DNA of 64,000 bases, from assembly GCA_011525695.1 (NCBI GenBank), contig WYBX01000046.1, forward strand, positions 1-64,000, read 5' to 3'. Numbering within the stretch: position 1 is the stretch's first letter; each line of letters begins with the position of its first letter. The notes under the pieces are model-generated. The model ran no database searches. It saw only the letters and a program-made list of their open reading frames with translations, and had not been told where the DNA came from. This document shows, in pieces, positions 1 through 64,000 of the stretch. The position numbers and the translations under genes were made by a program. Source of the stretch: Verrucomicrobiia bacterium. Its GTDB lineage: Bacteria > Verrucomicrobiota > Verrucomicrobiia > Opitutales > Opitutaceae.

Positions 1-90
1 ATCGTCAATCGCGTTCATCGGGTCCAGCAAACGGGCCACCCTCGCAGACTCCCAGCACGTTTTCCGCGGCTGCGCGCACCAGCGCGCCTC

Positions 91-116
91 ATTTTCGGAG
101 CACAGTCTCCGAAAAT
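91..116. terminator. Perfect 10-bp inverted repeat, possible terminator
   Basis: Arms ATTTTCGGAG (91-100) and CTCCGAAAAT (107-116) flank a 6-base loop. The A/T outer ends give a U-tract-like tail in either direction, so it could terminate transcription from either side. It resembles the hairpins at 22497-22517 and 40667 in having a GAAAAT arm, so it may belong to that repeat class. Confidence 0.4.
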
Positions 117-238
117 GGCCGCGACACTATTCATCCAAATCGTGCAATTTCAGGACGATCTTCAAAATTTGGAGGGCCGTGCTCCGTCACGGCCGCGATC
201 GCATGGAGACACGTGAGGATCTTTGAGGACGACACGGC

Positions 239-264
239 TCGTCCGCCGTAGCCTTGGCGAAGGC
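239..264 (+). repeat. Short dispersed repeat, copy 1
   Basis: The core GCCTTGGCGAAGG matches, in inverse orientation, the segment near 43784-43807 inside the exosortase gene, where the plus strand reads CCTTCGCCAAGGC. With flanks the shared motif is about 22 bases with two differences by eye. This suggests a dispersed element rather than coding sequence. Confidence 0.45.
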
Positions 265-394
265 GGAAGGTCGTCCCTCCATTTACGGTCCGCCGAACGT
301 GCAATCCCATTTCCATGTTCAGTTGTGGCGGAGCCACCCTGGGAAATTTCCCGGCTGGCTCGGCACCGGGCCGGGACCCAATCGGATCGGCAAA

Positions 395-625
395 TCAACT
401 GGTTGCCGTCAGGGCGGGTTCGGCGGCGTGCGACCGCTGCGCGCCGCCTCGCTCCTCGTGCTCGAGCGCGTGGGCAATCATCGCCCGGGCCTGTTTCAGC
501 GTGTCGAACGCCGCCACACAGGCCGCATCCGGCGTGCGTATACGCGCGAAAATCGCGATGGATTGATCGAGATTGGTGATGAGGGAGTCGCGGGTTTCGT
601 TCACGCCCGCTCCGACCCGAACCAT
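395..625 (-). CDS. Small hypothetical protein downstream of the response regulator
   Basis: This 76-residue frame lies 93 bases downstream of the response regulator on the same strand. The middle reads like a real helical protein (DQSIAIFARIRTPDAACVAAF, then LKQARAMIAHALEHEE), while the C-terminal 20 residues are low-complexity. No family is recognised. The layout would fit a short accessory protein co-transcribed with the receiver protein, but overlapping frames on both strands make the coding status uncertain. Confidence 0.35.
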   Translation of the reverse strand: MVRVGAGVNETRDSLITNLDQSIAIFARIRTPDAACVAAFDTLKQARAMIAHALEHEERGGAQRSHAAEPALTATS

Positions 626-718
626 TCGCAGAGGATTCTGCGGTTCGTTGCTACCCCGGAGGTGGGTGCAGAGCCACTTTCGGCCCGCACGAAGTCGGCG
701 GCGATGGCGCGGGCCGGC

Positions 719-1114
719 TCAGGCTTCGGCTTTCGGCAATGGCCGCATCGCCTCGGCGATCGCGGCCAGGAACTGCTGCCGGGTGAAGGGCTTCATCGCT
801 GCCGCATGGGCCCCGAATCCCCGCGCGATCTTGAGGCAGTCATCACCACCCAGGTAGCGGCCGCCGCCGGAGATCGCGAGCACCCGGGTCGCGGGATGGC
901 GCTGCCTCACATGATCGATGAGATCGATGCCATCCCCGTCGGGCATCAGCACGTCGGTGACGACCAGATCAAAAACCCGCCGCGCGAGGGCCTTGCGGGC
1001 ATCATCCGCGCTGGCCACGACCTCCACCGTGCAGCCCAGCTTGGCCAGCCACTCGCCCAGCAGGATCCGGATGTTTTCCTCGTCATCCGCCAGGAGAACT
1101 GTGAGCGGCTTCAT
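719..1114 (-). CDS. Single-domain response regulator (CheY-like)
   Basis: A 131-residue stand-alone receiver domain with no output domain. The acidic pocket is visible near the N-terminus (LLADDEEN), the phospho-acceptor Asp lies in VVTDVLMPDGDG around residue 55, and the conserved Lys is in MKPF near residue 108. The length equals one REC domain, so it probably works by protein-protein contact, as CheY or Spo0F do. No kinase gene is adjacent; several kinases without response-regulator partners lie 5-15 kb away and are possible, unproven donors. It is transcribed away from surE, with about 115 bases between the two starts. Confidence 0.9.
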   Translation of the reverse strand: MKPLTVLLADDEENIRILLGEWLAKLGCTVEVVASADDARKALARRVFDLVVTDVLMPDGDGIDLIDHVRQRHPATRVLAISGGGRYLGGDDCLKIARGFGAHAAAMKPFTRQQFLAAIAEAMRPLPKAEA

Positions 1115-1230
1115 GCAGTGTCACCCAGACTGGAACGACCCGCGTGCAAGGCAAGTCTGGCCGCATTTCCGACAATCCATGCACGACATTTTTCTTTGCG
1201 CCGCCGGCCGGTTCCTGCGCGGCTCCGTCC

Positions 1231-2007
1231 ATGCGATTCCTGGTCACGAATGACGACGGCATCAGCAGCATTTTCCTCCACGCGCTCGTGCGGGCGCTGC
1301 GCGACGCCGGCCACGAGCTGTTCGTGGTCGCTCCCAAGTCGGAGCAAAGCTGGATTGGCGCCGCCAAGTCCCGGCACCGCCCGGTCCAGGCCGTGGCCGC
1401 CGACCAGGCGCTCGGCTGCCCCACCTGGATCGTCGACGGCACGCCCAGCGACGCGGTCAACATCGCGGTTGGTCACCTGCTGCCTCGCGGGCTCGAGTTG
1501 GATGCCGTCCTCAGCGGCATCAATATCGGATTGAACGCGTCCCTCGGGTTCATCATTGCCAGCGGCACCATCGGGGGAGCGTGGGAGGGGGCGCTGCACG
1601 GCTTCCCGGCAATTGCCTTTTCGCAGGACATGACGCCCGAACTGTTCGACCGGTTCAAGGCGGAGGGCGTCCCGGATCCGGCCCTCCGCGCCACCCTCGA
1701 GGTTTCAGCGTGGCATGCCGCCCAGCTGGCGCCGGCGCTCGCCCGGGCGACCCTGCCGCGCAGCTTTATCGTGCATAACGTGAATTTTCCGCTGCCCTGC
1801 CTGCCCGAGACCAGCGTTTGCCGAACTGTGCCGGCGCGGGTCGTCGTACCCGGTCTGTTCACGCCCGCGGCCGACGATGGCACCCACCGGCTGATCTTCC
1901 GGCTGGGCGACGATCTTTCGCCGCCCGAACTGATGACCGATCGCGCCGCGCTGAATGCCGGCCAAATCAGCCACACCGTCCTCGATTTCAAGCGGCTTGG
2001 CGCCTAG
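1231..2007 (+). CDS. surE: 5'/3'-nucleotidase SurE
   Basis: A 258-residue SurE-family phosphatase that dephosphorylates nucleoside monophosphates in the cytoplasm. The start is set at MRFLVTNDDG because the metal-binding Asp-Asp of SurE is always at the extreme N-terminus; an upstream in-frame start at 1144 would add 29 non-conserved residues. Further family signatures are DGTPSDAVNIA, SGINIGLN with the metal-binding Asn, and SGTIGGAWEG. The stretch after SGIN is divergent: the usual Asp before the SGT motif is absent (NASLGFIIASGT). It stands alone on the plus strand between minus-strand genes. Confidence 0.93.
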   Translation: MRFLVTNDDGISSIFLHALVRALRDAGHELFVVAPKSEQSWIGAAKSRHRPVQAVAADQALGCPTWIVDGTPSDAVNIAVGHLLPRGLELDAVLSGINIGLNASLGFIIASGTIGGAWEGALHGFPAIAFSQDMTPELFDRFKAEGVPDPALRATLEVSAWHAAQLAPALARATLPRSFIVHNVNFPLPCLPETSVCRTVPARVVVPGLFTPAADDGTHRLIFRLGDDLSPPELMTDRAALNAGQISHTVLDFKRLGA

Positions 2008-2027
2008 TCAGCGCGGGCGCCGGCTGC

Positions 2028-2549
2028 TCAGGGCGCATCGGCGCGCTGCACCACGCCCTTGCGAAACACCACCTCCCGGATGTCCGGAGGTGTGGGCGGA
2101 ATGATCATCGGCGACCCGCTCGGCCCAAGCACGCCGCCACCCATGCCAATCCCCGTCCCGACGCCCACCATCGGCCCGCGACTGCCGGTGCCGATGGAGA
2201 TCGATCCGCCGGAACCAGGATAACCTCCCGGATAGCGGGTGGGATAACCGGCACTCCCCGGATACATCACCGCGCCTTCGCTCCCCCCGCGCACGTAGAC
2301 CCAAATCTCGTCTCCTTCATCGGACTGCGTCACCACCTCAGATGGCTCTCCCCACGTGACGCGCACCATGTCGGGGGTCATGCCGGGGATGACCTTCCCG
2401 TCGAGGACGGATTGCTGGATGTCCAACGGCCAGCTTTCATACAGTTCCCGGTTGCGGTCGATCCGTGACATTTGCGACGAGCTGCAACCGGTGGCAGAGA
2501 AACCCGCCACGAGGAGCACGACCGGGGTGATGAATAGTCGAAAGCGCAT
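2028..2549 (-). CDS. Lipoprotein with BamE/SmpA-like domain and Gly-rich tail
   Basis: A 173-residue predicted lipoprotein. The hydrophobic signal ends in FSATGC, giving a lipidated Cys at residue 22 if translation starts at MRFRLF; a start five codons upstream (2564) is also possible. Residues about 45-85 (SVLDGKVIPGMT, then VRVTWGEPSEV and EIWVYV) follow the pattern of BamE/OmlA-like domains, which sit on the periplasmic side of the outer membrane. The C-terminal half is rich in Gly, Pro, Ser and Tyr and is probably disordered. It converges on surE with a 20-base gap. Family placement is inferred from pattern only. Confidence 0.7.
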   Translation of the reverse strand: MRFRLFITPVVLLVAGFSATGCSSSQMSRIDRNRELYESWPLDIQQSVLDGKVIPGMTPDMVRVTWGEPSEVVTQSDEGDEIWVYVRGGSEGAVMYPGSAGYPTRYPGGYPGSGGSISIGTGSRGPMVGVGTGIGMGGGVLGPSGSPMIIPPTPPDIREVVFRKGVVQRADAP

Positions 2550-2643
2550 GGCAAGGCGGACCATACACTCAATTTTGCATCCGTAAAGTCACAGGCCGCG
2601 TGCAACCTCGACAATTCCGGCCCCTGCCGGATGATCCCGCGCC

Positions 2644-3519
2644 ATGCAGTTCGGCGTCAGCACCTGGCTATGGACCTCGCCCTTCACCACGGCGACCGTG
2701 GCGCTGTTCCCCAAAATCCGGCAGCTGGGCTTCGATTTCGTCGAAATCGCCATCGAGGATCCATCGCTGATCGATGGGCGGGTCGTCCGGCGCGCGCTGG
2801 CCGATCACGGGCTGGGCTGCATTGGCTGCGGCGCCTTCGGGCCGGACCGCGACCTGACCCACGAGGATTCGAAAGTCCACGCCGGCTGCCTTGACTACAT
2901 TGCCCGCAGCCTCGACCTGTGCGCGGAACTGGGGACCACCGTCTTTGCCGGCCCGATGTACTCCGCGACCGGCAAGCGCCGCCTCCTACCACCGGAGAAG
3001 CGGCGCGCCGAGTGGGACCTCGCCGTGCGCAATCTCCGCCGGGCCTGTGCGCTGGCCGGCGAGCGCTCCATCCAGCTGGCGATTGAGCCGTTGAACCGTT
3101 TCGAGACGGATCTGGTGAACACGGCCCAGGATGCCTGCCGGCTGGTTGACGACATCGCGCACCCCGCGGCGGGGGTCATGATGGACAGCTACCACATGAA
3201 CCTCGAGGAGCGTGACAACGAGCAGGCGCTGCGCACCGTCGGCCGGCGGCTGGTGCATGTGCAGGTTTCGGACAATACCAGGGGATGCCCGGGCAAGGGC
3301 CAGGTGCGGTGGGATGCCTTCAAGCGCGGGATCGAGGCGGCCCAAGAGGCGGGTTATCGCGGCGGAGTGGCGATCGAGAGCTTCACGCCGGAAATCCAGG
3401 AACTCGCCGGTGCAGTCTGCTTCTGGCACCCGATCGAGCCGAGCCAGGATGGATTCGCCAGGGATGGGCTCGCTTTCCTGAAAAAACTCTTCGCGTCAGG
3501 CCGGAGTGAAGGGCGCTGA
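2644..3519 (+). CDS. Sugar epimerase, D-tagatose 3-epimerase-like TIM barrel
   Basis: A 291-residue AP-endonuclease-2/TIM-barrel protein of the ketose 3-epimerase type. The metal ligands and catalytic acids of that group are visible: AIEPLNRFE near residue 147, MMDSYHMN near 180, HVQVSDNTRGCPGKG near 210 and AIESF near 246. These enzymes interconvert D-tagatose/D-psicose-like ketoses using Mn2+ or Co2+. The start MQFGVSTWLW is the usual family N-terminus. It stands alone, ahead of a palindromic repeat and an ABC ATPase, so the natural substrate cannot be deduced. Confidence 0.85.
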   Translation: MQFGVSTWLWTSPFTTATVALFPKIRQLGFDFVEIAIEDPSLIDGRVVRRALADHGLGCIGCGAFGPDRDLTHEDSKVHAGCLDYIARSLDLCAELGTTVFAGPMYSATGKRRLLPPEKRRAEWDLAVRNLRRACALAGERSIQLAIEPLNRFETDLVNTAQDACRLVDDIAHPAAGVMMDSYHMNLEERDNEQALRTVGRRLVHVQVSDNTRGCPGKGQVRWDAFKRGIEAAQEAGYRGGVAIESFTPEIQELAGAVCFWHPIEPSQDGFARDGLAFLKKLFASGRSEGR

Positions 3520-3530
3520 GCAGCCCGTGC

Positions 3531-3560
3531 GATTCGATGTCGCAGCTGCAACATCGAATC
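3531..3560. repeat. Dispersed palindrome, copy A
   Basis: Arms GATTCGATGT (3531-3540) and ACATCGAATC (3551-3560) surround CGCAGCTGCA. Related palindromes lie at 33670-33703 and 49798-49817 and share GATGTC/GACATC or CATGTC/GACATG arms. All three are intergenic. Confidence 0.75.
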
Positions 3561-3661
3561 CACCCTGCCCGCTCCGCCCTCCCGGGAACCTCCCCCACCT
3601 CGCGCACCGGGCCGCACTCTGTCTTTGCGTCCCCGCGGCTTTGCCCTTCACTCGGCGGCTC

Positions 3662-4660
3662 ATGATCGAAGTCGACCACCTCACGCGCGTCTTCCGCACG
3701 TACAAGAAGCAGCCCGGCTTCTGGGGCGGCGTGACCGGCCTGTTCCGGAGGGAATTCGAGGAAACGGCGGCGGCACAGGACGTCTCCTTCCGCATCTCCG
3801 AAGGCGAGTTCGTGGGATTCCTGGGCCCAAACGGGGCCGGAAAGACGACCACGCTCAAGATGCTTTCCGGGCTCATCTATCCGACCAGCGGCACGGCCCG
3901 GGTGGCGGGTTTCGATCCGACGCGGCGGGAAAACGCCTACCGGCGGATCTTCGCGCTCGTGCTCGGCCAGAAGAACCAGCTCTGGTGGGACCTGCCGGCG
4001 AGCGAATCCTTCAACCTGCTCCGCGCAATCTACGGCATCCCGGCGGAGCAGTTCAAATCCACCCTCGCCGAGCTCGTGACGCTGCTGGACGTCGAGCGGA
4101 AGCTCAATGTCATGGTGCGCGAACTTTCGCTGGGGGAGCGGATGAAGATGGAGCTGATTGCGGCGCTGCTGCACCGGCCGCGCGTCCTGTTCCTCGATGA
4201 ACCCACGATCGGGCTCGACGTGGTGTCCCAGCGGGCCGTCCGCCAGTTCCTGCGGGACTACAACCGGCGGCACCGGGTCACGATCCTGCTGACGAGCCAC
4301 TATATGGCGGACATCAAGGAGCTTTGCGAGCGCGTGATCGTGATCCACAAGGGCCGGAAGATCTACGACGGCGCGCTGGACCGGCTCGAAAGCTCCGGGG
4401 GAGCCCGGAAGAAGATCATCACGTTCATCCCGGCTGCCGAAGGCACGGACGGCACCCCCGGCGGCTTCTCCGAGACTTGGCAGTCGCGCTATGCCCCCAC
4501 CACGCGGTCGGCCGATGGAAAGTTCACCCTCAGGATTCCCGGGGAGAATGTGGTGGCGGTGTCGCAGGAAATCCTCAGCACGGGTCCGGTGGCCGACATC
4601 ACCATCGAGGACGTGCCGCTGGAGGATGTGATCGCCGAGCTCTTCAGCGCCCAGGCTTGA
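3662..4660 (+). CDS. ABC transporter ATP-binding protein, COG4586-like
   Basis: A 332-residue ATPase. Walker A is GPNGAGKTTT near residue 59, the Q-loop region reads VLGQKNQLWWDLPA, the signature is LSLGERMK and Walker B is VLFLDEPTIGLD. The long insertion before the core (KKQPGFWGGVTGLF) and the QLWWD Q-loop are typical of the COG4586 group, which normally sits beside two six-helix permeases of the ABC-2 exporter class. No permease gene is adjacent here, so the ATPase is an orphan or its partners lie elsewhere. The start at MIEVDHLTR was chosen over an upstream frame that reads through the palindrome at 3531. Its last 17 bases overlap the convergent nucleotidyltransferase gene. Confidence 0.88.
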   Translation: MIEVDHLTRVFRTYKKQPGFWGGVTGLFRREFEETAAAQDVSFRISEGEFVGFLGPNGAGKTTTLKMLSGLIYPTSGTARVAGFDPTRRENAYRRIFALVLGQKNQLWWDLPASESFNLLRAIYGIPAEQFKSTLAELVTLLDVERKLNVMVRELSLGERMKMELIAALLHRPRVLFLDEPTIGLDVVSQRAVRQFLRDYNRRHRVTILLTSHYMADIKELCERVIVIHKGRKIYDGALDRLESSGGARKKIITFIPAAEGTDGTPGGFSETWQSRYAPTTRSADGKFTLRIPGENVVAVSQEILSTGPVADITIEDVPLEDVIAELFSAQA

Positions 4661-5543
4661 GCGGCCAGCGGAAGCGGGAGGCCACGACATCCTCAATCAT
4701 CGGAGGTACGTGCCAGGCCGGAACTAATTCCCTCATGATTGTCTTCAAACCGTTGTAACACTGAGTGGCAGCGTTCTGAAGTCCATCCGGCGTCAGCGTT
4801 GCGCTGATTGAAACGCTCTTCTTGTCTATTGGCGACTCAAGTTGTTCCAGACGCCGCCCGAGTCCAAAGGATGGAACAGGCAATCTACGCCTAAGCCGAA
4901 ACTCACGCCATAATCGAAGATTGGTATCAATAAGCTTCAGGTGAATCGCGTGCTGGGCTGTGACAAGTTCGCCTCGGTCCAGTTTTTGGATTACCCACAT
5001 TAATTCACACAATGCAACGTCAGCCATGGAAGTTAGCTGATCATCGCTAAGTCGAATCCCCGATAAACCGGCGACCCGAGCATAGATATGGCCCCATCGC
5101 TCCTTTCCCTTCAAAAATCTGTAGCCTGTGTGCAGACAGGTTGCCATTTCATTGAGCGCAACATCGATAAACCGGAATTTCCTGTTCAACCCATATTTCA
5201 AAGCCGTGACACCCAACCGCAGTGCCATGGAGGAAACGATTACCATATCGATCTGGCCCGCTGAAAATACGGCAGTCACCTTTCTAGTACCCCCTGTTGC
5301 AGCGCGTGCGACCTGGAAACAAAACGAGCAGTCCGGCACCGCTCTTGGCCAGTCAATATCTTCAAGCTCATTCGGCTGATTACTTACGACATGTAAATCA
5401 ATATCCGACCAATGATCCGCGGGAGCCAGTTCTGAATGGCTGCGAGCCGATGATCCAAACAGCACGGCCGACTTGATGGTTTGGCATTCGAGAAGCCACC
5501 GATTGACGGCTCGAAATAAACTTCCCCATCCTTCAGTCATCAC
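4644..5543 (-). CDS. Nucleotidyltransferase-like protein, possibly acquired
   Basis: A 299-residue protein. The polymerase-beta-type nucleotidyltransferase core is near residues 25-52: FGSSARSHSELAP, then DHWSDIDLHV, giving the GS and DxD elements. A later QIDMVIV could provide the third acidic residue. The layout resembles the streptomycin/aminoglycoside 6-adenylyltransferase group, but the long helical C-terminal half is not diagnostic. The gene is visibly AT-richer and uses more A/T-ending codons than its neighbours, and its 3' end overruns the ABC gene by 17 bases. It starts 45 bases after the degenerate kinase gene on the same strand and could be the last gene of that run. Substrate unknown. 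Confidence 0.7.
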   Translation of the reverse strand: MMTEGWGSLFRAVNRWLLECQTIKSAVLFGSSARSHSELAPADHWSDIDLHVVSNQPNELEDIDWPRAVPDCSFCFQVARAATGGTRKVTAVFSAGQIDMVIVSSMALRLGVTALKYGLNRKFRFIDVALNEMATCLHTGYRFLKGKERWGHIYARVAGLSGIRLSDDQLTSMADVALCELMWVIQKLDRGELVTAQHAIHLKLIDTNLRLWREFRLRRRLPVPSFGLGRRLEQLESPIDKKSVSISATLTPDGLQNAATQCYNGLKTIMRELVPAWHVPPMIEDVVASRFRWPLKPGR

Positions 5544-5588
5544 ACCGTTCTCTTTCTGTTCTCTAGAATGATCGATGCGATCCGTCGC

Positions 5589-7367
5589 TCACAGCTTGCG
5601 CACGGAGATGAGAATCTCGGTCCCTTCCATCCCGGGCCCGGCGTGAATCTCGCCCTGATGGAGTCGGAGGATCTCCTTGGCCAGGAACACACCGAGCCGG
5701 CCCTGGTTCGGCACCGCACCGTCCTTCGGCTCGGGCAGGATTCCCTCCAATTCGAGGTGCCTGCCCTTGAGCGACAGCAACGCAGTGAGTTCGCGGCCGA
5801 TTCCCGTCGATCGCACCTTCAGCGCCAGCTCCCGCAGGCCGTGCTCGGGCCGGTTTTCACCCACCGTGCGGATCAGCGCCCGGAGCGCAAAATCCAGCAG
5901 CTTCCGGTTCGCCAGCAACACCACGGGATCGGGTCCGATTTCCACCCGGAGTCCCAACGAGTGTCCCAGCGCCTGCGCCACCTCCCGGAGGTCTGTCGGT
6001 GCCGGTTCCGCCTCATGCAGCCCCTCCATCAGCGCGAGGTTCTGGTTCAGTTCCTCGAGCTGTGCGACGTCGCCCTTCATCGTTTCCAGCAGGGCTGCCG
6101 GCATCGGCCGATCTGCACCCGACTGCCTGAACGTGGCCAGCGAGACCAGCGCGTTGCCCAACTCGTGGCTGAGCGTGAGCGCCAGTTCGCGAAGCACATC
6201 GCGGCGGCGCGCACGCTCGCGCAACTCCGCATCGTGCACCTCCCCGCTCGCCTCCTCCCAAAATGCCCATACTCCACCGGACTCGGCAATGATGCCGGCA
6301 CTCGCCCGGAAGGGCTGGCCAGCAGTCGGCGCCACCCGGACAACCTCACGGGAACGCCGGGCCTGACCGATCGCATCCCGCACCACGAGGGGCACATGCC
6401 GCGGCGCGTTTTCATCCGGACCCAGCACCAGCGTGCCCGGCAGGTACTTCGCTCCAAGGGTAGCCTGATCGGAAAGATGGCTGAGCCGGTGGAACTGAAC
6501 GGACTTCGCCAGCAGATGCCGCAGCAATCGCGCCAGGTAGACGGCCCTCGCCCGATCCGCCTCATCGTAGGACTGGCCGTCATCGCGAACACCGAGAGCA
6601 ATGAGCCCGAGCAACCGCCCGTTGTCGTGCACTGGCACCAGCAATCGCGCGCCCCACAGCGCAAGCCGGTTGCGCACGGCGAGCTCGGCTACCGGATCAG
6701 CCGGGCCGTCCCAGTTCGAGCCATCGATGACCGCGGGATGGGATTCGAAAAATGCAATCAACGGGTCGTCGGCCGCAAAAAACGAGGTGCCCCGATCCGC
6801 CCGGAATCCATCCGGCTCCCGAAGGAAAAAGACGGCATGGGAGGCACGCAACAGCTGCCGCGACGCGCGGCGGAACTCGGCAATCAGCCGATCCCGTGAG
6901 TCGATATTCTCCACTGCCCCTTCCAGGAAATCCCAAAGTTCCGCGGAATCGGCAGCCGTAACCCGCGCCGCCGGGCGGGGCGCCTCGATCCGCCGGTTCT
7001 TCTCCGCCAGCATTTCCACGATCGACTGCTTTTCCGCCACTTCCTCGACCAACGGAAAAATCTCCCGCAATCGCGTCATGCTTTCATCATAAGAGAGGTA
7101 GACCTTCGCCCGGCCGGCCATCCGCGCCTGCTCGAACGGCAGGCTGCGTGGTTCCCCGACGAAGATCGTGGGGCAGCGGGCAAGCGAAGCAGGCAGACCC
7201 GCCTCGGAAACGGCATCGAGTACGACCAGTGCGGCAAATCCCGGGGCCGTGCCGATCGGGAAGGCCTGTGCCCCAAGCCGGAGTGCCATCCGGCCGGCTG
7301 GCAGCTGGCGCTCCCAAGCGTCCGCCAGAGCGGCGTCGGGGGTCGCTAGGATGACGAGGGTTGGCAT
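5589..7367 (-). CDS. GAF-containing histidine kinase with degenerate ATPase domain
   Basis: A 592-residue soluble protein. Residues 1-120 look like a divergent receiver (LVVLDAVSEAGLP, KVYLSYDESM). A coiled linker and a GAF-like domain around residues 170-290 follow. The phospho-acceptor helix is LTLSHELGNALVSL. In the C-terminal catalytic domain the N-box is poor (DFALRALIRTVGEN), no DxGxG element is present, and only a weak G2-like LGVFLAKEI remains, so ATP binding is doubtful. The start at MPTLVILATPD was chosen because upstream residues lie inside the preceding kinase gene. It overlaps that gene by 22 bases, implying coupled translation. It may act as a phosphotransfer or scaffold partner of the intact upstream kinase. 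Confidence 0.82.
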   Translation of the reverse strand: MPTLVILATPDAALADAWERQLPAGRMALRLGAQAFPIGTAPGFAALVVLDAVSEAGLPASLARCPTIFVGEPRSLPFEQARMAGRAKVYLSYDESMTRLREIFPLVEEVAEKQSIVEMLAEKNRRIEAPRPAARVTAADSAELWDFLEGAVENIDSRDRLIAEFRRASRQLLRASHAVFFLREPDGFRADRGTSFFAADDPLIAFFESHPAVIDGSNWDGPADPVAELAVRNRLALWGARLLVPVHDNGRLLGLIALGVRDDGQSYDEADRARAVYLARLLRHLLAKSVQFHRLSHLSDQATLGAKYLPGTLVLGPDENAPRHVPLVVRDAIGQARRSREVVRVAPTAGQPFRASAGIIAESGGVWAFWEEASGEVHDAELRERARRRDVLRELALTLSHELGNALVSLATFRQSGADRPMPAALLETMKGDVAQLEELNQNLALMEGLHEAEPAPTDLREVAQALGHSLGLRVEIGPDPVVLLANRKLLDFALRALIRTVGENRPEHGLRELALKVRSTGIGRELTALLSLKGRHLELEGILPEPKDGAVPNQGRLGVFLAKEILRLHQGEIHAGPGMEGTEILISVRKL

Positions 7368-9355
7368 GGAAACGTCACGCGAAACGTGGCACCGCAACCC
7401 GGTAGAGGGGGGTCGACAGTGATGCTGGCGTTCAGATTCGCTAGGATATCGCTGCAAATCGCAAGCCCGAGACCGAACCCGGTCGATTTTGTTGTTTGGA
7501 AAGGATGGAAGAGCCGCGGGCGAAGTTCCGGATCTATGCCGGGTCCGCTGTCGGCAAAGGCCATTTCCACCCCGCCGGGCGTGTTGCGGGTCGCAATCTT
7601 GACCCAGCGCTGATCGGTCGGATGCGCCTCCACCGCCTGGATGGCATTGAAACACAGGTTGAGCATCACCTGCTTTGCCGCCGAAGCGTCCGTGAAGGCA
7701 CGATCCGGGTCGGCCCGAAGCTCGGTCAGGAGCTCGACATTACGGTGGGCAGCCTTGGAGGCCACCAGTTCCAGGCTGGCATGGAGCAACGGATGCAATG
7801 CGACCATCTGGGAAGAGTAGGTCCGTGGGGAGGCCAAATCCAGCAACTGCTCGGTCAGCTGATCGATCCGCCCCACCTCATCCCCGATCAGTCGGAAGAA
7901 CTTCTCACGGAAGGCCGGATCGTGGTGATGGGTCGGAAGCAACTGGACGAAGGTTTTTATTGAGACGAGCGGATTGCGGATTTCATGTGCGAGGCTCGCT
8001 CCCAGGAGACCGACCGTGGCCAGTTGCTCGGCATGCTGGGCCTTCTCCGAGAAATGGGCGCGCTCCAGCGCACTCTCGATAATGGACGCCAGTTCGATCA
8101 GTTGCGTCACCTGCGGATAGGTAAATGGACGACGCGATGCCGGCACACCCACTCCGACGAGAATGGACAACGCCGGACCTTCGATTGTCACCAGAACACC
8201 CAGGCGCTGATCGGTCAAAAAGCGGTGCAACTCCCGACGGTCCGCGTTCGAGCGCTCCCGGATCAAGCGCTCAGGAGTCGCCCATTGTAGCTGTTGGATC
8301 GCGCTCATGACCGTGCCGTCTTCTGGCACAACAATTCCGCTACCACTTAACGCTCCATTCGTGCCGGACACGACAATCGCATGATCAGCCTGCCCCCACC
8401 CCATGAGCACGGCTCGGAATGCGGTTTCGAGATTTTCAACGCGACTCTCACATTGCGCAGCCGTGAATGCCGCCTGCCTCGCCGCCGTGGCCTGGGGATA
8501 AAAATGAAAGAAACGATTAAGCCATGAGTTGAGAACTGAAGCCCACCATAGGGCAAACCCGGTTGTCACAACCAGTGAGAGCGCGGTCGGAAGCACTGTC
8601 GCCAGCAACTGTTGGGTAGTGATCGCGACCAGAGCCACGACAATCACAAGACACAACTTCTGGAATCCGAGCAGCAGGATCTGGCGGGCGTCAAAAATCC
8701 GATGGGTAGTAATCGCCACCGCGGTACCAATATAAAAAACCAGGATCATCACGGGCTGCAGCCTTATATACCGTGAATCCCCGGTCACAACGCGCAAAGC
8801 CATGAGTGCCATGACTCCCACTGCCACGCTGCATCCGCCCAGCAGCCAAACTTGAAGTTCAGTCTTGCGCGCTCCTTCCAAGCGACGAATTGTTCTCAGT
8901 GCGTCAGCGATAAGAAACAAATACAACAGAAGGCCCACCGCTATGTATGCGGTGTAACCCCATCCACGCACTCGCTGCTCATCGGTCGAATGGGAAGGAA
9001 TGAAATACTCAGTGAAAGGCACGAGCATCATCGCCATCGAAACTACGACCCACACAACAAAGTGGGGGCTCCAAATCCTCCGGTTCACCTGACCTGCCAC
9101 AATGCTCTCCTTAACTAGCCAAAAATGGAAGGGTATCGACCCACCTACAGAACAGGCCATCTTAAGCCACCACAGGCCTTCACTCGATCCTTGGGGAGCA
9201 GATGTCGCAAAATAAGAGCAGCCGAGCCATAAGGCAATGTGGATCGAGCATGAACAAACGATCCTATTAACGCTCCGGCTTGAGTTAGACCATAGTATTA
9301 TTCCGCCCGCAATGAGGACGGCAACTGATGCTATGAGTGCCGGTGAAATCAACAT
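7346..9355 (-). CDS. Membrane sensor histidine kinase with 7TM-like input and GAF domain
   Basis: A 669-residue integral-membrane kinase. The first ~290 residues hold seven to nine hydrophobic segments (for example ALIASVAVLIAGGIILW and LCLVIVVALVAI). A GAF-like region follows (ILVGVGVPASRRPFTYPQ), then a complete kinase core: H-box SLAHEIRNPLVSIKTF, N-box NLCFNAIQAV, G1 FADSGPGID, G2 TGFGLGLAIC. The start overlaps the end of the ketosynthase-like gene by 7 bases and the end overlaps the degenerate kinase by 22. The membrane half is AT-richer than the kinase half. It shares layout and short motifs (IPS.ST...DEQ, SWATPE-type) with the kinase at 13586-15679. The ligand is unknown; the adjacent ketosynthase suggests a lipid-derived one, as a hypothesis. 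Confidence 0.88.
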   Translation of the reverse strand: MLISPALIASVAVLIAGGIILWSNSSRSVNRIVCSCSIHIALWLGCSYFATSAPQGSSEGLWWLKMACSVGGSIPFHFWLVKESIVAGQVNRRIWSPHFVVWVVVSMAMMLVPFTEYFIPSHSTDEQRVRGWGYTAYIAVGLLLYLFLIADALRTIRRLEGARKTELQVWLLGGCSVAVGVMALMALRVVTGDSRYIRLQPVMILVFYIGTAVAITTHRIFDARQILLLGFQKLCLVIVVALVAITTQQLLATVLPTALSLVVTTGFALWWASVLNSWLNRFFHFYPQATAARQAAFTAAQCESRVENLETAFRAVLMGWGQADHAIVVSGTNGALSGSGIVVPEDGTVMSAIQQLQWATPERLIRERSNADRRELHRFLTDQRLGVLVTIEGPALSILVGVGVPASRRPFTYPQVTQLIELASIIESALERAHFSEKAQHAEQLATVGLLGASLAHEIRNPLVSIKTFVQLLPTHHHDPAFREKFFRLIGDEVGRIDQLTEQLLDLASPRTYSSQMVALHPLLHASLELVASKAAHRNVELLTELRADPDRAFTDASAAKQVMLNLCFNAIQAVEAHPTDQRWVKIATRNTPGGVEMAFADSGPGIDPELRPRLFHPFQTTKSTGFGLGLAICSDILANLNASITVDPPLPGCGATFRVTFPCQPSSS

Positions 9356-10557
9356 CGCTGCAAGACCATACAGCTATTCACGTTGCCCACTCCGTGGGCG
9401 TTAATTAACGTTGCGAGTTGATCGATATTCCGCACATGACGGCTGAGGTTCAAGGGGCAGGCGGGATCCGGATGGCTCCAATTCACAGTCCCTGGCCCCA
9501 TTTGGAAGTACTGACTAAGGGCTGCAACGCCTATCTGGATTGCTGGCGCGGCGCCCAGTGCACTGCCTATTGCCCCTTTGATCGAAACAGCTGATATTTC
9601 CTGGAGAGTCTTCCCGAAAACCCGCTCCATTGCATTCGCTTCGCCAGCATCGATTGTCCGATGCCCCGGACCCCAAGCATTGATGGAGTCGATCATATCA
9701 GGCTTTATACCTGCATCCGCCATGGCCAGTTGTGCGGCCTCAATAAGCCCACTGCAGATTCCAGCTGCCGAGTCATTGGCGAATGCATAACCCGATATGA
9801 AGCTGTACCCGCGCCGAGGGCTGCACTCTGGTTCCAGCACAAACATGCATGCACCCTCGCTCACAACCCCTGTGGATCGCCACATATCAAAAGGGCGCGC
9901 CAATCGGTCCGACATTTCCACTGTTGGCGGCGTCAAGCCAGCTGCTCTGAGCTCAAGAAGCGGGCATCGGTGCAGCGGGGCCTCAGTGCCGCCACAGATC
10001 GCCATCTCCGCTTCTCCACGGGCAATCATGCCGGCAGCGAAGCCCACGGCATCCAGTCCAGAGCAGCAGGAATTTTGCAGGGTCATTGTCCTCGACGAGA
10101 CGCCGATCACCTGACTAATCGTTTCAGTGACGTTGGCATTGGTAGTCGTGAATATCGTCCGAGGAAGGGCAGCACTTGGTCCCTTCGTAAATACCGCCTG
10201 CGTGGAGTTAGAGATTCCTCCAAAATCCATAAGCGATGAGCCGGACACGATAACGGTGTCTGAAGCCCGCACATTTGCCACGTCAAGTCCTGCATCCAGC
10301 AAGGCCAAAAGGGAACCGACAGCTGCGAATTGCGTGTGCCGTCCAATGCCCTTTGGCAGCCTTTCGCGCGGGATGAATTTTGAAATGTTGAAGCGATCAA
10401 CTGCGGCAGCAACAAGAGGTCCATACTCTGGACCCAGCTTGGAAAATGGCTTGATGTAACTCATGCCCCCGAGAATACCCGCCCAAAACTCGTCGCGTCC
10501 GATTCCCGCCGGAGTAACCGGGCCCACTCCGGTAATCTTAACGCGTCGCCGCTTCAT
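9349..10557 (-). CDS. Beta-ketoacyl-synthase-like protein lacking both usual catalytic His
   Basis: A 402-residue thiolase-fold condensing enzyme. The N-terminus VKITGVGPVTPAGIG and the nucleophile region NSCCSGLDAV (Cys164) are typical of KAS I/II. The two partner histidines are not in their normal places: NAHGT is NAWGPGH (Trp295, with a His four residues later) and K..xGH is IKGAIGSALGAAPA (Lys327 kept, Ser332 in place of His). Normal decarboxylating Claisen chemistry is therefore doubtful. There is no acyl carrier, ketoreductase or acyltransferase gene nearby. It overlaps the receiver-kinase gene upstream by 4 bases and the sensor kinase downstream by 7, so it is translated within a signalling operon. 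Composition is intermediate between the GC-rich and AT-richer neighbours. It may make or bind an acyl signal; this is inference. Confidence 0.85.
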   Translation of the reverse strand: MKRRRVKITGVGPVTPAGIGRDEFWAGILGGMSYIKPFSKLGPEYGPLVAAAVDRFNISKFIPRERLPKGIGRHTQFAAVGSLLALLDAGLDVANVRASDTVIVSGSSLMDFGGISNSTQAVFTKGPSAALPRTIFTTTNANVTETISQVIGVSSRTMTLQNSCCSGLDAVGFAAGMIARGEAEMAICGGTEAPLHRCPLLELRAAGLTPPTVEMSDRLARPFDMWRSTGVVSEGACMFVLEPECSPRRGYSFISGYAFANDSAAGICSGLIEAAQLAMADAGIKPDMIDSINAWGPGHRTIDAGEANAMERVFGKTLQEISAVSIKGAIGSALGAAPAIQIGVAALSQYFQMGPGTVNWSHPDPACPLNLSRHVRNIDQLATLINAHGVGNVNSCMVLQRC

Positions 10558-11663
10558 CCCTGCGGTTGCGCGGGGAAGGCGAGCCGCACGGTCGTTCCCC
10601 TCCCGGGCGCAGATTCGAGCGCAAAGGTCGCCCCGTGCGTGCCCGCCAGATGCCGGCAGATGCTCAGCCCCAGCCCCGTGCCGCTGGTCTTGCTGCTGAA
10701 TCCGCCATGCATGGCGCGCTTGACTGACTCGGCATCCATGCCGGCACCGTTGTCCGCGACCGTGACGTCGATCTGCGTCCCGGAGCGCACCAGCGTGACC
10801 GTCAGCCGGGTCGCTCCGGCTTCCAGCGAATTCTTGAACAGGTTCTGAAAGATCCGCATCAGCTCGAACCGTGACCCGCGAATCCACGCCTCCTTGTCGC
10901 CGGTGAATTGAATCGCGGCGTTGCCGAAGAAAATCACCTGCCGAACCTCACTGGCGACCTGGACCAGATCGACGCGGCCAAACTCCGTCGCCTGCTTGGA
11001 TGCCAGCCGCCAGTTTTCGGACAGGTGATGGCAATACTCGGCCGCCTTCTCCACCATGCCGGCGTATTCCAGCAGCTTCCGAGCCTGCTCCGGATCGCGA
11101 TGCCCGATCACCTGCGCCTCCTCCGCCACCAGCGCGGCGTAACCGATCACCACCGTCAACGGGTTGTTCAGGTCGTGCACCAGTTCCACCGAGGCCCGGG
11201 CCTGCCAAATCTGCGGTTCGTTCTGCTCGATCTCGCGCTTGAGCGCACGGTTCATTTCCGCCGCCTCCGCTGCCGCCTGGGCCTGGGCGCGCCTGAGCCG
11301 GGTCGCCTGGGCCTGTTTCCGCACCGCCTCGATCAGTTCCGGGATGTCCGGCGGCTTGCGCATGTACTGGTTGGCCCCGGCCACCATCGCCTGCTGTGCG
11401 GTCAGCAGCGTGCCGTAGCCCGTCAGCATGATGACAGCCACGTGCGGATCGATCTTGCGCAGTTCCTCCAAGGCCCGGATCCCGTCCATCTCCGGCATCC
11501 GGATGTCGAGCACGACGACGGCGTACGACTTGGCCCGCAGCTTTAGCAGCGCCTCCTTCGCCCGTTCCGCCGTTTCCACTGCAAACTCCCCTGCCAGGCT
11601 GAAGGCAATCGATTCGCGCGGACCATACTCATCATCAACCACGAGCACGGGCGATTTTTCCAT
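10554..11663 (-). CDS. Hybrid receiver-histidine kinase
   Basis: A 369-residue soluble protein. An N-terminal REC domain (VVDDEYGPRE, phospho-acceptor in VVVLDIRMPEMDG, Lys in MRKPPD) is followed by a helical linker rich in Ala and Gln and then a kinase core: H-box ELVHDLNNPLTVV, N-box NLFKNSLEAG, G1 VADNGAGMD, G2 GTGLGLSICRHLA. The start at MEKSPVLVVDDE places REC at the N-terminus; in-frame starts at 11705 and 11756 are possible and none has a clear ribosome-binding site. It heads the minus-strand run and overlaps the ketosynthase-like gene by an ATGA. Its receiver may accept phosphate from the membrane kinase, an untested idea. Confidence 0.88.
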   Translation of the reverse strand: MEKSPVLVVDDEYGPRESIAFSLAGEFAVETAERAKEALLKLRAKSYAVVVLDIRMPEMDGIRALEELRKIDPHVAVIMLTGYGTLLTAQQAMVAGANQYMRKPPDIPELIEAVRKQAQATRLRRAQAQAAAEAAEMNRALKREIEQNEPQIWQARASVELVHDLNNPLTVVIGYAALVAEEAQVIGHRDPEQARKLLEYAGMVEKAAEYCHHLSENWRLASKQATEFGRVDLVQVASEVRQVIFFGNAAIQFTGDKEAWIRGSRFELMRIFQNLFKNSLEAGATRLTVTLVRSGTQIDVTVADNGAGMDAESVKRAMHGGFSSKTSGTGLGLSICRHLAGTHGATFALESAPGRGTTVRLAFPAQPQG

Positions 11664-11840
11664 CGGCGTGGACCCGGCCGAAGCCGGAAGATTCTCGATC
11701 AGCATCGGTTTGGCGGCGTTGAAGCTGCGCACGAAGGATTGGCGTCCTCCGCGCATACCGCTGTGTGCCGGTGACGATCTCGGCTGTCAAGGCGCGCATC
11801 CGGGGTTGCTTCACGGCGCTCCGCCGCCGACCTTCTTCAC

Positions 11841-13124
11841 ATGGATTTTACGATTATCGCCCTCGCCGCCGCCCTGCTCGCCAGCACGCTGGTCTGGCTG
11901 CTGCTGCGTTCGCGAGAGGTCGGGCTCGCCGAGCGCGTGCGCAGCCGTGACGAGGAGAATGCGCGGCTGGCGGCCGAGCTGGCGGCGGCTCGCGCGGAAG
12001 TGTCCCGGCTGACTGCCCTGCACGCCCAGGTCGCCACCCAGCTGGAGGCCGAGCATGCCGCCCATGAGCGGCTGACCAACGAGTTCAAGGCGCTTTCGGC
12101 CGACGCCCTGCGGGTGAACCGCGTGGATTTTCTGGAACAGGCCAAGGATGCGTTTGCCCGGCTGCAGCAGCAGTCCGCCGGAGATCTCGAACAGCGGAAG
12201 CAGGCCGTCGAGGCGCTGGTGAAGCCGATTCGCGAGTCGCTCGACAAGGTCGACGCGAAGATCGCCGAGATTGAGAAGGCACGGGCCGGCGCGTACGGGG
12301 CGCTGGGCGAACAGCTGAAATCGCTGCACCAGGCGCAACTGCAGCTGCAGTCGGAGGCCTCCCGACTCTCGACCGCCCTGCGCTCGACTACCTATGCCGG
12401 CAGCTGGGGCGAACTCCAGCTGCGGCGGGTCGTCGAGATGGCGGACATGCTTTCCTATTGTGATTTCTCGGAACAGCAGACGTCCGGGGGCCTGCGGGCC
12501 GACGTCGTCGTCCGACTTCCGGGAGGCCAGCGGATCGTGATCGATGCCAAGGCCCCGCTGGAGTCCTTCCGTGCCGCCTGCGACGCGACCGACGAGCCCG
12601 GTCGCGCCGCGCGGCTGCTCGAGCATGCGCAGAAGGTCCGCAGCCACATCGATGCGCTCGGCGCCAAGAACTACTGGGAGCAGTTCCAGCCGGCCCCGGA
12701 GTTCGTGGTGCTGTTTCTTCCCGGCGATCACTTCCTCACCGCCGCGCTCCAGGCCGACAATCTCCTGCTCGATCGCGGACTCGCGCGGCGCGTCCTTCTC
12801 GCCACGCCCACCACGCTGATTGCGCTGCTCAAGGCCGCCGCGTACGGCTGGCGGCAGGAGGCCGTCTCCCGCAATGCCGAGGAAATCAGCACGCTCGGCC
12901 GCGGCCTCTATGACCGAATTGCGAACTTTGCGGACAGCCTGGACAAGATTGGCCGTGGGCTGGAAGGAGCGGTGAAGGGCTACAACACCGCCGTGGGATC
13001 GTTCGAGGGGATGCTGGTCCCGGGGGCGCGCAAGCTGGCGGAGCTTGGCGCCAAGGGGACCAAGGATCTGTCGTCGCCTTCCACCGTGGATACCAGCGCG
13101 CGCGAGGTGGTGAAGCGGGGTTGA
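11841..13124 (+). CDS. rmuC: DNA recombination protein RmuC
   Basis: A 427-residue RmuC-family protein. An N-terminal membrane anchor (IIALAAALLASTLVWLLL) is followed by a coiled coil to about residue 170 and then the nuclease-like core with YAGSWGELQLRRV near 190, RIVIDAKAPLESF near 230 and EFVVLFLPGDHF near 285. RmuC limits DNA inversions at short inverted repeats in E. coli and is thought to be a PD-(D/E)xK-type nuclease. Divergent from the receiver-kinase gene, with about 180 bases between the two chosen starts. Confidence 0.93.
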   Translation: MDFTIIALAAALLASTLVWLLLRSREVGLAERVRSRDEENARLAAELAAARAEVSRLTALHAQVATQLEAEHAAHERLTNEFKALSADALRVNRVDFLEQAKDAFARLQQQSAGDLEQRKQAVEALVKPIRESLDKVDAKIAEIEKARAGAYGALGEQLKSLHQAQLQLQSEASRLSTALRSTTYAGSWGELQLRRVVEMADMLSYCDFSEQQTSGGLRADVVVRLPGGQRIVIDAKAPLESFRAACDATDEPGRAARLLEHAQKVRSHIDALGAKNYWEQFQPAPEFVVLFLPGDHFLTAALQADNLLLDRGLARRVLLATPTTLIALLKAAAYGWRQEAVSRNAEEISTLGRGLYDRIANFADSLDKIGRGLEGAVKGYNTAVGSFEGMLVPGARKLAELGAKGTKDLSSPSTVDTSAREVVKRG

Positions 13125-13159
13125 AATCGCCGCCGGCCTTCGCAAGGCTCGGTGCAGCC

Positions 13160-13543
13160 ATGAGTCCGGAGTCGCCAAACCTCGAGGGCCGCTGGCAGAT
13201 GATCCGGGCGAACCTGGCGGGCGAACCGGCCCCGGAGCTGGTGGTGACCAGGACCGAGCTCATCCTGGCCGCTGGCGCCTATGAGGTCCGGTTCGCCGGC
13301 CAGGTGATGGACCAGGGAACCTTCGAAGCCGCGGAGTCGGCCGGAAGGAAGACCATGGTTCTCCGCGGGATGGCGGGCACCAACGCCGGCCGGACCATCC
13401 CCTGCATCTACCAACTGAAAGGCGACCGGCTCCGGGTGTGCTATGGCGTGGATGGTGCGCTGCCCGAAAGCTTCAACGCCATGTCTCCGTTAGGTCGCTA
13501 TGTCGCCACGTATAATAGGGTAATATTAGAACGACGACTATAA
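13160..13543 (+). CDS. TIGR03067-like domain protein
   Basis: A 127-residue protein resembling the TIGR03067 domain common in Planctomycetes and Verrucomicrobiota. It shows the opening LEGRWQMIRANLAGE, TELILAAG in the first half and a second half with IPCIYQLKGDRLRVCYG. Function of the family is unknown. The ATG at 13160 is preferred; a TTG at 13121 overlapping the rmuC stop would add 13 residues. The last codons and the following bases become abruptly AT-richer, marking a composition boundary just before the next gene. Confidence 0.7.
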   Translation: MSPESPNLEGRWQMIRANLAGEPAPELVVTRTELILAAGAYEVRFAGQVMDQGTFEAAESAGRKTMVLRGMAGTNAGRTIPCIYQLKGDRLRVCYGVDGALPESFNAMSPLGRYVATYNRVILERRL

Positions 13544-13585
13544 CACCTACTTCTTGAAGGACGCGAAGACGAAAACAATACAGCA

Positions 13586-15679
13586 ATGAGCCTCGCAGTT
13601 CTCATTCTTGCATTCTTTGTCGCCACTGTCGGTGTCGCCGTCTTCCGAGCAAATCCTGCGCGTTTTACGAATCAAATATTCACTCTTATTGCAGCCGTAG
13701 CAACTCTCAGATTGTTATTCATTTTTATGGCAATGGAGGCGGGGTTTCGCTTCACCGCCGATCATAGCACCAGTCCTGTCCCTTGGATAAGGGCCAATGC
13801 GGCAGTAACCGCCTTTGTACCCTGGTTAATCTGGCTACTCAAGGAGTCCATAGAAAAAAGCTCTTCCCAACGTCCGCTAATACTCAGGACCTCTCTAGGT
13901 TGGTTCGCATTTGGATTGATATTATCGATCGTTAGCTGCACAGATGCTTACATCCCATCCGACTCGACTCCAATTGACGAACAGCATGGGCCCATGTATA
14001 GGTGGGTCACATTCCTGATGGTCCCCGCCTACTTGTATCTTGGTATAGATACATGGCTTTCAATGCGCCGAACGAAGGGAATAAAGCGCATTGAGATGCA
14101 ATTCCTTTCCCTTAACATAATAATAGCAGCGGTACTTACGATCTCCATAATGGCACTAGGTCATTTTTTAGGACTCCAAATATTGAGACGGTTCAACCTC
14201 CTAGCCACAGTAGGTGCATTTGTAATCACGGCGTGGGCATTAACATTTCATCGTGTCTTTGATTTGCGACAGGTCCTTATTCCGATCGCGAGACATGCAA
14301 TAATAATCATATTATTATATGCATTCACCTTATTTCTACTGCACTCCATTTCAGATATCATAAAGTCGTCTTTAGCATTAGCTTTCAGCATCTCTATTGC
14401 CGGCCCGTTGGTGTTGTTTATCGAGCATAAATCCAGGAATGCTTTCGACATTCAGGGAAAGAGTAGAGTACAACGTATTAGAACTTCGGTTCTTGAAATA
14501 TCGCGAAAGGAGGCGTCACATGATAGGCTCGCGATGAAATTTGAAGCCCTGCTATGTAGGGCTTATAGCTGCTCTGCAGCGTCGCTACTCCTCGATGAGA
14601 AAGATAAGCATCGTTCACGAACTCTAATCCTGACAGGCGACGATCCGGTAGTGAAGGCAATCGCCGCGTTATCTTGGGCGACACCTGAGAGCGTTGAGCG
14701 GGGACAGAAGCACCCCCAGGCGCGCTGCCTTCGTGCGTTCTTAACATCGCACGACTTAGCAGCCATTGTGGCCGTGCCTCGCGATAGCGAAAGACCATCA
14801 CTCTTGATTTGCATGGGACAGAAGTCGAGTGGGCAGCCGTTCACGTTTCCGGATGTCGAGTGCATCTTAAACGTCGCCGAGTTGATGGATAACATCCTCA
14901 CCCACGCCCGGCTTTCCGCCCAGGCTGCACTGCAGGAAAAGGTCGAATTCCTCGCCATCATGTCACGGGCGCTGGCCCATGATCTCAGGAATCTGATCAC
15001 CCCTGTCTCCTCCTTCCTCGTGCATACCGATGGACGCTACCCCGCCGGAAGTGATGAGGCTGAAGTGCACGCAGCCGCCCAACGCTCGTTGCAGCTCATG
15101 AACGATTACCTCCGCGAGACGCTTCTCTTCGCCGGGCAGACCGAGCTCGCGCTCACCACCAGAGAGCTGTCCGCAATCCTCAAACCCTTGCATGACGTCT
15201 CCGCCGACCGCGCGGCCACCCGTGGCGTGAGCGTCGTGATCCGCTGCGAGTCAGGCGCGATCACGGCGGATGTCGTCCTGTTGCAGCGGCTCCTCGCCAA
15301 CCTTGTCGGTAACGCGATCGACGCTTCCCGTTCCGGCCAAGCCGTCGTATTGTCGGCCGCCCCGCTCTGCCCCGGCTGGGTGAGATTCGAGGTCAGCGAT
15401 CAAGGCTGCGGCATCCCACCCGACCAGCTCGGTCGAATCTTCGAGCCGTACTTTACGACAAAGCAGCACCGCAAGGATGTCCGGGGCTTCGGGCTCGGGC
15501 TCACCATTTGCCAGAAGATTGTCGCGCTTCACCACGGCAAGCTTGCGGTCGACAGCCGGCTCGGAATTGGCACCACCATGACCGTCGACTTGCCCGCGGA
15601 CCAACCGGCGCCGGTTGCCGTCACCTCCACCATGGCTCATTGCTCTGGGCGCGTAAGTTTGTGGCACCCATGGGCGTGA
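13586..15679 (+). CDS. Membrane sensor histidine kinase, compositionally mosaic
   Basis: A 697-residue kinase. Residues 1-290 carry about eight hydrophobic segments, residues ~310-440 a GAF-like region, and the C-terminal part a complete core: H-box ALAHDLRNLITPV, N-box NLVGNAIDAS, G1 VSDQGCGIP, F-box FEPYFTTK, G2 RGFGLGLTIC. The membrane half is strikingly AT-rich (frequent ATA and AGA codons) up to about 14850, whereas the kinase half has the GC-rich codon use of the region, so a foreign sensor may have been joined to a resident kinase. It is paralogous in layout to the gene at 7346-9355. The last ~15 residues (HCSGRVSLWHPWA) do not look like a kinase terminus and coincide with the start of the DUF4338 remnant, so the original end may have been replaced. 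Confidence 0.87.
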   Translation: MSLAVLILAFFVATVGVAVFRANPARFTNQIFTLIAAVATLRLLFIFMAMEAGFRFTADHSTSPVPWIRANAAVTAFVPWLIWLLKESIEKSSSQRPLILRTSLGWFAFGLILSIVSCTDAYIPSDSTPIDEQHGPMYRWVTFLMVPAYLYLGIDTWLSMRRTKGIKRIEMQFLSLNIIIAAVLTISIMALGHFLGLQILRRFNLLATVGAFVITAWALTFHRVFDLRQVLIPIARHAIIIILLYAFTLFLLHSISDIIKSSLALAFSISIAGPLVLFIEHKSRNAFDIQGKSRVQRIRTSVLEISRKEASHDRLAMKFEALLCRAYSCSAASLLLDEKDKHRSRTLILTGDDPVVKAIAALSWATPESVERGQKHPQARCLRAFLTSHDLAAIVAVPRDSERPSLLICMGQKSSGQPFTFPDVECILNVAELMDNILTHARLSAQAALQEKVEFLAIMSRALAHDLRNLITPVSSFLVHTDGRYPAGSDEAEVHAAAQRSLQLMNDYLRETLLFAGQTELALTTRELSAILKPLHDVSADRAATRGVSVVIRCESGAITADVVLLQRLLANLVGNAIDASRSGQAVVLSAAPLCPGWVRFEVSDQGCGIPPDQLGRIFEPYFTTKQHRKDVRGFGLGLTICQKIVALHHGKLAVDSRLGIGTTMTVDLPADQPAPVAVTSTMAHCSGRVSLWHPWA

Positions 15680-16083
15680 CTTTCAGCCGTTTTCTGCTGC
15701 TCAGCGCGAAGGGCGAAGCCCCCAATCTGGCATCGCAAACGCTCGCCGCGGCGGTGCGGGCCTTGCCGGAGCACTGGCAGCAGGCGTTCGGTTACCGTCC
15801 GTTGTTGGCGGAAAGCTTCACGGATCCGGAGGCGTATGCCGGCACCTGCTACAAGGCGAGCAACTGGGAGCCGGTGGGCCAGAGCGCCGGCTACAGCCGT
15901 CATCGCGCCGACTTCTACGTCGACAACGAACACCCCAAGCGGCTGTGGCTGCGGGAACTCACCCCGCAGGCGGTGGCGCTTTACGACCAGAAGGAAGGCA
16001 CGCCACGCTGCGAACTGGCCGTCGGCACCCAGTTGCTCCAAAAACGGCTGCGCTCGCCAGTAGCCCGGCGAGCGCAGAATTGA
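15670..16083 (+). pseudogene. DUF4338 (DruA-like) protein, 5'-truncated remnant
   Basis: This 137-codon frame matches the C-terminal half of DUF4338 proteins: RFLLL...APNLASQTL, then LPEHWQQAFGYRPLLAESF, AGTCYKASNW and a late RLWLRELTP. Full DUF4338 proteins are much longer, with the N-terminal part before RFLLL absent here; the frame instead runs upstream into the kinase gene. The family is called DruA in some annotations because one member belongs to the Druantia defence system, but most members are of transposon-like context. No other Druantia gene is present. I regard this as a decayed insertion that fused to the 3' end of the kinase gene. Confidence 0.72.
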
Positions 16084-16111
16084 AGAGGCGCCTGGTCAGG
16101 CGGAAGAAAAA

Positions 16112-17089
16112 TCAGGTCAGCCGTGACCGGACTTCCTCGAGCGCCAGCTTCGTCCGCTTGATGCCTTCGATTTCGCTGTGCTTTTCCCCCTCGTATTCGA
16201 TCCCGATGTACCCGTGGTACCCGGCATCGAGCACGATTTGGATCAGCCGCTCGAAATCGAGGGTCACCTCCCGCGGCGGCCGGCGGTCCTCGGTGTAGAA
16301 GCGGCCGGCACCGGTGTCCCAGTCATAGGCCTTGGCGCTCACCGCCTGCTTGACCCAGGGCATGAACTCACGGAGCCCCTGGTACGGATTGTACAGCTCC
16401 GCCCGTTCCCGGTCGGTGTAGAAGTTGCCGAAATCGGGCAGGATCCCGACCCGCTTGTGGTCTGCCTGCTTCATCACCTGCGTCAGCCACTTCCCGTGGG
16501 AGGAAAGACCGCCGTGGTTCTCGACGACCACCCACAGCCCGCGCTTGTCGCCTTCGAGGCACAGCCGGTGCAGCCCGTCGGCGGCGAGCCTGGCCTGTTC
16601 GTCCCAGGAAAGCTTCGGGTCGCTGGCGGCGTTGACCCGGATGCTGTGGCAGCCGAGGAAGGCGGCCGCATCGAGCCACTTCAAGTGGTTGTTCACCGTC
16701 TTGGCCCGCTCGGATTCCTGCGGGGCGCCGATGCTGCCCTCGCGATCGCACATGATGAGGAGGCTGTTCACGCCCTCGCCGGCGGCCCGCCGCTTCATCT
16801 CGCCGAGGTAGGCCTGATCGGTGGCCTTGTCCATGAACATGGTGTTCACGTATTCGACGCCATCGATCCCGAGCGACCGGGCGATGGCGGCGAACTCGAG
16901 GTGGTCGAGCGGCTCGGCACCGGGCCGCTTGAAGAAGCGCTTGTTGAGCGACCACTGGGCAAGCGAGATCTTGAAGCTCGCGGCGGGGGCGGGGGCGGAC
17001 CGGAGGGCTGGCCGGGCGGCGGCAACGACCCCGAGCGCCGCGGCCGATTTCAGAAACGAGCGACGGGTGGCCGAGGGAGTGGTTTTCAT
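16112..17089 (-). CDS. Tat-exported TIM-barrel sugar isomerase/epimerase family protein
   Basis: A 325-residue protein with a twin-arginine signal (TRRSFLKSAAALGVVAAA) and an AP-endonuclease-2/xylose-isomerase-like barrel. Candidate ligand motifs are GVEYV near residue 75, VVVENHGGLS near 200, ILPDFGNFY near 225 and IGIEYEGE near 295. The start MKTTPSATRRSF puts the Tat motif at the usual position. It follows the Gfo/Idh/MocA gene by 4 bases and is surely co-transcribed. Pairs of this kind are frequent in Verrucomicrobiota and Planctomycetes and are linked to exported carbohydrate or inositol processing; the substrate cannot be read from sequence. Confidence 0.85.
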   Translation of the reverse strand: MKTTPSATRRSFLKSAAALGVVAAARPALRSAPAPAASFKISLAQWSLNKRFFKRPGAEPLDHLEFAAIARSLGIDGVEYVNTMFMDKATDQAYLGEMKRRAAGEGVNSLLIMCDREGSIGAPQESERAKTVNNHLKWLDAAAFLGCHSIRVNAASDPKLSWDEQARLAADGLHRLCLEGDKRGLWVVVENHGGLSSHGKWLTQVMKQADHKRVGILPDFGNFYTDRERAELYNPYQGLREFMPWVKQAVSAKAYDWDTGAGRFYTEDRRPPREVTLDFERLIQIVLDAGYHGYIGIEYEGEKHSEIEGIKRTKLALEEVRSRLT

Positions 17090-17093
17090 GGTA

Positions 17094-18476
17094 TCAGATG
17101 ATTTCGCGGGGGCTCCAACCACGGCGGTAGGTTGGGTAGAGGAGCCGGTCGGCCGCGGCCGAGCTGGTCTTCATGGTGGCGGCATCCCAGGTGAACTTGC
17201 CGCCCACGAGGATGGCGGTGGTGCCGAGCGAGACCATCTCGGTGAAGGGGCAGGAATACTCGAAATTCGAGCCGGCATGCGACGGGTTGTTCGCGCGGAT
17301 GGCCGCAATCCATTCCTTGTGCGGATTGCCCTCCGGCACGCGGGGGATGGTCTTGGGCGGGAAATTCGCCGCGAGTTCCTGGTGCAGCGATTCGGGGATG
17401 AACCGCGGGCTCGTACAATAATCGCCCGCGTCGTACACCGTCGCCTTGCTGCCGATGATCAGCTGGCCGCCACGGGCCAGTTCGCGGTCGGCGCCCAGGC
17501 CCGCCGGCTTGGCCGGCTTGATCCCGCCCTCGTGCCAGGTGAGCGTGACCGGCGGCAGCGAACCGCGCGCCGGGAACTTGTATTCCACCACCGCGGCCTT
17601 CGGGAAGGCGATCGTGCTCGCCCCGTCGATTCGCTTCAGCTCCACGCTGGTGGGTGCCCCGAGCTCGAGGCCCCAGTAGGCGGCGTCCATCAGGTGGCAG
17701 GCCATGTCGCCGAGGGCTCCACATCCATAATCCTGATACCCACGCCACTTGAAGGGATGAATCGCGCTGCTGTAGGCCCGCTGCGGCGCGCGCCCGAGGA
17801 ATTGATCCCACGCCAGGCCCTCCGGCATCGGCTCCGACGCCGGCCACTCCGTCATGCCCTGCGGCCAGATTGGGCGGTTCGTCCAGATCTGGACCTCGCG
17901 CACCTCGCCGAGCAGGCCGGCCCCGATCCATTCCTTGACCAGCCGGATCCCGTCGCCGGCATGGCCCTGGTTCCCCATCTGCGTGCAGACCCCGTTGAGC
18001 CGCGACAGCCGCAACAATTCGCGCGCCTCGCCCACGGTGGGTGTCAGCGGCTTTTGCACGTAGACATGCTTGCCCATCATGATCGCCATGTATGCGGGCA
18101 GGAAATGCATGTGATCCGGCGTCGCGATGCCGACCGCGTCGATCTGCTCATCCATCTCGATCAGCATCGTCCGAAAATCCTTGTAGCGTTTCGCATTCGG
18201 GAACGCCTCGGCCAGCTCCTTCGCCTTGGGCATGTTCCAGTCGATGTCGCACAGTGCCACGACCTCCTCGTCCTTGTGCGCCATGGTATCGCTGAACCCC
18301 TTGCCGCCCAAACCAATTTGCGCGAATCGCACCTTCGCACCCGGCGCGATCGGACGCGGCTTGCGCGGGCTCTGCGTGAGGCTGACGCAGCCCGGAAAAC
18401 CCAGCATGGCCGCAGCCATCGCTGTAAATTGGAGGAAGTCGCGACGGGACACCTGATTTTTCAACGGGGTTGTCAT
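17094..18476 (-). CDS. Tat-exported Gfo/Idh/MocA family oxidoreductase
   Basis: A 460-residue protein. Its signal combines a Tat motif (SRRDFLQFTAMAAAM) with a lipobox-like GFPGC, so it may be exported folded and lipid-anchored. The Rossmann fold begins at VRFAQIGLGGKG. The family motif is KHVYVQKPLTPTVGEA near residue 150 and the C-terminal substrate domain contains GYQDYGCGALGDMACHLMD. Such enzymes oxidise or reduce sugars or other polyols with NAD(P). First gene of a two-gene operon with the TIM-barrel protein. The ATG at 18476 is preferred over one 39 bases upstream. Confidence 0.9.
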   Translation of the reverse strand: MTTPLKNQVSRRDFLQFTAMAAAMLGFPGCVSLTQSPRKPRPIAPGAKVRFAQIGLGGKGFSDTMAHKDEEVVALCDIDWNMPKAKELAEAFPNAKRYKDFRTMLIEMDEQIDAVGIATPDHMHFLPAYMAIMMGKHVYVQKPLTPTVGEARELLRLSRLNGVCTQMGNQGHAGDGIRLVKEWIGAGLLGEVREVQIWTNRPIWPQGMTEWPASEPMPEGLAWDQFLGRAPQRAYSSAIHPFKWRGYQDYGCGALGDMACHLMDAAYWGLELGAPTSVELKRIDGASTIAFPKAAVVEYKFPARGSLPPVTLTWHEGGIKPAKPAGLGADRELARGGQLIIGSKATVYDAGDYCTSPRFIPESLHQELAANFPPKTIPRVPEGNPHKEWIAAIRANNPSHAGSNFEYSCPFTEMVSLGTTAILVGGKFTWDAATMKTSSAAADRLLYPTYRRGWSPREII

Positions 18477-18694
18477 GGCGTCAGCCAGACGACTCCTCCG
18501 CCCCTGAGGTTGCAACGCGGTTTTTACCCAATGTAGGGATTTTAGAGCGCCCCTGCAGCCGCGCTAATCGGGCAGTTCCCCCCGCAGACCTTCCCGAATC
18601 GATTCGGCCAGCAAACCCGCCCGCCCAGCCCTCCGGTTCCACCGCGGTCGACTTGCAATCTGCAAAGCCGACGCTGACGCTCACCGCTCCACGC

Positions 18695-19723
18695 ATGCAA
18701 CTGACCAAGAACTGGGCTGCAGTCCTCGATGATTACATCATTGATCTAGCCTGGTCGCCGGACGGTGCTCACCTCGCCGCCGCGAGCGCCGCCGGACCCA
18801 TTTCACTGTTTGCGACAGCTGGCGGGGTTCGTGCCCACGAACTGCCCGGACATGACAACGGCACCAACTGCCTGGCCTGGCAGCCGTCCGGATCCGCAAG
18901 CCAGATCCTGACGAGTGGCGGCCAGGACGGAGCGGTGAAGTTCTGGGATCCGGCGGCCGGCCAGCACACCGGGTCGTCACCGCTCGGCTCCGCCTGGGTC
19001 GAGCACCTGGCATGGACCACTGGTGATCAACGCGGCAGCGGGAGTCTCCTGTGGGCGGCGGCCGGCCGCACTCTGGCCGCCATTCGGCCGGATGGAACGA
19101 TTGCGCATACCTTCCCGCCGGCGCCCAAGACCATCACGGCCATGGCGGCCCAGCCGGCGGGCGGCTGCGTGGCGGTCGCCTATTTTGGCGGCGTGGCATT
19201 GTGGGATGCCGGGGACTTCGTGGCCCAACGGGAGTTCGCCTATGCCAACGGCATTCATGCCCTGGTCTGGTCGCCCGACAACAAGTGGCTGGTTTCGGGC
19301 AACCAGGATCCCAGCGTTCACCTTTGGATTCCCGAACAGGAGGTCGAACTGCACATGAGCGGTTATGAATCCAAGGTGAGATACCTTGCTTTTGACCATT
19401 CATCCCGCTGGCTGGCCACGAGTGGCGGCCGGGATGCCTGCATCTGGGACTGCACGGGCGATGGTCCCGAGGGCCGCGAACCGGTCATGCTGCCGCACGA
19501 AGCGCCGGTCTGTGCCGTCAGCTTCCAGCATGGCCATGGGCTGCTGGCCACCGCCTCGCAGGATGGCGTGGTCCAGCTTTGGAGTCCGGACCGCCGCCAA
19601 CCTCTGCGGGCGACCGTGAAGATGCCCGCGGCCGCCACCCGGCTCGCGTGGTCACCCGACGATCGGCTCCTCGCAATCGGTTCGGAGAAGGGCGTTGTCT
19701 ATGTCCTGAACTGCGAGGCGTAG
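18695..19723 (+). CDS. WD40-repeat protein
   Basis: A 342-residue protein built of about seven WD40 blades with repeated patterns such as LAWSPDGAHLAAAS, LVWSPDNKWLVSGN, LAFDHSSRWLATSGG and LAWSPDDRLLAIGS. It forms a single beta-propeller with no signal peptide and no extra domain, so a cytoplasmic scaffold role is likely. The ATG at 18695 starts just before the first blade; the upstream in-frame stretch reads over the promoter of the divergent oxidoreductase gene. No partner is suggested by neighbours. Confidence 0.85.
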   Translation: MQLTKNWAAVLDDYIIDLAWSPDGAHLAAASAAGPISLFATAGGVRAHELPGHDNGTNCLAWQPSGSASQILTSGGQDGAVKFWDPAAGQHTGSSPLGSAWVEHLAWTTGDQRGSGSLLWAAAGRTLAAIRPDGTIAHTFPPAPKTITAMAAQPAGGCVAVAYFGGVALWDAGDFVAQREFAYANGIHALVWSPDNKWLVSGNQDPSVHLWIPEQEVELHMSGYESKVRYLAFDHSSRWLATSGGRDACIWDCTGDGPEGREPVMLPHEAPVCAVSFQHGHGLLATASQDGVVQLWSPDRRQPLRATVKMPAAATRLAWSPDDRLLAIGSEKGVVYVLNCEA

Positions 19724-19888
19724 CAGCCCGTCGGTCTTGAACGAGCCGCACACTTCGTGAGAAACGCTTTCATGCGTAGGGACGGGTGGTACAATTATTG
19801 CAGACTTGGCCAACCGGCAGGATTGCATCATAACTCCTCAGCCATCCACGCTGTTCCATTCCCGGTCGGCACTGGCATCCCACACCCC

Positions 19889-20839
19889 ATGGCTGCAAAA
19901 AAGATCCTCACGGTATTCGGCGCTACCGGCGCCCAGGGCAGCGGTCTCGTCCGCGCCATCATGAACGACCCGGCGGGCGAGTTCGTCGCCCGGGCCATCA
20001 CCCGCAATCCCAACTCCGATCAGGGCCGCGCGCTCGCCTCCCTGGGCGCCGAAGTCATGACGGGAGACATCGACGACCCGACGAGCCTGGAACGTGCCTT
20101 CGCCGGTGCGCACGGCGCGTTCTGCGTCACCTTTTTCTGGGCCCACTTCTCCCCCGAAAAGGAGAAGGCGGAGGCGGCGGCGATGGCCCGCGCTGCGGCC
20201 GCGGCCGGCGTGAAGCATGTGATCTGGTCCACCCTCGAAGACACGCGCAAATGGGTTCCGTTGTCGGATCCGCGGATGCCCACGCTCAACGGCCGGTACA
20301 AGGTGCCCCATTTCGACGGCAAGGGGGAAGCGAATGAGGAGTTCATCCGCGCCGGTGTGCCAACGACCTTCCTGCACACCTCGTTCTACTGGGACAATCT
20401 CATCCACTTCGGCATGGGCCCGCGCAAGGCCGACGACGGCAAGCTCGTCTTCGCACTGCCAATGGGCGACCGGAAGCTGCCAGGCATCGCGGCCGGGGAC
20501 ATCGGACGCTGTGCCTACGGCGTGTTCCGGCGCGGCACGGAGCTCATCGGCAAGTCGGTGGGGATTGCGGGCGAGCATCCGACCGGCGCACAGATGGCCG
20601 CGACGCTGGGCCGGGTGCTCGGGCAGCCCGTCGCGTATTTCCCGATACCTTTTGACCAGTATCGGAAGCTCGGCTTTCCGGGTGCGGACGATCTCGGCAA
20701 CATGTTCCAGTTCAAGCACGACTTCGAAGCGGACTTCTGCCGCCTGCGCAGCGTCGATTTCTCGCGATCCCTCAATCCGGAGCTGCAGGACTTCGCCACC
20801 TGGGCGAACGCGAACAAGAACCGGATCCCGATCCAATAG
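19889..20839 (+). CDS. NmrA-like NAD(P)-binding protein
   Basis: A 316-residue atypical short-chain dehydrogenase. The dinucleotide loop is VFGATGAQGSG at residues 9-19, with GDIDDPTSLERAF and VKHVIWSTL as expected for NmrA/HSCARG proteins, which sense NADP(H) redox state or act as quinone/flavin reductases. The catalytic Tyr-x3-Lys of classic dehydrogenases is not obvious. The start is set at MAAKKILTVFG. It stands between the WD40 gene and a convergent DUF481 gene, 23 bases from the latter. Confidence 0.88.
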   Translation: MAAKKILTVFGATGAQGSGLVRAIMNDPAGEFVARAITRNPNSDQGRALASLGAEVMTGDIDDPTSLERAFAGAHGAFCVTFFWAHFSPEKEKAEAAAMARAAAAAGVKHVIWSTLEDTRKWVPLSDPRMPTLNGRYKVPHFDGKGEANEEFIRAGVPTTFLHTSFYWDNLIHFGMGPRKADDGKLVFALPMGDRKLPGIAAGDIGRCAYGVFRRGTELIGKSVGIAGEHPTGAQMAATLGRVLGQPVAYFPIPFDQYRKLGFPGADDLGNMFQFKHDFEADFCRLRSVDFSRSLNPELQDFATWANANKNRIPIQ

Positions 20840-20862
20840 GTTTTCTCCCAGGGGCGGAAACC

Positions 20863-21945
20863 TTAGAAGTCGAAGCCGAACAGCAGTTTCAATCGGTCGT
20901 AATCCTGCGCGCTGCCATCCGGATTGTGCCGGCGCACCTCGTGCCGCAGCGAGGCGCTTAGCGTCTCGGTCAGCCGCTTGTTGAGCTCGATCCTGTTTTC
21001 CCAGCCGTCGCGCCGATTCTGAACCGGATACCAGACACCGCGCTGGGTCAGCCCCATCTGCCACGGCAGCTTCAATTCGATTTCCTCAAAGACCGAAATC
21101 GCGTCGCGCGAGGTGTGATCGGGCTCCGGGGCGCTGTTCCAGATGTCGAACAAGTTGTAGGACACGCCGGATCGCACGGTCCGCGTCGGCGTGCCGAGGA
21201 TCTGGAAGCCCGCGCCGAATTCCTGCTGCAGGAGGATGTAGTCGTTGGGCATCCCCTGCCGCTTGCTGGCGCGGTTCAGCTCCACGCTCGGCCGGTAATG
21301 GGTGAAGCGGTTCTTTGCGAACTCATGCCGCCAGCTTCCGGAACCCTTGATCATGTCTGTCGTCGGCACGTCGTTGGTCTCCACGAAATCATACCGTCCG
21401 GTCAGCTGCACGTCGTTGCGCTCCCATTTCCGGCCGAGCTTGGTCTCAAACGAATAGTAATTCCGCTCCGCGCTGTCCGAGACGATTTCGGTCGAAATCG
21501 CGAACCGTCCCTTCCAGGGGCCGAAAAACCGACGCACGCGGGCAGTGAGCACACTGGGGGAATACCGATCCCAGGCCGTCGCGCGCTCCACCTCCGCCTC
21601 CCGGGCCTCCGCCTTGGCCCGCTCCTCCGGCGTTGCGACCTCGGGCTTCGCCACGGCTGCCACCTCCGCCACCTCGGGATCCTTTTCGCGCGGGATGACG
21701 ACCCCTTCGCCCGCCTTCACGCGCAGTTCCCCGAAGCGATCCGAACGAAACACGATCAACTCCTCCGACTGGCTGACAACCGAACCCTGCACCCGATCGC
21801 CATCCTTGAAGGCGAGCGTGTCGCGCGGGTTCACGACGGATTCGGCATCGGCAGCCACGAGCGTCCACGCGGTGGCGAGCACGACCATTCCCACGGCAAA
21901 GTTCCGCACGGTTCCCGATATCATCGCCACCTTCGACGCACGCAT
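20863..21945 (-). CDS. DUF481 outer-membrane protein
   Basis: A 360-residue exported protein. The signal peptide ends near residue 32 (LVAADA). A small N-terminal domain (DTLAFKDGDRVQGSVV, LRVKAGEGVVIP) precedes an Ala/Glu-rich linker, and the rest has alternating beta-strand pattern ending in LLFGFDF, with the C-terminal Phe typical of outer-membrane barrels. DUF481 proteins are common in Verrucomicrobiota, function unknown. A second possible start is 21 bases downstream (21924). It diverges from the CusF-like gene with about 110 bases between. Confidence 0.82.
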   Translation of the reverse strand: MRASKVAMISGTVRNFAVGMVVLATAWTLVAADAESVVNPRDTLAFKDGDRVQGSVVSQSEELIVFRSDRFGELRVKAGEGVVIPREKDPEVAEVAAVAKPEVATPEERAKAEAREAEVERATAWDRYSPSVLTARVRRFFGPWKGRFAISTEIVSDSAERNYYSFETKLGRKWERNDVQLTGRYDFVETNDVPTTDMIKGSGSWRHEFAKNRFTHYRPSVELNRASKRQGMPNDYILLQQEFGAGFQILGTPTRTVRSGVSYNLFDIWNSAPEPDHTSRDAISVFEEIELKLPWQMGLTQRGVWYPVQNRRDGWENRIELNKRLTETLSASLRHEVRRHNPDGSAQDYDRLKLLFGFDF

Positions 21946-22052
21946 CCCGCACCTGTTTCAAGTAATTTCCTCAATTTTCTTCGTCGAGCGTGGCGGGGCG
22001 ATGGCCCCCAGTTCCGGATCGCGTCCGCCACCGGCCGCGCCATGTTGCGAGC

Positions 22053-22421
22053 ATGATCACTCCTCCATCCGTCCTGCTCTTCCTCCTGCTCGGATCGGCA
22101 ACCGTGCTGCTCGGTGCGGGAGCCGGCAACTGCGGCTGCGCTTGTGTGACGGGGAAGGAAACTGGCTGCTGCAAGCTTGCGGCGGCGGCTCCAGCCAAAT
22201 CGCACCCGCTCCGCGGTGTGATCGTGTTCGTGGACATCGAACACGACGAACTCACCGTGAAACACGAGGCGATCCCCGGGGTGATGCGGGCGATGACGAT
22301 GGTCTTCAAGGTCGACCCGCCCGCCCTGAAGACCCTCCAGCCCGGCCAGACGATCACGGCCCGGATGAGCCGGATTGCGGACGAGTGGTGGCTGCACGAA
22401 ATCAAGGTGGTTACGGAGTAG
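22053..22421 (+). CDS. CusF-like periplasmic copper-binding protein with Cys-rich N-terminus
   Basis: A 122-residue exported protein. A hydrophobic signal is followed by a Cys-rich stretch (NCGCACVTGKETGCC) and a CusF_Ec-type OB-fold domain from about residue 50: GVIVFVDIEHDELTVKHEAI, then AMTMVFKV and WWLHEIKV. In E. coli CusF, His, Trp and two Met bind Cu(I) or Ag(I); here His and MxM are kept but the Trp position appears to be Met/Arg. The Cys cluster could be a second metal site. Followed by a dispersed repeat and a second protein ending in the same domain. Confidence 0.82.
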   Translation: MITPPSVLLFLLLGSATVLLGAGAGNCGCACVTGKETGCCKLAAAAPAKSHPLRGVIVFVDIEHDELTVKHEAIPGVMRAMTMVFKVDPPALKTLQPGQTITARMSRIADEWWLHEIKVVTE

Positions 22422-22517
22422 TAGGAGTCAGTCGGACCTATGCGGTCCGGTTTCGGAATGCCGAACGGCGAGTGGGCAGCCGACAGCCTCCTCAACGAAA
22501 ATGCCTGGGGCATTTTC
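22422..22517 (+). repeat. 3'-end dispersed repeat with hairpin, copy 1
   Basis: It begins directly after the CusF-like stop codon with TAGGAGTCNGTCGGAC and ends in a hairpin, arms GAAAATGCC (22497-22505) and GGCATTTTC (22509-22517). An inverted copy lies at 40667-40763 and a partial copy at 24097-24120. The hairpin with flanking A/T runs is likely a transcription terminator. Confidence 0.75.
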
Positions 22518-22551
22518 TTGGCAGGCCCGCCCTCGCGCGTAGATTCCCAGC

Positions 22552-24099
22552 GTGCGCCCCACCCTCCTCCTGTTCGCCTTTGTCGCCGCGGCCTCTCCGG
22601 CACTTTTCGCGGCGGGGCCGGAGCGGCAGGTGCCCGCGATTACCTTCCAGGAAATTCCCACGCCGGCGGCGCCCGGCTCGAGTGGCGGCTCCCTGGTCAC
22701 CGCGCCCGACGGGTCCGTCTGGCTTTCCTGGCTGGAACCCATGGCGGGCGATGGCTCCCGGCTCAGCCTCAAGTTCTCCACCCTGGCTCCATCGGCTGCG
22801 GCCTGGACTGCGCCGCGGGTGATCGCAACGGGTGCGAACTGGTTCGTGAACTGGGCTGACTTCCCGGCGATCACGGCGGGAAGGAACGGCCACGCCACGG
22901 CGGTGTGGTTTGTCAGTAATCCGGTGCTCCCATCCGAATCTGGCGGATCCGCGGTACACGATCACCACGGCCCCGGATATCACGCAGTCGTCAGCTCCAC
23001 GCGGGACCATGGGCAAACCTGGAGCGGCCCCGAACCGCTCACCCGGGAAAGCAACTCGGTCGAGTTCGTCTCGCTCGCCACCCTCGCCGACGGCCGCGTG
23101 CTCACCTGCTGGCTCGACGGCCGGGCAAAGAAAGCCGGTCGCGACGTCCAGCAACTCTTCGCCCGCGTGCTCGGCACCGACGGGGCCGATCAGCCAGTGG
23201 ATGCCTCCGTGTGTGACTGCTGTCAGACGACCCTGACCGCATTTCCTGACGGCACTGCCCTGCTCGCCTATCGCGGCCGGAGCAGCGACGAGGTGCGCGA
23301 TATCCGCCATGCCCGCTTTCGCGGCCGGAACTGGGACGAACCGCGCCCGCTCCACGCCGACGACTGGCGGATCCAGGGCTGCCCCGTCAACGGACCGCAA
23401 CTGGCCAGCGACGGCGGCCGCGTGGCCGCCGCGTGGTTCACCGCTGCGGACAATGACCCGCGGGTACTGGCCTCCTTTTCCCCGGATGCCGGGGCCCGTT
23501 TCCTGATGCCGCTGCGGCTCGACGCCGACAAACCCGCCGGTCGGGTGGACACGATTCTCCTGCGCGACGGTGCGATGCTCGTGAGCTGGCTGGGTGTCGA
23601 TGGTGCGCTCTGGTTGCGCCGGATCACGCCGGAGTTCACGGCCGCCCAGTCCGTCAGGCTCGGCAGCCCCGGCGCGTCGCGCGCCACTGGCGTTCCGCGA
23701 ATCGCGCTGCGGCGTGACTACGCAGGCGGCAGGACCGACGCGGAACTCGTCGTCGTGGCGGGAAGTGACGGCGACCCCCGCGGGCTTTCCACGCTGCTCG
23801 TGACCGTGCCGGAGGGCGCGCTGCTCGAAGCCGAACGCGAATGCGAGTGCACGCCGTCAGCCGACCAACTGCGCGGCTATCCAATCCGCGGGACCATCCT
23901 CGCGGTCGAATCGGGCGTCGTGCGCGTGCGGCACCCGGACGTGCCGGGGATCTTTGCTGCCGGCACCCAGGATTTTCGCATGGCGTCCAGCACCCTTGCG
24001 CCGGAATCGGCAGGCCGGCAGTTCCTTGGCCGGATCGAACCGCGGGATGGCGACTGGTGGCTTTTCGACGTGCGAATCGCCGCGATCCCGGCGCGATAG
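22552..24099 (+). CDS. Exported BNR/sialidase-like propeller with C-terminal CusF-like domain
   Basis: A 515-residue protein starting at GTG with a clean signal peptide (TLLLFAFVAAASPALFAA). Residues ~35-430 show beta-propeller features: repeated S.DHGQTWSG-like Asp boxes, GSVWLSWLE, VLTCWLDG and AAAWFT. An internal CDCCQ motif is unusual. The last ~75 residues (YPIRGTILAVESG ... VRHPDVPG ... WWLFDVRI) resemble the CusF domain of the preceding gene but lack its MxM ligands. Function unknown; the pairing with a CusF-like protein and a His-rich TonB receptor suggests periplasmic metal handling. Confidence 0.75.
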   Translation: MRPTLLLFAFVAAASPALFAAGPERQVPAITFQEIPTPAAPGSSGGSLVTAPDGSVWLSWLEPMAGDGSRLSLKFSTLAPSAAAWTAPRVIATGANWFVNWADFPAITAGRNGHATAVWFVSNPVLPSESGGSAVHDHHGPGYHAVVSSTRDHGQTWSGPEPLTRESNSVEFVSLATLADGRVLTCWLDGRAKKAGRDVQQLFARVLGTDGADQPVDASVCDCCQTTLTAFPDGTALLAYRGRSSDEVRDIRHARFRGRNWDEPRPLHADDWRIQGCPVNGPQLASDGGRVAAAWFTAADNDPRVLASFSPDAGARFLMPLRLDADKPAGRVDTILLRDGAMLVSWLGVDGALWLRRITPEFTAAQSVRLGSPGASRATGVPRIALRRDYAGGRTDAELVVVAGSDGDPRGLSTLLVTVPEGALLEAERECECTPSADQLRGYPIRGTILAVESGVVRVRHPDVPGIFAAGTQDFRMASSTLAPESAGRQFLGRIEPRDGDWWLFDVRIAAIPAR

Positions 24100-24120
24100 G
24101 AGTCTCTCGGACTTGCGCGG
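24097..24120 (+). repeat. 3'-end dispersed repeat, partial copy
   Basis: TAGGAGTCTCTCGGACTTGC, starting at the stop codon of the propeller gene, matches the first ~24 bases of the repeats at 22422 and (inverted) 40763. The hairpin end is missing. Confidence 0.5.
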
Positions 24121-24210
24121 GACTGCTTTGGATGGGGCGCGCCGGGAGTTGGTTGGCTGTCATCACTCTCGCTTGACCTCTCGGACAAAATAGCGACGGT
24201 CCCCGCCGCC

Positions 24211-24573
24211 GTGCCCCGCTCGAGCCTCATTTCTGCAGACCTGATCCGCCGCTGCATGGCGGTGGGCGCAGCGGCACTCGTCCTGGCGCTGACCCTGTTC
24301 GCAGCCAGCCCAGCGGCTCACGACTGGCTGCATGCGGGCGATGACGAGTCCCCCCACGAGACCGGCAGCCAAGCTCAGCTGCCGGCCGATCGCGAGGCAG
24401 GATGCGCCGTGGAGATGTTCGCCAGTGGCATCTCGATTCTGGTCGACCAGGTGCCGGTGGCGCCGGCGAGGATTTTCAGATCCCTTCCGGCTCCGTCCGG
24501 ACCCGACACCCTGTTTCTGGAGTCGCCCCGTTTCCTGCATCTGCCGGAACGCGGGCCGCCCATGATGGGCTGA
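24211..24573 (+). CDS. Small exported protein with HDWLH motif
   Basis: A 120-residue protein starting at GTG. A hydrophobic stretch at residues 16-34 (MAVGAAALVLALTLFAAS) is followed by PAAHDWLHAGDDE and ECAVEMFASG-like sequence, and the last 40 residues are Pro-rich. Similar small His/Cys-containing proteins occur before TonB receptors in this phylum; I infer a metal-related accessory role. It lies between the propeller gene and the TonB receptor on the same strand. No named family is assigned. Confidence 0.55.
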   Translation: MPRSSLISADLIRRCMAVGAAALVLALTLFAASPAAHDWLHAGDDESPHETGSQAQLPADREAGCAVEMFASGISILVDQVPVAPARIFRSLPAPSGPDTLFLESPRFLHLPERGPPMMG

Positions 24574-24761
24574 TCCGGGGCATGCCCGGAAACGTCGACT
24601 GCAACCGGAGGCGAAGCTTCGCCCTGCGGACGCCCTCGATCGGATGATCCGCTCCCGGCGGCCCCCGTCGTTTCGTCCCCGGCGGCGCTCCTCCCACTGT
24701 CCCGGCTCCTTCCAGCCGTCGTCCGCCGCTCCCACTCCAATGATTCTATCCGCCCTTTTTC

Positions 24762-26927
24762 ATGCTTTCCGTTCGCTTCCTCTCCACACTCACGATCGCC
24801 AGCGTTCTCGCATTGCCCCCCGTCCCGGCGGCGTTGCCAGCTCCGGCTGCGCCATCTCCCGCTGCAATCCAGCCAAAGATTATCTCCCTCGATCGATTCG
24901 TCACCTCCGCCAGCCCGTTTGGCCGCAATCAGGTCGACCTGGCCCAATCCACAACCATCCTGAGCGGCCGCGCGCTCGCGCTGAAACTGCAGCCGACGTT
25001 GGGGGAGACGCTCGCCGCCGAAACCGGATTGAGCGCCACTTCGTTCGGACCCGGCGCCAGCCGTCCGCTCATCCGCGGCCTCGGCGGGGATCGAATTCGA
25101 CTGCTGGAGAACAGTGTCGGCACGACCGACGCCTCCGTCATCAGTCCCGATCATGCCGTGAGCATCGAGCCGTTCCTGATTGAGCGAATCGAGGTTGTCC
25201 GCGGGCCGGCTTCGCTCCTCTACGGCAGCTCCGCGGTCGGCGGGGTGGTCAACGTGATCACCCATCGGATCGAGACCGAAGTGCCCGCCGATCGGGTGCG
25301 CGGCAGCGGCGAGCTTCGTCTTGGGAGTGGAGCGGATGAATTTGCCCGCGGCGAACTCGTGGACATCGCGCTCATGCATCGGCCGGAGAGCGCCGTCGTT
25401 TTCCATTTTGACGGCTTTCGCCGCTCGGCCGGCGACCTGGGGATCCCCGGCTTCGCCGAGAGTGAGCGAATCCGGGCCGCCGAGACTGCCGCGGCCGCCG
25501 AACATGGCGAGCCCCCGCCCGAGTTCGCCCATGGTCGGCTGCCCAACAGCTCCCTTGCCTCCGAAGGCGGCGCACTGGGATTGTCCTTTGTCGGCCAGCG
25601 ACTGCAATTCGGCGCAAGTCGCAGCGGATTCAATACCGCGTATGGAGTCCCCGGGCACGCCCATGCGCATGAGGAAGACGAGGCAGCACCGGACGCAGCC
25701 GGCGTGCGGATCGAACTGCGCCAGCGGCACACCGACTTGCAGGCGCAGTGGCGCAAGGACACCGGGCTCCTCAGTGCGGTGCGACTCAAGCTGGGACTAG
25801 GCTCCTATCGCCATGTCGAGATTGAACCTGACGGCGCGGTCGGCACGACCTTCACGAACGAAGGCCATGATGCCCGGCTCGAGGTGTTACATGGCCGGGA
25901 GGGTTCGTGGAGCGGCGCAGTCGGACTGCATTTCACGGCAAGCGATTTCGCTGCCGCCGGCGAGGAGGCCTTCGTGCCGCCGTCGCTTACCCGCAGTTCG
26001 GCCCTCTTCACCTTTCAGGAAGTGAGGCGCATGCCAGTCATCTGGCAGTTCGGAGCCCGGCTCGAGCGCGCCCACCTGGAGCCGCGGGGTGCGGAACGTC
26101 GCAATAGCCGGCATCTCAGCGGATCACTTGGCGCGGTGTGGGAACTCGACGGAAAATACTCCGTGGCGCTATCGCTGGCGCACACGGGCCGGCCGGCAAA
26201 TGTCCAGGAATTGTTCGCCGATGGCCCGCATGCCGGCACCCAGAGTTACGAGATCGGCGACCCGCGCCTGCGTCCGGAGAAATCGCTCGGCGCCGAATTG
26301 AGCCTGCGTCGACGCGAGGGGGATCTCTCCGGATCGGTGACGGTGTACATGAACCGATTCGCCGGGTTCATCTACGAACAACCAACGGGAATGGTCGCGC
26401 TCGAGCATGAGGGTGCCTGGGAGTTTCTGCCGCCGGACGACGAGGAGGCCCACGGCCACGGCGGCGGGCTTCCGGTTTACCGGTACGTCCAGCGTGACGC
26501 GCGGTTGTGGGGCGCCGAATTCGAGGCCCTCTGGAGTATCCACAAGTCCGTTCGGCGACAGGTCGACTTGCGGCTGGCGGCAGATTTCACGCGCGGAGAG
26601 GCCGGCGGCGGGGATCTGCCGCGAATCCCAGCCGCTCGAATAACGACCGGGGCCGATTGGCAAACAGGCCCGTGGAGACTCGGAGTCGAAAGCCAGTTTG
26701 CCTTCCGGCAGGCGAGAGTTGCAGCGGGCGAAACACCCACTTCCGGCTACACGCTGCTGAGTGCACAGGTGGAGTATGCGTTCACCCGCGGCCGGACGTC
26801 ATGGCACCTGTTCGCACGTGGCACCAACCTTGCCGATGCCGAGGCGAGGCCTCATCCTTCATTCATAAAGGAGCATGCACCTCTTGGCGGACGGGCGGTC
26901 ACCGCAGGGGTGGGAATGTCCTTCTAA
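24762..26927 (+). CDS. TonB-dependent receptor with His-rich loops, probable metal uptake
   Basis: A 721-residue outer-membrane receptor. A signal peptide is followed by a plug domain ([58 protein letters not shown]) and a beta barrel ending in AGVGMSF. His-rich segments interrupt the barrel: [12 protein letters not shown] near residue 247, [10 protein letters not shown] near 297 and EEAHGHGGG near 565. In known zinc and copper receptors such as ZnuD, His-rich loops bind metal. This and the CusF-like neighbours make metal import the best guess. A GAGGC/GCCTC hairpin follows the stop codon. Confidence 0.88.
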
Positions 26928-26943
26928 CGAGGCGCTGCCTCGG
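26928..26943 (+). terminator. Short stop-codon-linked hairpin, copy 1
   Basis: CGAGGCGCTGCCTCGG forms a 6-bp stem with a GCT loop directly after the TonB-receptor TAA. An almost identical sequence follows the permease stop at 28789. It may attenuate or terminate transcription; there is no long U-tract. Confidence 0.45.
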
Positions 26944-27135
26944 ACCGGTGTAACGATGGAGCCGCGGCGACCAATGCCGCGGGGGATGCACGATGGAACG
27001 GGTTGGACGCGGCAGGATGCCGCTTCCATCTGCCGCGCCTGCCACCTGGAAAAAATCTCGCCAGCGGCGCGGCTGCGTGGCTCGCTCCGCGCACCCCCGC
27101 GCGACGTCCGCTTCAACCCGCCGCCGTTTCAACCC

Positions 27136-28788
27136 ATGAATTGGTCCCAAGTTTATGCCCCTGCCGGCAGCATTGGCCTGTCGGCACTGATTGCAGCCAT
27201 CCCGGTAGTCATCCTGCTCGGCCTCCTTGCGTTCTGGCATGTCCGGGCCCACTGGGCGGCAATCGTCGCGCTGCTCGCGGCGCTGGGCATCGCGATCTGG
27301 GTGTACGGGATGCCCGCGCAACTGGCCTTTGCCGCCGCCGGGTATGGCGCCGCCTTTGGGCTGCTGCCGATTGGCTGGCTGATCCTCAACGCGATTTTCA
27401 TCTACCAACTCTCGGTCGAGACCGGCCAATTCGCCGTCCTCCAGCGCCAGATTGCGGGAATCTCGCAGGACCGCCGGATTCAGGCGCTGATGCTCGCCTT
27501 CTGTTTCGGCGCCTTCATCGAGGGTGCCGCCGGATTCGGTGCGCCAGTGGCGATCAGCGGCGCACTGATGATCGGACTCGGCTTCAAACCGCTCGAGGCC
27601 GCCAAGCTCGCCCTCATCGGCAACACCGCGCCGGTCGCCTTTGGCGCGCTGGGCATTCCGTTGACGACGCTCGCACCGCTCACCGGGCTCGATCTCCTCG
27701 ATCTCAGCGCGATGGTCGGCCGCCAGCTGCCGTTCTTCTCGCTGCTCGTTCCGTTCTGGCTCGTGGTCGCGCAGGCCGGCTGGCGCGGGATGGTCCAGGT
27801 CTGGCCCGCATGCCTGGTGTCTGGAGCCGCCTTTGGCGCCATGCAATTTCTCGTCAGCAACTTCCATGGCCCGTGGCTGGTCGACATCGTGAGCGCCGCC
27901 GTCGCGATGGCCGCGGTCGTGGTCCTGATGCAATTCTGGCAGCCGCGGGAGGAGTCGATCAACGAAGGCGCCGCCGCCGCGCTCGCCGCACCGGTCGGCA
28001 ATGCCGCGGATGGCACCCCGACCGGCGCGGCCTGGAAGGCCTGGCTGCCCTGGATCCTCCTGACTACGACTGTCTTCATCTGGGGACTGCCGGCCGTGAA
28101 GACCCAGCTCAATGCCTGGTACGCACCGCAGTTTCCCGTGCCGGCGCTCGATCTCGCCGTGATCAAGGTGCCACCCGTCGCCCCCGAACCGACGGCCGAG
28201 AAGGCGATCTTCACGTTCAACCTCCTTTCCACCACCGGCACCGCGCTGCTGCTCGCCGGGGTCGCGTCCGTGTTCGCCCTCGGCGTCGGCATCAGGCGCG
28301 GCCTCATGATCTACGGCCACACCCTGCTGCGCGTGCGGATTTCGCTGCTCACGATTGCGGTGATGATGGCGCTCGGGTTCACCACGCGTTACAGCGGCAC
28401 GGATACGACAATGGGGCTGGCGATGGCGGGGACCGGCTGGCTGTTCCCCTTCTTCTCGCCCTTGATCGGCTGGCTGGGCGTGGCTCTGACCGGCAGCGAC
28501 ACGTCGTCGAACGTGCTCTTTGGCAATCTGCAGAAGGTCTCGGCGGAACACCTGGGCTTCCCGCCATTGCTGATGTGTGCGGCGAACAGTTCGGGTGGCG
28601 TCATGGGCAAGATGATCGATGCCCAGAGCATCGTCGTTGCGAGCGTCGCCACCGGCGGGCATCCGGAGAGCCCCAGCGCCGGCACGATCCTGCGGGCCGT
28701 GTTCTGGCACAGCGTCGCGCTCGCCGTACTGATGGGAGTTTTCGTGATGGCCCAGGCCTACCTCTGGCCCTGGGTCGTGCCGGGCTAA
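27136..28788 (+). CDS. lctP: L-lactate/glycolate permease (LctP family)
   Basis: A 550-residue permease with about 13 hydrophobic segments. Family landmarks are [17 protein letters not shown] near residue 135, [16 protein letters not shown] near 160, [16 protein letters not shown] near 420 and [14 protein letters not shown] near 455. LctP/GlcA proteins import lactate or glycolate with protons. The ATG at 27136 ([11 protein letters not shown]) is the standard N-terminus. The convergent glycolate oxidase operon glcDEF suggests that glycolate is a substrate here. Confidence 0.92.
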
Positions 28789-28805
28789 CGAGGCGCAGCC
28801 TCAGA
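28789..28805 (+). terminator. Short stop-codon-linked hairpin, copy 2
   Basis: CGAGGCGCAGCCTCAG directly follows the permease TAA and matches the element after the TonB receptor in 14 of 16 positions. The stem is GAGGC/GCCTC. The rest of the gap to 28994 shows no gene. Confidence 0.45.
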
Positions 28806-28994
28806 CCGCTCAACACCTGAGCGCACCTGAGAATCTGGGGTGCACGAACACGGCGGCGGCGAGCGCCTCGTTAGTAGGGTCCGCTGCGCGGACCGCCGGA
28901 ATGCGAGTTTTCCAAAGAGTGTGCAATCGACGCAGGGTGCAGGATAGGCACGCCAACGCCCATCCTGCCGACACCGGGAACCGCCCCACCGTTC

Positions 28995-29483
28995 TCACCG
29001 TTTCACCGTGCTGTTCCCGGCCGGCCGCATCGACTGCCAGGCAAACATCCGCCATGCGCCACCCTCGTTCCGCCAGACGGCCATGTAACGCAGCTCGATC
29101 CGGGACCATGCCGGGCCGAGCCGCTTCCGCATCGACTGCGCCCCGATGAGCACGACCACGCCTGGAACAGGCTCGACTGCACGGACATCGCTGACCGCTG
29201 CATCGGCGTACTCCGTGTCGCCCGCAGTCAGGTTCCGCACGTAGTCCGCCTTCGACTCGATCCGTCCGTCGGAATGGACGAACAGGAGCTCGTCGGACAT
29301 CAGCCGGTTGAGCGCCGCGCCGTCGCCGGCCATCATCGCCGCCAATCGCGCCTGATCGGCGGTGCGGACCGCCTGCACGGCCGTCGACTCGGCGGCCACC
29401 GCGGCAGGCTCCGCTCCCTGCACGACCGGGAGCAGCATGAGGCCGAGCAATGCCGTGAAAAGGCGGAGCGAAAGTGTTTTCAT
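28995..29483 (-). CDS. Exported DUF4440/SnoaL-like protein
   Basis: A 162-residue protein with a signal peptide (SLRLFTALLGLMLLPVVQGA). Its NTF2-like fold resembles DUF4440: AVRTADQARLAAMMAGDG, LNRLMSDELLFVHSDGR, IESKADYVRNL, and AVWRNEGGAWRMFAWQ at the end. Members are often ketosteroid-isomerase-like and of unknown function. It is the last gene on the minus strand after glcF, about 70 bases downstream, and may be co-transcribed with the glycolate oxidase genes. Confidence 0.83.
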   Translation of the reverse strand: MKTLSLRLFTALLGLMLLPVVQGAEPAAVAAESTAVQAVRTADQARLAAMMAGDGAALNRLMSDELLFVHSDGRIESKADYVRNLTAGDTEYADAAVSDVRAVEPVPGVVVLIGAQSMRKRLGPAWSRIELRYMAVWRNEGGAWRMFAWQSMRPAGNSTVKR

Positions 29484-29552
29484 GGATGACGATCTGTCCC
29501 CGCGAATCGCAATTGGCACGGCCAAAAAGATCTGGGCCGCGCGCAGCGCGGT

Positions 29553-30827
29553 TTAATGCCGGCGCGCAGCGCCGGCATAGGCATCGCGCAACACCTGCAT
29601 CGTGTGCTGCACGCGCACGGTCGATCCGAGCCGCCCGAGATGGACGCCGATCTGCGTCAGACAGCCGATGTTGCCCGTCGCGACGACCGCAGCCCCGGTC
29701 CCGATGATCGCCCGGGCCTTCTCCTCGCCGAGGGAGGCAGCGATCCCGGGCTGGTCGAGGTTGTACGTTCCTGCGCTGCCGCAGCAGAGATGCGCCTGCG
29801 GCAACTCGCGGAGTTCAATCCCCGGGATGGCACGCAGCAACTCACGCGGTTCCACCCGCACATTCTGCGCGTTGGCAAGATGGCAGGCGTCATGATACGC
29901 CACAATCCGCCCTCCGGCCCAGCCCACCGGCGTTTCGCGCAGTCCCAGCCGCGCGAGAAAAACACTCACGTCGATCACGCGGCGACAAAAAACCTCGGCG
30001 CGCGCCTCGTCCGGCGTGCCCTTCAGGACGAGCGGGTACTCGTGCATCGTTGAACCGCAGCCGGCGGCATTGGTCACAATCGCATCCACATCGTCCGGGA
30101 ACGCCTCGAGATTGCGCCGGGCAAATGTCCGGGCCGAGGGCAGGTCACCCGTGTGCCAGGCCAGTCCGCCGCAGCAGCCCTGGGAAGGCGGGACGACCAC
30201 CTCGACTCCGTTGCGCGCCAGCACGTCGATCGTGGCCGCATTGATGTCCGGATCCAGCACCTGCTGGGCGCAGCCGGCGAGCAATGCCACTCGCGCCCGC
30301 CGCGCACCCTTGGCGGCGGTCACCCGGGGAAGCTTCATGGCCGGCGGCAGATGTTTCGGCGCGAGCGCAATCATCGCCCGGAACACGCCGGGCACGAGCG
30401 GACCGAACAGCCGGCCAATCGCCGCCCCGCGCAATGCCAGTCGGAACCGTCCGGGAAACGGCAGCGTCTTTGCCGCCAGCCACCGTCGCAGCCGGGCGGT
30501 CCGCGTTTGTGGAAGGCCGGCCTGGACCGTCGCCCGATACGGGCTGATCAAGTCGCGATAGCGCACCCCGCTCGGGCACGCCGGCTCGCAGGCAAGGCAG
30601 CCGAGGCAGCGGTCGATATGCACCTGCGCTGCCGTGGCGGACAGCGTCCCCTCGAGCACCTCCTTCATCATGACGATCCGGCCCCGCGGCGTATCCATCT
30701 CCTGCCCGAGCTCATGGTACGTGGGACAAGCCGCGAGGCAGAACCCGCAATGCACGCACGCCTGCACGGCGTCCGCCATCGGCTGGCCGAGCGGCCCATG
30801 TTGCTCCGTTTTGATCGCGTGCAGCAT
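29553..30827 (-). CDS. glcF: Glycolate oxidase iron-sulfur subunit
   Basis: A 424-residue electron-transfer subunit. Two 4Fe-4S clusters are seen as CVHCGFCLAACPTY near residue 24 and CLGCLACEPACPSG near 74. Two CCG domains follow: GCCGGLAWHTGD with NAAGCGS near 220-260, and CCGSAGTYN near 355. With GlcD and GlcE it oxidises glycolate to glyoxylate at the membrane. A gap of about 215 bases separates it from glcE, longer than the 4-base overlap between glcD and glcE. Confidence 0.93.
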   Translation of the reverse strand: MLHAIKTEQHGPLGQPMADAVQACVHCGFCLAACPTYHELGQEMDTPRGRIVMMKEVLEGTLSATAAQVHIDRCLGCLACEPACPSGVRYRDLISPYRATVQAGLPQTRTARLRRWLAAKTLPFPGRFRLALRGAAIGRLFGPLVPGVFRAMIALAPKHLPPAMKLPRVTAAKGARRARVALLAGCAQQVLDPDINAATIDVLARNGVEVVVPPSQGCCGGLAWHTGDLPSARTFARRNLEAFPDDVDAIVTNAAGCGSTMHEYPLVLKGTPDEARAEVFCRRVIDVSVFLARLGLRETPVGWAGGRIVAYHDACHLANAQNVRVEPRELLRAIPGIELRELPQAHLCCGSAGTYNLDQPGIAASLGEEKARAIIGTGAAVVATGNIGCLTQIGVHLGRLGSTVRVQHTMQVLRDAYAGAARRH

Positions 30828-31043
30828 CAGGCAGGATTTTGTCGGCCGTGCAGGGATGCCGACGGCGCGATTTTGGAGTGGGAGGGTAAAAGGGTCCCAG
30901 CCGGGGCCGGCAAAATCCTGGAATTGCCGCGGGGCGGCAATGGCGAGTGGAGGCGAAGGGACGGTCCCGGCAAAATCCTTGGCGCGCCTTGCGGCACGAA
31001 AAGTCGGGACATTGAGGGGAGATGCATTTTTGGAATTCGCGTT

Positions 31044-32129
31044 CTACGCATCCAGACGAGGAAAACGGTCCTGCGGGTCCAGCGCAGCCTTCACCCGTTG
31101 CATGATCTCGAACCGGCGCGTCGGGCCCAGCCACAGCGGGCCGTCGCCGCGAAGCATCACGGCCGGCCATGCCAGCTTCGGCAGCGGGCTGCCGGCGGGA
31201 ACGGACAGGTAGCCGGTGTTGCCGCCGCCGCTCACCCAGCCGCGGGCTTCCGGCTGCGCGCGCACCATCGCGAGGAATTCCTCCACCTGGGCCGCCACCA
31301 GCGCCACCTTCACCAGCGGGCCGCCGGAGTGCGCCCAGCGAAATTCGGTGACGGTTTGCCAGAGAAATTCCGCCTCGCCACTGGTCAGCGCTGCGCCGTT
31401 CCACCGGGTCAGGAGTTCCATTGCGAGCGGATCGAGCGCTTCGTTGACGCCACCCAGCCGCGCATAAACCGCGGGCTCCTCCACGGGTGCATCGAGGGCG
31501 TCGATCTCCCAGCGTCCGCGGGCGAGTTCCATCAGCAGCCGGCCCTTGGTGGCAACATCGGGCGCCTCCAGCCGCAGCGTCCGCCAGCCCGGCGGCCGCG
31601 GAAAGACCTTGAACGAGGCTTCGGCCACGATTCCGAACCGGCCAGCACTGCCCACGAAAAATTTCGGCAGATCGAAGCCCGCGGCATTCTTCACGACCTT
31701 GCCCCCCATCCGCAACAACCGGCCGCCGCCATCCACAAACCGCACCCCGAGAATGAAGTCGCGCACGCCGCCAAACCGGAACCGGCCCGGCCCGCTGATG
31801 CCGGCGGCGATCGTCCCGCCCAGCGTGGCGCCGGCCTTCAACAGCACCGGATCGAACGGCAGGTACTGCCCACGCTCCGCCAGGGCGGCTGCAATGACCT
31901 TCAGCGGGGTGCCCGCCAGAGCGGTGAAGGTGAATTCGCTCGGCTCGTATTCGGTGATTCCGGACAACTTCGCGGTGGAAAGCCGGTAAAACTCCTCCCC
32001 CTCCCGTGCAAGCCGCGGTTTCGTGCCGCCGCCACTCGGGATCACGCGCGGCGCGGAACGTACCGCTTCCGCCAGCTCGGCAACCGTGGTGGGGGTCAGT
32101 GGGGATGCGCCGGAAGCGGTGGTTTTCAT
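31044..32129 (-). CDS. glcE: Glycolate oxidase FAD-binding subunit
   Basis: A 361-residue FAD-binding type 4 protein. The flavin domain has [12 protein letters not shown] near residue 30, [13 protein letters not shown] near 70, [21 protein letters not shown] near 98 and [17 protein letters not shown] near 140. GlcE is the small FAD subunit of the glycolate oxidase complex. The start is fixed by the ATGA overlap with glcD; an upstream frame to 32504 lies inside glcD. Confidence 0.92.
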
Positions 32130-33583
32130 TCCCGTGAAATCACCCCGGCCCTTTCCAGGGGGTGCAGCCCATGCTGCGTGAGCGCCGGTGCCCCGGCCTC
32201 GGCAAACATCTTGCCCGGGTTCGCCACCAGCCGCGGATCGAACGCCGCCCGCAGCCGTTGCATGCAGTCGATCTCGTCGGCCGAAAACATGGTGGCGAGA
32301 TGGTCCCGCTTTTCGACGCCGACGCCGTGCTCGCCCGTGATCGAGCCCCCCATCTCGACGCACATCCTGAGGATCCGGCCGGCAAGCGCCTCGGCCTGCT
32401 CGAGCGCCCCGGGAACCCGGCCGTCGTATAGAATCAGCGGGTGAAGGTTGCCGTCGCCGGCATGGAACACGTTCGCGCAGCGCAGGCCCATCTCCCGGGA
32501 CCATTCATCGATGTGCCGGAGCGCCTCGCCCAGCCGGCGTCGCGGGACGACACCATCCTGCACGATGAAATCCGGCGAAAGCCGTCCGACGGCGCTGAAT
32601 GCGCTCTTCCGTCCCTTCCAGATGGCGAGCCGCTCGGCCGCATCACGGGCGGGCCTGGCCTCGACGGGCCTGCTCTCGGCAATGATGGCGTCGAGCCGGC
32701 CGCGGTCCGCCGCCACCGCTTCGCGGGGGCCCTCGAGCTCGACGATCAGGACCGCCTCGCAGCCCGGCGGATATTCCGCATGCACCGCCGCCACCGCGGC
32801 CTCGAGGGCGAGCGCATCCATGATCTCGATCGCGCCCGGCAGCAGCCCGCTTGCGATGATGGCGGCGACGGCGTCGCCCGCCTGCTCGATCGTGGCGTAG
32901 CCCGCGAGCACGGTGTGGTAGCATTCCGCCCGCGGCAGCAACTGCAGCGTGACCTCCAGCGCGATGCCGAAAAGCCCCTCGTTGCCGACAAACAGCCCGG
33001 TCCAGTCCGGGCCGACCTGATCCCGGCCGGCCCCGCCAAACTCGACCACCTCGCCGGTCGCCAGCACCGCCTTCAGTCCGAGCACGTGATTGGACGTCAT
33101 GCCGTACTTGAGGCAGTGCGCGCCGCCGGCATTGAAGGCGACGTTTCCGCCAATCGTGCAGATTGGCTGGCTCGAGGGATCCGGCGCGTAATGCAGCCCG
33201 TGCGGAGCTGCGGCGGCGGTCACGTGCAGGTTGATCACGCCGGGTTCCACCACGGCAATCCGCTGCGCGGGATCGAGCTTGAGGATCCGGTTGAGCCGGT
33301 TGAGCGCGATGACGATCCCATTAACCAACGGCAGCGAGCCGCCGGACAGGCTGGTGCCGCTGCCCCGGGCGACGAAGGGCAGCCCTTCGTCCCGGCAGAA
33401 CCGCACGAGGGCGATCACCTCGTCGGCCGTTTCCGGCACCGCCACCGCCAGCGGCCGGTTCCGGTAGGCCGTCAGCGCGTCGCTCTCATAGGCCGCGAGA
33501 TGCTGTTCCTCCGCCAGGATCCGGCCGGCCGGCAGCAGCGCGTGCAGCCGGCGGAGGACGGGAACGCGGGTGGAACGGGCCAT
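32126..33583 (-). CDS. glcD: Glycolate oxidase FAD subunit
   Basis: A 485-residue FAD-linked oxidase. It shows [15 protein letters not shown] near residue 73, [21 protein letters not shown] near 140 and a C-terminal [14 protein letters not shown] near 400, then [11 protein letters not shown] near 440. It catalyses glycolate (or D-lactate) dehydrogenation and is the first gene of the glcDEF run. It diverges from the HAD gene over a 317-base gap that contains a palindrome. Confidence 0.93.
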
Positions 33584-33900
33584 GGACGCCGCCGATCATG
33601 CGATCGGCCCCGCAGCTGACGAGCGCAGAGTTCAGGTCGTAGGCTGGTTTCCATCAGAAAAAAGCCCTGCCATTTCGATGTCACACGTGTGACATCGGAA
33701 TGGCAGCGACCCACATGGACTCGCACGCCAAGTCGCGGGTTGCAGCGCTTGAGGACTTGATCGCCCCCGCATCCCTGGATCAGCTGCGGCGACCGACGCT
33801 GGCGGGATTTTCTCGCTTCTCCCGGGCTGCTCCTTCTCCCCTACTCCTTCGGATACCCATTCCCTGCCTGACTCTTGCACCCGGCATTCGTTTCCCGCCC
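33584..33900. promoter_or_regulatory. Divergent intergenic region between glcD and the HAD gene
   Basis: This 317-base gap must hold promoters for both genes. Apart from the palindrome at 33670-33703 I see no clear operator or riboswitch. No GlcC-type regulator gene is nearby. Confidence 0.4.
33670..33703. repeat. Dispersed palindrome, copy B
   Basis: Near-perfect inverted repeat: CCATTTCGATGTCAC against GTGACATCGGAATGG, one mismatch, centred on ACGT. Related to the copies at 3531-3560 and 49798-49817. Confidence 0.75.
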
Positions 33901-34563
33901 ATGATTCGCGCGCTCATCCTGGATTTCGACGGACTGATTCTCGACACCGAGACGCCGCTCATCGACTCCTACGCCGATGTGCACCTCGCACATGGGGTTC
34001 CCTTCAACCGCGAGCTCCTGGTCCGCAATGTCGGTCATGCCGATTTCGCCTTCGATCCCTGGCACGGGTTCAGCCCGCATGCCGACCGGGCGGCACTGGA
34101 AACCGAGCGCCGGGCGCTGAAGAACGCACGCATCCTGCGCCAGCCGGTGCTTCCCGGGGTCGTCGAACTGCTGGCCGCCGCACGGACGCGCAACTTGCGC
34201 GTGGGGCTAGCCTCCAATTCGGAACACCGCTGGTGTGATCCGCACCTGGCCCGGCTCGGGCTCCGCGAATATTTCGAGTTCCTCGCGTGCCGCGAGGACG
34301 CGCCCTCACCGAAGCCCGAACCCGATCTCTACAAGCTCGTGCTGCAACGGTTCGGGCTCCGCGGCCACGAGGCGATCGCCTTCGAGGATTCGCAGACGGG
34401 AGTCCGCGCCGCCCGGCGGGCGAACCTCTGGGTGGTGGCCGTGCCGCAGGGACCCACGGTGGATCACGACATGAGCCATGCCCATCTGCGGGTCGGCTCT
34501 CTGGCAGAGATCGACCTCGAGGCGCTGATCGCGCGGTTCGAGCAAGCACATCTAGCCGGTTGA
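33901..34563 (+). CDS. HAD-superfamily hydrolase, beta-phosphoglucomutase-like
   Basis: A 220-residue subfamily IA HAD phosphatase. Motif I is LDFDGLILDTE at residues 6-16, motif II is GLASNSEH near 102, the Lys loop is SPKPEPDLY near 140 and motif III is AFEDSQTGVRAA near 160. The cap domain is the small helical type. It dephosphorylates or isomerises small phosphosugars; the substrate is unknown. Its stop codon lies inside a GCCGGTT/AACCGGC hairpin that probably ends transcription. Confidence 0.9.
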   Translation: MIRALILDFDGLILDTETPLIDSYADVHLAHGVPFNRELLVRNVGHADFAFDPWHGFSPHADRAALETERRALKNARILRQPVLPGVVELLAAARTRNLRVGLASNSEHRWCDPHLARLGLREYFEFLACREDAPSPKPEPDLYKLVLQRFGLRGHEAIAFEDSQTGVRAARRANLWVVAVPQGPTVDHDMSHAHLRVGSLAEIDLEALIARFEQAHLAG

Positions 34564-34944
34564 AACCGGCGCCCCTTGCGAGCGGCGTCTCGCCGCTTCC
34601 TGGACTGCACAGCTCGTGACGACGGCGTCGTGGCGAGGCGATGCGTTCCGACCTGCTTTCAGCGGGATGCGCTCTGAAAAGGCGAGACGCCATAACTCTC
34701 CACCCATCTTGTTGGGTCTCATCAGGTCGAGGCGCAGCGCGCACCGGGTGGAAGAGAATGCAATTCGAATTGAATCTCGCCGGTCGGGGACGCGGCGCTA
34801 CGGCGGGCCGGCCCTCTGGTGGGTCCGGAGATCGTTGGCGCGTGCGGCTGCCTGGGTAGCGCCGGTTTTCAACCGGCGAAAAGCGTTCCGAATCACATTT
34901 TCCACCAGATGGGTTGTGAGGTATGACGAGACGCCGCTGACACT
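34555..34944. repeat. Gene-free gap with two GCCGGTT hairpins
   Basis: Two inverted repeats with identical arms (GCCGGTT/AACCGGC) lie at 34555-34570, across the HAD stop codon, and at 34861-34877. A related one with GCCGGTC/GACCGGC arms is at 51599-51615. The rest of the gap before the uup stop shows no coding signal. Confidence 0.6.
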
Positions 34945-36768
34945 TCACTTCTCCAACTCCTCCCAGCGGGCGTAGGCCGCAGCCAGCGCGGCCTCAATCT
35001 CGGACAGCCGCGTGGTCGCCGCAACCACCGCCGGGCCGGCGGACTTGAAGAATGCGGGATCGGCGAGCTGCGCCGTGAGCCCGGCCTGTTCCGCTTCGAG
35101 CGCCTCGATCCTCACCGGCAGCTGCTCAACTTCGGCCCGCTCCTTGTTGCTCAGTTTGCGCGGCTTTTTCGGAGTGGCGTCTGCTCCCCCGGCTGCTACG
35201 CCTGGGTTCGCGTCGGTTGCTGGCTGGCCTTCTGCCGGTTTCGTCCCGGCCTTCGGAGCCGCATTCCCGGCCGCCTTCGTTGCAGCCTGCCAGTCGTCAT
35301 AGCCTCCGATGTATTCTGAAACCACTCCGTCGCCTTCGAATACGAGGAGACTGGTGCAAACTTCGTTGAGAAACGCACGATCATGGCTCACGAGCAGCAC
35401 CGTGCCGCCGAATTCGACCAGCAAGTCCTCCAGCAGCTCGAGCGTCTCGGCATCGAGATCATTCGTCGGCTCGTCCAGCACCAGCACGTTGGCCGGTTTC
35501 GTGAACAGCCGCGCCAGCAGCAGCCGGTTCCGCTCGCCGCCGGAGAGCGCCTTGATCGGGGTTCGCGCCCGGGCCGGTTCGAACAGGAAGTCCTCCAGGT
35601 AGGAAATCACATGCCGGCTGCGGCCGTTGATCGTGACGGTCGCGTTGCCGTCTGCAACCGCGTCCTGCACGCGCATGGTTTCGTCGAGCTGCGTTCGCAG
35701 CTGATCGAAATACACGACTTCCAGCCGCGTCCCGGCCTCCACCGTCCCCTGCTGCGGCGCGATCTGGCCCAGCAGCAGCCGCAACAGCGTGGTTTTGCCG
35801 GCGCCATTCGGCCCGACGATTCCGATCTTGTCGCCACGTTCGATCCGCGTCGAAAAATCGCGGATGATCCACTGCTCGCCATAGCGGAAGCTCACCTGAT
35901 CGCAGGTGACGACCTTGAACCCACTGCGCTCCGACTCCTGGGCCGTCAGCCGGACGGTGCCGGCGCGCTCGCGACGGGCCGCACGTTCGAGGCGCATCTG
36001 TTTCAAGGCATTGATCCGGTTGAGCGCGCGGGAACGCTGGGCCTTCACCCCGCGGCGGATCCACTCCTCCTCCTGGGCCAGCTTCTTGTCGAACTGCGCC
36101 CGCTGCACCTCCTCCGCCTCGAGCACGGCCTGCTTGCGCACCAGGAACGTGTCGTAATCGCAGCTCCAGCCAATCAACCGGCCCCGATCCACCTCGACGA
36201 TCCGGGTGGCGAGTTTGCGCAGGAAGGCGCGATCGTGCGTCACGAAGACGAGTGCGCCGCCCCATTCGAGCAGGAATTCCTCCAGCCAGCGGATCGACTC
36301 GAGATCGAGATGGTTCGTCGGCTCGTCGAGCAGCAGGAGCTGCGGCTCCTCCACCAGGCCGCGGGCCAGCAGCACCCGCCGCTTTTGCCCGGCCGAAAGC
36401 GCGGGGAACTCCGCTTCCGGCGGCAGGCCCATCCGCTCCATCAGCGATTCCACCCGGTCGTGGCGCTCCCAGTCGTTGTGCTCCTCGTAGCTGCCGCCCT
36501 CGCCCTCGATCACGCTCCGCACGGTGCCGGCGATGCCGGCCGGCACTTCCTGGCGCAGGACCGACACGACCGCTCCGGGCTGCCGGAGCACCTGGCCCTC
36601 GTCCGGCTGCAACTCGCCGGCAATCAGCTTCAGCAGCGTTGACTTGCCGGCGCCGTTGCGGCCGACGAGGCAGACGCGCTCGCCGCGGTCGATTTGCAGG
36701 TTGACGCGGTCGAGCAGCGGCGCGCCACCGAAGCTCAGGCTGAGATCGAGAAGACTGACGAGGGCCAT
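34945..36768 (-). CDS. uup: ABC-F family ATPase, Uup-like
   Basis: A 607-residue protein with two ATP-binding domains and no membrane segment. The first domain has Walker A VGRNGAGKST, signature LSAGQKRR and Walker B LLLLDEPTNHLD; the second has VGPNGAGKTT, LSGGERNR and VLVLDEPTNDLD. A linker with many Arg/Lys between them and a C-terminal coiled coil after a Pro/Ala-rich spacer (residues ~530-607) are typical of Uup, which acts on ribosomes or branched DNA. The start MALVSLLDLSLSFGG is the usual ABC-F N-terminus. Confidence 0.93.
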   Translation of the reverse strand: MALVSLLDLSLSFGGAPLLDRVNLQIDRGERVCLVGRNGAGKSTLLKLIAGELQPDEGQVLRQPGAVVSVLRQEVPAGIAGTVRSVIEGEGGSYEEHNDWERHDRVESLMERMGLPPEAEFPALSAGQKRRVLLARGLVEEPQLLLLDEPTNHLDLESIRWLEEFLLEWGGALVFVTHDRAFLRKLATRIVEVDRGRLIGWSCDYDTFLVRKQAVLEAEEVQRAQFDKKLAQEEEWIRRGVKAQRSRALNRINALKQMRLERAARRERAGTVRLTAQESERSGFKVVTCDQVSFRYGEQWIIRDFSTRIERGDKIGIVGPNGAGKTTLLRLLLGQIAPQQGTVEAGTRLEVVYFDQLRTQLDETMRVQDAVADGNATVTINGRSRHVISYLEDFLFEPARARTPIKALSGGERNRLLLARLFTKPANVLVLDEPTNDLDAETLELLEDLLVEFGGTVLLVSHDRAFLNEVCTSLLVFEGDGVVSEYIGGYDDWQAATKAAGNAAPKAGTKPAEGQPATDANPGVAAGGADATPKKPRKLSNKERAEVEQLPVRIEALEAEQAGLTAQLADPAFFKSAGPAVVAATTRLSEIEAALAAAYARWEELEK

Positions 36769-36816
36769 GGGAACCGGATAGCGTCTGCGGCGACTTGGCC
36801 GAGCGCAAGGCCGGGT

Positions 36817-36866
36817 GTCTCGGATTTCAGATCTCAAATTTCAAATCCGAGATCTCAAATCTCAGG
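36817..36866. repeat. Low-complexity TCTCGGATTTCA/ATCTCAAAT repeat
   Basis: Several nearly identical units of about 9-13 bases (ATCTCAAAT, AATTTCAAATC, GATCTCAAAT) occur in tandem and inverted order. The same sequence type recurs at 44485-44515 inside the exosortase gene. No coding role is likely here. Confidence 0.6.
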
Positions 36867-36930
36867 CACAGGACCAGGTCGCACATTTCCATTTGTCCCC
36901 TGCTTCGGGCTTTGCCTTGCTGGGTGCGAG

Positions 36931-37722
36931 ATGCCGGCCGCCGTCGCACCACCCCGCTACAATGTCCTCGGTGTGGGCATTTCGGCCCTGACGCGCAAAC
37001 AGGCGCTCGAGCTCATACTGGGGGTTCGCGGCAACAGCCGCCAGGGGTACGTTTGCCTGGGCACGGCCCATGGGCTTACGGCAGCCCGCACGGATCCCGC
37101 ACTGCGCAGGATTTTCAACGAATCCTGGCTGACCACACCGGACGGGATGCCGCTCGTCTGGCTCGGCCCGCGGGGCGTCGAGCGCGTGTATGGACCGGAT
37201 CTCATGCTGGACGTTTGCGACGCCGGCCGTGCCATCGGTCTGCGTCATTACCTTTACGGCGGCGCACCGGGCGTGGCGGCGAAGCTTCGGGAGCGGCTGG
37301 AGGCGCGTTTTCCCGGATTGCTGATCACCGGGCTCTTTTCGCCACCGTTTCGACCGCTCGAGCCCGCGGAGTTCGCCAGGCTTCAGGCGGACGTCGCACA
37401 GGCGCGGCCCGACGTGATGTGGGTGGGCTTGGGCACACCGAAACAGGAGGCGTTCATGGCTGCGCACTGGCAGGCGCTGGAGGCAGGCGTGCTCATTGGG
37501 GTCGGTGCGGCGTTCGATTTCCATTCGGGCCGCGTCCGGCAGGCGCCGCGCTGGATCCAGCGCAGCGGGTTCGAATGGCTGTTCCGGCTCGCGGTCGAGC
37601 CGCGCCGGCTCGGTCCGCGCTATCTCAAGACCAACCCGATTTTTGTCCTGCGTGTGGTCGCGCAGAAAGCCCGGCTCAGGCGTTACGAAATCGAAGCGAA
37701 GATCCCGGGCGGAAATTTGTAG
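36931..37722 (+). CDS. WecG/TagA/CpsF-family glycosyltransferase
   Basis: A 263-residue GT26 enzyme. The start region reads NVLGVGISALTRKQALELI. The acceptor/donor region is TPDGMPLVWLGP near residue 68, then RHYLYGGAPGVA near 100 and the family motif DVMWVGLGTPKQE near 165. It transfers N-acetylmannosaminuronate-type sugars from nucleotide donors onto lipid-linked precursors of surface polymers. It stands about 6 kb before the exopolysaccharide genes, separated from them by housekeeping genes. The upstream in-frame extension lies in repeat sequence. Confidence 0.9.
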   Translation: MPAAVAPPRYNVLGVGISALTRKQALELILGVRGNSRQGYVCLGTAHGLTAARTDPALRRIFNESWLTTPDGMPLVWLGPRGVERVYGPDLMLDVCDAGRAIGLRHYLYGGAPGVAAKLRERLEARFPGLLITGLFSPPFRPLEPAEFARLQADVAQARPDVMWVGLGTPKQEAFMAAHWQALEAGVLIGVGAAFDFHSGRVRQAPRWIQRSGFEWLFRLAVEPRRLGPRYLKTNPIFVLRVVAQKARLRRYEIEAKIPGGNL

Positions 37723-37733
37723 CGAAGAACCGA

Positions 37734-37805
37734 GCGCAGGCGAGGCTGCGCCCGTCCGGGTAATCGAATGATCCTGAGGGCGCAGGCGAGGCTGCGCCCC
37801 TACGG
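37734..37805. repeat. Two GCGCAGGCGAGGCTGCGCCC repeats
   Basis: Two copies of a hairpin-forming element (GCGCAG/CTGCGC arms), at 37734-37759 and 37778-37805, follow the glycosyltransferase stop. A third copy is at 51664-51690 upstream of rodA. Copies two and three share GCGCCCCTACGG. Confidence 0.7.
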
Positions 37806-37913
37806 CTGCGTGATTGAAAGTGGCAGCGGCGTCTCGCTGCTGAAGAAGTTGGATTCATGGAGGGCCGGGCTCCGCCCCGGCCGAAAACACGTTGAACTCC
37901 TCAAAACGAGTCC

Positions 37914-38867
37914 TCACCACCAGCCCTTGACCGTCAGCTCGCTGTCGACCCGCACGCCCGGCGCGGCCTGACGGGCGGCTTGCTCGATCTCGGCCTTCTT
38001 CTCGTTGTTTTCCACCGAACCGCGCAGGACGATTCGCGACTCGGGAACCACCTGCACGCCGGCAGCGGAAAGCGATGGATTTTGCGCCAGCGCCTGCTGC
38101 ACGGCCGCCGCGGCCGCATCGGCGGATTGCCGGCCGGTGGGCGTCAGCTGCTGCTGAAAATCAGCCGCCGACAGCGTCGTGGAAAACGCTCCCTGCGCGT
38201 CATCGGTGAACTCGAGCTGCGAGAAGGGCATGACGTACTTCTGTCCCGTCGTCGCAAACCCACCCGCCGGAGCCAGCACCGGCTGCGCCATCTGCTGGTT
38301 GAGATCGATCGCAACATCCTCGATACGTCCGATCGTCTGATTGCCCGAGCGCACGTCCTTCCCTTTCACTTGGGAAACCCGCACGAACGTCTGCGCCGCA
38401 CCCGCGGCGGCGATTCCCGGCTGCGCCGCCGAAAACTCGCGGGTCAGGTCCTGCAACTGATCCGGTTGGAGCGCAACCCGGCCCTGCAGCCGGCTTTCCG
38501 TCAGCGTTCCTACCTTGTCCCATTCGGCCTGTCCCATCGCCACGGCGAACTGATCCGGCGCGGTCGAGGTGAGCGCGCTGACTGGCACGATCCGGTAGGT
38601 CTGGCCGGCCGATCCGGCACCGCTGGTGACAAGCAGGAAATGGAGTTTTCCATCCTCGGGATTGACGAGAAAATCCGCCACCTGGCCGAAGTCCTCCTGG
38701 TTGGAACCGCGCAACGACTTGCCCAGGAAGGCGTCGAGGCCGTTCGACTGCGCGGGAGCCGTGGCGAGTTGGACCTGTGCGGTCTGGGCCGTGGCCGTCG
38801 CACCGCCGGCGAGGACCCCGGCAATGATGAGGGAGAGGATGGACCGTTTGGTTGCGTGCGTCTTCAT
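37914..38867 (-). CDS. Exported PRC-barrel and BON domain protein
   Basis: A 317-residue exported protein with signal SILSLIIAGVLAGGATATAQ. A PRC-barrel-like region starts near residue 45 (FLGKSLRGSNQEDFGQVADFLVNPEDG) and a second one near 170 (GKDVRSGNQTIGRIEDVAIDL). The C-terminal 80 residues are a BON domain (LSAAGVQVVPESRIVLRGSV then ARQAAPGVRVDSELTV). BON domains bind phospholipid at the periplasmic face of membranes, and the whole is probably an envelope stress protein. It stands alone on the minus strand. Confidence 0.83.
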   Translation of the reverse strand: MKTHATKRSILSLIIAGVLAGGATATAQTAQVQLATAPAQSNGLDAFLGKSLRGSNQEDFGQVADFLVNPEDGKLHFLLVTSGAGSAGQTYRIVPVSALTSTAPDQFAVAMGQAEWDKVGTLTESRLQGRVALQPDQLQDLTREFSAAQPGIAAAGAAQTFVRVSQVKGKDVRSGNQTIGRIEDVAIDLNQQMAQPVLAPAGGFATTGQKYVMPFSQLEFTDDAQGAFSTTLSAADFQQQLTPTGRQSADAAAAAVQQALAQNPSLSAAGVQVVPESRIVLRGSVENNEKKAEIEQAARQAAPGVRVDSELTVKGWW

Positions 38868-39050
38868 AAATCTTCTCAGGTTCGTGGTTACGGTGCTTCG
38901 CTGTTTCGGTGGGCGGGATGCGTCCCGGTCTGGGCCGTGAGTCTCCCGTCCACGCCGAATTCTCCCTCTGGAAAAAGACCAGCGCCGCAGGTGCCCCCGC
39001 TTTGGGCATGGGCGAATCCCCGTAGGACGCGCTGGTGCGATTTCCCGGGG

Positions 39051-39716
39051 CTAAAACAGTTCGCGCTGCTGCAGGGCCTCGCGCTTGTTCGGATCCAGGG
39101 TGCTCAGCGCCAGCAACTGCATGATCGTGAATGAAGCCGTCGGTTCGTGGCGGGCCAGCAGATTGAGCAGCACGGCTCCGGCCAGCGCATCGAACAGTGC
39201 CGCATGATAACGGCAGCGATCCGGCGGACAATGCTCCGCGGCCAGCCGGGCAAGTTCATCCTGCGCGCCGCACGCGCTCACGAGCGATTCCAGCCTTCCT
39301 GAATCCAGCCGGGGGCACAGCTGGGCGTAAATCCGAGCCGTATCGATCCAGGGGCCCCAGTCGATGACACGTTCGCCGGGACGCACAAAATCAGGTGAGT
39401 TCCGCGGATAAGGCCAGACGGACTTCAGCAGCGAGTTCTCCACACCGGCGTAATGCGCCGCGAGCGGACCGCACTCGCGGAGGCTTGCGAAGTATTCCCA
39501 GCTGTCGGCAAACGGCGTATGGGCCTCCAGCAACTCCTCCCTCAAACCGTGCACCGCGAAATCCTCCTCGCGCACCCGGCCGATGGCCTGGCAGAGCCGG
39601 GTGTGGGTCTCGACCACCTTGCCCCCCAGCACGGTCACGACGCCGTATTCGAGGACGCCCGAGGACTGGCTGCCTTCGAAATCGACGAAGAAGATCGGAT
39701 GATCGGTCCACGCCAT
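39051..39716 (-). CDS. DEDDh 3'-5' exonuclease-like protein
   Basis: A 221-residue DnaQ-like exonuclease. The first acidic pair is FFVDFEGS at residues 9-16, the second motif is AAHYAGVENSLL near 87, and the final His-Asp is RYHAALFDALAG near 168. The enzyme group removes nucleotides from DNA or RNA ends; it has no polymerase or other domain. It diverges from the inositol-phosphatase-family gene over a stretch of short repeats. Confidence 0.82.
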   Translation of the reverse strand: MAWTDHPIFFVDFEGSQSSGVLEYGVVTVLGGKVVETHTRLCQAIGRVREEDFAVHGLREELLEAHTPFADSWEYFASLRECGPLAAHYAGVENSLLKSVWPYPRNSPDFVRPGERVIDWGPWIDTARIYAQLCPRLDSGRLESLVSACGAQDELARLAAEHCPPDRCRYHAALFDALAGAVLLNLLARHEPTASFTIMQLLALSTLDPNKREALQQRELF

Positions 39717-39754
39717 GGGATGGTGCCCGAGACCAAGGCAGTCGCGATCGGAAG

Positions 39755-39860
39755 GAAAGGACCAAACGCGTCATCCTTGGTCCGGCCCGTTTTTCCCCTT
39801 GGTCCCCCGGTCCTTTCGTCCTTTGTTTCCTTGGTTCCTGACAACTTTCTCCTGACTCCT
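39755..39860. repeat. Degenerate CCTTGGTCC / TCCTTTCGTCC repeats
   Basis: Short units such as TCCTTGG, CCTTGGTCC and GGTCCTTTCG recur between the exonuclease and phosphatase starts. The tandem heptamer array inside the exosortase gene (43733-43775) uses the same unit. Confidence 0.55.
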
Positions 39861-39861
39861 C

Positions 39862-40638
39862 GTGGATCTCTCACCCTATCGCGCCTTCATGATGGAACTT
39901 GCCGTGGCGAGCGGCGGGTTTCTCCGGCCGCTCTTCGGCCAGCCGGGGCTCGCGGTCGAGACCAAGCCTGACGATTCGCCGGTCACGGCCGCGGATCGGG
40001 GCGCCGAGGAATTGATGCGCCGCGCCATCGCGCGGAAATTTCCAGGCCACGGCATCATCGGCGAGGAGTTCGGCCGGGATCGGCCGGAGGCGGAATTGGT
40101 CTGGATGCTGGATCCCGTGGACGGCACGAAATCGTTCATTACCGGGGTGCCGCTGTGGGGGACGCTGGTTGCGCTGCTGCACCAGGGGCAGCCCGTGCTC
40201 GGCTGCATCCACCAGCCGGTCCTCCGCCAGTTGATGATCGGCGACGGCGTCGCGACAACGTTGAATGGCCGGCCGGTCCGCTGCCGCGCCACGCGGCGGA
40301 TTGAGGAGGCGACGCTGTTGACCAGCGATCCATTGAATCCCGCGAAGTTTCAGGATGGCGCCGGCTACGATCGGGTCCAGCACCGGGCGCGGCTGGTCCG
40401 CACCTGGGGCGATTGCTATGGCTACCTGCTGCTGGCGGCCGGCTGGGCCGACATTGCGCTCGATCCGATCATGAATCCGTGGGATGTCGCCGCGCTCGTG
40501 CCGGTGGTGCGGGGCGCTGGCGGCGTCATTTCCGACTGGCAGGGCGGCGCGGCCTTCCCCGCGCAATCCACCGTCGCCGCGGCAACGCCGGAATTGCACG
40601 CGCAGGTGATCGCCGCCCTGAAATCCCCGCCTGGATAA
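39862..40638 (+). CDS. Inositol-monophosphatase family protein, histidinol-phosphatase-like
   Basis: A 258-residue Mg2+-dependent phosphatase with a GTG start. It carries GIIGEEFG near residue 66, the metal motif WMLDPVDGTKSF near 82 and the C-terminal NPWDVAALVPVV near 208. The layout is close to the HisN-type histidinol-phosphatases, which complete histidine synthesis in some bacteria, but IMPases share it. No his genes are adjacent. A dispersed 3'-end repeat lies between it and the convergent queF. Confidence 0.85.
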   Translation: MDLSPYRAFMMELAVASGGFLRPLFGQPGLAVETKPDDSPVTAADRGAEELMRRAIARKFPGHGIIGEEFGRDRPEAELVWMLDPVDGTKSFITGVPLWGTLVALLHQGQPVLGCIHQPVLRQLMIGDGVATTLNGRPVRCRATRRIEEATLLTSDPLNPAKFQDGAGYDRVQHRARLVRTWGDCYGYLLLAAGWADIALDPIMNPWDVAALVPVVRGAGGVISDWQGGAAFPAQSTVAAATPELHAQVIAALKSPPG

Positions 40639-40666
40639 CTGACGCTCCTCGCGAAAAGAGATCCTC

Positions 40667-40763
40667 GAAAATGCCGCAGGCATTTTCGTTAAGGAGGCTG
40701 TCGGCCGCCCGCCTTTCAGTTCGCCTTCATCAGAACGGACCGCGTAAGTCCGACGGACTCCTA
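40667..40763 (-). repeat. 3'-end dispersed repeat with hairpin, copy 2
   Basis: Inverted copy of the 22422-22517 element, oriented so that its TAGGAGTC end follows the queF stop. The GAAAATGCC/GGCATTTTC hairpin lies at its low-coordinate end, nearer the phosphatase stop. Likely a bidirectional terminator between the convergent genes. Confidence 0.75.
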
Positions 40764-40765
40764 GA

Positions 40766-41131
40766 CTAGCCGCGGCGGCCGCGGCGCGGCTTCCATTCCG
40801 CCGTGATCACCGACGTGAAACCGCCGCGCGCCTTCCAGTCCGCAACAATCGTCAGCGCCCGCGGCTTCAGGGCCGCACCGAGGTCGTCGCAGATCTTGTT
40901 CGTGACCTCCTCGAAGAATATGCCGTCGTTTCGGTACGAGTGGAAATACAGCTTGAGCGACTTGAGCTCCACGCAGGTCTTGTCCGCCACGTACCGGACG
41001 GTGATGGCCGCGAAATCCGGGTGGCCGGTGATGGGACAGACCGAGGTGAATTCGTGATGCGTGTGCTCGATCACGTAATCGCGCTGGGGGGCGGGATTCG
41101 GGAAGGTCTCGAGGATTTTCGGGTCAGCCAT
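40766..41131 (-). CDS. queF: NADPH-dependent 7-cyano-7-deazaguanine reductase QueF
   Basis: A 121-residue short-type QueF that reduces preQ0 to preQ1 in queuosine synthesis. The catalytic Cys is in EFTSVCPITGHPDF near residue 31, the substrate motif is CVELKSLKLYFHSYRN near 51, and FFEEVTNKI follows. The Lys/Arg-rich end (WKPRRGRRG) is unusual but harmless. The start MADPKILETF is the family N-terminus. The promoter region is full of short repeats. Confidence 0.93.
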   Translation of the reverse strand: MADPKILETFPNPAPQRDYVIEHTHHEFTSVCPITGHPDFAAITVRYVADKTCVELKSLKLYFHSYRNDGIFFEEVTNKICDDLGAALKPRALTIVADWKARGGFTSVITAEWKPRRGRRG

Positions 41132-41371
41132 TGGCTTGAAGTAGTGGGTAGCGAGCATCGAGTAGCGAGTAGGAAAACCGCGCAACCGTGAGCAGTGGGT
41201 AGCGCTCGGCGCGTTGATCTGGATTCCCCTCTTTAGGGTCGCGGTATCCGCCCGCTTCGAATCCCAACGATTTTCATTAAATTCGACCCTGCGGCCTGCC
41301 TACTCGCTACTCGCTACCCGCTACCCGCTCCTCACTACTGTCCCGGCTACCCGCTACTCACTACTGCCCGC
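41132..41371. repeat. Repeats of GTAGCGAGTAG type in inverted order
   Basis: The left part (41140-41210) has units GTGGGTAGCG and GAGTAGCGAGTAGG. The right part (41297-41371) has the reverse complement, CCTACTCGCTACTCGCTACC and CTACCCGCTACTCACTACTG. They flank about 90 bases that probably hold the queF promoter and the end of rny. Confidence 0.6.
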
Positions 41372-42952
41372 TCACGTCGCCGTTTCGGTGAACCGGGACT
41401 CCCGGATCACGGTGACCTTGATCGTGCTCGGGTACTGCAGTTCGGACTCGATCCGGGTCCGAAGCTCCTTCGCGATTTCCCGCGCCCGGTCATCGGTCAC
41501 CTCCTGGGGAGAAACGACGACGCGAATCTCGCGGCCGGCCTGGATGGCAAAGGCCTGCTGCACGCCCTCGATCGAGAGGGCGAGCTTCTCGAGCCGGCCC
41601 AGCCGCTGGATGTATCCGGTGAGCGACTCCGCGCGCGCACCCGGACGAACGGCGGAGATTGTGTCGGCCAGGATGACGAGCCCCGCATAAACCGTCTCCG
41701 GCTTCACCTCCTCGTGATGGGCGGCCACCGCGTTCACCACAATCGGGGTTTCGCCGTAGCGCTTGATGAATTCCGCACCAATCACGGCGTGGCTGCCCTC
41801 GAGTTCGCCCGGCACGGCCTTGCCGATGTCGTGGAGGAGGCCCGCGCGCTTCGCCAGGTTCGGATCCAGTCCGACTTCGCTGGCAATCACCGAGGCGAGA
41901 AACGCGGTCTCAATCGAATGGTCGAGGACATTCTGGTTGTACGAAAACCGGTACTTCAGCCGGCCGAGCAGCCGGATGATCTCGGGATGGAGCCCGTTGA
42001 TGTTCAGCCGGGCCACGGCGTCCTCGCCGGCCTGCACGGTGTTCAGCTCGACCTCTTCCTGCGCCCGCTTCACGAACTCCTCGATCGAGGCCGGGTGGAT
42101 TCGTCCGTCCTTGATCAATGCATCCAGCGCGGTGCGGGCGACCTCGCGGCGCACGGGGTCGAAGGACGACACGAGCACCATTTGCGGCGACTCGTCGACC
42201 AGCAGCGTGACCCCCGTCGCGGACTCGAAGGACTTGATGTTCCGACCCTCGCGGCCGATGATCCGGCCCTTCATCTCCTCGGTCGGAAGCTGGATGATCG
42301 TGGCCGTGAGATCGTTGTTCGGCTTGGTCGCAATCCGTTGCATCGACGCAATCAGGATTCGCTGGGCCTCGTTGCGCAGCTCCTGCTCGGACTTTTCCAG
42401 CGTGGCGCGGCGCAGCGCCCGGATCTCATCCTGGCACTCGAGCAGGATCTCCTCCCGCAGCTGCTTCCGGATCTCGTCCGCATCGAGCTGCGACACGCCT
42501 TCGAGCCGCTTGCGGACACTCTTGGACAGCCCCCGGATGGCATCCCGCGCCTGCCGTACGGCCGCACTCTCCCGGTTCAGCCGTTCCTGCCGCTGCTCCA
42601 GCTGGTAATCGAGGAGGCCCAATGACTCCTCGTGCGCGCGGATTTCGCGCAACCTCACGTCGCTCTCGATTTCCCGGCGGTCGAACTCGCGGTTCAGCTC
42701 GGCGCGCTTCTCCTGAATCTCCGCCTCGGCCTTCTGCTTCATCTCTTCGGCAGCCACGGCCGCCTCGCGGCGGGCCACCTCGATCAGCTCGGCCGCCTGC
42801 TCATGCGCCACGCGTCGCGTGTGCCGGGTCAGCGCCCAGACGACCAGGAACCCGACCCCGACGCCGGCAACCAGCGGCACCCAGAGCTCCCAGTCAAACG
42901 GGGCGCTCTCGGCGAAAAGCAAGGCCAAGTCGGCTGCGCCTACCTTCGTCAA
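41372..42952 (-). CDS. rny: Ribonuclease Y
   Basis: A 526-residue endonuclease that starts mRNA turnover. An N-terminal membrane anchor (WVPLVAGVGVGFLVVWAL) and a long charged coiled coil (residues 45-200) are followed by a KH domain (PTEEMKGRIIGREGRNIKSFE, near 222) and an HD domain with RAGLLHDIGKAV near 365 and AAHHEEVKPETVYAGL near 405. The usual rny length is about 510-530. The start is at MTKVGAADLALLF. It sits between the exosortase gene and queF. Confidence 0.95.
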   Translation of the reverse strand: MTKVGAADLALLFAESAPFDWELWVPLVAGVGVGFLVVWALTRHTRRVAHEQAAELIEVARREAAVAAEEMKQKAEAEIQEKRAELNREFDRREIESDVRLREIRAHEESLGLLDYQLEQRQERLNRESAAVRQARDAIRGLSKSVRKRLEGVSQLDADEIRKQLREEILLECQDEIRALRRATLEKSEQELRNEAQRILIASMQRIATKPNNDLTATIIQLPTEEMKGRIIGREGRNIKSFESATGVTLLVDESPQMVLVSSFDPVRREVARTALDALIKDGRIHPASIEEFVKRAQEEVELNTVQAGEDAVARLNINGLHPEIIRLLGRLKYRFSYNQNVLDHSIETAFLASVIASEVGLDPNLAKRAGLLHDIGKAVPGELEGSHAVIGAEFIKRYGETPIVVNAVAAHHEEVKPETVYAGLVILADTISAVRPGARAESLTGYIQRLGRLEKLALSIEGVQQAFAIQAGREIRVVVSPQEVTDDRAREIAKELRTRIESELQYPSTIKVTVIRESRFTETAT

Positions 42953-42997
42953 GGGAGGTGGAAGCTAAAGGGTTTCTGTCCCGCGAAAACTCTAAAA

Positions 42998-44839
42998 TTA
43001 ACGATTCTGGGCCAGCCTCGCCGCCGGGGCGAACACCGGCAGGGTGCCGTCGAGCACCGCCTGCATCCGCGCCAGGGCTGCCGCTTCGCCGTCCCCCGCA
43101 TCGGTTTGCATGAGCACATAGGCCCATCGATCGGCGCGGCCGCGCGAAACCCGGTTCCATGAATCCTGAAGCACCCGCTCCAGGTGGGATGCCACTGTGG
43201 TTTGGCCACCGACAAACCAGTACGCGACCAGTTGCGGAACAATGCTGCGGCCGGACCGCGTTTGCACCTCGCGCTGCACGCGGAGCAATGTCGCCGGAAT
43301 GAAGCCGGCGCCAGGTTCCGGGTGGCGAAACCGATGGCTGAAGGTGCCAGTCACCGTCCAGCCCTGGCCCACGAGGCAGAGTTCCGGACGGTGAATCGAG
43401 GTGCGGTCGCGTCCGCTGAGGACAATCGAAAGCAGCACCTGCCGTGAGGGGTTGGAAAGGTCGACATAGAGCTTCCGGGAGAAGCCCGTGTCCGGCGGCA
43501 GAATCTCCCGCTCGATCGCGGTGACCGCGGTGCGGCGGCCGATCCATTCCGTGCCGAGAAACGCCGGCAGGTCCACGGGGTCCGTGCCCCCATCCGCCAG
43601 GACAATGCCCACTTCGCCGCGCGCCGGTGATGCGGCGATTTTGCCCAGGAAGAGCATCTCGGCGAGGGATAGGACCAATATGACTGATAGGACGATATAG
43701 GCCGCCGCGCCGCCGGACTCGGAGTTCCGCCCTCGGTCCTCGGTCCTTGGTCCTTGGTCCTTGGTCCTTAGTCCTTCCTCCTTCGCCAAGGCTTCGGAGG
43801 ACACGCCGTCCTCAGTCCTCCTTTCACCGACCACCGACCACCGACCTCCGACCTCCGCCTCCTCCGGCCACCACCGGCGGAGGGCCGCAATCGCGGCGAG
43901 TACACCGCCGAGGACAATGGCAAAGATGCCATAACCCATGATCTCGTGGGCGAGGTCACCCCAGGTGGTGCCGCCGATCTGGGCCGCGAAGATGATCGCG
44001 ACAATCCGGGCCACGTTGCCCAGATAGACGAGTGGCAAACAGAGGAGCAGGATCAGCGCCCGGCGGCCCCAGCCGTTGAAATTGAGGTATCCGGCGAGCA
44101 GCGACAGCGCCGCCATGGCCGTGAGCGAACGGACGCCGGAGCATGCGGCGGCGACATCGTAGTTGTAACGGCCGTCCGGGGCGACGAGTTGGGTGCCGCT
44201 CTGCAGGACGCCAACGCCCGCGGCACGGGCAATCGTGGCGCTGGCGTCGACCACCCAGACCCGCAGCCAGAAGCCCAGGGAGTCGAGGATGTTGACCGGG
44301 ATGGCGAAGATCAGAAAGGCAAGCGGGAATAGCGCGGCCGAGCCCCAGCGCGTTCCACCGCCGAGCCGGAGCACCCCCCAGGCGAAGAGCAGCACGGCCA
44401 GCAGCGAGAGTCGCGCCTGCTGCGCCACGAACCCGATCGCATGGAGCGCGAGCGCGACCAGCATCGCCGCGGCGGGCGCGGCAATCTCGGATTTCAAATT
44501 GGAGATTTCAGTTTGGGAGTGACCGTTTGCCTTCGCGTCACTTCGCGTCCTTCGCGGTTCAACTGCATGGATATGGCTACGGGCTTCGTCCCCCGGCTCG
44601 TTGGCCCGCAAATTCCGCCACAGCAGCCAGGCGCTGAGCCCAAGGATCAGCCAGCCATGCTCGGAATCCGCATTGGGGTCGAGCCACTGGCTCACGGCCC
44701 ACCAGAACACCGACGGCGTGTCCACCCAGCCGCGGGATGCATTCCCAAAAAACTGGAACAGGACCAGTCCGGCCAACGCGCACACGGCCGCCGCCAGCAC
44801 CGGTCCGGCGAATAATCGTTTTGCGGCTGGCGTGCTCAT
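42998..44839 (-). CDS. Exosortase with fused EpsI-type C-terminal domain
   Basis: A 613-residue membrane protein. Residues 1-325 are the transpeptidase-like exosortase with the catalytic triad in place: Cys233 in AACSGVRSL, Arg278 in GNVARIV and His298 in AHEIMGYG. A further membrane segment (YIVLSVILVLSLAEML, 381-396) leads into an EpsI/DUF3485-like periplasmic domain with LLSIVLSGRD and SIHRPELCLVGQGW. Exosortases process PEP-CTERM-type sorting signals and are encoded with exopolysaccharide genes, as here. Two loops (residues ~88-120 and 328-374) are expanded by repeat DNA yet stay in frame. It diverges from the first glycosyltransferase gene. No PEP-CTERM target was seen in the window. Confidence 0.92.
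   Translation of the reverse strand: MSTPAAKRLFAGPVLAAAVCALAGLVLFQFFGNASRGWVDTPSVFWWAVSQWLDPNADSEHGWLILGLSAWLLWRNLRANEPGDEARSHIHAVEPRRTRSDAKANGHSQTEISNLKSEIAAPAAAMLVALALHAIGFVAQQARLSLLAVLLFAWGVLRLGGGTRWGSAALFPLAFLIFAIPVNILDSLGFWLRVWVVDASATIARAAGVGVLQSGTQLVAPDGRYNYDVAAACSGVRSLTAMAALSLLAGYLNFNGWGRRALILLLCLPLVYLGNVARIVAIIFAAQIGGTTWGDLAHEIMGYGIFAIVLGGVLAAIAALRRWWPEEAEVGGRWSVVGERRTEDGVSSEALAKEEGLRTKDQGPRTEDRGRNSESGGAAAYIVLSVILVLSLAEMLFLGKIAASPARGEVGIVLADGGTDPVDLPAFLGTEWIGRRTAVTAIEREILPPDTGFSRKLYVDLSNPSRQVLLSIVLSGRDRTSIHRPELCLVGQGWTVTGTFSHRFRHPEPGAGFIPATLLRVQREVQTRSGRSIVPQLVAYWFVGGQTTVASHLERVLQDSWNRVSRGRADRWAYVLMQTDAGDGEAAALARMQAVLDGTLPVFAPAARLAQNR
43718..43858. repeat. Tandem heptamer-like repeats inside the exosortase gene, insert 2
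   Basis: On the plus strand GGTCCTT/CGGTCCTT units repeat about five times from 43733 to 43775. A CCTTCGCCAAGGCTTCGG element follows at 43784-43807, then CCGACCACCGACCTCCGACC from 43828. They encode a charged linker (residues ~328-374) between the exosortase and EpsI parts, free of stop codons. Confidence 0.75.
44480..44578. repeat. Repeat-derived insert 1 inside the exosortase gene
   Basis: It combines a TCTCGGATTTCAAATTGGAG unit, also seen at 36820-36866, with CTTCGCGTCACTTCGCGTCC units. It encodes residues ~88-120 (EPRRTRSDAKANG, ISNLKSEI) in a cytoplasmic loop between membrane segments. Confidence 0.65.
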
Positions 44840-44915
44840 GGCGAGCGCCCATCATCCGGGCACCGTCCCAATTTCCAAGCGAAAGCCGCCTCGATCCCGG
44901 GCCCGCGCCTTCCTG

Positions 44916-46037
44916 ATGAAGCTTCTCGTCCTCGCGCACACCCCGCCACCGCTCCACGGCCAGAGCATCATGGTGCAGGCACTGCTCGCCGGGCTGCCTG
45001 CGCGTGGAATCCCGGTGCACCATGTCAATTTCCGGCTTTCAACCGACTCCGCCGATATTGGTCGCTGGCGCTTCGGGAAGATCATAGCGACGGTACGAAT
45101 CGCGGTGCGGGCGATCCGCGCCCGGTTCGCGCAGGGTTGCGACACGCTCTATTACATTCCGGCCCCGCCGGGAAAGCGCGGCGCACTCTACCGTGACTGG
45201 GTGGTGATGGCACTTTGCCGGCCGTTTTTCCCCCGCCTGGTGCTCCACTGGCACGCGGCCGGCCTCGGCGCATGGCTGGAAACCGGAGCCACCGCCCTGG
45301 AACGCGGGTTGACCCGGTGGTTGCTGGGCCGGGCGGAACTCGCCTTGGTGCTCGCCGAGACGCTGCGCAACGATCCGGAAGCGCTGGCCGCCCGTTCGAT
45401 TCAGGTCGTGCCGAATGGCATCGCCGATCCGGGCGAACTCACGCCCCCGTCACCGGAAGGACCGTTGCAGGTGCTATTTCTCGGGCTTGGCAGCGAGGAA
45501 AAGGGGCTGTTTGCCACCGCGGAAGCAGTCCTCGAGGCAAACCGCCGGACCCGGCGGACCGGGAAGCCGCCGGTGTTCTCGCTCGTGGCCGCCGGGGCGT
45601 TCGATGATTTCGATCAGGCATCCCGGTATGCTGATCTTTGCCGGGAGCATCCCCAGGTGCTGCACCACGCCGGAATGGTCGACGACGCGGGCAAGCGCCG
45701 ATTGTTCGCGGCGTCGCAGGTGTTGTGTCTTCCCACCCGCTACGCCGCCGAGGGGATGCCGCTGGTCGCGCTCGAGGCGCTGGCGCATGACCGGCCGATC
45801 ATCGCGACCCAGTGGCGGGCACTGCCGGAGATCGTGACGCCCGAGGTCGGCACGCTGATCGCTCCCGGCGATGAGGAGGCACTTGTGACGGCGTTGCTGA
45901 AACTCCGGCACGAGCAGCCGGCGGCCGGTGCCTGCCGGGCGCGGTTCCTCGCCCACTTCACATTGGAACGGCACCTGGACCGGCTTGCCGCAGCCCTGAT
46001 CGGCACGTCCGGAATGGAAATCTCTCCGCCAGCATGA
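44916..46037 (+). CDS. Glycosyltransferase, GT4-like
   Basis: A 373-residue retaining glycosyltransferase. The N-terminus MKLLVLAHTPPPLHGQSIMVQ has the acceptor-domain signature PxxGQ. The C-terminal nucleotide-sugar domain shows VVPNGI near residue 166, VLFLGLGSEEKGL near 185 and LPTRYAAEGMPLVALEALA near 275, with the EX7E motif. The substrate is unknown. It is the first plus-strand gene of the exopolysaccharide cluster and overlaps the flippase gene by an ATGA. Confidence 0.88.
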   Translation: MKLLVLAHTPPPLHGQSIMVQALLAGLPARGIPVHHVNFRLSTDSADIGRWRFGKIIATVRIAVRAIRARFAQGCDTLYYIPAPPGKRGALYRDWVVMALCRPFFPRLVLHWHAAGLGAWLETGATALERGLTRWLLGRAELALVLAETLRNDPEALAARSIQVVPNGIADPGELTPPSPEGPLQVLFLGLGSEEKGLFATAEAVLEANRRTRRTGKPPVFSLVAAGAFDDFDQASRYADLCREHPQVLHHAGMVDDAGKRRLFAASQVLCLPTRYAAEGMPLVALEALAHDRPIIATQWRALPEIVTPEVGTLIAPGDEEALVTALLKLRHEQPAAGACRARFLAHFTLERHLDRLAAALIGTSGMEISPPA

Positions 46038-47518
46038 TCGCCGGGGAACAAGCCACCAAACCCTTGTTCGACCTGGCTGCCCGCGGCCACCGCTCCACCC
46101 TGCTGTCGCAAGCGGTCCGCGTCGCCTGCAAGGCCGCGTCGGTCCTCATCCTTGCCCGGATCGTGCCCCCGGCCGAACACGGGCTTTTCGGCATGGCGGC
46201 CAGTGTCTTCTACGTCCTGGTGATATTCCGTGACCTCGGGCTGGGTGCGGCCGCGGTGCAGTCCCGTGAACTGACACCGGAGCAACTCACGACGCTGTGG
46301 TGGACGCACCTGCTCCTCGGCCTCGCCCTCGCCGCGCTGGCCGTGGCGGTGGCGCCGCTGGCGGCGGGCTTCTTTGGCGAGCCGCGGGTGCTGCCGCTCC
46401 TGGCGACGCTGGCCGTCGGCTTTCTCCTCCTCGGCTTGAACGCCTGGCCGCGGGTGCTGCTCGCCCGCGAGCTGCGGTTCAGTGAACTCAACCGGCTCGA
46501 GGCGATCGCCGCCGTGGTTGCCACGCTGGTGATGATCGCGGCGGGGATGATGGACGCCGGGGCCTATGCCTTCGCGGCCTTCCTCCTGGCCTCGGAGGGC
46601 ATGATCCTGGTGCTGGCATGGGCGGCGTGCCGCTGGCGGCCGGAGGCTCCGGCGCGCTGGGCCAGCCTGCGCGATATTCGATCCCTTGCTGCGAGCATCA
46701 CGGGCAACAACATTCTCATCGCAGTCACAAACCAGGTTGACGTCGCCCTGATGGGCCGGTGGTTCGGCTCGCTCGCCGCGGGGCTCTACCTGCGGCCGGT
46801 CCAGCTGCTGATGCTGCCCCTCCAGCACATCGGCACGCCGCTCGCCCAGGTGCTGCTGGCGACGCTGTCGCGTGTTGGCACCGGCACCGCGGAGTTTGCC
46901 GCACATGTCCGCCTGACCACCAATCTGGCGGCGCATCTGACGCTGCCGCTCGCGGCGCTCTGCGCCACGCTGCCGGAGGAGGTCGTGCGGCTGCTCCTGG
47001 GCGCGGACTGGGCCGGGGCCGCGCCGCTGCTCCGCTGGCTGGCGCTGGGTGCGGTTTCCTCCTACCTGTCCGCGACGATCCATGCGGTGTGCATCGCGGG
47101 CGGGCAGGCGCGGGCGCTGGCTGGGATGGCCGCCCTCACGCTCGCGCTGACGGTGGCGGGGTTGTGGCTGGGCCGCGGCTACGGGCCGCCGGGGATGGCG
47201 GCAGGGGTTGCCCTCGCCGGGCTGGCAATGCTGCCGGTGCGGGTAAGCTGGACCGCGCGCTGCACGGGGTTGCGTATCCAGGACTTTGTTGCGGCATTTG
47301 TCGGTCCATCCGGGATGGCCGTGGCGCTGGGTGCCGGGGCGCTGGCCGGCCGCGCGGTGGCCGGCGATGCCGGCTGGCTGGCCCGGCTGGGCGCGGGACT
47401 TGGGGGCAGCGTCCTGGCGGCGGCGTTGCTGACGGCCAGCTGGCCGAGACTGCGTGTGGAACTGCACGGTGTCTGCCGGCTGCGGGGTGCCACGAGCCCG
47501 ACTCATCATGCAGCGTGA
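46034..47518 (+). CDS. Polysaccharide flippase, PST/Wzx family
   Basis: A 494-residue membrane protein with about 12-14 hydrophobic segments and the family start RGHRSTLLSQAVRVACKAASV, followed by LARIVPPAEHGLFGMAA. It belongs to the MATE-like oligosaccharidyl-lipid flippases that move lipid-linked repeat units across the inner membrane. It overlaps the glycosyltransferase genes on both sides (4 and 11 bases), so all three are translationally coupled. Confidence 0.9.
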   Translation: MIAGEQATKPLFDLAARGHRSTLLSQAVRVACKAASVLILARIVPPAEHGLFGMAASVFYVLVIFRDLGLGAAAVQSRELTPEQLTTLWWTHLLLGLALAALAVAVAPLAAGFFGEPRVLPLLATLAVGFLLLGLNAWPRVLLARELRFSELNRLEAIAAVVATLVMIAAGMMDAGAYAFAAFLLASEGMILVLAWAACRWRPEAPARWASLRDIRSLAASITGNNILIAVTNQVDVALMGRWFGSLAAGLYLRPVQLLMLPLQHIGTPLAQVLLATLSRVGTGTAEFAAHVRLTTNLAAHLTLPLAALCATLPEEVVRLLLGADWAGAAPLLRWLALGAVSSYLSATIHAVCIAGGQARALAGMAALTLALTVAGLWLGRGYGPPGMAAGVALAGLAMLPVRVSWTARCTGLRIQDFVAAFVGPSGMAVALGAGALAGRAVAGDAGWLARLGAGLGGSVLAAALLTASWPRLRVELHGVCRLRGATSPTHHAA

Positions 47519-48656
47519 ACCATCGCGGGAGGGGCGCCCGCGCGTCCTGCACTTCATCACCCGGCTCGGGCTCGGTGGCGCGGAGTCCGTGGCATTGTCG
47601 ATCGCACGCGGCCTCGCTTCCGAATTCGATTCCGGCCTGTACGCCATCCGCGGCGTGGCGGCAGATGAAGTTGGGCTTGCCATGGCCCGCGATTGCACGG
47701 CGGCCGGGCTGCCCGTGTTCACGGGATCCCGGCTGCCGCTGAAAGCTGGCGGACTTGTCGCTGCCGGAGTGCACGCCGCCCGGGTGATGCGCTCCTTCGC
47801 GCCGGAGATTGTCCACCTGCATACGGAGATACCCGAGGCGGCTTATGCGGTGATGGCCGCGATTTCCCATCACGGGCGCGGGGCCGCGCTGGTCCGGACG
47901 ATCCACAACAGCGTTTACTGGCACTTCTGGCCGCGACTGGGTCGCTGGTGTGAAAGACGGATGCGCGCCTCCCATGTCGCCTGTGTTTCACGCGACGCCC
48001 GGTCAGCATTTGACCGGCATCGCGCGGCGGCCGGTGCCGGCCCGCTGCCCGCGCCGCCGATCATCATCCACAATGGCGTGCCCGCGCCCGCCGGCAGACG
48101 TTCATCCACGCGCGAGGGGCCGGTGCGCATCCTTTTTGCCGGGCGGTTCGAGCCGGAGAAAGGGACCGATCTGTTGCCGGAGATCGTCGCGAAAGTCCGC
48201 GCGCCGGCCAGTGGCTGCGAGCTGGTGATCCATGGGCAGGGGAGGCACGGACCGGCTCTGCAGGCGCTGGCCGGGAGTCCGCCGCCGGGCTGGTCGATCC
48301 GGGTGGCCCCTCCGACGGCGCAGCTTCGGGAACGGATGGCTGAGTTCGATCTGCTGCTGATGCCGTCGCGGTTCGAGGGACTCGGGCTGGTGGCCGTCGA
48401 GGCACTGCGGGCCGGCCTGGTGGTGGTGGGCACCGACGCGCCCGGGCTGCGCGAGGCACTGCCTCCGTCGTATCCGTGGCGGGCTCGGGCGGGTGATCCG
48501 GGGAGCTTCGCGAGCGAGTTGCAGCGCGCACTCGACGCGGTGGAAAGCTGGCCGGAAGCGGTTGCGCTGGGCTGCGCCTTCGCCTTGGAGCAGTTTGATC
48601 TCGCGTCCATGCTGCGGAGCTATGCTGCGCTGTACCGGCGCGCCGGCGCGGTGTGA
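47508..48656 (+). CDS. Glycosyltransferase, GT4-like
   Basis: A 382-residue transferase. The N-terminus is VLHFITRLGLGGAESVAL. The nucleotide-binding domain has IIHNGVPAP near residue 185, RILFAGRFEPEKGTDLLPEI near 206 and MPSRFEGLGLVAVEALRAG near 285. It probably adds a hexose to the repeat unit. The start at 47508 overlaps the flippase stop by 11 bases; an earlier in-frame codon lies inside the flippase gene. Confidence 0.9.
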   Translation: MQREPSREGRPRVLHFITRLGLGGAESVALSIARGLASEFDSGLYAIRGVAADEVGLAMARDCTAAGLPVFTGSRLPLKAGGLVAAGVHAARVMRSFAPEIVHLHTEIPEAAYAVMAAISHHGRGAALVRTIHNSVYWHFWPRLGRWCERRMRASHVACVSRDARSAFDRHRAAAGAGPLPAPPIIIHNGVPAPAGRRSSTREGPVRILFAGRFEPEKGTDLLPEIVAKVRAPASGCELVIHGQGRHGPALQALAGSPPPGWSIRVAPPTAQLRERMAEFDLLLMPSRFEGLGLVAVEALRAGLVVVGTDAPGLREALPPSYPWRARAGDPGSFASELQRALDAVESWPEAVALGCAFALEQFDLASMLRSYAALYRRAGAV

Positions 48657-48762
48657 CTGCGATTTGCCCTGCATTTCGCCGGCCAAAGACGCGGCACCCC
48701 CACAAGCCTGACCAGCCCGGTAGCCCGAACATTTCGCGGATCGCAATGCCACCGCCGGAAGA

Positions 48763-49749
48763 TCAGGCCGGCTTCAGTCCATGGGCTCTCAACGGGCCGC
48801 CAAAAAACATCCTCAGGAGCAATCCGCGATTCGTCTGGGACTGTCGCAGCGCCTGCGCCAGAATTCCGGTTGCCCAGGCCGCCTCGATCGGTCGGCGTCG
48901 GGCGGATACCACCTTTCGCGCATGGTAAACCGCCAGCAGCGGGAACCGCTCGCGCAGGCTCCAGTCTGCAAAGCGCCGGTAGATTTCGCGAACCGCCAGC
49001 CCCTCCGCCAGCCAGCGCGCCATCACTGCGAGCGTGGCGGCGGAGTCCTCGGACCGCCCCGCCCGCCGTCGCGCCGTCAGCAGGCGGATGATGCACGCAT
49101 TCAGGATCTGCTCCGCCGGTTCCAGGACGCTGACCTGCTGCGAATGGGAGCGATATTGCATCAGCACTTCCGGTACGCCAGCGATCCCGTGCACCTCCGC
49201 CACCCGGGCGACAAAATCGTAATCCATGGCAAACCGGAATGCCGGTTCATAGGGGAAACGCCGGAAGCACTCCACCCGGCCGGTGTACGACGGCGCCGGT
49301 GCCGGCATGGAATAGGCGGTGAATACGCGCTGTTCCTCGGCACCCACCAGCGCAAACTCCCGGCCGATGACACATCCCTCACCGTCGATCGTCTCCGCAC
49401 AGGAGGAGACCAGCCCGAGTGCGGGGTCCGCCCTCAGGGCGGCCACCTGCCGCTCGAGCCGGCACGGCAGCGCGATGTCGTCGGAATCGAGCAGGGCGAC
49501 AAACTCGCCCCGCGCTGCGGCCACTCCCGCGTTGAGGCCCGCCGCGATGCCCAGATTGGAGGGCAAGGAAACCATGCGGATGCGCGGATCCTGGCCGGCG
49601 GGGCCCAACGGCTGCGTTCCGACGCCCGTGCCGTTGTCGACCAGGATCAGTTCCAGATCGGTCAGGGTCTGCCCCAGGATGCTCTGCACCGCCGGCAGGA
49701 GAAACGGCGTGACGCGGTGGAAAACCGTCACGAAGGAAGCGATCGGCAT
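48763..49749 (-). CDS. Glycosyltransferase family 2
   Basis: A 328-residue inverting GT-A enzyme. It shows PIASFVTVFHRV, a donor-site ILVDNG near residue 35, SLPSNLGIAAGLNAGVAAARGEF near 60 and the metal motif ALLDSDDIAL near 87. The C-terminal part is helical and of unknown role. It is the only glycosyltransferase of the cluster on the minus strand and converges on the upstream transferase with a 106-base gap. The start is at MPIASFVTVF. Confidence 0.9.
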   Translation of the reverse strand: MPIASFVTVFHRVTPFLLPAVQSILGQTLTDLELILVDNGTGVGTQPLGPAGQDPRIRMVSLPSNLGIAAGLNAGVAAARGEFVALLDSDDIALPCRLERQVAALRADPALGLVSSCAETIDGEGCVIGREFALVGAEEQRVFTAYSMPAPAPSYTGRVECFRRFPYEPAFRFAMDYDFVARVAEVHGIAGVPEVLMQYRSHSQQVSVLEPAEQILNACIIRLLTARRRAGRSEDSAATLAVMARWLAEGLAVREIYRRFADWSLRERFPLLAVYHARKVVSARRRPIEAAWATGILAQALRQSQTNRGLLLRMFFGGPLRAHGLKPA

Positions 49750-49797
49750 TGGGGGAGATTCACCTGCTGGACCCGGTCCACGCAAGCCGTGCAATGG

Positions 49798-49817
49798 CAT
49801 GTCGCAGCTGCGACATG
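49798..49817. repeat. Dispersed palindrome, copy C
   Basis: Perfect 20-base palindrome CATGTCGCAGCTGCGACATG, between the divergent GT2 and polymerase genes. Same family as 3531-3560 and 33670-33703; its centre CGCAGCTGC is shared with copy A. Confidence 0.75.
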
Positions 49818-49933
49818 GAATCGCAGGCTGAGGCGGCCCGGGCCGACCGGAACCCCGCCGATCCTTGCGAATCCACTGGGGAACGTCCCAATTCGGGTTT
49901 GTTTCCGCTCCAACTCGGATTACATCCCGTCCC

Positions 49934-51442
49934 ATGAATCCCATCTGGCGCACGCGGATCACCGGCATTGTCGCCGGGGTGATTGGCGTGTTCCTGGCGG
50001 TTCAGATCGCGAATGGCGCCTGGCTCTGGCCGGTGCTGGCAACGGGGACGCTCATGGCGCTGGGGCTGCTTCACTTCCAGCCGTTCCCGCTCTCCACCCT
50101 CCTGCTCGGGATCGCGCTTTGTGGCTATATCATCGGCAACCGCGGTTTTGCCCAGCTTTCAGCCTTTCCGGGACTCCCCCTTTTCCCGGCCGAGTTCGTC
50201 TTCCTGATCGCCGGCGGGATCCTCCTGATCACATCCGCCCTGAAGCGCGAACTGCCCGTCCGGCGCGACGCGCTCAACCTGCTGATCCTGCTCTGGATGA
50301 CGGTCAGCACTTTCCGGCTTTACCATGACCTGAGGGTCTTCGGTGCCGCGGCGCTGCGCGACTATGCCACCGTCTACTACGCCAGCTTTTTCTTCCTGGC
50401 GCAGTGGGCCGCGCAGTCGTCGAACCGGCGGCGGTTCCTCCATGGCTGCATCCTTTTCTCGTGCGCCGGGTTGATCATCATTCTTCCGCTTTTCGACCGG
50501 TTTCCGGAGGTGTTCCTCGAGTGGCTGGTCATCGGCGGAATCCCGCTGGTTTTCTTCAAGGGCGATCTCGCCGCCGCCTTCATGGCGGTGGGGGCCGTGC
50601 TCCTGTTCCTGCGCCACGAGGAGCGCCGTTCCTGGTGGTCCCTGGTGCTCAGCCTGCTGCTCACGGCGGGGGTCGTGGCCACCAACAGCCGTGCCGCACT
50701 GCTCGGTCTGATTGTTGCCATTGGAATTCTCGCGCTCGCGGGCCGCTGGAAGTTTGCGCTGGTCCAGGCGGCCGCCGGGGTGTCCGCGGCCCTCGTGATC
50801 CTCTTCGTCGCCTACCTCCGGAACGAGTCCTGGGAACAGACCCCCCTGCATAGCATGTATGAACGGGTCATCTCGGTGACCGATCCGCATGGCGTCCGGG
50901 CGTATTCGGGCGAGGAGACGTTCAACAAGGGCGACAACAATCTTTTCCGGACCGTCTGGTGGCGGGTCTCGATCGAGGAAACCCTGGCCGGCAACCCATG
51001 GCTCGGGCTCGGCTGGGGCCACGACCTCGCCCGCGAATTCGTGCGCGTCTATTATCCGGAAAGCGGCGACGACTTCATCACCCGCAGCCCGCACAATGTG
51101 CTGGTCACCCTCTTCGCGCGGTCGGGCGCAATCGGGCTCGCCGGATTTCTCCTCGTGATCGGCGCGATGGCGCAGCGCACCTGGCAGGCGGCACGGCGGG
51201 GAACTCCAGCCGCGGCCGGGTTGTGGTCGGCTTGCTGGGTCATCCTCACCAGCGCCACGCTCGGCGTCGTGCTGGAGGGACCGATGGGCGCCGTCATTTT
51301 CTGGTCACTCCTGGGAATCGCCAGCGCCGAAACCGCCGCCGCGGCTTCGCCTGCCGTGGATTCAGAGGCCGCTGCAGAGCAGTCTGAAAGTCCACCCGGG
51401 CAACCCGAACTCGCGGGCACCGCCACCGGTGCAGCGCCTTGA
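49934..51442 (+). CDS. O-antigen polymerase/ligase-like membrane protein
   Basis: A 502-residue protein with about 11 hydrophobic segments. The large periplasmic loop between residues ~300 and 385 carries GLGWGHDLAREF and ITRSPHNVLVTLFARSGAIGL, matching the Wzy_C-like pattern of O-antigen ligases/polymerases. The last ~45 residues are a disordered Ala/Ser/Glu tail. It probably polymerises or ligates repeat units flipped by the upstream PST protein. The start MNPIWRTRIT was chosen; an upstream frame crosses the palindrome. Confidence 0.87.
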   Translation: MNPIWRTRITGIVAGVIGVFLAVQIANGAWLWPVLATGTLMALGLLHFQPFPLSTLLLGIALCGYIIGNRGFAQLSAFPGLPLFPAEFVFLIAGGILLITSALKRELPVRRDALNLLILLWMTVSTFRLYHDLRVFGAAALRDYATVYYASFFFLAQWAAQSSNRRRFLHGCILFSCAGLIIILPLFDRFPEVFLEWLVIGGIPLVFFKGDLAAAFMAVGAVLLFLRHEERRSWWSLVLSLLLTAGVVATNSRAALLGLIVAIGILALAGRWKFALVQAAAGVSAALVILFVAYLRNESWEQTPLHSMYERVISVTDPHGVRAYSGEETFNKGDNNLFRTVWWRVSIEETLAGNPWLGLGWGHDLAREFVRVYYPESGDDFITRSPHNVLVTLFARSGAIGLAGFLLVIGAMAQRTWQAARRGTPAAAGLWSACWVILTSATLGVVLEGPMGAVIFWSLLGIASAETAAAASPAVDSEAAAEQSESPPGQPELAGTATGAAP

Positions 51443-51739
51443 CTCCCCCTCGATGCCCGGCATCCCAGCTTTGATGCAAGCGCGTACTCACCGGGGCCGA
51501 ATCTCACTGCCACGCAGGCGGCAGGACGCCGCTTCCACGCCTTGCGGGTTCAACCTGCTGCCGGTAGCCACGGGCTGCAGCGCCATCAGCCTGCAGGTGC
51601 CGGTCCAAGACCGGCGCTACGAGGGGCGGCCGGCATCGGATTCATGGATCAAGATCCAATCCCGGGCGCAGCAAGACTGCGCCCCTACGGTCCGGAGGGC
51701 GGCCGGCATCGGATTCGTGGATCATAGGCTGAAATTTCC
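51443..51739. repeat. Repeat-rich gap before rodA
   Basis: No gene is seen. It contains a GCCGGTC/GACCGGC hairpin (51599-51615), a GGGCGCAG/CTGCGCCC hairpin (51664-51690) and a ~27-base direct repeat with core GCGGCCGGCATCGGATTC at 51624-51651 and 51698-51724. The elements match those near 34555 and 37734. Confidence 0.65.
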
Positions 51740-53020
51740 GTGAACCTCCCGGCACCCACCGATTATCTCGCGGTTTTCAAGCCCACGACCCGGGAACATT
51801 GGGATCTGTTGACCCCGCTGGCGCTCTTGGGACTCAGCCTTTTCGGGGTCGCCTTCATATACTCTGCGCAACTCTCGGTCTCCCCGCCGGCCACCAGTCT
51901 CGGCGCTCTGTTGCGCCAGGAATGGTTCAAGCAAATCATCTATCTGGGAGTCGGTGGCGGAGTTTATATCCTGGTATCACTCATCGATTACCGGTTCTGG
52001 TTCAGCATCGCGCACTGGTGCTACCTCGCCTCGATCCTTCCGCTGTTGATCGTCCTGATCCCGGGCGTGGGTGGTGCGGCGGCCGAACGCTGGGGCGCCC
52101 AGCGGTGGATCGATCTCGGCCCGTTTTCCTTCCAACCCTCCGAAACCGCCAAGATTGGGGTCCTGCTGATCACGGCCAGCGTCCTGATTCATTCCAAAGT
52201 CGGCACAATCACCCAGTCATTGGGCACGTTGGGGAAATTGGCCCTTGCGGTAGGTGCGCCCATGTTTCTTATCCTGCTTCAGCCCGATCTGAAGTCTGCG
52301 ATCGTGCTCCCCCCGATGGTGTTCTCGATGTTGTACGTCTCAAAGCTGTCCACGCGTTTCTTCGTGGCAGCGCTCGGCGCGTTCCTATTTATCGTGGGGC
52401 TAGTTACTTGGGACAGCGTGCGTTACGTGCGATTCATGGAGTCGAACGGCTATAAGTTTGGCGCCGACCGGGGCCGGTTTCAGGAATCGGGCAGGGGCAT
52501 CATGCCTTTCCGCGACTATCAGCGCGACCGAATCCTGGCATTCGCGGCGCCTGACAAGGTCGACCCGAATGGCACCGGCGTCGCCTACAATCTTTCGCAA
52601 TCCCTGATCTCCGTCGGCAGCGGCGGACTCGTCGGCAAGGGCTGGACGCAGGGAACACAGGCGCAACTCGGGTACCTGCCCCGGACCGTTGCGCACAACG
52701 ATTTTGTCTTCTCGGTTATTGCCGAGGAAAAAGGATTTCTGGGAAGCCTCACGGTCCTGGGCCTGTTTGGATTGGTCTTGTTCAACGGCATTCGCGTCGC
52801 TGGTTCCGCAAGGGACCGACTCGGCACCCTGATCGCCATAGGCGTGACGGTGCTCTTTGCGGTGCATGTGTTCGTGAACATCGCCATGACGATCGGGCTG
52901 GTGCCCATCACGGGCATACCGCTTCCCTTCGTCAGCTACGGTGGCTCCTTTGTGCTCAGTTGCTGTTTGCTGCAAGGACTGGTCCAGAGCGTCTGGCGCT
53001 TCCGGAAGGATTTCATATGA
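51740..53020 (+). CDS. rodA: Rod shape-determining protein RodA
   Basis: A 426-residue SEDS glycan polymerase with about ten hydrophobic segments. Landmarks are AQRWIDLGPFSFQPSETAKIG near residue 125, LLQPDLKSAIVLPP near 180, and the end motif GIPLPFVSYGGSF near 395. It polymerises lipid II for cell-wall elongation. The GTG start is the only one before the first conserved region. Members of SEDS also include FtsW; the length and the RFMESN/DRILAF region between segments favour RodA. No mreBCD genes are in the window. Confidence 0.9.
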   Translation: MNLPAPTDYLAVFKPTTREHWDLLTPLALLGLSLFGVAFIYSAQLSVSPPATSLGALLRQEWFKQIIYLGVGGGVYILVSLIDYRFWFSIAHWCYLASILPLLIVLIPGVGGAAAERWGAQRWIDLGPFSFQPSETAKIGVLLITASVLIHSKVGTITQSLGTLGKLALAVGAPMFLILLQPDLKSAIVLPPMVFSMLYVSKLSTRFFVAALGAFLFIVGLVTWDSVRYVRFMESNGYKFGADRGRFQESGRGIMPFRDYQRDRILAFAAPDKVDPNGTGVAYNLSQSLISVGSGGLVGKGWTQGTQAQLGYLPRTVAHNDFVFSVIAEEKGFLGSLTVLGLFGLVLFNGIRVAGSARDRLGTLIAIGVTVLFAVHVFVNIAMTIGLVPITGIPLPFVSYGGSFVLSCCLLQGLVQSVWRFRKDFI

Positions 53021-53110
53021 GATCCGCCCGCGCCATTGACCGCCCTGCCGGAATTTCCTGCGCCGCACCTGCCGCCCCTGGGGGCTCCGTGTCACAACCA
53101 CACACCCGCC

Positions 53111-54871
53111 ATGAGCGATCCCTTGCCCTCACCACGTTCCGAGCCCGCCGGCGCCCCGCCGGACCTCGTCAAAAAATATGACGAGGAACTCGTCAACCCC
53201 CCGCCGGAAAAGGAAGTCCAGACTTTCAGCAACGCCGAACTGAAAGCCGGCGCCTCCGAACGGTCCAAACAACGCCCCCTCCTCCAGAAAATTCTCGCGG
53301 TGTTCCAGAAAGAAAAAGGCTCCTACCGCGAGCTCATCATTAATTCCGAGCCGCTCGAAAAGCGGGTGGCTCTCCTGGTCGACGGCCGGCTCGAGAAATT
53401 CGAGATCGAGCGTGAGTCCGACAACCGGATGGTCGGCGGCATCTACAAGGGCCGGATCAAGAACCTCGACCCCGGCCTCAAGGCCGCCTTCGTCGACATC
53501 GGCTACACCAAGAACGCATTCCTGCATTATTGGGACATGCTCCCCGCCGCCGCCGATTCCTCGGTCGAGGTCGTCCGCGTCAACCGCCGCCGCAATGCAC
53601 CCGAGCGGCCCGCCGATCCCACGGTCAAGGACATCCCCAATCTCTACCCGCCCGGCACCGACATCGTCATCCAGGTCACCAAGGGGCCGATCGGCAGCAA
53701 GGGCCCGCGGACGACGACCAACCTGTCGATTCCCGGCCGCTACCTGATCCTGACGCCGTTCTCGGAAGGCTGCGGCATCTCGCGGAAGATCGAGGACATC
53801 GCCGAGCGGAAGCGGCTCAAGCAGCTGATCAACGAGCTCACGCTGCCCGAGGGCGTCGGCGTCATCGTCCGCACCGCCGGCGAGGGCAAGAAGTCCCGCT
53901 ATTTCGTCCGCGATCTGCACATCCTGCTGAAGACCTGGGAGGGTATCCAGGCGCGGATCAAGAATGACCGCTCGCCGTCCTGCCTCTACATGGAGCCGGA
54001 TCTGGTGGAGCGGACGGTGCGCGATTTCCTGACCGAGGAGGTCGACCGCGTTCTCATCGACCGGCGGGAGGATCATGAGCGGACGCAAAAGCTGGTCGGC
54101 CAGATTTCGAAGCGCAGCGCCAGCAAGATCGCGCTCTACAAGGACAGCATCCCGATTTTCGAGCGGTTCAACATCGAGCGGCAGATCGAGCAGACGGGCC
54201 AGCGGAAGGTGCCGCTGCCGAGCGGCGGCGAGATCATCATCGACGAGACGGAGGCGTTGATCGCGATCGACGTGAACACCGGCTCGCACAAGAACCGCGG
54301 CGGCGACGAGAAGAACGTGATTTATGCCGTGAACCTCGAGGCGGCGACGGAGATCGCGCGCCAGATCCGGCTCCGGAACCTCGGCGGGCTGATCATCATG
54401 GACTTCATCGACATGAAGGAGCGCCGCCACCGCAACGCCATCTACGAAAAGATGGTCGAGCTGATGGCGTCGGACAAGGCCAAGAACCACATCCTACCGA
54501 TTTCGCAGCTCGGGATCATGCAGATGACGCGGCAGCGGCAGCAGGAATCGCTTTCGAGCAATCTTTATACGGACTGCCCGTATTGCCGCGGCCGCGGGAT
54601 CGTGAAGAGCGCGACGACGATGAGTGTCGAGCTGCAGCGCAAGCTCAGTTCGGTCGTCCGCCGGCTGCAGCTGCGCAATGATGGCAAGGAGTACTCGCTC
54701 CGGGTGATGGTGCATCCGAGCATCCTGGAGCGGCTCCGCAGCGAGGATGCCGATCTGCTGGTCCGGATGGAGAAGCTCTTCGGGGTGAAACTGGCCTTCC
54801 GCGCCGACCTCAACTACCACGTCGAGAACTTCAAGATCATCAACGCGCTCACGGGCGAGGAGTACCGGTAA
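53111..54871 (+). CDS. rng: Ribonuclease E/G family protein
   Basis: A 586-residue endoribonuclease. The S1 domain starts near residue 97 ([30 protein letters not shown]) and carries an inserted Arg/Pro-rich loop. The catalytic part has [23 protein letters not shown] with the metal Asp near 383, then [14 protein letters not shown] near 434 and a zinc-link-like DCPYCRGRG near 495. The length and absence of a long Pro-rich scaffold tail fit RNase G better than RNase E. It follows rodA closely and ends before a strong terminator. Confidence 0.93.
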
Positions 54872-54890
54872 GTTTTCGCTGCGCGAAAAC
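54872..54890 (+). terminator. Small hairpin after rng
   Basis: GTTTTCGC and GCGAAAAC arms with a TGC loop, right after the rng stop. It is the first of two hairpins in a row and probably helps 3'-end processing. Confidence 0.5.
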
Positions 54891-54898
54891 CTGATTCA

Positions 54899-54925
54899 AA
54901 GCCCACGCGATGCGTGGGCTTTTTT
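54899..54925 (+). terminator. Rho-independent terminator of rng
   Basis: Stem GCCCACGC (54901-54908) and GCGTGGGC (54912-54919), a three-base loop and six T from 54920. A clean intrinsic terminator marking the end of the rodA-rng transcription unit and the left border of the defence-island remnant. Confidence 0.9.
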
Positions 54926-54976
54926 GTGGGTGGCGCGGTACCGGTTGTCTGCGGCGGGCAGGTGTCCAGCCGGACC

Positions 54977-55176
54977 TTACCTGGCCGCGAGCCGGCTCGC
55001 GACGGTCCGGAAATTCGCTAGGCCGGCCTCGATGTTCTCGATGATCTCCTCGGCAAGGTCTGCCGGTTCCGGGAGGCTGTCGAGGTCGGCCAGGCTGTCG
55101 TCCTTCAGCCCACGCCGTCGTCGCGCAGCGTGTGACAGAAGGACCAGACCTTGGAGATGATGCTGTCGGAGGTCAT
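54977..55176 (-). pseudogene. hsdM: hsdM remnant: both ends joined, middle deleted
   Basis: Reading the minus strand from 55176 gives MTSDSIISKVWSFCHTLRDD, the canonical N-terminus of type I restriction methylase HsdM, and stops after about 23 codons at an in-frame TGA. In the next frame the sequence continues as LKDDSLADLDSLPEP, then ADLAEEIIENIEAGLANF and a stop TAA at 54977, the canonical C-terminus. The roughly 400 or more residues between, including the S-adenosylmethionine and NPPY motifs, are missing. The gene is therefore an internal-deletion relic of a type I restriction-modification locus. Confidence 0.85.
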
Positions 55177-55215
55177 GCGGTGGGGGCCTTATTCAAGCGA
55201 AGCAGAGGTCGATGG

Positions 55216-55234
55216 AATAAGCGGTCGGCTTATT
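55216..55234. promoter_or_regulatory. AATAAGC/GCTTATT inverted repeat upstream of hsdM remnant
   Basis: Arms AATAAGC (55216-55222) and GCTTATT (55228-55234), with a nearby direct repeat TCGATGGAATA at about 55209 and 55250. It lies 40 bases upstream of the hsdM start on the minus strand, within the AT-richer block 55185-55280, and could be an old operator or promoter. Confidence 0.4.
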
Positions 55235-55291
55235 GAATCGAATGCTGGTTCGATGGAATATGGGAGTGGCAAGCGGAATGACCTGGGCATC

Positions 55292-56485
55292 TCATTCAGC
55301 CTTCCAAGCGTCTCCGGGCATCACGCGTTTCATGAATTCATCGAACAGAGGCACCGTGAACGCTGTGTCGCCGTGATTGGGGCTCCAGATCATGCCTTTG
55401 GCGATGAGCTTGTTGCGCGTCGGCGCGAAGGAGTTGACTGACCGCCCCAGCACTTCCGCGATGTCACCCGACCGGTGTGCTTCGGGTCCGAGCTCGGCCA
55501 TCGCACGAAGATATCGTTTTTCGAGCGGAGTCAGTCGGTCGAAGCGCACGCGGAAGAAGCTTTCGTCCAAGGCGGCGATGGCCGTGATTGAAGCCCGATC
55601 AACATCGCCAGCCGTAATGGGTGATGCGTCCGCTGCGTCCCAGGAGTGTTTGCCCCATTCCTGGAGGAAGTAGGGGTAGCCTTGCGTCGCATTCAGGATA
55701 CGATCCAAAGCAGCCTCCTTGAATTCCACCTTCTGGCTGGCGGCGGGCTTCACCAGCGCTTGCCGTGCGGCCGGTGGCAGCAGCGGGCCGATTTCCGGAA
55801 AATCGAAGAGGCGCTCCGCATACGATTTGGCGCGGCCCATCCGACCGCGTAGCTGGGGGAGGCCGGCACCGACAAGCACCACCGGATGGCGGCGCTGCGC
55901 CGCCCGGTGCAAGGCGGTGATCAACGATGCCAGCTCCTCCTCCGCGACGTATTGCAGCTCGTCGATGAAGAGCGCGAGCGCCGTGCCGCCGGCCTCGGCG
56001 GCGGCGCCGGCTGCATCGATCAAATCCTGCAGGTCGTGCTCCAGATCGCCGTTGTCGGCGAGGCCAGGCTCCGGATCGAAATCCAAGCCGACCTCGATGT
56101 CGTCGTATTTCACTTTCAGGGCCTTGGCGAAGCCGGCCAGCGCCTTGAGCCCGCGCTGCGCCAGCTCCTTGGCCTTCTCTTGGCGCGAGAGGCGCAGCAA
56201 CGCTTGGCGCAGTTGGGGTGCGAGAAGCGCCGGCAAAGAACGCTGCTCAGGGGCCTCTATCCGCAACGTGTGAATCCCGGAGGCCTCCGCTTTCTCGCGG
56301 ATGTGATCGAGCAAGACCGTCTTTCCGACTCCGCGCAGCCCCACCAGCAGCAGGCTCTTCGCCGGCATGCGCAACCGGGTGCGTTCCAAAGCAATGCGCG
56401 CCGTCTCAATCAGCTCGTCACGGCCCGCCAGCTCAGGCGGAGGCGTGCCGGCACCCGGTGCGTAGGGATTATAGATCGGATTCAC
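55292..56485 (-). CDS. AAA ATPase with C-terminal winged-helix-like region
   Basis: A 397-residue ATPase of the STAND/archaeal-ATPase-like class. The N-terminus YAPGAGTPPPELAGRDELI is typical. Walker A is GLRGVGKTVL near residue 49, Walker B is ALALFIDELQYV near 170 and the sensor region is VLVGAGLPQLRGRMG near 202. Residues ~310-390 (LTPLEKRYLRAMAELG ... VLGRSVNSFAPTRNKLIAKG) look like a winged helix that may bind DNA. The gene starts at GTG just after an operator-like repeat and sits between hsdM and hsdS relics. Function unknown; such ATPases occur in defence islands. Confidence 0.82.
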   Translation of the reverse strand: MNPIYNPYAPGAGTPPPELAGRDELIETARIALERTRLRMPAKSLLLVGLRGVGKTVLLDHIREKAEASGIHTLRIEAPEQRSLPALLAPQLRQALLRLSRQEKAKELAQRGLKALAGFAKALKVKYDDIEVGLDFDPEPGLADNGDLEHDLQDLIDAAGAAAEAGGTALALFIDELQYVAEEELASLITALHRAAQRRHPVVLVGAGLPQLRGRMGRAKSYAERLFDFPEIGPLLPPAARQALVKPAASQKVEFKEAALDRILNATQGYPYFLQEWGKHSWDAADASPITAGDVDRASITAIAALDESFFRVRFDRLTPLEKRYLRAMAELGPEAHRSGDIAEVLGRSVNSFAPTRNKLIAKGMIWSPNHGDTAFTVPLFDEFMKRVMPGDAWKAE

Positions 56486-56498
56486 AGCTCATAACAAT

Positions 56499-56545
56499 GT
56501 TACCAAAGGTTATCGTTTCAAGATAACTTTGATAACATTGGTAAC
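56499..56545. promoter_or_regulatory. Nested inverted repeats upstream of the AAA ATPase gene
   Basis: Half-sites GTTACC (56499-56504), GGTTATC (56508-56514), GATAAC (56522-56527 and 56531-56536) and GGTAAC (56540-56545). The outer and inner pairs are inverted, giving up to five half-sites of GTTAYC. It is only 14 bases from the ATPase start and overlaps the end of the hsdS tail. A likely autoregulatory operator, perhaps for the ATPase's own winged helix. Confidence 0.65.
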
Positions 56546-56754
56546 TTTGCTGGAATTGACGCCAGTCCTTTCGCTCCCCGCTCAGCGCGAAGGCGCGCGA
56601 GGAGATTGGAGGCGGGTTCGTCGGCCGGGTCCTGGGGGACAAGCCGGCCGGTGAAGGCTTTTTTCAGGATCGCCTGCCGCAGAGCCACGCTCCGCTGCAG
56701 TGCGGCGTCGGTCTCGCGCTCGTTCCGGTTGGTGACTCGTTTCGTCCGCTTCAC
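56518..56754 (-). pseudogene. hsdS: hsdS 3' end, copy 2
   Basis: A 78-codon frame beginning at a GTG that overlaps the TcmP stop (GTGA). From residue ~11 it reads NERETDAALQRS, ALRQAILKKAFTGRLVPQDP and DEPASNLLARLRAERGAKG, the usual C-terminal end of type I specificity subunits. The target-recognition domains are absent. DNA between 56599 and 56725 is nearly identical to the copy at 58761-58886. It could still be translated as a short peptide. Confidence 0.82.
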
Positions 56755-57836
56755 AGGTAATCAATCGATCTCGGCTGATCGAGGTGGTCGAGTGTTGGCC
56801 ACTGGAACTCCAGGTTGATCGCTCCCTCTTCTCGCAACCGCTTCAACACAGAGGCGGCGTGTCTGCGCATGACGCCGTGCCGGTAGCACAGATCCATCAC
56901 GTCGACCTCATGCCGTAACCGCTTCTGCCGGAGGGCGGCTTCCAATTCCTCTTCGAATACGTTGATTTTTAACGGACGCGTCACCGAGCCGAGTTCGAGC
57001 ATCGGTTCACCGGGGTCGAGCGCGTCGCGGTTGATGTCGAAGTTCGCGTTGCCGTTGAGCTCGTCCTTGCCCCACGCGACGGTGAGAAACTTATCGATGC
57101 CCAGCGGGTGGGCGGACCCAAAAATGATGCCGTAGATGTTCGAGCCTTTTTTGATTGAGAACGGCGCGAGGTAGTAGCGCCGGCCCGACGGTAACAACTC
57201 CCGATAGTAGTCGAGCGCCGCGTGATGCACCTGGTTGAAATCATCCGCAGGTCGGATCTTGTGCCGAATATTCGGGTGCTCGTGAAAGCGGTGCAGCGTG
57301 GCGGAGGAGATGAAGAAGAGGAAATCCGTGCGCGGAAACGAAACCAACTGTCGAAAGACATCCGGCGTGATCTGCGACACGCCGAACTGATCCAGCAAGA
57401 GTAGCTTGGCTTTGTCGCGCGCCTGAAGAATCGGCTCCGCGACGACAAACGCCTCCGCGAATTCAGCGCGGGTTGTTGCCGTCGAGACGCCGGGGATACG
57501 CCACGCCTCCGACTCTACCAGCGCTTTCAATTCCTTCGCCTTCCAAAGCGTCGCGTCGGAAAAGTGAGCGATGATCGGAGTCTTGCCCCACGCCTGGAGA
57601 TTCGGATCCTGGCTGTATTCCTTTAGCACCGTGAGGGTGCGGAGCGGGCTGCCGGGCACCCCGCCCGCATCTTTCCCAGGGCCGGCGAAGAAATCGAACA
57701 GGTGAACTTCACGGACATAGTCGACCTCTCGGGCGAGAAACACCGGCAGCCACTCGCGCGTGTAAAGCTGAAAAATCTCCAACTTTGTGAGCGTAGCCTC
57801 GTCGAAGGATTTCTCGTGGAAGTCGTTCGAGGCCAT
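56751..57836 (-). CDS. tcmP: Three-Cys-motif partner protein TcmP
   Basis: A 361-residue protein recognised as the partner family of three-Cys-motif proteins. It has FFAGPGKDAGGVPGSPLR near residue 49, LLLLDQFGVSQI near 145, VSFPRTDFLFFISSATLHRF near 168, and a basic C-terminal region (RHGVMRRHAASVLKRLREEG) that looks like a winged helix. The FAGPG element resembles a methyltransferase nucleotide loop. The biochemical role is unknown. Its start is 8 bases after the DUF5131 stop, so the two are an operon, and its stop overlaps the hsdS-tail frame. Confidence 0.85.
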   Translation of the reverse strand: MASNDFHEKSFDEATLTKLEIFQLYTREWLPVFLAREVDYVREVHLFDFFAGPGKDAGGVPGSPLRTLTVLKEYSQDPNLQAWGKTPIIAHFSDATLWKAKELKALVESEAWRIPGVSTATTRAEFAEAFVVAEPILQARDKAKLLLLDQFGVSQITPDVFRQLVSFPRTDFLFFISSATLHRFHEHPNIRHKIRPADDFNQVHHAALDYYRELLPSGRRYYLAPFSIKKGSNIYGIIFGSAHPLGIDKFLTVAWGKDELNGNANFDINRDALDPGEPMLELGSVTRPLKINVFEEELEAALRQKRLRHEVDVMDLCYRHGVMRRHAASVLKRLREEGAINLEFQWPTLDHLDQPRSIDYL

Positions 57837-57844
57837 ATCCGGAA

Positions 57845-58633
57845 TCAGGCCGTCGCGAACTCTTCCAAAAGAGACGCGCGCACTTTGGCGGACACGACGG
57901 GATTGGGCGGAATTTCCGGGAATTCATCGTGAAACCGACCGTCGAGTTCGCGTCCGGTCCCGGACTTGCGGACGCCGCCCCATTGTTTGAAGAAAAACGG
58001 CACACGCGCATGCCGGCATTGTTCCCGGATGGCGCGCACCCACTCTTCCTTGATCGGGCGGGCTCCCGGACCGCTCTCACCTCCCACGATCACCCAATGA
58101 ATGCTACGCAAGTCGAAATGGCCGAGATCCTCCAAGAGCGGTTCAATCGACAGGAATGCGACCGCCGGTTGCGCGCGCCGGAGAAGATCGATGCGTGGCA
58201 GCCCATGCTGGCGGTTCTCCACACTCACCCCCCACCAAATGTGCGACGCACGAGCCGCCTTTTTCAGCTTGCTGCGCAGAAGGCCACTCATGCGATAAGC
58301 GCGCTTGGTGAGGATTTGATAGGTGTGCCAGTTCGCTGCGAGCATCACCCGGCAGACGTTTTCGATGAATGCGTCGGGGACGTCCTCGTGGAAAAGGTCA
58401 CTCATCGAATTCACGAAAATCCGGCGTGGTGTGCTCCAGCGGATCGGGTCGCCGAGTTTTTCCGGCACGAGCCGCAGATCGAAACCGAACTCGAAGGGGT
58501 GCCCTTTCACTCCGCGAAACCGTTCGGCGAGAGTTTCGGCGTAGCAGTGTTTGCAGCCGGGGCTGATCTTCGTGCAGCCACGCACGGGATTCCAGGTCGA
58601 GTCGGTCCACTCGATTTTTGAATTAGCGCTCAT
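57845..58633 (-). CDS. DUF5131 (phage Gp37/Gp68) three-Cys protein
   Basis: A 262-residue protein. The N-terminal SKIEWTDSTWNPVRGCTKIS continues into GCKHCYAETLAERF, giving a CX6CX2C triad near residues 19-29 that resembles a radical-SAM iron-sulfur motif. RIFVNSMSDLFHEDVP, WWGVSVENR, FLSIEPLLEDLG and VIVGGESGPGARP follow, as expected of the family. The enzymatic activity is not established. A longer frame to 58915 begins in the frameshifted hsdS tail and was not used; ATG 58633 is the family start. Confidence 0.87.
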   Translation of the reverse strand: MSANSKIEWTDSTWNPVRGCTKISPGCKHCYAETLAERFRGVKGHPFEFGFDLRLVPEKLGDPIRWSTPRRIFVNSMSDLFHEDVPDAFIENVCRVMLAANWHTYQILTKRAYRMSGLLRSKLKKAARASHIWWGVSVENRQHGLPRIDLLRRAQPAVAFLSIEPLLEDLGHFDLRSIHWVIVGGESGPGARPIKEEWVRAIREQCRHARVPFFFKQWGGVRKSGTGRELDGRFHDEFPEIPPNPVVSAKVRASLLEEFATA

Positions 58634-58670
58634 GCAAAGATAGTATCGCGAGGGTGGGACATTGGCAGGG

Positions 58671-58979
58671 CTAGGCTGGAACATTCGACGCGTGAGCGAC
58701 AGCAGATTTTCCGGTTGCGCGAGCGGACGGTGGCGTTTCACGTTCCGCGCGGATGCGGGCGAGGAGTTGGGCGGCGGGTTCGTCGGACGGGTCCTGGGGG
58801 ACGAGCCGGCCGGTGAAGGCTTTTTTAGGATCGCCTGCCGCAGGGCCTCGCTCCGCTTCAGTGCGGCGTCGGTCTCGCGCTCGTTCGCCTCGAACTGCGC
58901 GTCCAGCAGCCGCACGATCTCCTGTTGCAGCGAGGTGCCGGGATGCGGCCAAGGCTGCCGCCAGGAACAATCCAGGCAA
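58671..58979 (-). pseudogene. hsdS: hsdS 3' end, copy 1, frameshifted
   Basis: The minus strand reads PHPGTSLQQEIVRLL, then AQFEANERETDAALKRSEAL and RQAILKK in one frame, then AFTGRLVPQDPSDEPAAQLL and ARIRAERE in another: the C-terminus of HsdS broken by a one-base deletion at the T-run near 58821-58827. Compared with copy 2, the G of CTGAAAAAAG is missing. The two recognition domains are absent and a sugar isomerase gene begins upstream. It marks the upstream edge of the TcmP/DUF5131 insertion. Confidence 0.82.
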
Positions 58980-59000
58980 GGGCCAATGTTCGTATCAGGG

Positions 59001-59903
59001 TTATGGAGCCGTGATCAGCGGCGGGACATCCGCGGGGGCGGTTTCCCCGATCCCGAGCTCACGCAAGGTGCGACGCAGCCACGCCAGGGAGCGCTCGATC
59101 ATCGGACCGCCCTGGCCTTCGCACTCGATGCTCAGCACGCCGGTGTAGCGATGCTCCTGCAGCCGCCGCAGGCAGCGCCTGATGTTGTCGGCGTTCACGC
59201 CGTCCCCGAGCGCACACTGGCTGACCGCGATCCCCGTCTGGTTCCCGCGGGTCGCGGCCGCCAGCGATTCGGAAACGTCCTTCACGTGCACGTGACTGAC
59301 CCGGTCGATGAACCGCTGGAGGAACGCCACCGGGTCCTGGCCCGCGATGAACGTGTTGCCGGTGTCCATGTTCATCCGCAGCCAGGGGCTGTCACAGAAT
59401 GCCAGCATCCGGGCCATCATGTCCGGCTTCGTCGTGAAATAGCCATGCGGTTCGATGTTCACGACAATCCGGTGCGCCTCCGCCACCTCGATGATCTGTT
59501 CGTACTCGCCCTTCATCAGGTCGAGCGCCGCCGGATCGGAGAGCCCGGCGGGCGCGCGCAGCCCGTCGGTGGTGTCCACGCAGGGACAGCCGATCTGCGC
59601 GGCCCAGGCGATGGACTTCATCACATACGGAACGCCGCGCAGCGGCCCATCCCTGCCCGAGAGCGGAAACGCGGCGTCAACCTGCGAGAAACGCACGCCA
59701 TAGCCGTCCATCTTGCGCCGGAGCAGGACGGGATCCTCATAAAGCGCCACATGCGGCTGATAGCCCAGGCCGTGAATCCAGCTCACGCCGTCGATGAGGC
59801 CGCATTCGATGAACCCGACCTGGTTGTTTTTCGCCCATTGCAGGCAGCCTTCGAAACTCTTGTAACTCGAGTTGAAGGCGTCGGTGTGAAATCCGATTTT
59901 CAT
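59001..59903 (-). CDS. TIM-barrel sugar isomerase/epimerase family protein
   Basis: A 300-residue protein starting MKIGFHTDAFNSSYKSFEGC. Metal or catalytic motifs of AP-endonuclease-2 barrels are VGFIECGLI near residue 30, IVVNIEPHGYF near 145, LRMNMDTGNTF near 173, SHVHVKDVSESL near 200 and LSIECEGQGG near 262. It has no signal peptide, so it is cytoplasmic, unlike its homologue at 16112. It is the last gene of the TetR-led operon, its start 2 bases beyond the ThuA stop. Confidence 0.87.
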   Translation of the reverse strand: MKIGFHTDAFNSSYKSFEGCLQWAKNNQVGFIECGLIDGVSWIHGLGYQPHVALYEDPVLLRRKMDGYGVRFSQVDAAFPLSGRDGPLRGVPYVMKSIAWAAQIGCPCVDTTDGLRAPAGLSDPAALDLMKGEYEQIIEVAEAHRIVVNIEPHGYFTTKPDMMARMLAFCDSPWLRMNMDTGNTFIAGQDPVAFLQRFIDRVSHVHVKDVSESLAAATRGNQTGIAVSQCALGDGVNADNIRRCLRRLQEHRYTGVLSIECEGQGGPMIERSLAWLRRTLRELGIGETAPADVPPLITAP

Positions 59904-59905
59904 CG

Positions 59906-60739
59906 TCAAGGTGCGTTCATTGGCTGAAATCCCGCCGCCCAGGCCACTCCGCGCCGGAAAAGCTCGAGCGTGGGCTGACCCAAGGCCTTCACGTCGTGGC
60001 CCAGCGGCGAGTGGAAGACCCGCCCCTTGCCCACCTCGAGCACAAACGCCATCGGGTAATCCCTCTGGTCCACGCGCGAGGTTGCCGTCGCAAGCACCTG
60101 GATCGGCGTGTCGCCATCGAGGCAGGTGTAGAGCTCGTCATCGGTCTCGAAGGACGAAAGTCCGCGGGTGATGGGATGATCGGGTTCGATGATGTTGACG
60201 CGGAAGGGCCCACGCCGGTCATGGCCGCGCAGCCTGGGATTCCACACCCGGCCGGCGAGTTCGCGGAACTGCGCCCAGTCCAGCCAGGTGCCGCAGGCGA
60301 AGTGGACGAGCACCAGCCCCCCGCCGTCCTCCACGAACCGCTGCAGATTCTCACGTGCGGCGGCTCCCGGCGCCGGCGTCCGCCAGTTCATGTAGTGCAG
60401 GACCACGACCCGATACCGCGAAAGCGCCGACGAATCCATGAAGTGGGCATCCTCGACGATCCGCACATCGGCCCGCGGATCCTGGCGCAGCGCCTCCGCC
60501 AGCACGGGGGTGGTCTCGCGCCAGACGTGTCCGGGGAAATCCGCGCCGGTGAGGACCAGCACCGGCAAGGGTTTCGCTTCCGGGGCCGGAGGTCCGGAAT
60601 ACGGATACGCCTCGGACCGGGCGTCGATCACCCTGGCGGGCGGCTGGGCTGGCGCCGCGAGGCCCAAGGCGGGCGCGAGGGTGAGCCCTGCGAGCGCCGC
60701 GAGCCACTGCCGCCTCCGGTGCGCATGCCTCGGTTTCAT
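59906..60739 (-). CDS. Exported ThuA-domain protein
   Basis: A 277-residue protein. The N-terminus HAHRRRQWLAALAGLTLAPA is a Tat-like signal. The ThuA (trehalose-utilisation, type 1 glutamine amidotransferase-like) domain shows VLVLTGADFPGHVW near residue 60, VVVLHYMNWRTP near 105, FVEDGGGLVLVHFACG near 132 and HPITRGLSSF near 182. These proteins accompany Gfo/Idh/MocA oxidoreductases in sugar catabolism. Its start overlaps the oxidoreductase stop by an ATGA. Confidence 0.88.
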   Translation of the reverse strand: MKPRHAHRRRQWLAALAGLTLAPALGLAAPAQPPARVIDARSEAYPYSGPPAPEAKPLPVLVLTGADFPGHVWRETTPVLAEALRQDPRADVRIVEDAHFMDSSALSRYRVVVLHYMNWRTPAPGAAARENLQRFVEDGGGLVLVHFACGTWLDWAQFRELAGRVWNPRLRGHDRRGPFRVNIIEPDHPITRGLSSFETDDELYTCLDGDTPIQVLATATSRVDQRDYPMAFVLEVGKGRVFHSPLGHDVKALGQPTLELFRRGVAWAAGFQPMNAP

Positions 60740-62055
60740 GTTCCCGCGATGAGTTTCGTCTTTCCGGGCACCGCGAGCGGGTACTGTCCGTCCGGGAGCG
60801 GCTTGACGGGCGGCTCGATGCTGAAGTCGACGGGACCGGCGGGCGGAAACGCGAAGTCGGCGGCGATCGCCTTTTTCCAGCCGATTTGCCGGCCGGAGTA
60901 GCATACGATTTGTCCCAGCACCGCGACCATCGTGCTGTTGGCCATGTAGTCGCCGTTGTTGAGGGGTTTTCCGGCGCGCAGGCCGGCGAAGAATTCCTGC
61001 TGCTCGCGCAGGTAGGGCGCGGGCGGCGGACCCTGGTACTGCCAGTTCACCTCCCCCTTGATGGTGTACGCCCGCAGCGATGCCATGCCCTTCGTGCCGA
61101 AGATATAATCGGAAACGCTGCCGTAGCATTCCTGCTGGGTGCGGCAAAACGCATACATCCGCGTGCCCCGGGCATACTCGTAGACCACGGAATGGTTGTC
61201 GAACATGTCCCCGAAAACCGGTCCGAAAGAGGCCGAGCGGCCGCCGAGCCCGTGCGCCTTCAGCGGGGGCTCCTCCTGCATCACCCACGTGGCCTTGTCG
61301 ACGCTGTGGACGAGCGACTGGATCACGTCGTCTCCCGATAGCCACGAGAAGTGATACCAGTTCCGGCACTGATATTCCATTTCGCTCCAGCCCGGCTGCC
61401 GCGGCACGAGCACGTAGGGCCCGCGGAGGAAGTTCACCTCCATCGAAACCACCTCGCCAATCGCGCCATCGTGGATCCGCTGCACCGTCTCGCGGACCCC
61501 GAGGTCGTAGCGGTTGTGGAGTCCCGAGACGACGCTGAGCCCCCGGGCCCGCGCCAGCTCGCAAGCCTCCTGCGTCGCCCGGATGCCGACCGGATCGATG
61601 CCATGCGGCTTTTCGACGAACACGTGCCTTCCCGCCTCGATGCCGGCACGCAGGTAGGCGGGGTGAAAACGCGAGGCACAGGCGATCAACACGACATCAC
61701 TGGACTCGATCACGCCCCGGTAGCCGTCGAACCCCGTGTACTGATGATCGCGATCGACCTGCGCCCGTTCGGGATTGTGCTGTTGGATCTTCGCGAGCGA
61801 GTCCGCAAGCCGGTCGGCGAAGAGATCCCCCATGGCCACGAGGTGGACGCCGGGGTCGGCATCGAGCGCATTGATCGCGGCGGCCGTGCCGCGCTGGCCG
61901 CAGCCGATGAGGCCCACGCGGATGCGATCGCCGCCGGCGGCATGCGCGCTGCGCGCGAGGTCAAGCGTGCCGAGGGCGACCCCGAGCCTGGCGGTGGTTT
62001 TCAGGAAGGCGCGGCGCGTGGTGCCCGTGGAGGGGGAGGAATCTAGTTTTTGCAT
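60736..62055 (-). CDS. Tat-exported Gfo/Idh/MocA family oxidoreductase
   Basis: A 439-residue protein. Signal TRRAFLKTTARLGVALG is a Tat motif. The Rossmann fold begins IRVGLIGCGQRGTAA near residue 45, the motif GRHVFVEKPHGIDPVG is near 145 and the C-terminal domain has RNWYHFSWLSGDDVIQSLVH near 232. An NAD(P)-dependent sugar or inositol dehydrogenase is expected. Its first codons overlap the tetR 3' end by 13 bases, so the regulator and enzyme genes are one operon. Confidence 0.9.
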   Translation of the reverse strand: MQKLDSSPSTGTTRRAFLKTTARLGVALGTLDLARSAHAAGGDRIRVGLIGCGQRGTAAAINALDADPGVHLVAMGDLFADRLADSLAKIQQHNPERAQVDRDHQYTGFDGYRGVIESSDVVLIACASRFHPAYLRAGIEAGRHVFVEKPHGIDPVGIRATQEACELARARGLSVVSGLHNRYDLGVRETVQRIHDGAIGEVVSMEVNFLRGPYVLVPRQPGWSEMEYQCRNWYHFSWLSGDDVIQSLVHSVDKATWVMQEEPPLKAHGLGGRSASFGPVFGDMFDNHSVVYEYARGTRMYAFCRTQQECYGSVSDYIFGTKGMASLRAYTIKGEVNWQYQGPPPAPYLREQQEFFAGLRAGKPLNNGDYMANSTMVAVLGQIVCYSGRQIGWKKAIAADFAFPPAGPVDFSIEPPVKPLPDGQYPLAVPGKTKLIAGT

Positions 62056-62732
62056 GACAAGGCCGGATCTTTACCGGCGGCTGAAGTTTCGCGGGAAGGA
62101 CGCCGGCGCCGGGGGGAAGCCGCGGGCGCGGCCGTCGCCGGGCGCGCGATGCCGGCAATTTCAAGGAGGTTGCTGACGATCCGCGCCTCCTCGGCGGCGT
62201 CGGAGCAGATGGCAGGCTCGAACAATGCGCGCAACTTCACGCCCTCGAATGCCTCGAGGAGCGAATTGGCCACATGCCCGGCATCCCGCCGGTTCTCGAC
62301 ACCGGGCGGCCGCGCCGTGAGGAGGAGCTTCACGTACTCCGCGCGTACGCCTTCATAGAAGGCACGCCAGCTCTCCCGGATGGCCTTGTCGTGAACCGAG
62401 AGCGCCAGGATCTCGAGGGTGAAGGTGCGGTTCGCGCGATCGATCAGGCAAAGCCGGACGTTGAGCCGCAGAATGCGCTCGAGCATGGCGAGCGGATCCC
62501 CCCCGCCCGCCATCTCGCTGACCATCCGCTCGTGGTAGCTGCGGTAATAATGCTCGCTGGCGGCCCGGATGAGTTCCCGTTTGGAGCGATAATGCCAGTA
62601 GACGCTGCCCTTCGTGACGCCCGCGCCCGCCGCCACATGGTCCAGGCTGGCGTTGCGAATTCCCCTCCGCGCAAACGTCGCAAATGCGCTCGCGGCCAGC
62701 TTGCTGGGCATCTCGGGTGACGTTCTGGGCAT
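62043..62732 (-). CDS. TetR-family transcriptional regulator
   Basis: A 229-residue repressor. The helix-turn-helix lies at residues ~25-55: FARRGIRNASLDHVAAGAG, VTKGSVYWHYRSKREL. The ligand-binding half is helical and loosely AcrR-like, with a C-terminal basic disordered tail (PRRRRPSRET). The start at 62732 is the ATG preceding MPRTSPEMPSKL. Two palindromic operators lie 20-64 bases upstream, so it most likely represses its own operon, including the oxidoreductase, ThuA and isomerase genes. Confidence 0.92.
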   Translation of the reverse strand: MPRTSPEMPSKLAASAFATFARRGIRNASLDHVAAGAGVTKGSVYWHYRSKRELIRAASEHYYRSYHERMVSEMAGGGDPLAMLERILRLNVRLCLIDRANRTFTLEILALSVHDKAIRESWRAFYEGVRAEYVKLLLTARPPGVENRRDAGHVANSLLEAFEGVKLRALFEPAICSDAAEEARIVSNLLEIAGIARPATAAPAASPRRRRPSRETSAAGKDPALSCKN

Positions 62733-62751
62733 GGTCCGGGTTCGCCGTGTT

Positions 62752-62796
62752 CCATACCAGCCGGTATGGTTTTCGCAGCCATACTGGGCGGTATGG
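62752..62796. promoter_or_regulatory. Two tandem TetR operators
   Basis: CCATACCAGCCGGTATGG (62752-62769) and CCATACTGGGCGGTATGG (62779-62796) are two 18-base palindromes of form CATACY-N4-GGTATG, centres 27 bases apart. They lie upstream of the tetR start. The spacing of nearly 2.5 turns and exact dyad symmetry support binding of two dimers. Confidence 0.85.
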
Positions 62797-63737
62797 AAAC
62801 TTGCCGTCAAGCTTCATGAAGCCCACCGCGCAACCGGCCGGCACCGGGCCGGTCAGCGGGGCTATGCTGCCCGCAAGGCAGAGCTCGCGGAATGGCCGCC
62901 GAAGACCGATGCCCCACGTTTACCCATCGGGGGTGATGACGAGGACGGCGGCCAGAAAAAACGATCCCGCCATGGCAGTCCGGCACGAGTTTCCCCGCCG
63001 AATCGTTGCCCATAGTTCGCGGAATAGGGGCGAACGGCAGTCGGAGGCCCGGAACGGTTGCGATCTTGAAATCGAGAAGCTTGAAATCGGGCAGCGTGAA
63101 ACTGTACCGACAACGAGCCGGTCAGTTGCCAGGTTTCCGATTAGCGATTTTCAAGTTTCCCGATGAGATTGGACGGATAGTAGGAGTGGCCATCGAGCAT
63201 CCCCATGGGGTCATGGCAGGAATCCGGACATGTTCTCCCACTCGTGCAGGGTGCCGGATCGTGCATGCTTGCGACGATTTGAACACCCAATCCTTGGGTC
63301 ACTGAGCGCACAGAGGCCGGCCAGGAGGGCACAGAGTTGTTCCTCTGCAAAACCAGCCTGCCGTTCTCTGTGACCTCCGTGTTTCCTCTGTGCACTCTGT
63401 GTCCCAACCAATAACCTTTGGTGGCGGCTGCCGCGGTGGGATGCATCCGGTCAGTGCGACTTCAACGCGAGCCGCTACCCGGGCCAGAACTTGTCCAGAT
63501 TCCTGACCTGCCCCCTGCTATTTAGACTCAGCCTGCATTTAAAGGCGGTCATGTCCCGATTCCTGTCAACTTCACGCGGGACTGAAAGCACCATCTCGAC
63601 ACCTTCCAATGGGAGAAAATTGGCGCCGTGGGCTCGGGAATCGTGGATTGCGAGTCTTGCCATGATTCCTCGATGCGCGTCGGATGATGACCGCGCGGTC
63701 CGGAAGATCGCGCGGAATCCAAAGCCCCGTCTGTCCC
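62797..63737. other. Gene-free stretch
   Basis: About 940 bases without a recognisable gene. It holds CTTGAAATCGAGAAGCTTGA repeats (63065-63090), an ATTTTCAAGTTTCCC inverse of them near 63147, and the CTCTGTG repeats described below. Between 63470 and 63640 are two near-repeats (CAGATTCCTGACCTGCC and CCGATTCCTGTCAAC), with no known coding sequence. Confidence 0.5.
63305..63412. repeat. CTCTGTG/CACAGAG repeat cluster
   Basis: Units such as GCGCACAGAGGC, CACAGAGTTG, TTCTCTGTGACCTCCGTG, TTTCCTCTGTGCACTCTGTG recur in both orientations. A low-complexity intergenic element of the same general type as the other short repeats. Confidence 0.5.
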
Positions 63738-64000
63738 ATGCCGATGTCGCGTCGCACCCTTCTCCAGGCTGGCACGCTGGCCGCCGCCGCCATGGCGACG
63801 AGCCGGCTCGCCGGCGCGCCCGCCCGCCAGTCCGCCGCGCCCGCGGCTCCCCGTTCGTTTGACGCGTGGATTCGGGACCGGCACGAGCGCTCGATCTCGG
63901 CCGACCGCGTCGAGGGTTTCCTCAGTGCGCCGCCGCACAACCAGTGGGCGAAGTTCGACCCCGATCTCGGCTACGTGCCAAGCGACAGCATCCAGCGCGA
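63738..64000 (+). CDS. Tat-signal protein, truncated by the window edge
   Basis: From the ATG at 63738 (or 63744) the frame reads MPMSRRTLLQAGTLAAAAMA, a twin-arginine signal peptide, then an Ala/Pro-rich spacer and RSFDAWIRDRHERSISADRV, PPHNQWAKFDPDLGYVPSDS, and runs open to the last base. About 87 codons are visible. No family can be assigned from this part. It is an exported protein of unknown function on the plus strand. Confidence 0.7.
   Translation, partial: MPMSRRTLLQAGTLAAAAMATSRLAGAPARQSAAPAAPRSFDAWIRDRHERSISADRVEGFLSAPPHNQWAKFDPDLGYVPSDSIQR

Follow-up and report, generated by a model that had tools for sequence, protein, structure and literature searches.

The locus analyzed here raises the question of why a ketosynthase-like (KS) gene should lie within an operon of histidine kinase genes. 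It occurs in a 64,000-nucleotide stretch of DNA from a bacterium of the family Opitutaceae (the window), and a preliminary description had proposed a signal-making or acyl-sensing KS hard-wired to its receptor kinase.

The operon and the altered active site of its ketosynthase

The features of the operon are, in transcription order:

10554 to 11756, minus strand: P0004, soluble receiver-histidine kinase (RR-HK) without a DNA-binding domain, the operon's first gene
9349 to 10557, minus strand: P0001, KS-like protein of 402 residues with a FabF fold
7346 to 9355, minus strand: P0002, 7TM sensor histidine kinase (7TM-HK) matching PF16927, PF00512 and PF02518
5589 to 7367, minus strand: P0003, GAF protein with a kinase-like C terminus, matching only GAF in Pfam
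4644 to 5543, minus strand: nucleotidyltransferase-like protein (NT), related to the streptomycin adenylyltransferase family PF04439, hypervariable and of low GC

The open reading frame coordinates reproduce exactly the overlaps first described: the KS gene shares 4 bases with the RR-HK gene, which ends at 10554, and 7 with the 7TM-HK gene, which starts at 9355. The claim that a fatty-acid or polyketide partner is lacking also holds, with no ACP, KR or similar gene in the operon in the window. Residues 1–225 of P0002 form a hypervariable sensor and residues 431–669 a conserved kinase. P0003 is 62–83% identical in most same-genus relatives, and identity falls as low as 40% in other genera. Pfam detected neither HisKA nor HATPase in it, and its counterparts in f30, another family of the same class as Opitutaceae (locus L137), and in a different class (L171) are complete kinases, so that by its sequence it is probably a conserved degenerate kinase. 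A relative of NT in L133 matches PF04439 itself. A second 7TM-type histidine kinase is encoded at 13586–15679 on the plus strand, divergent from the KS operon and beyond rmuC. It too is hypervariable (median identity 38%, GC down to 0.44 in the first half), and in some relatives (L042 and L050) genes for a further receiver protein, of 406 residues, and a winged-helix-like regulator come after it.

That P0001 is a KS-like protein with Cys164 as nucleophile is borne out by Pfam (ketoacyl-synt N domain, 1.5e-24; C domain, 2e-12) and by alignment with FabF. Its predicted fold is of the FabF type (AlphaFold pLDDT 83, pTM 0.88), and the best PDB match, Bacillus subtilis FabF (4ls8, TM 0.91), places it in the thiolase-like KS fold. 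Against the NCBIfam fabF equivalog it scores 193 bits, below the cut-off of 493.75 bits. The residues compared with those of the FabF active site, placed by alignment, are encoded on the minus strand as follows:

10066 to 10068: Cys164, nucleophile position, in motif SCCSG (SACATG in FabF)
9673 to 9675: Trp295, replacing FabF His303, in NAWGPGH (NAHGTST in FabF)
9661 to 9663: His299, in GPGH, at the position of FabF Thr307
9577 to 9579: Lys327, the retained counterpart of FabF Lys335
9562 to 9564: Ser332, replacing FabF His340, in IKGAIGS (TKSMTGH in FabF)
9394 to 9396: His388, in N-x-H-G, at the position of FabF Phe398

P0001 thus shares with the FabF/KAS II enzymes of Escherichia coli and B. 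subtilis the fold, the nucleophilic cysteine and the active-site lysine, but both histidines of the Cys-His-His triad of KAS I/II are replaced, as had been read from the sequence, and the gene lies in a kinase operon. The pair of threonines that contacts pantetheine in FabF is changed to proline and histidine, and Phe398 to histidine. These two histidines (His299 and His388) are fixed in the Opitutaceae proteins, and neither occupies a normal catalytic position; a search of the alignment for histidines in the normal positions, by which the first reading could have been overturned, found none in any Opitutaceae member. The same genome encodes a separate FabF (C103) with all catalytic residues, and the P0001 gene is therefore not that of the housekeeping enzyme. 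Purifying selection on the KS is strong (dN/dS 0.05–0.07). We rejected the possibility of a pseudogene, given a dN/dS of about 0.05 and the conserved motifs, and that of a chain-length factor (KS beta, in which the cysteine is usually glutamine), given the retained Cys164 and the lack of a partner KS in the locus.

Conservation of the ketosynthase–kinase unit

Orthologues of P0001, 44–71% identical, are found in many though not all Opitutaceae genomes and repeat both the histidine replacements and the neighbors; because these recur in about 30 Opitutaceae loci, the arrangement in the window is not a matter of chance. The 7TM-HK gene directly follows the KS gene in 31 of 31 Opitutaceae loci (window included), the GAF protein comes next wherever the contig permits, and RR-HK nearly always adjoins. 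All complete Opitutaceae loci have NT next to the KS operon, and in several deep genera (L131, L133, L135 and L136) it lies divergently between RR-HK and KS. The complete genome G030 is the only one in which the KS is genuinely missing beside the three kinase genes, and there NT is missing too; in several fragmented genomes without a KS, contigs end at the KS/sensor segment. Contig breaks within or beside this segment (G001, G002, G008, G009, G011, G016 and G021) are what would be expected if it differs among strains within one population.

Beyond the family, the order KS, 7TM-HK, GAF/PAS histidine kinase recurs in f30 (four loci, L137–L140) and in 18 loci of other classes of the phylum (L168–L185). 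Conservation of gene order, on which the original proposal depended, is thus seen in several classes: 7TM-HK follows KS in all 53 loci read, the enzyme gene lying in a conserved operon with a membrane sensor kinase as expected of a synthase–receptor pair, and the GAF kinase is third in 52 of them, the contig ending in the other. In a quick tree the 43 KS proteins of this module form one clade (SH-aLRT 98), separate from FabF and other KS proteins. A search of three other phyla gave no module KS in 199, 145 and 148 genomes (492 in total), a limited test run without a positive control, at a cut-off that would miss weaker members and below which some Opitutaceae members themselves score.

The genes around the module differ between clades. 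A protein with a lantibiotic-dehydratase N terminus (PF04738) is conserved about 2.4 kb beside RR-HK in the f30 loci. Differing putative tailoring genes lie upstream of the KS in L173, L176, L177, L178 and L183, and near the module also in L170 and L175; they include methyltransferases, confirmed by Pfam in L176 and L173, and, as judged by eye only, radical-SAM-like proteins and, in L177, acyltransferase-like genes. No ACP and no clear enzyme for tailoring a signal was shared by all clades among the loci read. KS-like proteins of a Planctomycetes type (L062–L064, L066 and L067) make up another non-canonical group; in the two that were aligned, L062 and L063, the nucleophilic cysteine is glutamate and the second histidine asparagine.

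Within the module clade the cysteine is kept in every KS aligned, and a complete Cys-His-His triad was present in none of those examined. The first histidine is tryptophan and the second serine, asparagine or threonine in Opitutaceae, and the respective residues in f30 are tyrosine and asparagine. Proteins of the other classes retain the first histidine (AHGP, AHAP) and have asparagine, serine or cysteine for the second, apart from L180 and L185, where the second is retained and the first lost. As several deep members keep one catalytic histidine, residual KS chemistry is possible in some. The N-x-H-G motif provides a histidine at the Phe398 position in nearly all module KS (arginine in f30), and GPGH one at the Thr307 position in Opitutaceae and f30, where it is invariant, and in part of the other classes.

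In KS enzymology both histidines are required for decarboxylative condensation, and the cysteine alone can be acylated. In PqsC, acylation of the cysteine is independent of its histidine (PMC4807248). The KS0 domains of trans-AT polyketide synthases, like P0001, keep the cysteine and have lost condensation, and they act as non-elongating transacylases (PMC8456789); unlike P0001 they are assembly-line domains, neither free-standing nor kinase-linked. It is from this enzymology and these two precedents that we infer a transacylase role for the module KS.

Mosaic divergence of sensor and ketosynthase

The Opitutaceae operon is a mosaic in which the kinase parts are constant (median pairwise identity 68% for RR-HK, 73% for the kinase part of 7TM-HK and 65% for the GAF protein) and the 7TM sensor (38%), KS (52%) and NT (36%) vary; GC is lower over these three. 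The pattern is that of the ComQXPA pherotypes, in which the kinase is conserved but carries a hypervariable N-terminal membrane sensor, and the linked genes vary as well (PMC4008528), although the ComQXPA signal is a peptide and its enzyme an isoprenyl transferase, with no KS.

With the kinases controlled for, the divergence of KS and that of the sensor correlate at a partial Mantel r of 0.57 (p 0.0002), and at 0.40 and 0.65 within two subclades. The correlation of KS with RR-HK, its other overlapping neighbor, is −0.03 over all loci, and 0.28 (p 0.03) in one subclade. Such co-divergence of KS and sensor is expected of an enzyme–receptor pair. NT was rejected as a co-evolving specificity partner, as it correlates with neither KS nor sensor, though always linked.

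Exchange of the sensor is seen between the near relatives G017 and G020, in which flanking and kinase genes are 92–97% identical (RR-HK 92%, kinase part 97%) and the sensor and NT, bounded by sharp DNA breakpoints, only 40% and 37%. The KS proteins of this pair are still 90% identical, so sensor type is not determined by the KS alone. The KS dS of 1.10, against 0.41 for RR-HK, together with a dN/dS of 0.05, indicates that the history of the KS is older than that of its flank and that the protein was held constant. Taken together, these data establish a conserved unit of a KS lacking the full triad and a 7TM kinase that evolve as a linked pair. The proposed hard wiring of a KS to its kinase is accordingly supported in part, by the conserved linkage and the co-divergence of KS and sensor, which do not by themselves differentiate the making of a signal from the sensing of an acyl group.

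A possible lipid-type signal and its alternatives

Outside Opitutaceae the loci also suggest an output. A FadL-type gene (PF03349, 1.7e-58) lies near the KS, mostly divergent from it, in 14 of the 18 loci of other classes. The fourth gene in many of these loci encodes a long response regulator, which in L171 is by Pfam an NtrC-like sigma-54 activator, and at least seven loci (L168, L170, L171, L173, L175, L178 and L183) have sigma-54 −24/−12 elements on the fadL strand, 46–81 bases before the gene. In L176 and L181 the element is in the same intergenic region and the fadL start is poorly placed. No element was found upstream of fadL in L180, L185, L172, L177 or L179; in L180 and L185 the fourth gene encodes a short response regulator (192 residues). 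A shuffle test combined over 22 upstream regions gives a p value of about 1e-6 for the elements. Rhizobial FadL reportedly imports long-chain AHLs (PMC9938287), and FadL at these loci would suit the uptake of nutrient lipids no less than that of a signal.

In our view the KS probably acts on a lipid-like signal, by producing it, handing it over or sensing it. In the reading we prefer, to which we give very nearly an even chance, a non-condensing, acyl-holding KS makes or hands over a lipid-type signal that is read by the adjoining kinase. The KS would be a re-tooled FabF-type enzyme that has retained the acyl-accepting cysteine and lost decarboxylative condensation, and it would be inherited as a unit together with the adjacently translated 7TM sensor kinase. 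Most likely, Cys164 would take an acyl group and pass it to another acceptor as a transacylase, giving a lipid-derived signal, which in Opitutaceae the linked NT may tailor. The 7TM domain would perceive this signal within the membrane, and phosphate would then pass via the GAF kinase and the receiver-kinase; in the other classes it would reach the sigma-54 activator, which probably turns on fadL, and the FadL channel would return the hydrophobic ligand into the cell. Here we infer an acyl-derived ligand, the transacylase chemistry, the identity of the signal, the direction of phosphate flow and a quorum-type use.

The main rival is a lipid-status sensor: acyl-ACP, acyl-CoA or free fatty acid would bind at or close to the cysteine of the KS, which would report by contact with the 7TM kinase, leading to uptake of lipids or hydrophobes through FadL and not to cell–cell signaling. 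The FadL genes near the KS with sigma-54 sites before them, the sigma-54 activator in the operon, the loss of condensation residues with the cysteine kept and the tight translational coupling of KS to kinase are all compatible with such a regulator. We nevertheless think it unlikely: there is no FadL match in the window and none was noticed in the Opitutaceae operons, and sensor exchange with KS–sensor co-divergence resembles ligand-specificity groups, not the sensing of a common metabolite. Exchange of the sensor between near relatives is the reason that we favor signal making over acyl sensing.

Alternatively, the KS could be an active enzyme of another kind, using His299 and His388 with Cys164 for a reaction such as hydrolysis, a non-decarboxylative condensation or the transfer of an acyl group onto an amine or alcohol, with the kinases merely regulating a metabolite pathway. 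Both histidines, invariant or nearly universal as they are, would be expected to line the active site, and the purifying selection on the KS and the methyltransferase and radical-SAM-like neighbors in some classes agree with this. The neighboring enzymes, however, vary by clade with no shared pathway, only the kinases being conserved throughout, and we regard this explanation as distinctly improbable. If the KS had degenerated and persisted solely as a scaffold on which the kinases assemble, the lost catalytic histidines would be accounted for, but conservation of the cysteine, the lysine, W/Y-GPGH and N-x-H-G at a dN/dS of about 0.05 makes this highly improbable.

No signaling route that pairs a ketosynthase with a sensor kinase in one operon is known to us in these bacteria, and a limited search of the open-access literature found no KS-kinase-FadL module or matching signaling unit. 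In CqsA/CqsS and LqsA/LqsS a signal synthase gene lies beside that of a multi-TM sensor kinase, but the synthase is a PLP-dependent acyl transferase, of a fold unrelated to KS. DarB and PpyS, to which P0001 had been likened, are FabH-type (KAS III-like), and as P0001 is FabF-type that analogy is functional at best; PqsBC is also FabH-like. To our knowledge, none of these three is an operon partner of a sensor kinase. They share with the proposed role of P0001 that they are ketosynthase-type signal makers, and PqsC is active with an incomplete triad (PMC4807248). The Ralstonia PhcBSRQ operon, which serves quorum sensing by a lipid signal, likewise encodes an enzyme together with a sensor kinase and a soluble receiver-kinase that has no DNA-binding domain (PMC8578825). 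In architecture alone P0004 corresponds to PhcR, a soluble receiver and histidine kinase lacking a DNA-binding domain; the likeness of the operons is functional, with no membership claimed, and the enzyme PhcB is a methyltransferase rather than a KS.

The module KS form a clade in which condensing residues have been lost repeatedly and the acyl-accepting cysteine preserved. More tentatively, at somewhat less than even chance, they may serve a phylum-wide form of cell–cell communication, with a signal from a non-condensing FabF-type KS co-translated with its own 7TM receptor kinase, strain-specific receptor exchange and, outside Opitutaceae, sigma-54-driven re-uptake through FadL. If so, one more enzyme class would join the known pheromone makers, an acyl-derived, FadL-permeable signal would be the chemical lead, and the exchanged sensors would provide a natural receptor-swap set for mapping the ligand specificity of 7TM histidine kinases.
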